34,214 nucleotides of DNA from NCBI RefSeq assembly GCF_025210595.1, contig NZ_JAOARH010000039.1, forward strand, positions 1 through 34,214. Reading direction: 5' to 3'. Positions 1-34,214 of this stretch are shown in pieces. Every line of letters starts with the position of its first letter. The first letter of the stretch is position 1. The translations under genes were made by a program, and so were the position numbers. Under the pieces are notes generated by a model. It searched no databases. It saw nothing but the letters and a program-made list of their open reading frames with translations, and was not told the DNA's origin. Source of the DNA: Winogradskyella sp. Its GTDB lineage: Bacteria > Bacteroidota > Bacteroidia > Flavobacteriales > Flavobacteriaceae.

Positions 1-426
1 ACCAAAAATATCTGAAAACCATATCCACCAAACATTAGTTGTCTTATGAAGAATAGTCATTTGACCAAGTACAGGAATCGTTTTTACATATTCAATTTCT
101 CCTTCTCCTGTTTTTAAGTTCACAAATGCATAAGCATCTTTAAAGTACAATCGTACTTCTTCACCTCGTATTCTATGGCCTCTAAACTCTTCAGTAGTAA
201 TATTTTTTGCAGACTCTTTTAAATAATCTTCTGTAATTTGAGAAGCATCGTTTGGTAATTCTATTTTTATGTTTTCTGTCTTTACAGTATATTCTTGTGG
301 ATCAAAATCTACACGATGGTTTAATGCTATTCCAGAAATTGAAAATGCAATAATTAATCCTATAAAAAAATAACTAATGTCTCTATGTAAGTTCCTGTTT
401 AATTTAGTTCTTGCTTTTTTATTCAT
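1..426 (-). CDS. PepSY-type membrane protein, C-terminus cut by window edge
   Basis: The reading frame starts at ATG 424-426 and stays open to the window edge, giving 142 residues. The N-terminus (MNKKARTKLNRNLHRDISYF) leads into one hydrophobic segment at about residues 18-35, ending SGIALNHR. A soluble stretch follows, and then a LHKTTNVWWIWFSDIFG segment at the truncated end. The LHRD.. helix, the short periplasmic domain and the LH-containing second helix resemble PepSY-associated membrane proteins, which are often linked to iron uptake or flavin reduction. The assignment rests on this pattern only. No clear -7 element was found upstream. Confidence 0.7.
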   Translation of the reverse strand, partial: MNKKARTKLNRNLHRDISYFFIGLIIAFSISGIALNHRVDFDPQEYTVKTENIKIELPNDASQITEDYLKESAKNITTEEFRGHRIRGEEVRLYFKDAYAFVNLKTGEGEIEYVKTIPVLGQMTILHKTTNVWWIWFSDIFG

Positions 427-723
427 CTCAATGTAGCTTTATTAGCTTTTTAACAAAATGGTATTGTATTGTTATAAATTTTTATATCACAAAGAAGTAT
501 TAGATTTTTAGTAATACGAAAAAAAATTCGTAAACGACAGAACTAAACTGCTATACAACAATAATAACATTACCTAGAGAAGTACTTAGTCATTTTTAGG
601 CAAAAAGGTGATAGATGAGTGCTTCTATATGCAGTATTATTTTGATTATTAAAAATAATTCAAATAATCTGTCATATTTATAGATCTGCTGTAACTAATA
701 TAGTAGAAAGGAAATTATAACAT

Positions 724-1236
724 ATGCAAAGTCAATGCTCTTTTGAACAAATAATAGAATCTAACAAAGCTAAGATATATAGGATTTGCAGAATTTACGC
801 TGTTAACCCAATAGAACCTGAAGACTTATTTCAAGAGGTCGTTTATCAAATTTGGAGATCTTATGCATCCTTTAAAGGAAACTCAAATATTAGTACTTGG
901 ATATATAAAATAGCACTCAATGTATGCATTAGATCTAAAGGAAAACTTAGCAAAAAGAATGATAAAACTGTACGATTAGATTCAATTCTATTTACACCAA
1001 TTTCAACAACTACTAATAGTACTCAGGACATAAAATACAAAGCCTTAAAGAGTTGTATTTCAACGTTAAAAGATATTGATAGATCCATAGTTATTTTATC
1101 ACTTGAAGATGTGCCATATAAAGAAATCGCAATTATCACAGGTCTTTCGGAGAATCATATAGCTGTAAAAATGAAACGAATAAGGAAATTGTTATTGGAT
1201 TGTATAACTACAAAAATTAAGGAAAATGAAAACTAA
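724..1236 (+). CDS. ECF-type RNA polymerase sigma factor
   Basis: This 170-residue protein has the size and layout of an extracytoplasmic-function sigma factor. Region 2 lies at about residues 15-70 and includes the core-binding and -10 recognition stretch EDLFQEVVYQIWRSY and the following STWIYKIALNV. A linker follows, then a region 4 helix-turn-helix at about 113-163 (DIDRSIVILSLEDVPYKEIA, then SENHIAVKMKRIRKLL). The start ATG is preceded by a purine-rich AGAAAGGAAA at 707-716. The next gene overlaps it by 11 bp, so the two are co-translated. The upstream 427-723 region holds a small palindrome (TACGAA, six As, TTCGTA at 515-532) but no TAnnTTTG element, which would fit autoregulation by an alternative sigma factor. 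Confidence 0.93.
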   Translation: MQSQCSFEQIIESNKAKIYRICRIYAVNPIEPEDLFQEVVYQIWRSYASFKGNSNISTWIYKIALNVCIRSKGKLSKKNDKTVRLDSILFTPISTTTNSTQDIKYKALKSCISTLKDIDRSIVILSLEDVPYKEIAIITGLSENHIAVKMKRIRKLLLDCITTKIKENEN

Positions 1237-1558
1237 TGAACAACAATATACTTGGGATGATATTAAAAATTCTTGGAATTTATCTTCTGAAGTAGAAGAC
1301 ATAAACATATTAATGAATGAACTCTCAGAAGAGTTAAAATATTGGTCAAGCCCTTTTGAACAAGATGCCATTAAAAAGGATATTATACTCATTAAAGGAG
1401 CAATAAGCAAATACGAAAAAGACATGATCAATAAAGAGATTAGAATGATTGAACAATCCATTACTAATTTAGAAAAAGGGGTTGCTAAATCAGTGTCTAA
1501 CTTTATGATTAAAGTCGTAAAAAAAATTATCTCAATAATAAAGGTTAAAAACGATTAG
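1226..1558 (+). CDS. Small helical protein overlapping the ECF sigma gene
   Basis: I do not recognise the family. The 110-residue protein starts MKTNEQQYTWDDIKNSW, a WDDIKxxW opening often seen in small proteins encoded after Bacteroidota sigma factors. It is predicted to be almost entirely alpha-helical and charged. It ends in an amphipathic, lysine/isoleucine-rich helix (about 90-110, VKKIISIIKVKND) rather than a proper transmembrane segment. The start codon lies 11 bp inside the sigma gene, implying translational coupling and a role tied to the sigma factor, possibly as a regulator of it. That role is inference from position only. Confidence 0.75.
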   Translation: MKTNEQQYTWDDIKNSWNLSSEVEDINILMNELSEELKYWSSPFEQDAIKKDIILIKGAISKYEKDMINKEIRMIEQSITNLEKGVAKSVSNFMIKVVKKIISIIKVKND

Positions 1559-1639
1559 CGTAATTTTTTTGATGACTTATTACTACCTTTTTAATATGCA
1601 ACAACAATAGAGCAGTGGAATATGGATGTGAAATACAAC

Positions 1640-2572
1640 CTAATTCAAACTATGAGCTTGAATATAAGCCTTAGGACTCATGCCAGTTTTCTTTTTAAAG
1701 ACTCGTGTAAAATATTGCGGATATTCAAAGCCTAATTGATACGCCGTTTCTGAGATGGATAACTTAGGGTTTAAAAGCAAACTCTTAGCTTCTTCTACCA
1801 AAAATAAGTTGATTTGATCTACAGCAGTTTTTCCCGTTTCTGCTTTAATGGTATCACTCATATAACGATGACTTACATTAAGTTGATCTGCCATCCAATC
1901 TACGGTTGGAATACCTTCTTCTACCAATAAGTTTTGTTCAAAATAGCTATTAAGAATATCCTTAAATCGTGTAATCAAAATTTTATTATCGTCTGTACGG
2001 TTCAAAAATTGACGCTTGTAAAAACGATCGGCATATTTGAGTAAAGTTTCTAATTGCGAAATGATAATATCCTTGCTAAATTCATCTTGGTTATTATGGT
2101 ATTCAGCCTTTATGTTTTTGAAGATATCCTTTATAATCAGCTCTTCTTTTGGAGAAAGATGCAAGGCTTCATTAACATTATAGTTAAAGAAGTTATAGCT
2201 TTTAATTTTTTCGTAAATATCTAAATTTCGAATATAATCTTTATGAAAAGCAATATGATAACTCTCTGAACTAACAACAATACCTTTAAAGGACACTGTT
2301 TGATTTGGTGCTGTAAATAAGAGCGAACCATTAGTACAGTCGTATTTGGTGCGTCCATAAATAAATTCACCAGAAATAATTTTTTTAAAACTAATGGCGT
2401 AAAAATCACAATTCATCACTAGAGGATCTTCAGAAAGATCGGTAGTATCACAGCTCGCTTTTTCTTTGGGATCCAATTCAGAATGCATAATACTGAATAA
2501 TGGATTTTCAGGTGTTTTTAACCCAAAGTGTGTATGAAAATCTGTGATGGATTTAAAATGGAAATTTGGCAT
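1640..2572 (-). CDS. AraC-family transcriptional regulator (paralogue 1)
   Basis: The 310-residue protein has an N-terminal cupin-like effector region at about 1-140 (FYAISFKKIISGEFIYGRTKYD; LLFTAPNQ) and a C-terminal AraC double helix-turn-helix at about 215-305. The C-terminus carries the signature ISETAYQLGFEYPQYFTRVF and KKKTGMSPKAY. It is the last gene of a probable minus-strand unit: hydrolase, DUF2255 protein, this regulator. It is paralogous to the AraC gene at 5633-6529, and residues 157-180 are identical between the two. A 21-bp-period direct repeat upstream of the leading hydrolase (4213-4251) is the likely binding site of this regulator or its paralogue, giving autoregulation through the operon. 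Confidence 0.95.
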   Translation of the reverse strand: MPNFHFKSITDFHTHFGLKTPENPLFSIMHSELDPKEKASCDTTDLSEDPLVMNCDFYAISFKKIISGEFIYGRTKYDCTNGSLLFTAPNQTVSFKGIVVSSESYHIAFHKDYIRNLDIYEKIKSYNFFNYNVNEALHLSPKEELIIKDIFKNIKAEYHNNQDEFSKDIIISQLETLLKYADRFYKRQFLNRTDDNKILITRFKDILNSYFEQNLLVEEGIPTVDWMADQLNVSHRYMSDTIKAETGKTAVDQINLFLVEEAKSLLLNPKLSISETAYQLGFEYPQYFTRVFKKKTGMSPKAYIQAHSLN

Positions 2573-2604
2573 ATTCTTCTTTTGTACAATTTAAAGTTAC
2601 AATA

Positions 2605-2964
2605 TTATCTAGGAATCAATTCTAGGGTAGAGGCTTCATGTTGCTTTCTATTATAAGTCAAACGCATTAGTGGATATAAAATCCATAATAACTTAAAATA
2701 GGCTTTATTGACTTTAGGATTTATGGTTTCTAAATCTTTAGGAACCACACCATCAATATCAACAATTGTATCTCCAAGTTTCATTTGACCCTGAGAATTT
2801 TCTAAAAAGGCATGATACCAACTGCGTTTTCCAAATTTATATTGACGTACAAAAAAACGGCCTTCTGTAGTGACAATGGTAATATCGATAAAACGATGGT
2901 CACCACAGCGAATTTGATGTACTTTCTGCCTTTGTACTAGTTTTTCTAATTCTTGAATGATCAT
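2605..2964 (-). CDS. DUF2255 family protein
   Basis: The 119-residue protein matches the DUF2255 pattern: an early IRCGDHRFIDITIVTTEGRFFVRQYK strand region broken by a conserved KRSWYHAFL, and a C-terminus STLELIPR. Its biochemical function is unknown. I place the start at ATG 2962-2964 (MIIQELEKL). A longer frame reaching 3024 would add 20 residues encoded by a CGTCATTGCGA palindromic repeat at 2992-3065, which is not credible coding sequence. The gene sits between a hydrolase and an AraC regulator on the same strand and is probably co-transcribed with them. Confidence 0.82.
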   Translation of the reverse strand: MIIQELEKLVQRQKVHQIRCGDHRFIDITIVTTEGRFFVRQYKFGKRSWYHAFLENSQGQMKLGDTIVDIDGVVPKDLETINPKVNKAYFKLLWILYPLMRLTYNRKQHEASTLELIPR

Positions 2965-2991
2965 TGTTTTTGAGTTGAAGATTATTTTAAA

Positions 2992-3065
2992 CGTCATTGC
3001 GAATGAAATGAAGCAATCTGCCAATCGATAGACAGACTACTTCGTCCTATGTCCTCGTAATGACG
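2992..3065. repeat. Diverged CGTCATTGCGAG-type palindromic repeat
   Basis: CGTCATTGCGA at 2992-3002 is mirrored by TCGTAATGACG at 3055-3065, with GAAGCAATCTGCC inside. It belongs to the same dispersed family as the copies near 9.5, 13.3, 16.1, 25.6 and 26.0 kb. It lies between the hydrolase stop and the DUF2255 start, inside a probable operon, so it will be transcribed and may act as an RNA hairpin affecting message stability. Confidence 0.75.
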
Positions 3066-3073
3066 TTTATTTT

Positions 3074-4144
3074 CTATTTATTAAAAAACTCTGCTACAGC
3101 ATCAGTAGATACCTTTACAGCTTCAGGCTTGTAATAGAAATCTACATGACTAAAGCCATCTAAAGCTAAAACTTCGTGCTCATTTGTTAGCTTTTCAATA
3201 AAGCCTGTTGAACAAGGTGCTGTTGGTGCCGTTTTACCATAAACTACTAATGTAGGTTGTACAATTTTGTCAGCATAAGCTTCTCCGATAGAAAATAGTG
3301 ATTGCATTGCTTGATCACCAATGTGCATGTTAGAGAAATTTTTAACGGCTTTAGGTCCTTTAACACCATCTCTACCATAGTAATTATAACTTTCTGCAGC
3401 CATTTCTGGATATGCTGCGGTTGCTACAAACTCTTCTAACGATTGTTCATCATTAAGACCAAATGGTGCTACATAATCTGGTTCTCCAGTTTCGTATTGC
3501 TTTTGCATAGAAGCATTTGCTGCTGCAATCATTGGATCTGTGACTTCTCTACCTAACCACTGGAAATCATCTGCTGCCATCATTCCAGATACTGTTGCAA
3601 TTTTCTTAATTCTATGATCTGTAACTGCTGCTGAAGCAATGATAGAACCGCCTTGACATACACCTAACCCGTTAATCTCTTCTACAAAAGGTAATGTTCC
3701 TAAGTAAGAAACGGCATCCCAAGTGTTTTCAATTAATCTAAACATATAACGCGATTTTTTGTGCTCTCCTGGTAATGCTGGCGAATCTCCCATTCCTAGA
3801 TAATCAAACCCTAAGAATACGAATCCTCTTTTAGCCATTTCAGTTCCATAAGTTTCTGGAATTTGTTCTTTCACTTGAGGAAATGGACTTGCGCCAACGA
3901 TAGCTTTATATGTTTTGTTTGGATCAAAACCTTCAGGTAGGTATAAATCTGCTGCTAATTCAACACCAAATGATGTGAATGTTACTTTGTTTTTTCCTGC
4001 TTTTAATGGTGTCATAGTATTTTTTGTTTTTACATGTTCTGTTTTAATAGCCAATGCTTTTGTTTGGCTTTCGTTTGTATTTTGCTTTTGATTGCAGCTT
4101 ACAAAAAGTGCTGCCGCACAAATGATGGAAAGTATATTTTTCAT
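3074..4144 (-). CDS. Lipoprotein alpha/beta hydrolase with Cys nucleophile elbow
   Basis: The 356-residue protein begins with a lipoprotein signal peptide; the lipobox LFVSC puts the lipidated cysteine at residue 17. The alpha/beta hydrolase fold follows. An oxyanion-side stretch ends GASPFPQ (about 88), the nucleophile elbow is GVCQGG at 161-166 with Cys163, and the candidate catalytic His333 lies in DGFSHVDFY. Cysteine in place of serine is typical of dienelactone-hydrolase-like enzymes. The usual acid loop after the VVYG strand reads KTAPTAP, so the acid residue is not obvious. It leads the unit with the DUF2255 and AraC genes. A -7 element (4186-4193) and a 21-bp-period operator (4213-4251) lie upstream. 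The substrate is unknown. Confidence 0.88.
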   Translation of the reverse strand: MKNILSIICAAALFVSCNQKQNTNESQTKALAIKTEHVKTKNTMTPLKAGKNKVTFTSFGVELAADLYLPEGFDPNKTYKAIVGASPFPQVKEQIPETYGTEMAKRGFVFLGFDYLGMGDSPALPGEHKKSRYMFRLIENTWDAVSYLGTLPFVEEINGLGVCQGGSIIASAAVTDHRIKKIATVSGMMAADDFQWLGREVTDPMIAAANASMQKQYETGEPDYVAPFGLNDEQSLEEFVATAAYPEMAAESYNYYGRDGVKGPKAVKNFSNMHIGDQAMQSLFSIGEAYADKIVQPTLVVYGKTAPTAPCSTGFIEKLTNEHEVLALDGFSHVDFYYKPEAVKVSTDAVAEFFNK

Positions 4145-4185
4145 TTATAATTCTGTATTGTGAAAATTTGCTAATTATTTGATTA

Positions 4186-4193
4186 CAAAGTTA
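4186..4193 (-). promoter_or_regulatory. -7 promoter element for the 3074-4144 hydrolase
   Basis: On the minus strand this reads TAACTTTG, a perfect match to the Bacteroidota -7 consensus TAnnTTTG. It lies about 42 bp upstream of the hydrolase ATG. The -33 region would fall at the edge of the operator repeat at 4213, as expected for an AraC-activated promoter. Confidence 0.6.
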
Positions 4194-4212
4194 CTGAGAG
4201 GTAAATGTTGTT

Positions 4213-4251
4213 GACTTATACATTTTGGTAAGAGACTTATACATTTTGGTA
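4213..4251. promoter_or_regulatory. Probable AraC operator: 18-bp direct repeat, 21-bp period
   Basis: GACTTATACATTTTGGTA occurs twice without mismatch at 4213-4230 and 4234-4251, a period of exactly 21 bp, or two helical turns. Known AraC-family operators (for example araI) are direct half-sites with this same period. The TATACnTTTT core recurs with the same period and the same distance to the -7 element upstream of the second hydrolase (9370-9405). Assignment to the two AraC paralogues in this locus is inference. Confidence 0.75.
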
Positions 4252-4466
4252 TTGGCTTTCATTTATTTTAGAAAATAGTCATAAGATAAAAGCAAAAGAC
4301 CTTTTGACGAAGTGTGTCAAGAGCTGGATAAAGAAATGTCTAATAATCATATATGAAACCATGTCATTATTAGTTCACAGAAGACTAAAAGCAGGCTTAG
4401 TTAAAAGCAAATTAGGTTTAATAAGTTAGGCCTAAAATCCTTTTAATAAGCTTTAATATCAGACAA

Positions 4467-4474
4467 TATTTTTG
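4467..4474 (+). promoter_or_regulatory. -7 promoter element for the alcohol dehydrogenase
   Basis: TATTTTTG matches TAnnTTTG exactly, 38 bp upstream of the ATG at 4513. No clean TTTG -33 box is visible at the expected spacing. Confidence 0.5.
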
Positions 4475-4512
4475 TATTTTAATAGGATGTTTAACCAATC
4501 TAAAAATACATC

Positions 4513-5568
4513 ATGAATTATACAGTAGTTAAGGCATTTGGAACAGAATCTTCTAATGCCAATTTGCAGTTATTAGAGATAAAACGAAGAACGTTATTAG
4601 GAAAAGATGTTGAGATAGATATTCTATACTGTGGTGTTTGTCATTCCGATTTACATTTTGCACGAAACGATTGGGGAATGACACAATATCCTGTTGTTCC
4701 AGGTCATGAAGTTGTTGGTAAAGTAACCCAAGTAGGTTCAGAAACATCTAAATATAAAATTGGTGATATCGTAGCCGTTGGTTGTTTAGTAGATTCCTGC
4801 AGAAGTTGTCAAAACTGTAAAGATGATTTAGAACAATATTGCCCAGAATGGGTTGGTACCTATGGTGGTTTTGATAAACACTTACAAGAAAATACACACG
4901 GAGGGTATTCTGAAAAAATTGTTGTTGATGAAGATTTTGTTTTAAAAGTTCCTGATAATTTAGATTTAGCAGGTATTGCACCTGTTTTATGTGCAGGCAT
5001 TACAACATGGTCACCTTTACGCCATTGGAAGGTGAAAAAAGGCTCTAAAGTAGCGGTTGTTGGTTTGGGTGGTTTAGGACATATGGCCTTAAAACTAGCA
5101 CATGCATTAGGTGCAGATGTAACGTTGTTTTCTAGATCTACAAATAAAATTGATGATGCTAAAGCATTAGGTGCTGATCGTGTGATAATTTCTACAGATC
5201 AAAACCAAATGGATAGTGTTATAAATACCTTTGATGTTATAATAGATACTGTGCCTTACGTGCATGATCTTAACCCATATATAACTACATTAAATACCAA
5301 TGGTACTTTAGTCATTGTTGGTTATTTAGGACCTTTAGATCCAATGCTAGTCACAGTGCCAATGATTATGGGGCGCAAATCAGTTGCAGGCTCTCTTATT
5401 GGTGGTATTGCTGAAACTCAAGAACTATTAGATTTTTGCGGTAAGCATAACATTACTTCAGATGTTGAGGTAATTAATATGCAAAATATCAATGAGGCCT
5501 ATGAACGAATGCTAAAAAGCGATGTAAAATACCGTTTTGTAATTGACATGAAATCACTTAAAGCATAA
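4513..5568 (+). CDS. Zinc-dependent NAD(P) alcohol dehydrogenase, CAD/YahK-like
   Basis: The 351-residue protein is a full-length medium-chain dehydrogenase. Catalytic zinc ligands are Cys43 (GVCHSD), His65-Glu66 (PGHEVVG) and Cys160 (APVLCAG). Structural zinc ligands are Cys96, Cys99, Cys102 and Cys110. The Rossmann motif GLGGLG is at 184-189, followed by TLFSRS at the end of the second strand, which favours NADPH. The pattern is that of the cinnamyl-alcohol/YahK group, which mainly reduces aldehydes to alcohols. It stands alone on the plus strand between two minus-strand units each ending in an AraC gene, suggesting a shared role in handling aldehydes or xenobiotics. The exact substrate is not readable. 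Confidence 0.95.
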   Translation: MNYTVVKAFGTESSNANLQLLEIKRRTLLGKDVEIDILYCGVCHSDLHFARNDWGMTQYPVVPGHEVVGKVTQVGSETSKYKIGDIVAVGCLVDSCRSCQNCKDDLEQYCPEWVGTYGGFDKHLQENTHGGYSEKIVVDEDFVLKVPDNLDLAGIAPVLCAGITTWSPLRHWKVKKGSKVAVVGLGGLGHMALKLAHALGADVTLFSRSTNKIDDAKALGADRVIISTDQNQMDSVINTFDVIIDTVPYVHDLNPYITTLNTNGTLVIVGYLGPLDPMLVTVPMIMGRKSVAGSLIGGIAETQELLDFCGKHNITSDVEVINMQNINEAYERMLKSDVKYRFVIDMKSLKA

Positions 5569-5632
5569 CTTAACAAGTTCTAATTTAAGAACACTAAAAA
5601 TCAGTTATTTGACAATGTTTCGATGAATTATA

Positions 5633-6529
5633 TTAATTCAAATGATGTCTATATTCTTTAGGCGATTGTCCAGTTTGTTTTTTAAACATCTTACTAAAGT
5701 GTTGTGGATATTCAAAACCTAAGTCATAGGCAATCTGACTAATACTTTCAGAAGTGCCAATCAACATATCTTTTGCTTTTGCTACAATGAACAAATTGAT
5801 GTGTTCTTTAGCACTTTTGCCTGTTTCTGTTTTAAGCGTATCACTTAAATAACGCTGCGAAACCGAGAGTTTGTTGGCTATAGCTTCTATGTTTGCAATA
5901 CCACTTATTTGATTTTCAGTGTAAAAACGTCGCAATTCTGCTTTAAACTTATCTAGTAGGATACTCGATGCTTCTTGACGGTTGATAAATTGACGTTTAT
6001 AAAAGCGATCCGAATATTTTAGTAAGGTCTCCAATTGCGAGATGATGATGTCTTTACTAAACTCATCTTGATTGTTATGATATTCGGACTCTATGGTCTC
6101 AAAAATAGTTTGAATAAGTTGCTCTTCCTTTGGCGATACATGCAATGCTTCATTGGTAGCATAAGAGAAGTAGCCATAATTTTTAATGGTATGTGACAAT
6201 TCAGTACCACGAATAAAATCTTCATGAAACGTGATAATAAAACCATGTTGTTCCATTTCGGTTTGCTCATCCCATTGGGTCACTTGTCGTGGCGACATAA
6301 ACACCATGGCACCATTTGAAAAGTCATATTGGGTTCTGCCATAGTTTAATGCTCCAGAAACAACGCGTTTTAATGAAATAGAGTAGAAGTCATTAGTTAT
6401 TGCTGGTGAGCTTTTAAGCAATCCAGCAATAAGATCTTCATCAATAGACACCACACTTAATAAAGGGTGTTCCGATTTTGGAAAATTAACATATTCCAAA
6501 TAGGACGCTAAAGTTTTGAAATGTTTCAT
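5633..6529 (-). CDS. AraC-family transcriptional regulator (paralogue 2)
   Basis: The 298-residue protein has an N-terminal effector domain (FYSISLKRVVSGALNYGRTQYD) and a C-terminal AraC double helix-turn-helix at about 205-297 (ISQIAYDLGFEYPQHFSKMF; KKQTGQSPKEY). It is a clear paralogue of the regulator at 1640-2572. Residues 149-172 are identical between them at protein level while the DNA differs at many synonymous positions, so the duplication is old and the helical linker is under strong selection. It is the last gene of the 9243-5633 minus-strand unit, 19 bp after the SnoaL-like gene, and probably controls the operator at 9370-9405. Confidence 0.95.
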   Translation of the reverse strand: MKHFKTLASYLEYVNFPKSEHPLLSVVSIDEDLIAGLLKSSPAITNDFYSISLKRVVSGALNYGRTQYDFSNGAMVFMSPRQVTQWDEQTEMEQHGFIITFHEDFIRGTELSHTIKNYGYFSYATNEALHVSPKEEQLIQTIFETIESEYHNNQDEFSKDIIISQLETLLKYSDRFYKRQFINRQEASSILLDKFKAELRRFYTENQISGIANIEAIANKLSVSQRYLSDTLKTETGKSAKEHINLFIVAKAKDMLIGTSESISQIAYDLGFEYPQHFSKMFKKQTGQSPKEYRHHLN

Positions 6530-6548
6530 AATTGGTTTTCGGTTTCTA

Positions 6549-6932
6549 CTACTCAGCCTCTAAAGACTCTAGTAAGCGCCTCGAGATCACAGTATCATAG
6601 ATGATTTTGAGTTTGGTAATTTTGTTATTCGTATCAAATTCTAAAATATCAACAACATCAAAAGTAACCTTCTCGTCACTTCTTAAAGTCCATATATATT
6701 CAAAATATAAAGCCATATGACCTGTATTGTGATCTTCAAAAATCCCTTTTAGACTAAGCTTAGAGTTATGGGTGTCATTATTCAACTGCACATAAAAATC
6801 ACTAGCATTTTGTAGACCATATAAAGGCGATTCTACAATGCCGTTAGCGCTAAATAAGGCCACTACATTAGCAACATGACCTTGTTCTAGTTCGTTGATA
6901 TAGGCTTGTGCTACCTCTTTTTTTGTCATCAT
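6549..6932 (-). CDS. SnoaL-like / NTF2-family protein
   Basis: The 127-residue protein has the cone-shaped alpha+beta NTF2 pattern: N-terminal helix (EVAQAYINELEQGHVANVVAL), FSANGIVESPLYG, then strands ending FDTNNKITKLKIIYD. Such proteins are small isomerases, hydrolases or ligand-binding proteins. A specific activity cannot be read from the sequence. Two start codons lie side by side (MMTKKE); either is possible. It lies downstream of the monooxygenase-like gene across a 104-bp gap with a strong hairpin (6988-7022), and just upstream of the AraC gene. Confidence 0.82.
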   Translation of the reverse strand: MMTKKEVAQAYINELEQGHVANVVALFSANGIVESPLYGLQNASDFYVQLNNDTHNSKLSLKGIFEDHNTGHMALYFEYIWTLRSDEKVTFDVVDILEFDTNNKITKLKIIYDTVISRRLLESLEAE

Positions 6933-6987
6933 ATAGGTTTTAGAGTATTAGTCTCAAAATTACTAATAAAATAATAGGATTTGGTAT

Positions 6988-7022
6988 AAGACCATTCTAA
7001 TCCGTTTTGTTAGAATGGTCTT
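6988..7022. terminator. Strong hairpin between monooxygenase-like and SnoaL-like genes
   Basis: AAGACCATTCTAA (6988-7000) and TTAGAATGGTCTT (7010-7022) form a perfect 13-bp stem with a 9-nt loop. On the plus strand it is followed by a T run, but both flanking genes are on the minus strand, where the downstream bases are only TCTTATACC. It is therefore more likely an attenuator, or a partial or bidirectional terminator, within the unit than a clean terminator. Confidence 0.55.
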
Positions 7023-7036
7023 TTTCTGACTAATCC

Positions 7037-7378
7037 CTATTTTTCAACTCGAGCATAAGGTGCATAGACTTCTTTAAGTTGAAATTGTTCTTTATAAGCA
7101 TCGCTTAATTGACCAAGTGAAATGACTTGCTTAAGCTCAACGAGTGTGTACCATTCTTGTAACTGCTCTGCTGTATTTTGAATATGCAGTGCGGCTGCGG
7201 CTTCATTTGCATAACGTTCATGTTGGCAATACACACCGTTTTCATCTCTATAAACTTCGTAAAGTAATGTCCCTTTTTCGCTCTTTGAGATTTCAAATTG
7301 TTGTTGACGTACTTCGTCGTAACGCTCTTGGTTTTCAGGTTTCACTTCAAAACTGAAAACAAAAATAACTTCGTTCAT
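7037..7378 (-). CDS. Putative quinol monooxygenase (ABM domain)
   Basis: The 113-residue protein has the antibiotic-biosynthesis-monooxygenase pattern: an initial VIFVFSFEVKPENQERYDEV strand-helix, then SEKGTLLYEVYRDE, then CQHERYANEAAAALHIQNTA. Family members (YgiN-like) are cofactor-free enzymes that act on quinols or reactive aldehydes, usually as dimers. It lies 22 bp downstream of the SDR gene on the same strand, consistent with a shared detoxification pathway. Confidence 0.85.
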   Translation of the reverse strand: MNEVIFVFSFEVKPENQERYDEVRQQQFEISKSEKGTLLYEVYRDENGVYCQHERYANEAAAALHIQNTAEQLQEWYTLVELKQVISLGQLSDAYKEQFQLKEVYAPYARVEK

Positions 7379-7400
7379 TAGGGTTTATTTTTAAATCGTG

Positions 7401-8225
7401 TTATTGTAATCCAAATTGACCAGCAACCATATCATAAAATGCTTTGTCGTCCATAGCGTTACGCGCAGCCATAAATTGCTCCGCATCTGGTCCTGCCAAA
7501 TAGCGTAATTGCTCCTTGTTATCGGTTACGGCAGTATATATAATGGCTGCAATACTTTCAGAAGTGCTCAAATGATCCATATAGTTTTGGATAGCTCCCA
7601 TGTATTTTTCCAAGCCTTCTTTATAATCAGCGATATCATCGTTTCCGGTTAAAGAAATATTATTGATAAATTCGGTATTGACACCACCTGGTTCTACTAA
7701 TTTCACATCGATGCCTAAGGGTTTTAATTCGTATTGAATAGAGCCTGTAAAGCCTTCTACAGCATGCTTTGTCGCATGATATAAGCCCTGATATGGTAAG
7801 GTAAACAAGCCAACAATAGAGGTGACATTTAGGATTAATCCATTCCTATTGCCACGCATATGTGGTAAAATAGCTTTGGTGGTTCGTATCAATCCAAACA
7901 CATTGACATCAAAGATCTTTTGCATTAAGGCTTCATCGGAAGCTTCTGCAATTCCCATCATACCAAATCCTGCATTGTTGATTAATACATCAATTGTCCC
8001 GAAGGTCCCAATACCTTTATGAATGGCGGCATCTATGGTGTCTTGCTTGGTGACATCAAGTGCGGTTACTAATACATTATCTAGTGTGTTAAGTTCGGTT
8101 TCTTTTTCTGGCGATCGCATCGTTGCAATCACATTCCAACCTTGCGATTGAAATAGTTTAGCAGCTGCTCTTCCAATTCCTGTTGAGCTTCCTGTAATTA
8201 ATACGGTTTTATTTGAAGTGGTCAT
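7401..8225 (-). CDS. Short-chain dehydrogenase/reductase (classical SDR)
   Basis: The 274-residue protein carries all classical SDR marks: the cofactor motif TGSSTGIG at 11-18, NNAG at 83-86, catalytic Ser136, and Tyr149/Lys153 in YHATK. Ala-Thr-Met-Arg after the second strand (NVIATMRS) favours NADP(H). It belongs to the large group of uncharacterised SDRs similar to short-chain steroid or retinol dehydrogenases. It is the second gene of the unit led by the 8305-9243 hydrolase, from which it is separated by a heptamer tandem repeat. Confidence 0.93.
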   Translation of the reverse strand: MTTSNKTVLITGSSTGIGRAAAKLFQSQGWNVIATMRSPEKETELNTLDNVLVTALDVTKQDTIDAAIHKGIGTFGTIDVLINNAGFGMMGIAEASDEALMQKIFDVNVFGLIRTTKAILPHMRGNRNGLILNVTSIVGLFTLPYQGLYHATKHAVEGFTGSIQYELKPLGIDVKLVEPGGVNTEFINNISLTGNDDIADYKEGLEKYMGAIQNYMDHLSTSESIAAIIYTAVTDNKEQLRYLAGPDAEQFMAARNAMDDKAFYDMVAGQFGLQ

Positions 8226-8258
8226 AAGTTTTAAATTTTAAAAGGTTGTGATTTATTA

Positions 8259-8304
8259 AGGGTTAAAGGTTAAAGGTTAAGGGTTAAAGGTTAAGGGTTG
8301 AGGA
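8259..8304. repeat. Heptanucleotide tandem repeat (GGTTAAA/GGTTAAG)
   Basis: Six to seven units of a 7-bp repeat, variants AGGTTAA and GGGTTAA with a decayed last unit GGGTTGA, run up to the stop codon of the hydrolase gene. It lies inside the probable transcription unit, downstream of the hydrolase and about 34 bp upstream of the SDR start. Repeats of this kind vary in copy number by slippage. Confidence 0.85.
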
Positions 8305-9243
8305 TTAGTTCATGTATTTGTCAAACCATTCTAGCATCATTTTTGGATGTTCTCCAAAGTAATTGTAGCCATCAAAACGTTTGGTAGTACCTTCCACCCA
8401 GAACAGTTTTTTGTCGTCCTCATTAAGGCTTGTTAAGCCATCAAAGGTGGCCTGAACATCTTTGGGTGTCGTCCAAGCATCATCTTTTACTTGAATGAAA
8501 AATGTTGGTATTTTAATGTTTTTAGTATATAAATGTGGCGTCATTTCTTCAAGTTTTAAGCCACTCATGTGTTCAATTTCTTGACTAAAAATATCGGCAT
8601 AATCACCTAATTGCATCCCATCTAATGCGATTTTAGACATGATGTTGATCGAGGCCGGTTGTGGGCAAACTAGAGCTTTTACGTCTTTAAAATATTCCGG
8701 ACGTTCCGTCATAGCATGAATTGCTGCATTTCCACCTGCACAAGGATTAAATAAACCAATAGTCATATCCTTTAGCTGGTCTTGCGACTTGATGTAATCA
8801 AACGCTGCAATAACATCTTTATACTCATCAGAGAAACCTTGTCCCCAAGTATTACCTTTAGAAGAGGCACTTTCACCATGATTTCTAAAATCGTAAGTCA
8901 ATACATTATAACCTGCATCATGCAATGCTTTATAAACCTTTCCAAATTTTACTTCTACATCTTGAAATTGATTCCAAGGTGCTTTATGTCCAGGCCATCC
9001 ATAGCGATTAAGGGTTGCTGGATGATTACAGATGATTAATTTATCTGAACCTTCAGCAGGAATAAACCATGCTGCCAATGCCACACCATCTTCTGCTGTA
9101 AATTTTACATCCTCATAGACCATGCCATAATCTTTTGGCGTTTCCAAAACTGGTGTTGGATAGTCAACCGTTACATAACCTTTTGCAATACCACGTAATG
9201 TGGTTCTGATTTCATTGTGTTTGTCTTCGCTTAAATTACTCAT
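8305..9243 (-). CDS. Alpha/beta hydrolase with Cys in nucleophile elbow
   Basis: The 312-residue cytoplasmic protein has the order expected of an alpha/beta hydrolase: NHPAT oxyanion region (about 73-77), DFRNHGES (about 118-125), nucleophile elbow FNPCAGG with candidate nucleophile Cys168, a VKDDAW acid loop near 257, and His299 in FGEHPK. Cys replaces the usual Ser, as in the lipoprotein hydrolase at 3074-4144, although the two are otherwise different. A 10-residue upstream extension would begin at GTG 9273; the ATG at 9241-9243 follows an A-rich leader typical of this phylum and is preferred. It leads the SDR/monooxygenase/SnoaL/AraC unit. Confidence 0.9.
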   Translation of the reverse strand: MSNLSEDKHNEIRTTLRGIAKGYVTVDYPTPVLETPKDYGMVYEDVKFTAEDGVALAAWFIPAEGSDKLIICNHPATLNRYGWPGHKAPWNQFQDVEVKFGKVYKALHDAGYNVLTYDFRNHGESASSKGNTWGQGFSDEYKDVIAAFDYIKSQDQLKDMTIGLFNPCAGGNAAIHAMTERPEYFKDVKALVCPQPASINIMSKIALDGMQLGDYADIFSQEIEHMSGLKLEEMTPHLYTKNIKIPTFFIQVKDDAWTTPKDVQATFDGLTSLNEDDKKLFWVEGTTKRFDGYNYFGEHPKMMLEWFDKYMN

Positions 9244-9341
9244 ACTGTTTTGTTTTAAATCTTTGTCTTGCACATACTGTTATTGTGCTTAAGCCTAAAA
9301 AGAAGATTGTTATTCTATTATAAGTTGTTATTTGTTGAGTA

Positions 9342-9349
9342 CAAATTTC
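9342..9349 (-). promoter_or_regulatory. -7-like element for the 8305-9243 hydrolase
   Basis: The minus strand reads GAAATTTG, five of six fixed positions of TAnnTTTG. It stands 23 bp from the operator core, the same arrangement as at 4186-4193, which supports it despite the mismatch. Confidence 0.45.
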
Positions 9350-9369
9350 TGAATAACAAGAGGTTAAAA

Positions 9370-9405
9370 TGTATACGTTTTTACGAGAGTTGTATACTTT
9401 TTTAC
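9370..9405. promoter_or_regulatory. Probable AraC operator: 15-bp direct repeat, 21-bp period
   Basis: TGTATACGTTTTTAC (9370-9384) and TGTATACTTTTTTAC (9391-9405) differ at one base and are spaced exactly 21 bp apart. The TATACnTTTT core is shared with the operator at 4213-4251. The core starts 23 bp from the -7 element here and 24 bp from it there. Confidence 0.72.
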
Positions 9406-9504
9406 TGTAGTAGAATAAGAGCAATTAATAGTCTAAAAATGGCGAATATTAACCCAGTCTAATTGCCATACGGTACCTGTAGAAATGCACAAGTCAAAGC
9501 TACC

Positions 9505-9650
9505 ATCTAATAATCTAACCAATCTAAGAGATCTAACCATCTAGCCCGTCATTGCGAGTAAGGCACGAACGCGGCAATCTAACAATCTAGTAATCTAACA
9601 GGTCTAAACATCTAATGACCTAACTAATCTAAGAGATCTAAACCACCCAA
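9505..9650. repeat. Degenerate ATCTAA array around one CGTCATTGCGAG palindrome
   Basis: Units of ATCTAA plus two or three bases (period 8-9) recur many times, for example ATCTAACA, ATCTAGTA, ATCTAACAG, ATCTAAGAG. A CGTCATTGCGAG element of the GTAAGGCACGAACGCGGCAA subtype sits inside at 9547-9580. Its own 3' end, CAATCT, runs directly into the array. Confidence 0.75.
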
Positions 9651-9688
9651 AATTCTTACAATTTATAATAACACAAATCAATAGCCGT

Positions 9689-9696
9689 TATCTTTG
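9689..9696 (+). promoter_or_regulatory. -7 promoter element for the peptidase fusion
   Basis: TATCTTTG matches TAnnTTTG exactly, giving a predicted leader of about 50 nt before the ATG at 9752. Confidence 0.55.
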
Positions 9697-9751
9697 AAAC
9701 TCTATTAATTTTTAAGCGTTCTTATCATAAGAAACCATTACTAATAAGACT

Positions 9752-12700
9752 ATGAAAACCAACCTGATACTATTTTTAACCTGTCTTCTATATACAGTTG
9801 GGCAATCTCAAAACAATAAAGCAACCAATACTATAATATCCCAAACAACCATTACAGGCAAAGTGGTAGACAAAACAAACAAAACACCATTACCGTATAC
9901 CTATTTAAAGATAGATAAAACAGGTCTAGGGACTGTAACTGATGGTGAGGGACAGTTTAAAATTAACATTCCAAAAAAGTACAACAACCATCACATCACT
10001 ATTAGTTATTTAGGTTTTGAAGACATACAATTGCTGGTAAAAGATTTTAAAGCCAAAAACGGCCAAACATTTATCATGAAACCCGAAGCAGTGTCTTTAA
10101 GTGAAGTAATAGTCTCTAAGCCTAAAAAAATGCCCAAAGCCAAAGCGGTATTAAAAAAAGCACTCAAAAATATACCTGAAAATTATACAAGCATACCTGC
10201 TATGATTTCTGGCTATTATCGAGAAACCATGAAAGAAAATGATGTATACATCAAATATACAGATGCTGTGTGCGATTATTATGCTGTACCTTATACCAGA
10301 AAAAAATATAAAGGCAGAGATTACCAGTTTCCATTCGATTTTTCCATGAGCAGTGGCACCTTTAGTTTTGATAGTAACGACCTACACCGTTTGCACTTTC
10401 ATCACAGAACTTTAAAAAAGGAAAAAGCTAATATAAACAATGCTCGTGCTAGTGCTAGCTTAAGCAAAAGAGCATTCCATGCCAATATAGAAGGTGGCCC
10501 ATTAGGCTTATTTGCCAGAAATAGAGTAAAATACCAACAAAGCTTTTTGGGTAAAAAAGCTATACGAGATTTTACATATACCATTTCAGAAGAACTGGAT
10601 GAAGTCACAGGCAATTGGTTGTATGTCTTAGAGTTTCATACCAAAACCACTAAAGCAGATTTAGATGCTCTTGAATCTAAAACTAACCGTCGCCAATGGA
10701 AAAGAGCCAACAAGCGCAAACTACTAAAGGGTAAAATCTATATCAATCAAGATGATTTTGCCATTGTACGTTATGAGTGCTCTGTACCTAACACTTTAAA
10801 AAAGTATTTCTGCGGATACAAATACAATAAAGTAAAACACTTTGACTATAAACTAGATGTTCATTTTAAGAAAAAAGGCAACACGTATTTTATTGATAAA
10901 ATGCGACACGAAGATGAGTTCATCTACAAAGACAGCATTAGCCAAACCACAACATATTATGCCGCTATTTCAGAGTTTAACACCACCAATATTAACACCC
11001 AAAACGTAAAAAAAATATCCAAAGAAGATAATTTCGCCAATGTCTCTTCTAACCAATTATACGAGTACCCCTTAGAGTACGATTCTATCTATTGGAACAA
11101 GTACACCAAAGAAAACACTTTGGCTACAATAGATGAAGCCATTAGAAAAGACATGGAGTTCGAAAAAAGTTTAGAAAAACAATTCAGAGACAAACACATT
11201 AGAGATGATGCTATGCCAGCTCCTATAGCAGAGATCAAACCCACTAGCTTTAAAATTCATGGCGAAAACTATACAGATAATTATGCCTGGTTAAAAGATA
11301 CCAAAGCACCCAAGCAAAATAAAGCGGTTATGGATTATCTACGCCAAGAAAACAAATACTCAGAAAACTACTTTATCCCTTTTAGAAAACTACAGCGTAG
11401 TATCTACAAACAATTGGTAAGCAACATAGAAAAAAACACAACCTCCTTACCAATCAATGATAATGGCTATTACTATTACAGTAAATTTAATGAAGATGAC
11501 GAGTATCCTATCTATTACAGAAAAGCCATTAAAAACGACACCACTCAGGTAGAACTGCTAAATGTTAACAAATTAGCCGAAGGAAAAGAATTTTATAACG
11601 CTAGTGTTGGTGCTGTTAGTCCAAACAACAGATATATGGCTGTATACGAAAATACCACAGGCAAAGATGAGTATGTTTTAAAGATTAAAGACTTAGAAAA
11701 CAAAACATTCTTAACAGATTCTATTGCGCGCATAGGCGGAATCGTTTGGTTAGACAACTCCTCATTTTTATATGTCGGTGTAGAAGACAAAACGTATCGC
11801 ACTTCCAAAATACTAAGACACACCTTAGGTACTAAAGCTAAAGACGATGTATTAATCTATGATGAAAAAGACCCAAGCTTTGGCGTAGGTATTCATAAGT
11901 CTAAATCCAAAGACTATATCTTCCTAAGCACTGGCAGCAGTACATCATCAGAAACATGGTACTTAAAAACAAGCAACCCTAAAGGAGAATTTAAGCTTAT
12001 TAAACCTCGCGAAAAAAACCACAAGTATAGCATCTCCCACCATAAAGACAAGTTTTATATCCTCACCAATAAAAAGGCCTTAAACTATAAGATTGCTACA
12101 GTAAATAGCAACAACACTTCAAAAGAAAAATGGAGTGAACTCATTCCACATCAACCAGGCGTGAGTATTGAAGGGTTTCAGGTCTTCGATAATTATTTGG
12201 TCATTCAAGAAAAACAAGATGCACAATCACGCATCAAAATCATAGACCAAACCACTAAAGAAAGCCATTATATTAAGCTAAAAGAAGAGTTTTATAATAT
12301 AGGCATTGGCTATAACCCAGAGTTTAAAACAGATAGCCTACAATTCAGCTATAATTCATTCACAACACCAACCAAAACCTTTAACTATAACATGAAAACC
12401 AAAGAAAAAAGGTTGGTAAAACAATATGGCAAACCACTAACGCATCCGTTCAAAAAATACGTTGTACAACGCAAGTGGGTAACAGCTAAAGACGGCAAGC
12501 AAATTCTTTTAACACTTATTTCAGATAAATGGCGCACCAAACGCAAAGGCAATAATTACAGAGTCTATTTAACGTCTTATGGTGCCTATGGTGCCGGACA
12601 AAGCTTAGCAAGTGGCCCAACGGTACAACATCTAGTAAATTCTAACTATATATATGCCATTGCACACGTAAGAGGTGGAGACGATTTGGGCAAAGAATGG

Positions 12701-13276
12701 TACCAAGATGGCAAACTATTAAATAAGAAAAATACATTTTCAGATTTTATAGATTGTGCACAATATCTAATAGACGAAGGCTACGCCCAAAATGGAAGCA
12801 TTGTTGCAGAAGGCGGTAGTGCTGGTGGCTTATTAATGGGTGCAGTGGTGAATCAACGACCAGACTTGTTCAATACCGTTATCCTAAATGTTCCTTTTGT
12901 AGATGTTATTAACTCTATGCTAGACGAAAACTTACCGCTAACCGTTGGTGAATTTGAAGAATGGGGCAATCCAAAAAACGAAAAATACTACCATTACATA
13001 AAATCTTACAGCCCGTATGATAATGTAAAAGCACAAGAGTATCCTAACCTGTTATTTTTTACAGGCATAAACGATACCAGAGTAGGATATTGGGAGCCAG
13101 CCAAAATGGTAGCAAAACTTAGAGCAACCAAAACAGACGATAACCTATTGCTTTTAAAAACAGACTTCAATAACGGACACGGAGGAGGCTCTGGTAGATT
13201 TGCAGGTTACAGAGACAGCGCCTACAAACTAGCCTTAATTTATAGTTTATATAAAGCACCCCAAACTAAACAATAA
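9752..13276 (+). CDS. Carboxypeptidase-regulatory-like protein fused to oligopeptidase B
   Basis: A single uninterrupted 1174-residue frame joins two proteins. Residues 1-20 form a signal peptide ending VGQSQ. Residues about 33-118 are a CarboxypepD_reg-like beta-sandwich (ITGKVVDKTNKTPLPYTYLK). Residues about 120-480 resemble the rest of a Bacteroidota outer-membrane-associated family. From about residue 490 to the end is a complete S9A oligopeptidase B: propeller start TDNYAWLKD, then catalytic Ser1023 in GGSAGG, Asp1108 in GINDTR and His1143 in NNGHGG. The 680-residue C-terminal half is about the length of free-standing PtrB (roughly 690). Oligopeptidase B cleaves short peptides after basic residues. 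The fusion implies a secreted or surface-tethered form. Confidence 0.9.
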   Translation: MKTNLILFLTCLLYTVGQSQNNKATNTIISQTTITGKVVDKTNKTPLPYTYLKIDKTGLGTVTDGEGQFKINIPKKYNNHHITISYLGFEDIQLLVKDFKAKNGQTFIMKPEAVSLSEVIVSKPKKMPKAKAVLKKALKNIPENYTSIPAMISGYYRETMKENDVYIKYTDAVCDYYAVPYTRKKYKGRDYQFPFDFSMSSGTFSFDSNDLHRLHFHHRTLKKEKANINNARASASLSKRAFHANIEGGPLGLFARNRVKYQQSFLGKKAIRDFTYTISEELDEVTGNWLYVLEFHTKTTKADLDALESKTNRRQWKRANKRKLLKGKIYINQDDFAIVRYECSVPNTLKKYFCGYKYNKVKHFDYKLDVHFKKKGNTYFIDKMRHEDEFIYKDSISQTTTYYAAISEFNTTNINTQNVKKISKEDNFANVSSNQLYEYPLEYDSIYWNKYTKENTLATIDEAIRKDMEFEKSLEKQFRDKHIRDDAMPAPIAEIKPTSFKIHGENYTDNYAWLKDTKAPKQNKAVMDYLRQENKYSENYFIPFRKLQRSIYKQLVSNIEKNTTSLPINDNGYYYYSKFNEDDEYPIYYRKAIKNDTTQVELLNVNKLAEGKEFYNASVGAVSPNNRYMAVYENTTGKDEYVLKIKDLENKTFLTDSIARIGGIVWLDNSSFLYVGVEDKTYRTSKILRHTLGTKAKDDVLIYDEKDPSFGVGIHKSKSKDYIFLSTGSSTSSETWYLKTSNPKGEFKLIKPREKNHKYSISHHKDKFYILTNKKALNYKIATVNSNNTSKEKWSELIPHQPGVSIEGFQVFDNYLVIQEKQDAQSRIKIIDQTTKESHYIKLKEEFYNIGIGYNPEFKTDSLQFSYNSFTTPTKTFNYNMKTKEKRLVKQYGKPLTHPFKKYVVQRKWVTAKDGKQILLTLISDKWRTKRKGNNYRVYLTSYGAYGAGQSLASGPTVQHLVNSNYIYAIAHVRGGDDLGKEWYQDGKLLNKKNTFSDFIDCAQYLIDEGYAQNGSIVAEGGSAGGLLMGAVVNQRPDLFNTVILNVPFVDVINSMLDENLPLTVGEFEEWGNPKNEKYYHYIKSYSPYDNVKAQEYPNLLFFTGINDTRVGYWEPAKMVAKLRATKTDDNLLLLKTDFNNGHGGGSGRFAGYRDSAYKLALIYSLYKAPQTKQ

Positions 13277-13310
13277 CAACAATATAAACCTGTGAAACAA
13301 CAGACCTAAA

Positions 13311-13389
13311 CGTCATTGCGAGTGAGGCACGAGCGCAGCAATCTAACAATCCATACGTCATTGCGAGCCACTCACAAACGAAGCAATCC
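13311..13389. repeat. Two CGTCATTGCGAG palindromes, one of each subtype
   Basis: The first copy (13311-13345) continues TGAGGCACGAGCGCAGCAATCT; read in two parts, its ATTGC is mirrored by GCAAT. The second (13356-13389) continues CCACTCACAAACGAAGCAATC. Both have an ATTGC...GCAAT stem and the same outer length but different inner sequence. Confidence 0.85.
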
Positions 13390-13397
13390 AATCATAC

Positions 13398-13636
13398 TAA
13401 AGACCTAATACACCAATACTACTTGAAATTCCGACAAGGTCGGAAGCTACTATCGGCAGTATATATAATTAAAATCCGTAAAAAATAGCGGAAACCTTGG
13501 ACGCTATTTAGGATTTTAATTATGGTTTTAAGAGCGCCAAAAGCGTTCTTAAAAATACCTTCGATAGTAAAGGGCTTTTTGGTTCGTTTTTGGCCCATCA
13601 AAAATGAACGTACAAACAAGAGCTATCCAACCACCT
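13398..13636 (+). repeat. Modular multi-hairpin repeat, copy A (full)
   Basis: Read on the plus strand, this element has a small hairpin TTCCGAC-AAG-GTCGGAA (13430-13446). A closing stem TACTATCG (13448-13455) / CGATAGTA (13562-13569) then encloses two arms. Arm 1 pairs ATAATTAAAATCC with GGATTTTAATTAT, with AAATAGCG/CGCTATTT inside. Arm 2 pairs AAGAGCGC with GCGTTCTT. It ends in a conserved GGCCCATCAAAAATGAACG segment. The unit is repeated at 25605-25846 and, shortened, at 25849-25997; its two ends alone recur at 16198-16330. Confidence 0.85.
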
Positions 13637-13694
13637 AACCATCTAGTAATCTAGTAATCTAAGAGGTCTAACCATCTAACAGATCTAAAAAACC

Positions 13695-13895
13695 TCAAAC
13701 CAAAGCACTATGCAAATCATTAAGAGCCTCCATAGCTGTTTTCCCATAACCTCTAACAATGTCATAGCCACCAGAATCAACAAGCGTCACAATACACTCA
13801 TGAGGCGTTTTCTCAAGCTTAATATGCTTAAGTTGCGCAATTAAAAATTCTTCTTTATAGCTTTTAATAAACTGTAGCAACGCAGTATCATCCAT
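13695..13895 (-). CDS. Small uncharacterised protein
   Basis: The 66-residue protein starts MDDTALLQFIKSYKEEFL, contains TPHECIVTLVDSGGYDIVRG and ends YGKTAMEALNDLHSALV. The pattern helix-strand-strand-helix suggests a small alpha+beta fold. I do not recognise the family. The frame could start two codons earlier at GTG 13901, but ATG 13893-13895 is preferred. It lies 24 bp downstream of the outer-membrane protein gene on the same strand and is probably co-transcribed. Confidence 0.6.
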   Translation of the reverse strand: MDDTALLQFIKSYKEEFLIAQLKHIKLEKTPHECIVTLVDSGGYDIVRGYGKTAMEALNDLHSALV

Positions 13896-13919
13896 TATCA
13901 CAAGATTTTTTTATAACGA

Positions 13920-14837
13920 TTATTGATTCTCCTTTTGTTCTTGCGGCTGCTGTTTCTTCTTATTACTGAAATTCAAAAATATTCCAGCCGATAACGAAAC
14001 ATTGTTTTTCATATCAAATTCTGTAACCTCGTTTTGCGAATCATCCATAAAATCCAAGTTTCTACTTAAGGCATAACCTGCATCAAGATTAAAGCGAATC
14101 AACTTGGTAAGTCTTTGTTGTAGTCTCAAACCTGTTTTTACTTCAACATAATTAATGCTTTCGGCAGTTTTGTCTCCAACAGTAAAATGCTCACTTATGT
14201 TATAATTAAACCCCTCAAAACCAAAAAAGGCAGTTAAAGTAGTAGCTTCAGAAACTTTATAACTATAAGAGCTTTCGTAAAGACCCAAGTTCATTTCAGA
14301 TGTAGCGCTCAATTTTTTCCAATAGTTAATATAGGGCAATAAAGGAAAACCTAAGGGTGAGTTTGCAAGATAAGAGGCACCAAAGCTTAATCTATATGTG
14401 GGTTTTTTACTGTAATTAAATAGTATAGTAGCATTAGGATTAAAATCATCAAACCTAAGGTCAGATGCAAAATTAGAACTCAATTGTGGTCTTAAAATAA
14501 CTATGGTACTCCACGTTTTATTCAGTAGCCTTAAATAGCTAAGTTCTACACCAAAACTGTAAAACTGGTCTAAATCATGACTCTGTGGCACCGAAGCATT
14601 ATAATTTAAAGACGTATGCTCAGCAATCAATCTGGCAGAAAAAAAACCTTTATAAGCGTTCAATCCCTTTTCATATACCTTAGCATTTATCCTATAATTA
14701 ATCAAATCTACATCACTATCTCCTTGCAAGGTATAGCTTACTTCTGTAGTGATTTGATCGTGCTGTTGCCCCAATACCATGAGACTATTAAATGCGGCTA
14801 AAAAAAAGGAAGCCCAAATTTTTTGTGTTCGTTTCAT
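13920..14837 (-). CDS. Outer-membrane beta-barrel protein (DUF6268-like)
   Basis: The 305-residue protein has a signal peptide (MKRTQKIWASFFLAAFNSLM, cleavage near VLGQQ), followed by alternating aromatic/polar strands throughout, as in an outer-membrane barrel. The segment YRLSFGASYLANSPLGFPLL and the following PYINYWKKLS resemble the DUF6268 family, though I cannot confirm this without a search. A charged tail (KKKQQPQEQKENQ) ends the protein. A perfect -7 element lies at 14862-14869. Function unknown; a passive pore or structural role is possible. Confidence 0.75.
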   Translation of the reverse strand: MKRTQKIWASFFLAAFNSLMVLGQQHDQITTEVSYTLQGDSDVDLINYRINAKVYEKGLNAYKGFFSARLIAEHTSLNYNASVPQSHDLDQFYSFGVELSYLRLLNKTWSTIVILRPQLSSNFASDLRFDDFNPNATILFNYSKKPTYRLSFGASYLANSPLGFPLLPYINYWKKLSATSEMNLGLYESSYSYKVSEATTLTAFFGFEGFNYNISEHFTVGDKTAESINYVEVKTGLRLQQRLTKLIRFNLDAGYALSRNLDFMDDSQNEVTEFDMKNNVSLSAGIFLNFSNKKKQQPQEQKENQ

Positions 14838-14861
14838 ACGGTCTTTTTATAATTATATAGG

Positions 14862-14869
14862 CAAAAATA
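14862..14869 (-). promoter_or_regulatory. -7 promoter element for the outer-membrane protein gene
   Basis: The minus strand reads TATTTTTG, an exact TAnnTTTG match 25 bp upstream of the ATG at 14837, giving a leader of about 19 nt. Confidence 0.55.
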
Positions 14870-14971
14870 GACCCAACACACATTTTAAATGCTCCTGTTT
14901 ATAACCACGAACCAAATTATAACACACCCACTTTCAGTAATTTAAATCTCAAACATGTTCTGAGTTATAAC

Positions 14972-16060
14972 TTAGAACTCCGTTTTCTTAAACTCAGAAG
15001 GCGTTTGGTTGGTAAACTTCTTAAATGTCGTATTAAATGCCGTTTTAGAATTAAAACCAGACTCGTAGGCAATTCCTAAAATGGTCATCTTACGTAAAGA
15101 CTTGTCTAGCAGTAACGATTTGGCCTTATCAATTCTATAGGTGTTTACAAACTGAAAAAAGTTTTGATGAAAACCATTATTTATAATATAAGAAAGCTGA
15201 TGCGGTGTTATATCCATCGCTTCAGATAAAGAGGCTAAATTAATATCATTATCTAGGTACAACTGTTTTTCCTTCATCAATGCATGTAGCTTAGACGTCA
15301 ATGCCACAAGCTCCTCATCGTTTAATATTTTTCGTTTCGTTGTATTAGCAGTCTCTACATCCTCATCAATAGCAATAACTTCGTCCCGATGCTTTACATT
15401 TACCGGAAAGATCTCTTTTTGCTTTAAAGAGCTATATGCAACAAAAAGAATCGTAACCAACATCATGCCCTTTAAATAAAGTTTTAAAGGAGTGCCCATA
15501 TATATAAGATTAAAAACACTAATAACCATCACCAATAAAAAAAGCACAAGAATAATGTTCTCTAACCATTTAAGATCAATTTCATCAGTATTAGAAGAAA
15601 ACAACGTAATCTTTCGCTGATGCATTCTAAGCTTTATATAAGATTTTGTAGTATATAAAATAGCATGCGCCAAAGTCAGTACCAATAAAAACGTTTTGTA
15701 ATCATTTTGCGTCGTACGGTTTAAAATAAGAATAACCAAATACACCAAAGGCAAAATAAAAAGCGTCCCATCCTTGGCTTTAAATTTATAGGTAGGGTTT
15801 GTAAAAAATAAGATACTTACATACAGCAATACAGGCGTAAAAAATTGTATACAAGACAGCACAAAAACCGTTAGCGCACCAAGTGGTTGAGCATGTGTTA
15901 AAACTAATATCTCATCTAGCCAAAATGAAGACCATAAAAGCAGCGTAGCACCAAACCACAAATTAGCCTTTTTATTAACCCTCATCGGATTAACAAAAAA
16001 AATAAAAGAAAGCAACATCAAAAATGAAAAAATAAATATTTCAATCAAATGAATTAGCAT
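14972..16060 (-). CDS. Membrane-anchored AraC-family regulator
   Basis: The 362-residue protein has a hydrophobic N-terminal half with about seven predicted membrane helices, starting MLIHLIEIFIFSFLMLLSFI. It then has a cytoplasmic linker and a C-terminal AraC helix-turn-helix domain at about 265-360 (ITPHQLSYIINNGFHQNFFQ; LGIAYESGFNSKTAFNTTF; QTPSEFKK). Such proteins sense at the membrane and bind DNA directly. I place the start at ATG 16058-16060. The open frame extends to 16180, but those 40 codons come from CGTCATTGCGAG repeats, and a perfect -7 element at 16077-16084 would put the transcript start inside the extension. It faces away from the LytS/LytTR pair. Confidence 0.9.
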   Translation of the reverse strand: MLIHLIEIFIFSFLMLLSFIFFVNPMRVNKKANLWFGATLLLWSSFWLDEILVLTHAQPLGALTVFVLSCIQFFTPVLLYVSILFFTNPTYKFKAKDGTLFILPLVYLVILILNRTTQNDYKTFLLVLTLAHAILYTTKSYIKLRMHQRKITLFSSNTDEIDLKWLENIILVLFLLVMVISVFNLIYMGTPLKLYLKGMMLVTILFVAYSSLKQKEIFPVNVKHRDEVIAIDEDVETANTTKRKILNDEELVALTSKLHALMKEKQLYLDNDINLASLSEAMDITPHQLSYIINNGFHQNFFQFVNTYRIDKAKSLLLDKSLRKMTILGIAYESGFNSKTAFNTTFKKFTNQTPSEFKKTEF

Positions 16061-16076
16061 ATACAGTAATTTTCGC

Positions 16077-16084
16077 CAAATATA
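16077..16084 (-). promoter_or_regulatory. -7 promoter element that fixes the membrane AraC start
   Basis: The minus strand reads TATATTTG, an exact TAnnTTTG match. Transcription from here would begin near 16071, leaving a leader of about 11 nt before the ATG at 16060 and excluding the upstream starts. Confidence 0.6.
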
Positions 16085-16096
16085 CAGCATTACAAC

Positions 16097-16174
16097 ATTA
16101 TTGCGAGCCACTCGCAAACGAAGCAATCTAACAATCCATACGTCATTGCGAGTGAGGCACGAGCGCGGCAATCT
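16097..16174. repeat. Two CGTCATTGCGAG palindromes, one of each subtype
   Basis: A CCACTCGCAAACGAAGCAAT-subtype copy with a decayed start (16097-16129) is followed by a TGAGGCACGAGCGCGGCAAT-subtype copy (16141-16174). The order is the reverse of that at 13311-13389. Confidence 0.82.
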
Positions 16175-16197
16175 TAACAATCCAATAATCTAAACTT

Positions 16198-16330
16198 CTA
16201 AAGACCTAATACACCAATACAACTTGAAATTCCGACAAGGTCGGAAGCTACTATCGCAAGGTACTTTTGGGGTAGCCTGTCCTGAAAACAGCCGAAGGAT
16301 CTGGCCCAACAAAAATGAACACACAAACAA
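16198..16330 (+). repeat. Modular repeat, copy D, with a different core
   Basis: The first part is nearly identical to copies A-C through the TTCCGAC hairpin to CTACTATCG (16256). The terminal GGCCCA...AAAAATGAAC segment is also shared (16303-16320). The two-arm core between them is replaced by about 45 bp of unrelated sequence containing AGCCTGTCCTGAAAACAGCC and GAAGGATCT. Confidence 0.78.
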
Positions 16331-16467
16331 CAACCATCTAACCAGCCTAATAAAACACCATCAGTTTATAGATAAAAACAGCCTAAACTTCTATAAGAAA
16401 CTAAAGATTATCCATAAAATTATAACACTCCTTTTCTTTATAGTACATTAGTCTTTTAATCAATAAA

Positions 16468-17475
16468 ATGGGCATCAGATACTTAAAAATAATATTACAT
16501 TTCTTTTTATGGTTATTATTATTCATATATCCAATTGCATCGTTAACACATCAATACCTCATTTATAGAAACTGGTTATCGCTAACAGCAATTTTTATAG
16601 CCTTTTACCTTAACTTTTTTATTTTAATAGATTACTATTTTCTTAATAACAAAAAACTGCTGTTTTATACCTTAAATGCATGTATTATAGTAATCCTTTA
16701 TGTTTTTATAGCTTATTGTATCAATAAACCTATATTTCATCCCGCCTTAAATGAAAAACCTTTACATCAAGTTAGAAGTGGTGCTATGACTACAGTTCAA
16801 GTTATTTTACCCATAATATTAAGTATCGGAATGTGTGTAGCATTAAAAGTCAATACACGTTTAAGTAAAAACAAAATACTATTACAAGAAGTTAAGCAAG
16901 CACAGCTAAACACCGAAATTAAATATTTAAAGTATCAAGTACAACCACACTTCCTCTTCAACACTTTAAATAACATCTATGCGCTTATAGATGGTTCTCC
17001 TTCTAAAGCAAAACAATCTGTACACACTATGAGTAAAATGATGCGTTACTTACTCCATGATGCATCAAACAATAAAGTGCCCTTAGTTAAAGAAATAGAA
17101 TTTTTAGAGCATTATATAGATTTAATGCAAATGCGAGTGTCATCAAATGTAACTTTAACAAAAAGTTTCCCAATCGTTAATCAACCTATAAAAATAGCAC
17201 CATTGCTATTTATCACATTTATTGAAAACGCTTTTAAACACGGCATAGATGCTGTAAAAAACAGTTACATATCTATTGATTTAGAAATCGAAAAAGAACA
17301 TATAAAATATTCTGTAATCAATTCATCATTCCCTGAAAATGAAAGCATAACAGATTCTGGAATCGGATTAGAAAACCTTAAAAAGCGATTAAAAATTTTA
17401 TACCCTAATGCGTTCAATCTAATAACCAAAGAAGAGAACAATACATATATTGCACAACTAACACTCAAATACTAA
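16468..17475 (+). CDS. LytS-type sensor histidine kinase
   Basis: The 335-residue protein has about four membrane helices in residues 1-125 and a short coiled linker. A His_kinase domain follows with the phospho-acceptor His161 in QPHFLFNTLNN, the N box FIENAFKHG (about 252-260) and a G box GIGLENLKKRL. Together with the response regulator 5 bp downstream it forms a LytS/LytTR two-component system. It lacks a recognisable periplasmic sensor domain, so the signal is unknown. A second pair of the same type lies at 23812-25498. Confidence 0.93.
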   Translation: MGIRYLKIILHFFLWLLLFIYPIASLTHQYLIYRNWLSLTAIFIAFYLNFFILIDYYFLNNKKLLFYTLNACIIVILYVFIAYCINKPIFHPALNEKPLHQVRSGAMTTVQVILPIILSIGMCVALKVNTRLSKNKILLQEVKQAQLNTEIKYLKYQVQPHFLFNTLNNIYALIDGSPSKAKQSVHTMSKMMRYLLHDASNNKVPLVKEIEFLEHYIDLMQMRVSSNVTLTKSFPIVNQPIKIAPLLFITFIENAFKHGIDAVKNSYISIDLEIEKEHIKYSVINSSFPENESITDSGIGLENLKKRLKILYPNAFNLITKEENNTYIAQLTLKY

Positions 17476-17480
17476 GACTA

Positions 17481-18185
17481 ATGCTATCCTGTATTTTAAT
17501 TGATGACGAACCTTTAGCTCTTAACCTATTAGAAGACTACGTTAACACAACACCTTTTTTAAAGTTAACAGCAAAATGTAGTAGTGCTATTGCTGCAATA
17601 GAAATATTAGAAAAAGAAGCTGTTGATTTAATTTTTACAGATATTCAAATGCCCAATTTAACAGGAATGGAGTTCTCAAAACTAATTTTAAATAATAAGG
17701 CGAAAATTATTTTTACAACTGCTTTCAAAGAATTTGCTGTAGAAAGTTACAAAGTAAATACTATCGATTATTTAGTTAAACCCATCAGTTATCCCGAGTT
17801 TTTAACCGCGGCCAATAAAGCAAAACAACATATACTTCAAGACACTAACCATAAAGTAATTGATGATTATATTTTTGTAAAGTCAGATTATAAATTATTA
17901 AAGATTGATTTAAAAGATTTAATTTATGTAGAAGGGCTTAAAGATTACTTAAAATTCTATACTGTTAATTCAGCTACACCAATCCTCACCCTAAAAAGCA
18001 TGAAATCTTTAGAAGAAGAGTTACCAAAAAAACAGTTTATGCGTGTACATCGTTCGTTTTTAGTAAACTTAAAAAAAATAACTACCATAGAGCGTAACCG
18101 TATTGTTTTTGGAGACAAGCATATTCCTGTTTCAGAAAAGTATAAAGATGATTTTTTTAAATTCATCAAATCAGATTTCCGGTAG
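17481..18185 (+). CDS. LytTR-family response regulator
   Basis: The 234-residue protein has a receiver domain at 1-120 (acidic pocket DDE at 8-10, phospho-acceptor Asp54 in FTDIQMP, conserved Lys in YLVKPI) and a LytTR DNA-binding domain at about 130-232 (FVKSDYKLLKIDLKDLIYVE; MRVHRSFLVNL). It begins 5 bp after the kinase stop and is its cognate partner. Targets cannot be read directly; the palindrome at 18266-18292 and the protease gene downstream are nearby candidates. Confidence 0.95.
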   Translation: MLSCILIDDEPLALNLLEDYVNTTPFLKLTAKCSSAIAAIEILEKEAVDLIFTDIQMPNLTGMEFSKLILNNKAKIIFTTAFKEFAVESYKVNTIDYLVKPISYPEFLTAANKAKQHILQDTNHKVIDDYIFVKSDYKLLKIDLKDLIYVEGLKDYLKFYTVNSATPILTLKSMKSLEEELPKKQFMRVHRSFLVNLKKITTIERNRIVFGDKHIPVSEKYKDDFFKFIKSDFR

Positions 18186-18265
18186 TAGATAAAATCCACC
18201 TAAATATCTATTAATCTTCACTAAACATCTATTTCATTTTCAAAACAGCCTAAGATTATTCAACT

Positions 18266-18292
18266 TTAATGTATATATAAAGTATACATTAA
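18266..18292. promoter_or_regulatory. 27-bp palindrome upstream of the CPBP protease
   Basis: TTAATGTATA (18266-18275) and TATACATTAA (18283-18292) form a perfect inverted repeat with a 7-bp spacer. No T run follows, so it is more likely an operator for a dimeric regulator than a terminator. Confidence 0.5.
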
Positions 18293-18441
18293 TCAGTAGA
18301 GCTCTTATAGGCACTACTAGTATTACTCTTTATGCATAGTAGATCTAGTACTTAGAGTTATATAAATGCACCAAACCTTTGTACCAAACTATATAACAAG
18401 TATTCAGTATTCAATTGCCAAAAACAAAACCATCAACAAAA

Positions 18442-19122
18442 ATGCCTAAAGCTATTCAAACATCAAATCAAAAAAGATACACATTAGACCTAATTATCTA
18501 CATAGCAATTATGTTTTTAATTAGAGAGACATCCATCCCAAACACACATTATTTAGTCACAGGTTTTCTATATTCTGGAACAACGCTAATCGTTGCCTCT
18601 TTAATGATGAAAAGGCGTGGAGTTACTTGGAAATCACTAGGATTAAGACGTCCAAAATCTATTAAAAAAACCCTATTAAGTGCGCTAGTTATCTTTATTA
18701 CGGTTATAGCTACCTTTCTTATTTTTAATATTATACAAGATCAGTTTGCTGTAGCCAAAGATAGTAGCGAAGCTGCCAAAGGCACAATTACAGGCTATAG
18801 CTTAAGCAATGGCGATTATGCGTATGTGTTTTCAGTTATTGTGTTTGTGTGGCTACAATCGGCTTTAGAAGAATTATTAGAACGCGGCTTTCTCATAACT
18901 TGGGTTGAAGGGGTATTGTCTAATGTAAAGCTTAGAACTGCAATTGCCATTGTTTTTCAGGCATGTATTTGGGGATTTAGACATTCCTATGATATCTCAG
19001 AACGTTCAATTTCAGTAGCTTTAGTTGGCATTGTTATGGGCATTGCTTATGTAAAATTAGATCGTAATTTATGGCCAGTAATTATAGCACACTCTGCCAT
19101 GAATACAATGTCTTTGATTTGA
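18442..19122 (+). CDS. CPBP-family intramembrane glutamic protease
   Basis: The 226-residue protein is a multi-pass membrane protein with the three CPBP/CAAX-protease motifs in order: EExxxR as EELLERGFL (about 160), a second motif around FRHSYD, and a third HSAMN near the C-terminus. In bacteria these enzymes process or immobilise small proteins and peptides and often serve in bacteriocin immunity or signalling. The frame extends nine codons upstream to TTG 18415; ATG 18442, after an A-rich leader, is preferred. It lies 256 bp after the LytTR regulator, close to a candidate operator. Confidence 0.9.
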   Translation: MPKAIQTSNQKRYTLDLIIYIAIMFLIRETSIPNTHYLVTGFLYSGTTLIVASLMMKRRGVTWKSLGLRRPKSIKKTLLSALVIFITVIATFLIFNIIQDQFAVAKDSSEAAKGTITGYSLSNGDYAYVFSVIVFVWLQSALEELLERGFLITWVEGVLSNVKLRTAIAIVFQACIWGFRHSYDISERSISVALVGIVMGIAYVKLDRNLWPVIIAHSAMNTMSLI

Positions 19123-19222
19123 TTTTAGCCTCTGAATCTTATTTTAGATCAGTATAATAGATATAAATATGGGAGTTAAAATTCTTTATAAATTATTCTG
19201 AAACTTATGTTCACGCAAAATT

Positions 19223-19591
19223 TTAGGAAGTAGAACAATTGCTTTGATCATCCGAATCCAGATCTATGCCTTTGCTCCAAGCACATAACTGATTTAATAT
19301 AGGTAATAAATCTTCTCCTTTCTTTGTTAAAGAATATTCAACTCTTGGAGGTGTTTCTGCATAAGATTCTCTATTAATAATACCTCTTTGCTCCATTTCT
19401 TTTAGTTCATTAGAAAGCACTTTTCGGCTAATCTTATCAATTCTAATAGCAAGTTCGCCAAACCTTAATTTTCTATCGGCTAATGTATAGACAATTATCG
19501 ATGTCCATTTATTACCAACAATATTCATGGAGTGGGTAATAGGACACTCATTATAGTTTTCAATTAGTTTTCTTCCCATATTAGTTACCAT
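19223..19591 (-). CDS. HxlR-family transcriptional regulator
   Basis: The 122-residue protein is a winged helix-turn-helix of the HxlR family: CPITHSMNIVGNKWTSIIVY opening, FGELAIRIDKISRKVLSNEL recognition region, EMEQRGIINRESYAETPPRV wing, and EYSLTKKGEDLLPIL. Family members commonly respond to electrophiles or oxidants through a cysteine near the N-terminus; here CPI at about residue 17. It is divergent from an Old Yellow Enzyme gene with two palindromes between them, the usual layout for a regulator controlling its neighbour. Confidence 0.93.
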   Translation of the reverse strand: MVTNMGRKLIENYNECPITHSMNIVGNKWTSIIVYTLADRKLRFGELAIRIDKISRKVLSNELKEMEQRGIINRESYAETPPRVEYSLTKKGEDLLPILNQLCAWSKGIDLDSDDQSNCSTS

Positions 19592-19613
19592 TTGGTTACT
19601 ACTTTATTTGCTA

Positions 19614-19621
19614 CAAATTTA
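19614..19621 (-). promoter_or_regulatory. -7 promoter element for the HxlR gene
   Basis: The minus strand reads TAAATTTG, an exact TAnnTTTG match 22 bp from the ATG. It overlaps the left palindrome, as expected for autorepression. Confidence 0.55.
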
Positions 19622-19652
19622 TAAAAATATATTTTATAAACTATTAATAGTT
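19618..19652. promoter_or_regulatory. Two adjacent palindromes, candidate HxlR operator
   Basis: TTTATAAAA (19618-19626) and TTTTATAAA (19632-19640) form a perfect inverted repeat with a 5-bp spacer. AACTATTAATAGTT (19639-19652) is a perfect 14-bp palindrome touching it. Both lie between, and overlap, the two divergent -7 elements. Confidence 0.6.
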
Positions 19653-19659
19653 ACTTTTG
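19652..19659 (+). promoter_or_regulatory. -7 promoter element for the Old Yellow Enzyme gene
   Basis: TACTTTTG matches TAnnTTTG exactly. It lies 27 bp upstream of the ATG at 19687 and excludes the TTG at 19657 as a start, since that would fall inside the promoter. Confidence 0.6.
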
Positions 19660-19686
19660 GAAACTAATAATTTAATAATATCAAAA

Positions 19687-20760
19687 ATGAGCATATTTAA
19701 ACCGTTTTCTTTAGGAAACATACAATTAAAAAATAAAATTGTTATGGCACCATTAACAAGGTCTAGAGCAATTAATAATATTCCAAACGAACTAATGGCA
19801 GAGTATTACCAACAAAGAGCTACTGCAGGCCTCATAATTTCAGAAGGAACTTCACCTTCACCAAACGGAATTGGATATCCGCGTATTCCTGGAGCATATT
19901 CTGATGCACAAATTGAAGGTTGGAAAAAAATTGCTACTGCAGTACATGCTAAAGGAGGTAAAATATTTGTGCAATTAATGCATACAGGCAGAATTTCAGC
20001 TAAAGTAAATATGCCAGATGGCGCTATTACACTCGCGCCATCTGCAATTCAAGCTTCGGGAGAAATGTTTACAGATAATGATGGTTTTGTTCCTCACGAG
20101 ATTCCTAAAGCCATGACACTTGAAGAGATTAAGTCGAGCCAAGATGAGTTTGTACTTGCAGCAAAACGTCTTATTAATGAGGCCGAAATAGATGGTATTG
20201 AGTTACACGCAGCTAATGGGTATTTATTAAATCAGTTTATAAATCCTAAATCTAACCAAAGAGAAGATAATTATGGTGGTAGTATAGAAAATCGTAGCAG
20301 ATACGTTCTAGAAGTTGCTGAAAAAGTAGCCAATGCAATAGGAGGAGACAGGGTAGGAATTCGTCTTTCGCCTTATGGAGCTTTTAATGATTTGGAATCC
20401 AACTATGATGCGTTAGAGGATACTTTCATTTATTTATCGCAACAAATAGCATTGCTTAACTTAGCCTATATTCACGTGGTTGATCAAAGAGTAGCTTTTG
20501 GAGCACCAGATTTTACTACAGATATCAAAAAAACGATTAAGGAAAATTTTAAAGGCACAATAATATCTGGTGGTGATGTGAACACAATTGAAAAAGGAGA
20601 AGCTATTATTAATAGTGGATTGGATTTAATTTATGTTGGTAGACCTTTTATATCAAATCCTAATTTTGTAGAAAAATTACAGAACAATCAAAAATTGGTT
20701 AGTCCAGATGCAGAGACTTTCTATACACCAGGCGCACAAGGTTACACAGATTATCAATAG
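19687..20760 (+). CDS. Alkene reductase, Old Yellow Enzyme family
   Basis: The 357-residue protein is a full-length FMN-dependent ene-reductase. Seen in order: MAPLTRSRA (FMN contact, about 19-27), LMHTGRIS, ELHAANGYLLNQF with the HxxN substrate pair, NQREDNYGGSIENR, RVGIRLSPYGAFND, and VGRPFISNPNF near the C-terminus. The family reduces activated C=C bonds of enals, enones, nitro compounds and quinones using NADPH. The start is ATG 19687 (MSIFKPF), because the longer frame starts inside the promoter. It is followed 12 bp later by a RidA-family gene and is divergent from HxlR, suggesting induction by electrophiles. Confidence 0.95.
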   Translation: MSIFKPFSLGNIQLKNKIVMAPLTRSRAINNIPNELMAEYYQQRATAGLIISEGTSPSPNGIGYPRIPGAYSDAQIEGWKKIATAVHAKGGKIFVQLMHTGRISAKVNMPDGAITLAPSAIQASGEMFTDNDGFVPHEIPKAMTLEEIKSSQDEFVLAAKRLINEAEIDGIELHAANGYLLNQFINPKSNQREDNYGGSIENRSRYVLEVAEKVANAIGGDRVGIRLSPYGAFNDLESNYDALEDTFIYLSQQIALLNLAYIHVVDQRVAFGAPDFTTDIKKTIKENFKGTIISGGDVNTIEKGEAIINSGLDLIYVGRPFISNPNFVEKLQNNQKLVSPDAETFYTPGAQGYTDYQ

Positions 20761-20772
20761 AAAAAAGACACT

Positions 20773-21228
20773 ATGACAGCCTTAGAAAATTTAGAAAAAT
20801 ATAATTTAGAACTGCCTGAGCCATCAACACCTGGCGGATCATATGTATCGGTTAACATTAGAGGGAATGTAGCATATTTAGCAATCCAATTTCCAATAGT
20901 TAACAAGGAGCACTTTTATAAAGGAAGATTTGGTAACGAGCTTTCTACAGAAGAAGGTTATAAAGCAATGGAGTTGTGTGCAATGAATGTTCTTGCACAA
21001 ATAAAGGAAAAGGTAGGTTTTGATAAGCTAGTAGGTTTAAATCATATAGATGTATATTATCAAGCCAGTAGTAATTGGGATGAAGCGCCAAAAGTGGTAG
21101 ATGGTGCCTCAGATTTGTTTTTAAAAATTCTAGAAGAAAAAGGAAAGCATTCACGTGCTATTTTTGGTGTACAACATCTGCCTTTAAATTTTAGTGTTGG
21201 ATTAACAGCCTCTTTTACGATTAAATAA
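20773..21228 (+). CDS. RidA/YjgF family protein
   Basis: The 151-residue protein has the RidA fold pattern, with LPEPSTPGGSYVSVNIRGNV at the start, the helix GYKAMELCAMNVLAQI, VGLNHIDVYYQAS, and the closing HSRAIFGVQHLPLNFSVGLT. Classical RidA hydrolyses reactive enamine/imine intermediates and uses an Arg in a PxR loop; here the matching part reads SRAIFGVQHLPL, so the activity may differ. It begins 12 bp after the ene-reductase stop and is probably co-transcribed with it. A strong terminator follows. Confidence 0.9.
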   Translation: MTALENLEKYNLELPEPSTPGGSYVSVNIRGNVAYLAIQFPIVNKEHFYKGRFGNELSTEEGYKAMELCAMNVLAQIKEKVGFDKLVGLNHIDVYYQASSNWDEAPKVVDGASDLFLKILEEKGKHSRAIFGVQHLPLNFSVGLTASFTIK

Positions 21229-21230
21229 TA

Positions 21231-21273
21231 AAATGAGAAAGAAAGTTTACTTAGTGAACTTTCTTTCTCATTT
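21231..21273. terminator. Bidirectional terminator between RidA and exporter genes
   Basis: AAATGAGAAAGAAAGTT (21231-21247) and AACTTTCTTTCTCATTT (21257-21273) form a perfect 17-bp stem with a 9-nt loop. A-rich and T-rich flanks lie on both sides of the stem. It serves two convergent genes and slightly overlaps the exporter's last codons (stop at 21268). Confidence 0.85.
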
Positions 21274-22581
21274 AAACAAAATTGATGTCCTATTTTTTGA
21301 TTTACTAAACCACCACAATAAAAATATTTCGCATACTAATCCTATATTTAATGCGATAGCTAAAGATGTTAAACCCGAAATATTCATTTTAATTAAAACA
21401 TAAGCAATAATTACAAGTAGGATATGTGACGGTATGGCCGAAGTACCAACAGCTTTTGTTTTCTGACTTATAATAAGCTCTCCTTGTAATATATTCTGAA
21501 GTGTTGTTAGTGCAGGAAATAATATAAAATATCCTAAACAAGCAATAATAAAATCTTTATAATTAACCAATTCTCCCATTGATGTTTCCAGAACACTATT
21601 ACCCCAAGACGTCGCTATTAACCATACAAGAAGTAGCGTGAATAAAATGGCAACCGAAGCACAGAATAATTTTATAGCACTGCTAGAAAAATCTGATTTA
21701 CTAGCAATATATACCTGTTGTACCATTCTTGTTCCGTTAGATACTACTAATACAATTCCCCAAATTATTGGCCAGAGTATAAGTGCTTTTTTTGAATCTA
21801 TCGAAAAACTTAACAGAAATACTAAAAGTGCTCTCGTGCCCCAAATTACCATCATAGAATAGCCTAACGGGAAGTAATATTTAAAAATCTCTTTATACGT
21901 TTTTGGTAATGCTTCTTCGTGCTGTTTCTCTGCCTTTTCTAATACATTGTGTTTTAAACAGTAGTAGGTTACATAGATAGATTCTGCCAACAATCCGCCC
22001 ATTAACGAGCCAATAGCACACGCTAAACCTGTCCAAGACAATTGTAAACCTAAAAGCGGAATAGCTATTACAAAAACCAATCGTATAATTGAGGCTTGTG
22101 CTACAACATTATTTTTCTTTTGCTGAATAAGTATTCCTTGAAAATAACGCCTCCAACCAATAATAAAAGGAAACAGAAAAATAAAGTAAATAATTTGTCT
22201 TGTTGTGTTAGACACTTCGTAGCTTAAACTGAATATTTTTTTAGCAATAAACTCAAAAATATTTGGTATGGATAGACTCAAAAATATACTGGCCAACAGC
22301 AAAGAAAACACCAACGTAAAACGTAAAAACTTTTTTGAACTTTCACGATTTTGTGCCAATGCGTTAGATGCGTGAAGCACCATTATTATTGGTGCTTCAA
22401 AAAAGTTAGCTAAACTTTTGGCAATACCAAACGAGGCTAAATTTAATCCACCGTTTGGTAGCGATGCTATGGCGTAATTTCTAACAGGTTCGCCAAAAGC
22501 CATTGCCATATCGGTAAGGCTTAATGGTATAAACTGTTTCCAAAGATTTATAACTTCTTTTAACCTATACGATTTGTTCAT
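21268..22581 (-). CDS. MATE/ANKH-like multi-pass exporter
   Basis: The 437-residue protein has about 12 hydrophobic segments and two-fold internal symmetry typical of the MOP/MATE superfamily. The first segments (FIPLSLTDMAMAFGEP; NYAIASLPNGGLNLASFGIA; EAPIIMVLHASNALAQ) resemble MATE and ANKH-like transporters. It overlaps the end of the SbnA-like PLP enzyme gene by 17 bp, so the two are translationally coupled, and the exporter probably moves that enzyme's product or a derivative out of the cell. Substrate not readable. Confidence 0.8.
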   Translation of the reverse strand: MNKSYRLKEVINLWKQFIPLSLTDMAMAFGEPVRNYAIASLPNGGLNLASFGIAKSLANFFEAPIIMVLHASNALAQNRESSKKFLRFTLVFSLLLASIFLSLSIPNIFEFIAKKIFSLSYEVSNTTRQIIYFIFLFPFIIGWRRYFQGILIQQKKNNVVAQASIIRLVFVIAIPLLGLQLSWTGLACAIGSLMGGLLAESIYVTYYCLKHNVLEKAEKQHEEALPKTYKEIFKYYFPLGYSMMVIWGTRALLVFLLSFSIDSKKALILWPIIWGIVLVVSNGTRMVQQVYIASKSDFSSSAIKLFCASVAILFTLLLVWLIATSWGNSVLETSMGELVNYKDFIIACLGYFILFPALTTLQNILQGELIISQKTKAVGTSAIPSHILLVIIAYVLIKMNISGLTSLAIALNIGLVCEIFLLWWFSKSKNRTSILFK

Positions 22582-23593
22582 TTAAAACCTTTTTATGCTC
22601 AATCACTTTATCTATTTGTTGTAAACATTCTTTTTCATTAAAAATGTTTATGTTGTTTTCTTGTAGCCATTGGGCATTAAAAACGGTATCGAGATATCTT
22701 TGCCCAGAGTCTGCACTAATCATACAAACGGTTTGCCCACTTGCTTCAGTTTGTAATCCATTTAAAGTTGCCGACATTACTGCGCCTGAAGATGCGCCCA
22801 TAAAAAGTCCTTCTTCTTTTGCTAAATAATAACACAGCGAAAAACTTAATTCGTCGCTAACACAAAAGGCTCTATCTATTAAATCCCATTGAAAGGCAGG
22901 TGGTGTAAACGAAAGTCCTAAACCTGTCATTTTATAAGGATGTCTGTCTTTTGTAAAAACGCCCGAACCTTTTACATCCACACCCCAAATTTTCGTGTTC
23001 GGATATTTTTCTCTAAAAAACCTTGAAATACCTGATAATTGTCCTGCCGTTGATACGCCCACTACTATAATATCGGGTGCGCCGTTGTATTGCTTTTCAA
23101 TCTCTAAAGCTGTGGTGTGGTAATGCACTTCTGATGTCATTGGGTTTAAATGCTGACAAGCGTACCAACTATTTGGTGTTTCCTCTTGTACTTTTTTAGC
23201 ATAAGCCATTCGTGCTTTTTGCATCGAACCAGCATCGTCGCAATGCTCTGAACCGATTTCTAAAATCTCTGCGCCGTAAATTTCCAATAAACGTTTCATA
23301 CTGCGAGAGGTTTTGTTGTCTATCACAATTTTAACACGATGCCCAAGTTGTCTGCCAACTACGGTAAGTGCAATTCCAAAGTTACCAGAACTCGATTCTA
23401 TAATTGTACCTCCTTCGGCTAATAAGCCTTGTTGCTTCGCCTTATTAATAAAGTAAAGTGCGTTTTTGTCCTTTACACTTCCTGTTAAGTTATATTGTTC
23501 TAATTTAAAATCTAAATTGTGGTGTTTAAATGTTTTTAAGTTTACATAGGTGCTGTTTCCTATTACATCTAAAGCGGAATTTGTAACACGCAT
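22565..23593 (-). CDS. SbnA/cysteine-synthase-like PLP enzyme
   Basis: The 342-residue protein is a fold-type II PLP enzyme. LTGSVKDKNA carries the Schiff-base lysine, ESSSGNFGIAL the phosphate and substrate loop, VSTAGQLSG the PLP-phosphate glycine loop, and MGASSGAV lies near the C-terminus. Compared with cysteine synthase it lacks the standard NPGGSVKDR and has the SSGNFG form found in SbnA, which makes N-(2-amino-2-carboxyethyl)-glutamate for diaminopropionate. No SbnB is nearby. The start is ATG 23593 (MRVTNSALDVIGNSTYV); the frame extends three codons to TTG 23602. A perfect -7 element lies at 23620-23627. Confidence 0.87.
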   Translation of the reverse strand: MRVTNSALDVIGNSTYVNLKTFKHHNLDFKLEQYNLTGSVKDKNALYFINKAKQQGLLAEGGTIIESSSGNFGIALTVVGRQLGHRVKIVIDNKTSRSMKRLLEIYGAEILEIGSEHCDDAGSMQKARMAYAKKVQEETPNSWYACQHLNPMTSEVHYHTTALEIEKQYNGAPDIIVVGVSTAGQLSGISRFFREKYPNTKIWGVDVKGSGVFTKDRHPYKMTGLGLSFTPPAFQWDLIDRAFCVSDELSFSLCYYLAKEEGLFMGASSGAVMSATLNGLQTEASGQTVCMISADSGQRYLDTVFNAQWLQENNINIFNEKECLQQIDKVIEHKKVLNEQIV

Positions 23594-23619
23594 ATCTTGC
23601 AAGTTTTTAATTATATACC

Positions 23620-23627
23620 CAAAACTA
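23620..23627 (-). promoter_or_regulatory. -7 promoter element for the SbnA-like/exporter unit
   Basis: The minus strand reads TAGTTTTG, an exact TAnnTTTG match, giving a leader of about 20 nt before ATG 23593. Confidence 0.55.
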
Positions 23628-23799
23628 TTGCAGTTACAAGCGGTTATAAAAAATATTCAGCCAAGCCAAGACTATTTTAAACGAATAAGTTTAAAACCAC
23701 TTTGTAGCTAAAAATGAAGCATTTACTTAAAAAGAAAGGTGTTCGTTTAAATAATTAAGTGTTTAATAGAAAGAAGTTTAAATCCACTATTATAATTGG

Positions 23800-23807
23800 T
23801 AATTTTG
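23800..23807 (+). promoter_or_regulatory. -7 promoter element abutting the second kinase start
   Basis: TAATTTTG matches TAnnTTTG exactly and ends only 4 bp before the ATG at 23812, so the transcript would be leaderless or nearly so. Confidence 0.5.
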
Positions 23808-23811
23808 TGTG

Positions 23812-24813
23812 ATGCAAAAGAGTATTAGCTATATAGCGTGGTGTTTATGTGCCATTTTTCTATTTGTTGTGTTTACCATTTTGGTAGATTTTAAAACAGC
23901 AATGATTAGGACATTGGCAATTATTACTTTTCAAATCGTTATTTTTTATAGTAATTTAAAATGGATTTTACCAAGCTTTTACGAGCACAAAAAATATGCA
24001 ATTTATATTGTTATAAATTTAACTCTGTTAGCTGTAAGCCTTTTATTTAACCTTTTCCTAGAGCAATTTACACCTCATTTTATTGAGCATAATACCACCC
24101 AACACCAATTAGAATTACAACACTTTACAACAGAAATCATTTTAATTAATAGCATACCTATACTATTAGCTATTTTTATAAGTTTCTTTTTATACACATT
24201 AAAAAGGCAACAACAGCAAGAAAAGCAAGCCTTATCCTTATTAACTGCCGAAAAACAGTTTTTGGTACAACAAATAAATCCACATTTTCTGTTTAATACG
24301 CTTAACAACATTTATTTTTTAACCTACAAAACATCGCTTAAAGGAAGTGAAGCGATTATGCAACTTTCAAAGATGTTGGATTATTCGTTATACGGTGAAA
24401 ATGAAGGTAATGTTACCATAAAAGATGAAATTGCGTATATCAACAATTTTATAGCCTTGTTTAAGTTAAAAGATAGTGACATAAAAAACATACAATTTGA
24501 TTATAGCAATGTAAACACCCATTTAAAAATTGCGCCAATGCTATTGATTCCGTTTATTGAAAATGCCTTTAAACATAGTAACATTGAAAATAACGGATAT
24601 ATAAATATTAAACTTTCAACCGATAAAAACACGATTGAATTTAGTTGTAAAAATTCTTTTGTGCCGAAAAAAAACACCGATAAAACTGGCGGAATAGGCA
24701 TTGCAAATGTTACAAGACGTTTAGAGTTATTGTACCTAAATAAGCACGAATTAAATATTGATAAAAACGATAACGATTATAACGTATCATTAAAAATAGA
24801 AACTAATGTATAA
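23812..24813 (+). CDS. LytS-type sensor histidine kinase (second pair)
   Basis: The 333-residue protein has four membrane helices in residues 1-130 and a glutamine-rich coiled linker (KRQQQQEKQA). A His_kinase domain follows with His158 in NPHFLFNTLNN, N box PFIENAFKHS and G box GGIGIANVTRRL. It is a paralogue of the kinase at 16468-17475. ATG 23812 is preferred over the GTG directly before it. The response regulator overlaps its end by 8 bp. It is divergent from the SbnA-like/exporter unit, so the pair may control that unit. Confidence 0.93.
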   Translation: MQKSISYIAWCLCAIFLFVVFTILVDFKTAMIRTLAIITFQIVIFYSNLKWILPSFYEHKKYAIYIVINLTLLAVSLLFNLFLEQFTPHFIEHNTTQHQLELQHFTTEIILINSIPILLAIFISFFLYTLKRQQQQEKQALSLLTAEKQFLVQQINPHFLFNTLNNIYFLTYKTSLKGSEAIMQLSKMLDYSLYGENEGNVTIKDEIAYINNFIALFKLKDSDIKNIQFDYSNVNTHLKIAPMLLIPFIENAFKHSNIENNGYINIKLSTDKNTIEFSCKNSFVPKKNTDKTGGIGIANVTRRLELLYLNKHELNIDKNDNDYNVSLKIETNV

Positions 24814-25498
24814 ATGTATTATTGTTGACGACGAAGAACCAGCTCGATTATTATTAAACGATTACTGTGAAAAGATTGATGATTTAGAAGTTGTTGGACT
24901 TTTTAAATCGCCTCTACAATGCATTTCTACATTAGAAAAAGAGCCTATTGATATTTTATTGTTAGATATTAATATGCCTGATATTTCTGGAATTGATTTT
25001 TTAAAATCGCTTACCGTAAAACCCAAAGTAATTTTAACAACCGCATACAGAGATTATGCCGTTGAAGGCTTTGAACTCGAAGTATCTGATTATTTATTGA
25101 AACCTATTGAATTTCATCGTTTTTTAAAAGCCATTAACAAAGTAAAATCAACGTTTACAGAACAATCGACGACGATTAACACTACTGAAATAACAGGTAG
25201 TATTCAAGTAAAGGCAAATAAACGGCTTTATAAAATAGATTATGATGATATTTTATTTATTCAATCGAAAAGCGAATATGTAATGTACCACACAAAATCT
25301 CACGGAAAATTAATGGTATATGGCACAATCAAATCTGTAGAAGAAACCTTGCCAGATAAGCTTTTTTATAGGGTTCATCGCTCGTATATGGTTAATAAAA
25401 ATTACATTCAATTTGTTGAGGGAAATCAAATTGTTCTGGAAAATGAAAAATTACCTTTAGGTGATAGTTATAAAAAGGACTTTATAGCCAAATGGTAA
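24806..25498 (+). CDS. LytTR-family response regulator (second pair)
   Basis: The 230-residue protein has a receiver domain (acidic residues DDEE at 8-11, phospho-acceptor Asp54 in LLDINMP, Lys in YLLKPI) and a LytTR DNA-binding domain from about 130 (IQVKANKRLYKIDYDDILFI; YRVHRSYMVNK). Its start overlaps the kinase end by 8 bp, indicating translational coupling. It is paralogous to the regulator at 17481-18185. Confidence 0.95.
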   Translation: MYKCIIVDDEEPARLLLNDYCEKIDDLEVVGLFKSPLQCISTLEKEPIDILLLDINMPDISGIDFLKSLTVKPKVILTTAYRDYAVEGFELEVSDYLLKPIEFHRFLKAINKVKSTFTEQSTTINTTEITGSIQVKANKRLYKIDYDDILFIQSKSEYVMYHTKSHGKLMVYGTIKSVEETLPDKLFYRVHRSYMVNKNYIQFVEGNQIVLENEKLPLGDSYKKDFIAKW

Positions 25499-25564
25499 TT
25501 AGTAAAGATTTCACAAAAACGGCAAAAGCTACTACATCCTCAATGGCAAACCCAACAATTCATA

Positions 25565-25598
25565 CGTCATTGCGAGCCACTCACAAACGAAGTAATCT
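25565..25598. repeat. CGTCATTGCGAG palindrome, CCACTCAC subtype
   Basis: Matches the second copy at 13356-13389 with a single change in the closing half (AAGTAATC for AAGCAATC), which weakens the ATTGC/GCAAT stem. Confidence 0.8.
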
Positions 25599-25604
25599 AA
25601 CCAT

Positions 25605-25846
25605 CTAAAGACCTAATACACCAATACAACTTGAAATTCCGACAAGGTCGGAAGCTGCTATCGGCAGTATATATAATTAAAATCCGTAAAAAATAGTGGA
25701 AGCCTTGGACGCTATTTAGGATTTTAATTATGGTTATAAGAGCGCCAAAAGCGCACTTAAAAATACCTTCGATAGTAAAGGGCTTTTTGGTTCGTTTTTG
25801 GCCCATCAAAAATGAACGTACAAACAAGAGCTATCCAACCACCTAA
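25605..25846 (+). repeat. Modular multi-hairpin repeat, copy B (full)
   Basis: Nearly identical to copy A over its whole length. Two changes fall in stems and turn Watson-Crick pairs into plus-strand G-U pairs: TGCTATCG in the closing stem and AAATAGTG in arm 1. Arm 2 reads AAGAGCGC/GCGCACTT, with one mismatch. Confidence 0.85.
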
Positions 25847-25848
25847 CA

Positions 25849-25997
25849 ATCTAAAGACCTAATACATCAATACAACTTGAAATTCCGACAAGGTCGGAAG
25901 CTACTATCGGCAGTATATATAATTAAGATCCGTAAAAAATAGCGGAAGCCTTAGACGCTATTTAGGATTTTATTTAGGATTTTAAGAGCGCCAAAAG
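25849..25997 (+). repeat. Modular multi-hairpin repeat, copy C (3' truncated)
   Basis: Directly follows copy B in tandem. It keeps the TTCCGAC hairpin and arm 1 (AATTAAGATCC, again a plus-strand G-U pair). It has a short internal duplication of TTTAGGATTTT and stops in the loop of arm 2 after GAGCGCCAAAAG. Confidence 0.82.
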
Positions 25998-26015
25998 AGA
26001 TCTAATAAATCCATC

Positions 26016-26085
26016 CGTCATTGCGAGTGAGGTACGAACGCGGCAATCTAACAATCTACTGATCTAATAATCTAAGAACCTAACC
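26016..26085. repeat. CGTCATTGCGAG palindrome running into an ATCTAA array
   Basis: A TGAGGTACGAACGCGGCAAT-subtype copy (26016-26049) whose terminal CAATCT continues as ATCTAAC, ATCTACTG, ATCTAATA, ATCTAAGA units. Confidence 0.75.
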
Positions 26086-26463
26086 AAAGATTCACCCGTA
26101 TCTAAGTCGGGTCAAATCCAGGTCTTTCTCAGGTCTAATGCGTATAATTCCCGTATAACATTCAGGTGCATATCATAGTACACTATAAACAACGCAGCAG
26201 CAACCAAAACCACATATAATAGTAAGATCAATTCAAATATCAATTTGTTTTATAATGTTCTCGCGTTATGTAACTTGAGCTTTGGATAAAAGCGAAAAGT
26301 TCTAACTACAGTTTCTTTAAAAAATTTTATTCCAAAAGTTTCTTCTACAATGTTAATGGAACACTTTTTATGCGACGACGCAGGAGGGAAGCGTAATGTG
26401 TGTGTAATGGCAATTAGAGATTAATAATATGATTTTAATTATATAAATTCTATATTGATTTGC

Positions 26464-26471
26464 TACATTTG
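26464..26471 (+). promoter_or_regulatory. -7 promoter element for the defence-type operon
   Basis: TACATTTG matches TAnnTTTG exactly. Transcription would begin near 26477, leaving about 30-50 nt before the possible non-AUG starts of the restriction-modification gene. Confidence 0.55.
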
Positions 26472-26506
26472 GAAGACAATATATAAATCATTAAAAGAAA
26501 TAAAAT

Positions 26507-28972
26507 CTGGAATTAAATTATAACATAGAAGCAAAAAGAATACTATCACTTAATAGACTTGATAAATCGAAAAAATCGGAGTTAGGACAGTTTTTTACTC
26601 CAACATCTATATGTGAATATATGAGTTCTATGTTTTCTAACTTGGATGGAAATATTAGTCTATTAGATCCTGGTTGTGGTTTAGGCTCTTTATTTGTTTC
26701 AGTTATTGAAGAATCACTTTTAAGAGGAAATAATGGAATACTTTCTATAAAAGGTTATGATATTGATGATAGTTTAGACGAAGAAATTATTAATACAATA
26801 AAATTGTGTCATAATCGATTAAATGGAGCTTGCGATATATCAATCCAGCATAGTGATTTTCTACTTACTGATATAAAAGAGAGGTTCACACATGTAATAA
26901 TGAATCCTCCTTACAAAAAGATTTCAAGTAAGAGTGAGCATAGAAAATACTTAAAAGAAAATATCGGATTAGAAACTGGAAATTTATATTCTGCCTTTCT
27001 TGCAAAAGCAATAAAACTCACTAAAAAAGGAGGTGAAATTGTTGCAATTATTCCACGTTCTTTTTCAAATGGCCTTTACTTTAAACCTTTTAGAGAGTTT
27101 TTATTGAAAGAAACAAGTATTGAAAAAATACATTTGTTTGATGAAAGAAATAGTGCATTTTCTGAAGACAGCGTTTTACAAGAAAATATTATTATACATT
27201 TAGTAAAGGGGAAAAAACAAGGAAAAGTATTAATAACTTCTAGTCCTTCTGGTGATTTTCACAGAGACAAGCAAACGAATACTATGACAGCGGATGGATT
27301 AACACTACGAACTGTTGAATTCGAAAAAGTTGTTTACCCAAATGATAATGACAAATTTATACATGTTGCATCTTCAGAATTTCAACAAAAAATAATTGAT
27401 AGGCTTTCTGGATTCACAAGTAGTCTAAAAGATATTGATATACAAGTAAGTACAGGACCTGTTGTAGATTTTAGAATGAAAGCAGATTTATCAATGAATC
27501 CAAAAACAGGATATAATCCATTGATTTATCCAATGCATTTAAAAAATGGAATTAATTGGCCAATAAAAGATTCTAAAAAACCGAATGCTATCAAATTAAG
27601 CGAAAAATCAAAGTCATCTTTATGGGAAAATAAAGGTTTCTTTTTATTAACCAAAAGATTTAGTTCAAAAGAAGAAAAAAGACGAATTGTTGCTACAATT
27701 TATGATTCAAGTCCAGTAGGAGATTTAGTTGGTTTTGAGAATAAACTAAATGTGTTTCATTCAAACAAAAAAGGTTTAGATTATAATTTGATTAAAGGAC
27801 TTTATGTATATTTAAATAGTTCTTTATTAGACCAATACTATAGAATATTTAGTGGAAACACACAAGTTAATGCAACAGATTTGCGAGCATTGCATTACCC
27901 AAATAGGTTAATTCTAGAACAAATTGGTAAAGAAATTAAAAATAATATCCTTAGTCAATCTCAAATTGATTACAAATTAAATAAAGTTATTGAAAATATG
28001 TCTGATGAAAAATCTAAAAAAGATCCATTAAATAGTCAAACAAAGATTAATGAAGCTCTTGAAATTCTAAAAGCCTTAGGAATGCCTAGAGCCCAACAAA
28101 ATGAACGTTCTGCTTTAACTTTATTAGCTTTGTTAGATTTAAAACCAAATCTTTCTTGGAGTGATATAGATTCTCCAATGATTGGAGTAACTCCAATTAT
28201 GGATTGGGTTAGAGATGAATATGGTAAAGAATATGCTCCTAATTCTAGAGAAACTTTCAGAAGACAAACTTTACATCAATTTTTAGAGGCTGGTTTAGTA
28301 GCATATAATCCAGATAAACCAGATAGAGCACCCAATAGCCCAAAAGCATGTTATCAGGCCATACCAGAGTTATTAAGATTGTTGAATAATTTTGGAAGTC
28401 ATGAATGGGAAAAATTATTGAAACAATTTCTTTCTAAAAGGAAGACTTTGAGAGATAAATATGCAATGAAAAGAAACCAAAGTAAGGTGCCATTAACTAT
28501 TGATGGAAATTTATTTGAATTGACACCTGGTGATCATAGTGTTTTAATTAAAAAAATAATTGAAGACTTCGGGCCACAATTTGTTCCAGGTTCAGAGCTT
28601 ATTTATGTTGGAGATACTGAAAATAAAACTGGATATTATCAGAAAGATAAATTAAAAAAAATTGGTGTTACTGTAAATGCTAAAGGAAAATTACCAGATG
28701 TAATTTTACATTTCACAAAAAAAAACTGGCTAATATTGATAGAATCCGTTACTAGCCATGGACCAGTTGATGGAAAGAGATATAATGAATTAAAAGAATT
28801 ATTTAAAGATTCAACTGCGGAATTAGTATATGTAACGGCATTTTTAAATAGAAAAGCTATGGCTAAATATATTGCAGACATATCATGGGAAAGTGAAGTT
28901 TGGGTAGCAGATTCTCCAACTCATATGATACATTTTAATGGACACAAATTTTTAGGACCTTATAAGAAATAA
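26507..28972 (+). CDS. Single-chain BsuBI/PstI-type restriction-modification enzyme
   Basis: Numbered from the in-frame ATG at 26621, the protein has the SAM-binding motif LLDPGCGLGSL (14-24), the N6-adenine catalytic motif NPPY (95-98), and a target-recognition region at about 240-450. From about 470 follows a BsuBI/PstI endonuclease domain, with the catalytic pattern PD (692-693), E708 and GPVDGKR (714-720). The conserved LGQFFTP motif lies upstream of that ATG at 26582-26602. The frame is open back to 26504 without an ATG, so I set the start at CTG 26507, giving about 821 residues; ATA 26525 is another option. BsuBI and PstI cut CTGCAG; the target here may differ. First gene of a three-gene operon. 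Confidence 0.88.
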   Translation: MELNYNIEAKRILSLNRLDKSKKSELGQFFTPTSICEYMSSMFSNLDGNISLLDPGCGLGSLFVSVIEESLLRGNNGILSIKGYDIDDSLDEEIINTIKLCHNRLNGACDISIQHSDFLLTDIKERFTHVIMNPPYKKISSKSEHRKYLKENIGLETGNLYSAFLAKAIKLTKKGGEIVAIIPRSFSNGLYFKPFREFLLKETSIEKIHLFDERNSAFSEDSVLQENIIIHLVKGKKQGKVLITSSPSGDFHRDKQTNTMTADGLTLRTVEFEKVVYPNDNDKFIHVASSEFQQKIIDRLSGFTSSLKDIDIQVSTGPVVDFRMKADLSMNPKTGYNPLIYPMHLKNGINWPIKDSKKPNAIKLSEKSKSSLWENKGFFLLTKRFSSKEEKRRIVATIYDSSPVGDLVGFENKLNVFHSNKKGLDYNLIKGLYVYLNSSLLDQYYRIFSGNTQVNATDLRALHYPNRLILEQIGKEIKNNILSQSQIDYKLNKVIENMSDEKSKKDPLNSQTKINEALEILKALGMPRAQQNERSALTLLALLDLKPNLSWSDIDSPMIGVTPIMDWVRDEYGKEYAPNSRETFRRQTLHQFLEAGLVAYNPDKPDRAPNSPKACYQAIPELLRLLNNFGSHEWEKLLKQFLSKRKTLRDKYAMKRNQSKVPLTIDGNLFELTPGDHSVLIKKIIEDFGPQFVPGSELIYVGDTENKTGYYQKDKLKKIGVTVNAKGKLPDVILHFTKKNWLILIESVTSHGPVDGKRYNELKELFKDSTAELVYVTAFLNRKAMAKYIADISWESEVWVADSPTHMIHFNGHKFLGPYKK

Positions 28973-28976
28973 ATAA

Positions 28977-30050
28977 ATGAAAAGACAAGCATCAGTACAA
29001 GATATAACATGGTTTTTGGATTTAAATAATGTTTCAAAATTAAACTTAAATCCACCTTATCAGAGAAGAAGCGTTTGGACTCCATCAGATAGAAAATTTT
29101 TTCTAGATACAATTTTTAGAAATTATCCATGTCCACCTATTTTTATACACAAAACAATAGATGATTCCGGTTCTACTACATATCATGTAGTTGATGGTAA
29201 ACAAAGGTTGGAAACGATTATAAAGTTTGCAAATAATAAAATTGCAATGAGTAAAGAGTTTGGTGATGAAAGGTTAGATGGCAAACGATTTAAAAATTTA
29301 GATCCAGATTTAAAAAAGATATTTTGGAATTATAATTTAGCTGTTGATTTTATTGAAATACCTGAAGGATTAGATATAAATGAAGTATTTGATAGAGTAA
29401 ATAGAAATTCTAGAAATTTAGAAAGGCAAGAATTGCGACATGCTAGACATAATGGTTGGTTTATAAATGAGGCTGAAAAAGAAGCAGATGACGATAAGTT
29501 TTGGCAAAATATCAAAGTAACTACTTTGGCCAAAGCCAAAAGGATGAAAAATGTGCAATTAGTATCTGAATTACTTTTGATACTGATTGATGGTAAAATT
29601 CATGGATTTAGTCAAAACTTTTTAGATGATAGCTATGCATTATATGAAGAAATAGAATTGGAAGGTGGAGAAACAATAGTTGATGAAGAAGAATACCTTG
29701 ATAAAAAAAATAAAGTGAAATCTATTTTGCAAGAAATGGAAAATCATAATGAATGTGTCAGTACATATGCAAAAGTCGCTTATAATTTATATGTTCTTTT
29801 CGCTTTTATTGGTCTAGAAGATACTGGAAAAACACCAGTTGAATTGGCTCAATCATATAAAAATTTCATGGAGGAAATAGAATTATTCAAAAAATCTGAT
29901 GACGCAGAAGAATTATTTAATAATCCTGATCAAAAATCGGAAAATTGGGAAAATGCTTTTAAATACTATAAAAATACTAGAGGTGCAAATACAGATTTAT
30001 ATCAACGTAATGAGAGGTATGAAGCATTGAAAGATGTTTTAAGTAAATAG
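28977..30050 (+). CDS. Stand-alone DUF262 (GmrS-like) protein
   Basis: The 357-residue protein has the DUF262 / GmrSD N-terminal ParB-like fold: NPPYQRRSVW (25-34), YHVVDGKQRLETI with the DGQQR-type nucleotide motif (73-77), and FDRVNRNSRNLERQELRHAR (138-157). In GmrSD and SspE this domain binds or hydrolyses NTP and is followed by a DUF1524 HNH nuclease. Here the rest is helical and acidic and shows no HNH motif, so any nuclease function would have to come from another protein. It starts 4 bp after the restriction-modification stop and ends 6 bp before the RelA/SpoT-like gene. Confidence 0.9.
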   Translation: MKRQASVQDITWFLDLNNVSKLNLNPPYQRRSVWTPSDRKFFLDTIFRNYPCPPIFIHKTIDDSGSTTYHVVDGKQRLETIIKFANNKIAMSKEFGDERLDGKRFKNLDPDLKKIFWNYNLAVDFIEIPEGLDINEVFDRVNRNSRNLERQELRHARHNGWFINEAEKEADDDKFWQNIKVTTLAKAKRMKNVQLVSELLLILIDGKIHGFSQNFLDDSYALYEEIELEGGETIVDEEEYLDKKNKVKSILQEMENHNECVSTYAKVAYNLYVLFAFIGLEDTGKTPVELAQSYKNFMEEIELFKKSDDAEELFNNPDQKSENWENAFKYYKNTRGANTDLYQRNERYEALKDVLSK

Positions 30051-30056
30051 AATGGA

Positions 30057-31043
30057 ATGAAAGTAATTAATTCAATAAAATCTATTTATACTAATCAGGA
30101 AGTTATTAATAATACTCTGAAGTTAAAAGTAGACAGTATTTTTGAATCATCTAAACTAAAATCTTGGCATTATATAAGTAGAACTAAACCATTAGAAAGC
30201 TTTGCCCAAAAAATTGAAACTGGTAGAGTAGAGGATCCATCTAAAATGGAAGATTTTTTTGCATGTACTTTTGTAGTTGAAAATATGGGTCAAATTCCTT
30301 TAGCGGTTACTAAAGTTGAAGAGCATGCTAATATTCTATATCAAAGACCAAAAACTCCAGAGTTTACTCATAAAGATACTAGTTCATTTGTTTTTGATGA
30401 TTTAAGGCTATATTGTCAGCTTAAAGAAACAAATTCTAGAGAGAAAGGACCAGTAAATGATATAATTTTTGAAGTTCAAATTAAAACTTTTTTGCAACAT
30501 GCTTGGGCTATTTCTACACGAGAATTGATATATAAATCAGATGTGATTGATTGGCAAAAGCAGCGTATTGCTTATCAAATAAAAGCTATGCTTGAGAATG
30601 CTGAGATATCAATTGGTAATGCTACGCAAATAGAAGAAGTTAGGGGCTTACCAACAAATAATAGAAAAATAAAGAAACAAAATTTAATTAAGAGTTTTAT
30701 TCATGCCAATTGGCCTCCTGAACGATTGCCGGAAAATGAAATGAGATTAGTAGATAACATTGAACAGTTAACAAGTCAATTCCACATAGAAATTAAAGAT
30801 TTACAGATATTATTGAATGAAGAAGCAAAAGAAGGAAAGGGATATAATTCATTAAATTTATCGCCTTATTTAGCAATAATTCAGACATTAATAAATAAAG
30901 AGTCTATAGCATTTGTTAATTTCTTAAGAATTAAAAGAAAAAGAAACTATCCAAAGAAAATATTAATTCCAAGTAAAGAGCTTGATTTCACTTATATTGA
31001 TTACAAATTGTTTGAAAAAAGTGATAATATAATTTTAATATGA
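30057..31043 (+). CDS. Divergent RelA/SpoT-domain nucleotidyltransferase
   Basis: The 328-residue protein matches the RelA/SpoT synthetase pattern. SRTKPLESFAQKI (41-53) is the ATP-loop region, MEDFFACTFVV (64-74) replaces the usual D..G.R strand, and FEVQIKTFLQHAW (138-150) is the EiQIRT..mHAWAe motif with the Mg-binding Glu. IYKSD follows. The GYRSLH guanine-binding loop is not conserved; that position reads SSFVFDDLRLYCQL. It has no HD hydrolase, TGS or ACT domain, only a C-terminal helical part of about 150 residues. It could be a (p)ppGpp/ppApp synthetase or a tRNA pyrophosphokinase like known toxSAS toxins. Third gene of the operon. Confidence 0.8.
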   Translation: MKVINSIKSIYTNQEVINNTLKLKVDSIFESSKLKSWHYISRTKPLESFAQKIETGRVEDPSKMEDFFACTFVVENMGQIPLAVTKVEEHANILYQRPKTPEFTHKDTSSFVFDDLRLYCQLKETNSREKGPVNDIIFEVQIKTFLQHAWAISTRELIYKSDVIDWQKQRIAYQIKAMLENAEISIGNATQIEEVRGLPTNNRKIKKQNLIKSFIHANWPPERLPENEMRLVDNIEQLTSQFHIEIKDLQILLNEEAKEGKGYNSLNLSPYLAIIQTLINKESIAFVNFLRIKRKRNYPKKILIPSKELDFTYIDYKLFEKSDNIILI

Positions 31044-31204
31044 TAATAGCCTTTCTATTTGGCCTCATAAAATTTTGGTCAAAACAATAGGTGAATGTAA
31101 CGATAATATTTTAGGGGTTTAGCAGTGTGCTTCTTAACTATTTTTATTTTACATAATATTAAGCACAATCTTAAATAGTTATTATGTTTCCAAAATATTA
31201 TACT

Positions 31205-31240
31205 ATTTTAAAGAATCGATTGAGTATCGATTTTTAAAAT
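31205..31240. terminator. Long hairpin downstream of the RelA/SpoT-like gene
   Basis: ATTTTAAAGAATCGAT (31205-31220) pairs with ATCGATTTTTAAAAT (31226-31240) with one bulge and a 5-nt loop. The T-rich 3' arm could act in termination, but it is 160 bp past the stop codon. Confidence 0.5.
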
Positions 31241-31259
31241 ACCTACTTGAGTTTTTGGG

Positions 31260-31299
31260 TATTTATAAGAAATGTCTACCAGACATTCCTTTATAAATA
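31260..31299. repeat. Second long hairpin downstream of the operon
   Basis: TATTTATAAGAAATGTCT (31260-31277) pairs almost completely with AGACATTCCTTTATAAATA (31281-31299), with a 3-nt loop. No T run follows, so a structural or regulatory RNA role, or a decayed mobile-element end, is as likely as termination. Confidence 0.5.
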
Positions 31300-31585
31300 G
31301 TGCATCAAGGCAAAAGATGATGAACTTAAAAAATGCTTATTGGAAGTTCTGTATATAACATGTGCATAGAAATTATCGCGTAGCGTAATTTTATGCTCTT
31401 GTGGCAATCCACGAGAATCTCGTAAAATTTTTTAACCAATACATTTTATCGTTTACGCGATTTTTAAACCATAACTAAAAGCTAGGCTTTTTTGTGCGCT
31501 GGCCAAGCGGTGGCAAATTGTGTTTAAAATAAATTACAAGAGTAATTTGATTTTATAAAAACAATCGAGCGTTTGGATAGCGGAC

Positions 31586-31779
31586 ATTTTACATAACGTC
31601 TAATTATAGGAACATTGCATTAACGCTGCGTAGCAGATCGATTTCTGGTTGAATCCCCAAGTACTGCACATACTTATGGAAACGGATATTTTATATAATA
31701 ACATTATAGCTGACAATTGGTACTCTGACCTAGAAAACCTAATAACAGCAATTGTCCTATAATTTACATTATGTAAAAT
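31586..31779. repeat. 194-bp segment with imperfect terminal inverted repeats
   Basis: The left arm (31586-31617) starts ATTTTACATAA and continues to TAATTATAGG. The right arm (31749-31779), read on the minus strand, starts ATTTTACATAA and continues to AATTATAGG. About 27 of 32 positions match. The 130-bp interior has no frame. This could be a small non-autonomous mobile element or its remnant. Confidence 0.5.
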
Positions 31780-31844
31780 AGCGTTTGTAATAACAATACA
31801 TAGTACAGCGTCCTAAACGCTATAAATACAAACTAGCACAGTCA

Positions 31845-33590
31845 TTACATACCACGCTTAGTTAAATCATGTTCAATCTTAGACATAATCCATTTGGTAA
31901 GCTTCTTGGCTACAGTACCAATCACTATACGTTGAGACAACCACCAAAAAAATCCAGAAAACTTAGTGTTTAATTCAGCTTTTAAAATGGCTTTAACACG
32001 CTTTTTTATTGGCTTTTCCATAGATTTAAACGCAGCAACATCAAATTTCGGGAAGTCTTGCATCTCATAACGTGTAGGATTAGGATCATCATCTGCGTCT
32101 AATTTACTAACGTCTGGTATTATTGGCATATAGATTTTACCATCCACAACTCTACTAAAAGCTTCAATGGCGGCATCACTAGTACCATAAAACAAGTTAT
32201 CTTTATCCTCAGCATGGCACTCAGCAAAAAAGACTCCTCTCAAGAAATTACGTGCGTTTTTACGGCCTAAAAAAAAGTCGTGCTTCCTAAATTCTATATC
32301 CAAAAAGCCTCCAAAACCACCAATACCTCCTGTTGCTAATGGCGGATAATCTACTTCCTCATCAACCTGGCCTAACTTTAATTTCCTTGGAAATGCCATA
32401 ATCTTAAACACACCAGAACCAAAAGTATCACTCTGCTTATTACGAGCTTGGTTAAGTATCGTGGGCACCAAATGACCAACAATATCTAAAATACTGTTAC
32501 GCTTATAATCTAGTGTGGTATCACTTTTAGGAGCATCCTTAAAACTAGGAAAAGGATCTATAAGTACTGTACCATATTTAGGGTTTTCGGCATCTTCTGG
32601 CCCATGGTGATCCTCTAAGCAACGTAAAACTTCATCAAAAGGCTCATTATTAATCGTACCACCATCTACTGCGGTAAATTCAAAGTTTTCTCCATGGTCG
32701 TCACTAAATTCTAAGTCCATTTGTGCGGTAAAAGCCTTGCGCGCTTTAAGGTTATGCTGCACATAGCGCATCGGAAATTCTGTATCAAAATAGCGTGGTG
32801 CCAATCCAACAGGAAATGCACCTGTGGCTTTTGTAACCTTAATTAAAAAGTCACGATTAGACTGTGCGTCTATTTCTGGCGACAAGGGTCTAAAAGGTAA
32901 ATACTTATCCTTATCGGTTTTACCGTCATAATTCAATTTAAAATGCGCTACAATATCATGATTACTAATACGATGGCCAGGAATAGAATCAAGAAATTTA
33001 GACTTTATCCTGCTTAAAGTGACTTTATAATCAATAGGGCGTAAACTGGTTACAGTGAGCAGAATACGCAAGTCTTTAGAAATGTAACTTGGAAAGTTGT
33101 CTACACCAGCAGTTTTAGATAATTGTTCAAAAACACGCTCAGCAATAGTATCAATGGGTGCTGTATTTAATAAGGATGGTGCTCCCTTAGCTTTTGCCTT
33201 AAGATCAGACTCTGAAAGCATTTTTTTAAAGGTAGTCTCCCCTATGCCACTTCCATCATAAAGACTGTCATCATCATCTAAAAACACCCAGCTATCATAA
33301 AGAATATTACCTGTTTTAGTATGCGAAACTTTCTTAACAGGTGTAATAGTGCCATCTAAAAGTGCTAAAGCAGCAATCATACTTACCATACCACCAGCAG
33401 ATGCTCCACCAATAGCATCAATAACCACATTATGCTTTGGAATACTATTAGGCTGCATGTGCGATTGTTTTGCCGTTTCCCAGGCAGATAAAGCTTCTAG
33501 AACATAATCCATAAAACCCGCTGTATATGCACCAGCTGACACAGCGCCAGCCATTGTTAACCCAAGATGAAATGTATTTGATTGCGACAT
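31845..33590 (-). CDS. Patatin-like phospholipase
   Basis: The 581-residue protein has the patatin catalytic layout: glycine-rich oxyanion region GLTMAGAVSAGAYTAG (10-25), nucleophile Ser64 in GGASAGG, and catalytic Asp309 in AVDGG. The fold uses a Ser-Asp dyad to release fatty acids from phospholipids or other lipids. The N-terminus is not a signal peptide, since it forms the first patatin strand. The long insertions and C-terminal 200 residues have no family I recognise; the last 50 residues are helical and basic. It stands alone, with no CD-NTase gene nearby, so nothing suggests a CBASS effector role. Confidence 0.92.
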   Translation of the reverse strand: MSQSNTFHLGLTMAGAVSAGAYTAGFMDYVLEALSAWETAKQSHMQPNSIPKHNVVIDAIGGASAGGMVSMIAALALLDGTITPVKKVSHTKTGNILYDSWVFLDDDDSLYDGSGIGETTFKKMLSESDLKAKAKGAPSLLNTAPIDTIAERVFEQLSKTAGVDNFPSYISKDLRILLTVTSLRPIDYKVTLSRIKSKFLDSIPGHRISNHDIVAHFKLNYDGKTDKDKYLPFRPLSPEIDAQSNRDFLIKVTKATGAFPVGLAPRYFDTEFPMRYVQHNLKARKAFTAQMDLEFSDDHGENFEFTAVDGGTINNEPFDEVLRCLEDHHGPEDAENPKYGTVLIDPFPSFKDAPKSDTTLDYKRNSILDIVGHLVPTILNQARNKQSDTFGSGVFKIMAFPRKLKLGQVDEEVDYPPLATGGIGGFGGFLDIEFRKHDFFLGRKNARNFLRGVFFAECHAEDKDNLFYGTSDAAIEAFSRVVDGKIYMPIIPDVSKLDADDDPNPTRYEMQDFPKFDVAAFKSMEKPIKKRVKAILKAELNTKFSGFFWWLSQRIVIGTVAKKLTKWIMSKIEHDLTKRGM

Positions 33591-33797
33591 AGTCTTATAC
33601 TTTTATAGGTTATGAAATAACAACACACCTAATAATTAAACATGCAAAATATGTAAACAGAATTAATAATAAGGAGATTAGCTAAGGGATAATTAAAGAT
33701 ATAACTTTTAAGTAAAATGAAAATTAAAATCTGTAATTGTTTTGATGACAAATTGTATGAATTTCGATATTACAGTGAACCTTTAATACGCTACAAC

Positions 33798-34214
33798 ATG
33801 AAAAAATTAATTTTAAGTATTACTATACTAGCCACTATGCTGTTCAGCTGTTCGTCTTCCGATGATGATGACGATAACGGAAACAACCCACCAAACAACA
33901 CTTTAATTGGGCATTATTCTCTTCGTATAAATGGAGATGGTTTAAATGATGAACTATTTACCTTTGATAGAGACACTATTGAAGGAGGAAACCTAGGTCT
34001 TAAGTTCACCTCTAGCGATAATAGTAGTAACAGTTTGTTTTTTGCTTTACCTAACGCACAAGAAGGCATACAGTATTCTATTGCTCCTTATGTAAATAAT
34101 ACAACTAGCACTTCTAGTATTATACTTTCAGGAAACGGTGTTTATTTATCTGTAGATGGTAATGTTTTTATTAATGAAATAGAAACGAATGGAGATTGCG
34201 CTACGTACAAAGGA
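33798..34214 (+). CDS. Surface-exposed lipoprotein, C-terminus cut by window edge
   Basis: The frame starts at ATG 33798 and is open to the end of the window, 139 residues. A lipoprotein signal peptide (MKKLILSITILATMLFSC) gives lipidated Cys18. It is followed by SSSDDDDD, which fits the acidic lipoprotein export signal that directs Bacteroidota lipoproteins to the cell surface. The rest (from about residue 36) looks like a beta-sandwich with many Asn/Ser, and I do not recognise the family. No -7 consensus is visible upstream. Confidence 0.85.
   Translation, partial: MKKLILSITILATMLFSCSSSDDDDDNGNNPPNNTLIGHYSLRINGDGLNDELFTFDRDTIEGGNLGLKFTSSDNSSNSLFFALPNAQEGIQYSIAPYVNNTTSTSSIILSGNGVYLSVDGNVFINEIETNGDCATYKG

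What the first reader, a model, noticed from the sequence alone, without database searches (positions are those of the whole stretch)
26507..31043. Three-gene operon: fused BsuBI/PstI R-M enzyme + DUF262 + RelA/SpoT-like enzyme
Seen: a one-polypeptide restriction-modification enzyme, a lone DUF262 protein and a divergent RelA/SpoT nucleotidyltransferase lie on one strand with gaps of 4 and 6 bp and one promoter. Known: DUF262 occurs in GmrSD and SspE defence proteins, and single-domain RelA/SpoT enzymes include phage-triggered toxins (CapRel, toxSAS). Inference: restriction acts first, DUF262 senses nucleotides or DNA state, and the RelA/SpoT enzyme shuts the cell down if restriction fails. 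I know of no described system with these three parts.
Basis: partly seen in the sequence, partly recalled or inferred. Interest (0 to 1): 0.88.

Follow-up and report, generated by a model that had tools for sequence, protein, structure and literature searches.

The report
Methylase-linked DUF262 and RelA/SpoT-like pair
Three neighbouring genes in this bacterium look like an uncharacterised virus-defence system in which an enzyme that marks the cell's own DNA is tied to a sensor-like protein and an unusual relative of the bacterial growth-arrest enzyme RelA/SpoT; the same pair recurs beside very different DNA-marking enzymes in distant bacteria and in one contig binned as archaeal.

Summary
The operon is real: a fused BsuBI/PstI-type methylase-nuclease, a lone DUF262 protein and a RelA/SpoT-fold protein (REL), gaps 4 and 6 bp. 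It is not strain-specific. In 31 distinct REL loci from about nine phyla, a DUF262 gene of one subfamily lies 5' of REL in 30, and the two co-vary (Mantel r 0.86). Several methylase classes recur. One nuclease-free methylase family sits elsewhere with DUF262+HEPN or ATPase+nuclease modules. Best reading: methylase = self mark, DUF262 = mark-reading NTP switch, REL = exchangeable growth-arrest effector; a second layer where a nuclease is present. REL keeps core catalytic residues but two substrate contacts are replaced. Methylase+ParB+HEPN operons and PD-T4-2 (DUF262+HEPN) are prior art; a RelA/SpoT version was not seen in the papers searched. Function is untested.

The parts
26464..26471 (+). 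TACATTTG, a possible Bacteroidota -7-type box (consensus recalled from memory)
   Evidence: sequence; motif not enriched over chance in the window, so only a candidate
26507..28972 (+). fused N6-adenine methylase + BsuBI/PstI-type restriction endonuclease (about 821 aa, CTG or other rare start)
   Evidence: (PADLOC MTase_II PDLC03359, 1184 bits over residues 8-819)
26549..27376 (+). N6_Mtase domain
   Evidence: PF02384, 1.3e-17
28040..28450 (+). BsuBI_PstI_RE_N HTH domain
   Evidence: residues 512-648
28496..28945 (+). BsuBI/PstI nuclease domain
   Evidence: PF06616, 4e-61
28977..30050 (+). lone DUF262 (GmrSD_N / ParB-Srx type) protein; YQRxSVW and VDGKQR invariant in the aligned family
29037..29450 (+). 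DUF262 (GmrSD_N) domain, residues 21-158
30057..31043 (+). REL: divergent RelA/SpoT-fold protein with a C-terminal extension
30177..30542 (+). RelA_SpoT synthetase domain, residues 41-162

Best explanation
A DNA-modification-coupled abortive defence module. Step 1 (domains shown, activity inferred): an N6-adenine methylase marks the cell's own DNA. Step 2 (inferred from the DUF262 precedents SspE, BrxU, GmrSD and Dazbog, and from the conserved NTP-pocket motif): the DUF262 protein reads the state of DNA, or of the methylase, and uses NTP binding or hydrolysis as a switch on its partner. Step 3 (inferred from the fold and invariant catalytic residues): when unmarked or otherwise non-self DNA is met, DUF262 releases or activates REL, a RelA/SpoT-type pyrophosphokinase that arrests growth by modifying a nucleotide or RNA. 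Where a BsuBI/PstI nuclease is also encoded, as in the window, cutting comes first and REL is a second layer; where it is absent, DUF262-REL takes the place of the restriction half.
For: DUF262 5' of REL on the same strand in 30 of 31 loci (29; L031 as a partial gene at a contig end), and tight co-variation over 23 loci (Mantel r 0.86, 0 of 5000 permutations). N6-methylase within 7 kb of the pair in 26 of 31, against about 0.01 expected per locus from N6_Mtase density in 50 relatives of the window (106 matches in about 155 Mb); in 11 of the 26 the methylase match ends under 150 bp from the pair. Methylases of at least four classes, on either side and in either orientation, need 10 class changes on the 25-row REL tree, which points to repeated recruitment. 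In the nuclease-free class c (7 loci) the methylase co-varies with REL (r 0.78, 13 of 2000). Class-c methylases without REL (12 loci) sit with DUF262+HEPN (L119, L122) or with a HATPase protein and an MBL (L074, L077, L121) or HNH-like nuclease (L075, L076, L117, L118, L120), two being cut off by contig ends, so DUF262-REL occupies the slot of other effector modules. Core synthetase residues are invariant or nearly so. The only REL without DUF262, L033, is truncated and lacks R42, K44 and K52. SspE precedent: mark recognition triggers GTP hydrolysis, which licenses the effector (PMC13251355, abstract read).
Against: No functional data. Nothing here shows that DUF262 reads m6A. REL has lost two CapRel substrate residues (R116 to Thr71; G-loop Y155 to Phe113, by a sequence alignment only), so it may not be an active synthetase, and the window copy also lacks His155. 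Methylase-REL co-variation is absent in class a (r -0.19, 1518 of 2000, 5 loci) and weak in class b (r 0.52, 94 of 2000, 6 loci); co-variation may also reflect joint transfer rather than contact. DUF262 or REL is broken in L003, L026, L033, L037 and L114, in three of these with the methylase still whole, so the pair is dispensable. L037 keeps REL whole although DUF262 is split and no methylase was detected. The methylase queries were taken from these loci themselves, and the background rate is from the window's relatives only; defence genes cluster anyway.
Confidence: 0.5

Rival explanations
1. PrrC-like guard: DUF262-REL does not read DNA marks but senses a disabled restriction-modification complex (for example by phage anti-restriction proteins) and then arrests the cell.
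For: [quoted passage not shown] Fits the 15 of 31 loci with a BsuBI/PstI-type nuclease.
Against: 13 of 31 loci have a methylase and no such nuclease (3 of these have another nuclease- or restriction-like gene nearby). The pair occurs beside several methylase classes, and a guard would need a new interface each time.
Confidence: 0.2
2. Addiction module: DUF262-REL is a toxin-antitoxin-like pair that kills cells losing the methylase, stabilising the locus or its plasmid or prophage.
For: Found on plasmids typed as conjugative and in contigs filed as viral. The only DUF262-less REL is truncated.
Against: Broken REL or DUF262 stands beside a whole methylase in L003, L026 and L114. Most of the loci come from genome contigs rather than plasmid records.
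Confidence: 0.15
3. Type IV-like back-up: DUF262 recognises phage-modified DNA, catching phages that escape the R-M enzyme by modification, and triggers REL.
For: GmrSD and BrxU recognise modified DNA, and Dazbog's DUF262 likely recognises methylated DNA (PMC10952713, passages).
Against: Does not explain why a methylase, often without a nuclease, is the usual neighbour, or the methylase-REL co-variation in class c.
Confidence: 0.1
4. Chance clustering in defence islands; DUF262-REL is an independent two-gene system.
For: The pair itself is nearly invariant, whereas the neighbouring methylase differs in class and orientation.
Against: 26 of 31 loci have an N6-methylase within 7 kb against about 0.01 expected per locus, 11 of the 26 under 150 bp from the pair, with overlapping genes in L010.
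Confidence: 0.05

Closest known systems
MAE_28990-type HEPN operons with ParB nuclease and DNA methylase (PMC3710099, table passage read)
   Same: methylase + ParB-type protein + toxin-like effector in one operon (that this ParB is the DUF262 type is inferred from L119/L122)
   Different: the effector is a HEPN RNase, here a RelA/SpoT-fold protein; the L119/L122 DUF262 belongs to another subfamily (25 and 28% identity over part of the protein)
PD-T4-2 (PMC9519451, passages; its DUF262 and HEPN content from PMC10952713)
   Same: DUF262 without DUF1524 together with a HEPN effector; deletion of the system restored T4 plaquing
   Different: HEPN effector; the window's DUF262 scores only 61 bits to PD-T4-2_A; a methylase is not mentioned in the passages read
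CapRel / toxSAS (PMC9712102, passages)
   Same: RelA/SpoT synthetase fold; best solved-structure matches of the REL profile are 7ztb and 9erv (E 0.002)
   Different: G-loop Tyr and one adenine-contact Arg replaced; partner is DUF262; methylase-linked
SspABCD-SspE (PMC13251355, abstract and outline)
   Same: a DUF262 protein reads a DNA mark made by the host system and licenses an effector
   Different: effector is an HNH nuclease domain of the same chain and the mark is phosphorothioate
BsuBI/PstI type II restriction-modification
   Same: gene 1 carries both halves
   Different: fused; other copies in the window's phylum did not carry the pair (0 of 29)

Membership tests
BsuBI/PstI type II R-M | PF06616 nuclease domain with N6-adenine methylase | tested here: met
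   (5e-60; Eco57I 9e-18, N6_Mtase 1e-16); PADLOC match over nearly the whole fused protein
BsuBI/PstI type II R-M | intact start and activity | tested here: inconclusive
   no ATG/GTG/TTG ahead of GQFFTP; activity not testable
GmrSD / BrxU type IV enzymes | DUF262 plus DUF1524 HNH nuclease | tested here: not met
   GmrSD_N is the only family above its cut-off; no DUF1524 match
SspE | DUF262-DUF1524 chain with sspABCD phosphorothioation genes | tested here: not met
   no DUF1524 in the chain; the ssp genes themselves were not searched for
PD-T4-2 / MAE_28990 operons | DUF262 or ParB protein with NTP-pocket DGQQR-type motif | tested here: met
   VDGKQR in 26 of 26 rows
PD-T4-2 / MAE_28990 operons | HEPN effector | tested here: not met
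   third gene is RelA_SpoT, no HEPN match
MAE_28990 operons | DNA methylase in the operon | tested here: met
   26 of 31 REL loci
toxSAS / CapRel | RelA/SpoT synthetase domain with core catalytic residues | tested here: met
   D66, E139, Q141, K143, T144 invariant in 28 of 28 rows; R42, K44, K52 in 27 of 27; which residues are catalytic is recalled, apart from R79/R116/Y155 of CapRel
toxSAS / CapRel | conserved G-loop tyrosine needed for protection (Y155 in CapRel SJ46) | tested here: not met
   Phe113 in 28 of 28 by the HMMER alignment to 7ztb; no structure to confirm
toxSAS / CapRel | toxicity, tRNA or ATP pyrophosphorylation | not testable with these tools
   no experiment

The most novel reading that the evidence does not exclude
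A class of restriction-like immunity in which the restriction half is a RelA/SpoT-type growth-arrest enzyme instead of a nuclease, gated by a DUF262 reader of the methylase's mark, within a wider modular family (one methylase type with exchangeable DUF262-REL, DUF262-HEPN or ATPase-nuclease effectors); REL may use a substrate not yet known for this fold.
Probability: 0.4. Interest if true: 0.85.

Novelty: new variant of a known kind. Interest (0 to 1): 0.7.

Why it matters
It would connect DNA self/non-self marking to alarmone-synthetase-type growth arrest, two defence strategies that I found described only apart, and it gives a compact testable set (three-gene loci without a detected nuclease, such as L010, L013, L014, L016, L028). 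It also supplies a RelA/SpoT family with replaced substrate-site residues, so a possible new nucleotide or RNA product.

Tried and rejected
REL as an orthologue of other solo synthetases of the window's phylum: rejected. The profile matched 6 of 395 genomes including the window's own; the other five score 45.7-68.6 bits against 415.6 bits, and three proteins read from the earlier single-protein search of 149 relatives (L005-L007) have a canonical GYxSxH-type loop.

Empty-site comparison: the flanking genes are not conserved together in 50 relatives (patatin gene in 7 at E 1e-100, response regulator in 2 at E 1e-60, the window's own genome counted in both), so no clean insertion boundary. Promoter box: not above chance. 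Rfam: no match. Phages: no REL match. E. coli: no DNA match for L010's REL. With L010's REL as query, plasmids gave the same 5 Rhizobium records plus 2 Streptomyces records at 26% identity over 65%, not followed up. The Sulfurovum plasmid L009 has a 33% identical DUF262 without REL.

DUF262 as a DUF1524-type HNH nuclease: rejected. The viral scan with the DUF262 alignment gave 30 loci: three are REL loci already counted (L010 as L085, L037, L114 as L087), L086 is methylase + DUF262 with the contig ending there, and the other 26 are weak matches (36% or less over part of the protein) that I did not examine.

Literature searches bearing on novelty. No paper joining DUF262 with a RelA/SpoT protein was seen; two searches listed only 20 of 89 and 20 of 5,608 papers, and the papers were judged from titles and abstract starts, apart from the abstract of PMC13251355. 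The NsnA name could not be traced. The ATPase-nuclease module search listed 20 of 23 papers, none seen to describe it.

Limits: the genome scan needs an exact match to one of two peptide patterns, so 26 loci is a lower bound; 19 of its 26 titles are marked MAG, so binning errors are possible (the archaeal case rests on a 4,371-base contig, L018). Not every neighbouring ORF was scanned with Pfam, so an unrecognised nuclease is possible. L029, L035 and L114, counted as lacking the BsuBI/PstI-type nuclease, have another nuclease-like or restriction-like gene nearby. L012's methylase is a weak match 5.5 kb away.
Full report
Observation. The three ORFs exist as described, on one strand, with gaps of 4 and 6 bp. 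Gene 1 carries N6-methylase and BsuBI/PstI nuclease domains in one chain; gene 2 is a DUF262 protein with no DUF1524; gene 3 has a RelA_SpoT domain. Two oddities of this copy: the methylase frame has no ordinary start codon ahead of its GQFFTP segment, and REL has Arg at 155 where the 27 other rows have His.

Spread. Phage records gave no REL match, plasmids gave 5 Rhizobium records (2 further weak Streptomyces records with another query), the viral collection gave 3 loci, and the genome scan gave 26 loci. After dropping duplicates (L027; four near-identical plasmid records kept as one, L003) there are 31 distinct loci including the window. By record titles and the tree listing they lie in about nine phyla: Bacteroidota, Pseudomonadota, Thermodesulfobacteriota, Nitrospirota, Acidobacteriota, Chloroflexota, Myxococcota, the Melainabacteria/Sericytochromatia group and one contig binned as Thermoplasmatota; 19 of the 26 genome-scan titles are MAGs. 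The family is rare: of 395 genomes drawn from the window's phylum (unnamed; taken to be Bacteroidota) only the window's own scored in the family range. Sister pairs cross phyla (L015 Nitrospirota with L017 Acidobacteriota; L014 Chloroflexota with L018; L028 Bacteroidota with L013/L016 Pseudomonadota), which suggests horizontal transfer.

The pair. DUF262 lies upstream on the same strand in 29 of 31 loci, plus L031, where only its end is on the contig; L033 has none. In most the gap between matches is under 70 bp; in L003 and L037 insertions lie within REL or DUF262. Pairwise identities of REL and DUF262 over 23 loci correlate at r 0.86, 0 of 5000 permutations as high. The only REL without DUF262 (L033) is truncated before about residue 56 and so lacks R42, K44 and K52.

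The methylase. An N6-methylase was found within 7 kb of the pair in 26 of 31 loci (the query set was drawn from methylases of these loci and of the window). The five misses are L011, L030 and L031 (contig ends), L033 (remnant) and L037 (disrupted, no methylase detected). Classes: a, BsuBI/PstI-like; b, PADLOC PDLC03338-like (tested on L029; the others by 39-55% mutual identity); c, a coherent 34-60% identical family of about 440 aa with DPACGAG/NPPF-type motifs (varied in L020 and L034); d, M.Eco57I-like; e, one divergent case. On the 25-row REL tree (9 of 22 inner branches strongly supported) these classes need 10 changes (shuffled mean 13.5, as low in 3 of 200), so they are partly clustered but repeatedly exchanged. 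The methylase is upstream on the same strand in 18, downstream convergent in 6 and downstream on the same strand in 2. Methylase-REL co-variation: class c r 0.78 (13 of 2000, 7 loci), class b r 0.52 (94 of 2000, 6 loci), class a r -0.19 (1518 of 2000, 5 loci).

The nuclease is optional. A BsuBI/PstI-type nuclease was found in 15 of 31 loci; 13 of 31 have a methylase and no such nuclease (L002, L010, L013, L014, L016, L018, L020, L028, L029, L034, L035, L036, L114). Of these, L029 has an HNH gene, L035 a NucS/DUF5655 gene, and L114 a large restriction-like ORF nearby, leaving 10; among these the contig of L018 is short and L014's ends shortly after REL, and not every neighbouring ORF was scanned. 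The reverse control: of 30 BsuBI/PstI loci fetched from 395 genomes (34 matches in all), only the window's own has DUF262 or REL within the fetched flanks (up to 1.5 kb, some cut by contig ends); 0 of the other 29. On plasmids 138 records match the nuclease, against 5 matching REL.

Exchangeable effectors. Class-c methylases were sought without regard to REL on plasmids (4 records), in phage records (none) and in viral contigs (8 loci). Of these 12, eight have a HATPase protein next to the methylase with an MBL-fold (L074, L077, L121) or HNH-like nuclease (L075, L076, L117, L118, L120); a receiver-like protein was seen in L074, L077, L121 and, weakly or by eye, in L117 and L075. Two have convergent DUF262 + HEPN genes (L119, L122), and two end at the methylase (L115, L116). 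None of the twelve shows REL, so the same methylase family takes different effector modules, and DUF262-REL is one of them.

REL chemistry. The closest solved structures by profile are CapRel chains 7ztb and 9erv (E 0.002). In 28 rows D66, E139, Q141, K143, T144, Y159 and K160 are invariant, and R42, K44, K52 are invariant in the 27 rows that cover them. By the HMMER alignment, CapRel R79 corresponds to R42 (kept), R116 to Thr71, and G-loop Y155 to Phe113. PMC9712102 gives R79 and R116 as ATP-coordinating residues and Y155 as needed for protection (passages). This suggests an active enzyme with a changed substrate site; a regulatory pseudoenzyme is not excluded.

DUF262 chemistry. YQRxSVW-type (Y28, Q29, R30, S32, V33, W34) and VDGKQR residues are invariant in 26 of 26 rows, matching the (I/V)DGQQR NTP-pocket motif described for GmrS (PMC10952713, passage). 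In SspE, mark recognition triggers GTP hydrolysis that licenses the nuclease (PMC13251355, abstract). [quoted passage not shown]

Interpretation. The best-supported reading is a modification-coupled module: methylase as self mark, DUF262 as mark- or methylase-sensing NTP switch, REL as growth-arrest effector, with an added nuclease layer in about half of the loci including the window. Shown: gene content, order, co-variation of the pair, methylase linkage, exchange of modules beside one methylase family, residue conservation. Inferred: mark reading, switching, toxicity, product. Rivals are a PrrC-like guard, an addiction module, a type IV-like back-up, and island clustering.

Novelty. HEPN MAE_28990 genes in operon with a ParB nuclease and DNA methylase are listed in PMC3710099 (table passage), and PD-T4-2, a tested anti-phage system (PMC9519451, passages), contains DUF262 and HEPN (PMC10952713). 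No paper joining DUF262 with a RelA/SpoT-type protein was seen; most subscription papers are outside that library. In PADLOC, REL matches only the candidate PDC-S33, weakly (28 bits), and DUF262 matches NsnA (98 bits). Hence: a new variant of a known kind, with a credible case for more.

Noticed in passing
L074, L075, L076, L077, L117, L118, L120, L121: A recurring arrangement of class-c N6-methylase with a HATPase/histidine-kinase-like protein and an MBL-fold or HNH-like nuclease, in several with a receiver-like protein, on plasmids and viral contigs; looks like a separate methylase-linked defence system (in L076 the kinase is in several pieces).
   Followed up: partly
L119 7800-11033; L122 2480-5526: Class-c methylase with convergent NsnA-like DUF262 gene and HEPN (MAE_28990/RiboL-PSP) gene.
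   Followed up: partly
L011 1421-2116; L012 6269-6925: An extra gene of about 220-230 aa between nuclease and DUF262; the L012 copy (the one scanned) is similar to PADLOC PDC-M31B/HEC-01B, with no Pfam match.
   Followed up: no
window 30519-30521: REL residue 155 is Arg in the window but His in the 27 other rows; this copy may be changed or inactive.
   Followed up: no
window 26504-26621: Methylase frame is open and conserved ahead of its first ATG, but only CTG or ATA codons could start it.
   Followed up: partly
window 25597-25771 and 25843-26017: 175-nt direct repeat (90% identical) in the intergenic stretch before the operon, overlapped by a second 62-nt repeat pair (76%, 25557-25618 and 26008-26069).
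   Followed up: no
L003 7379-9660 (four near-identical Rhizobium plasmid records match by tblastn; L003 and L004 were fetched): REL interrupted by an IS5-family transposase gene while methylase, nuclease and DUF262 genes are annotated as whole.
   Followed up: no
L037 3829-6548: DUF262 gene split by an insertion that carries a recombinase-like ORF and an ORF with an SPPY motif, while REL downstream is whole.
   Followed up: no
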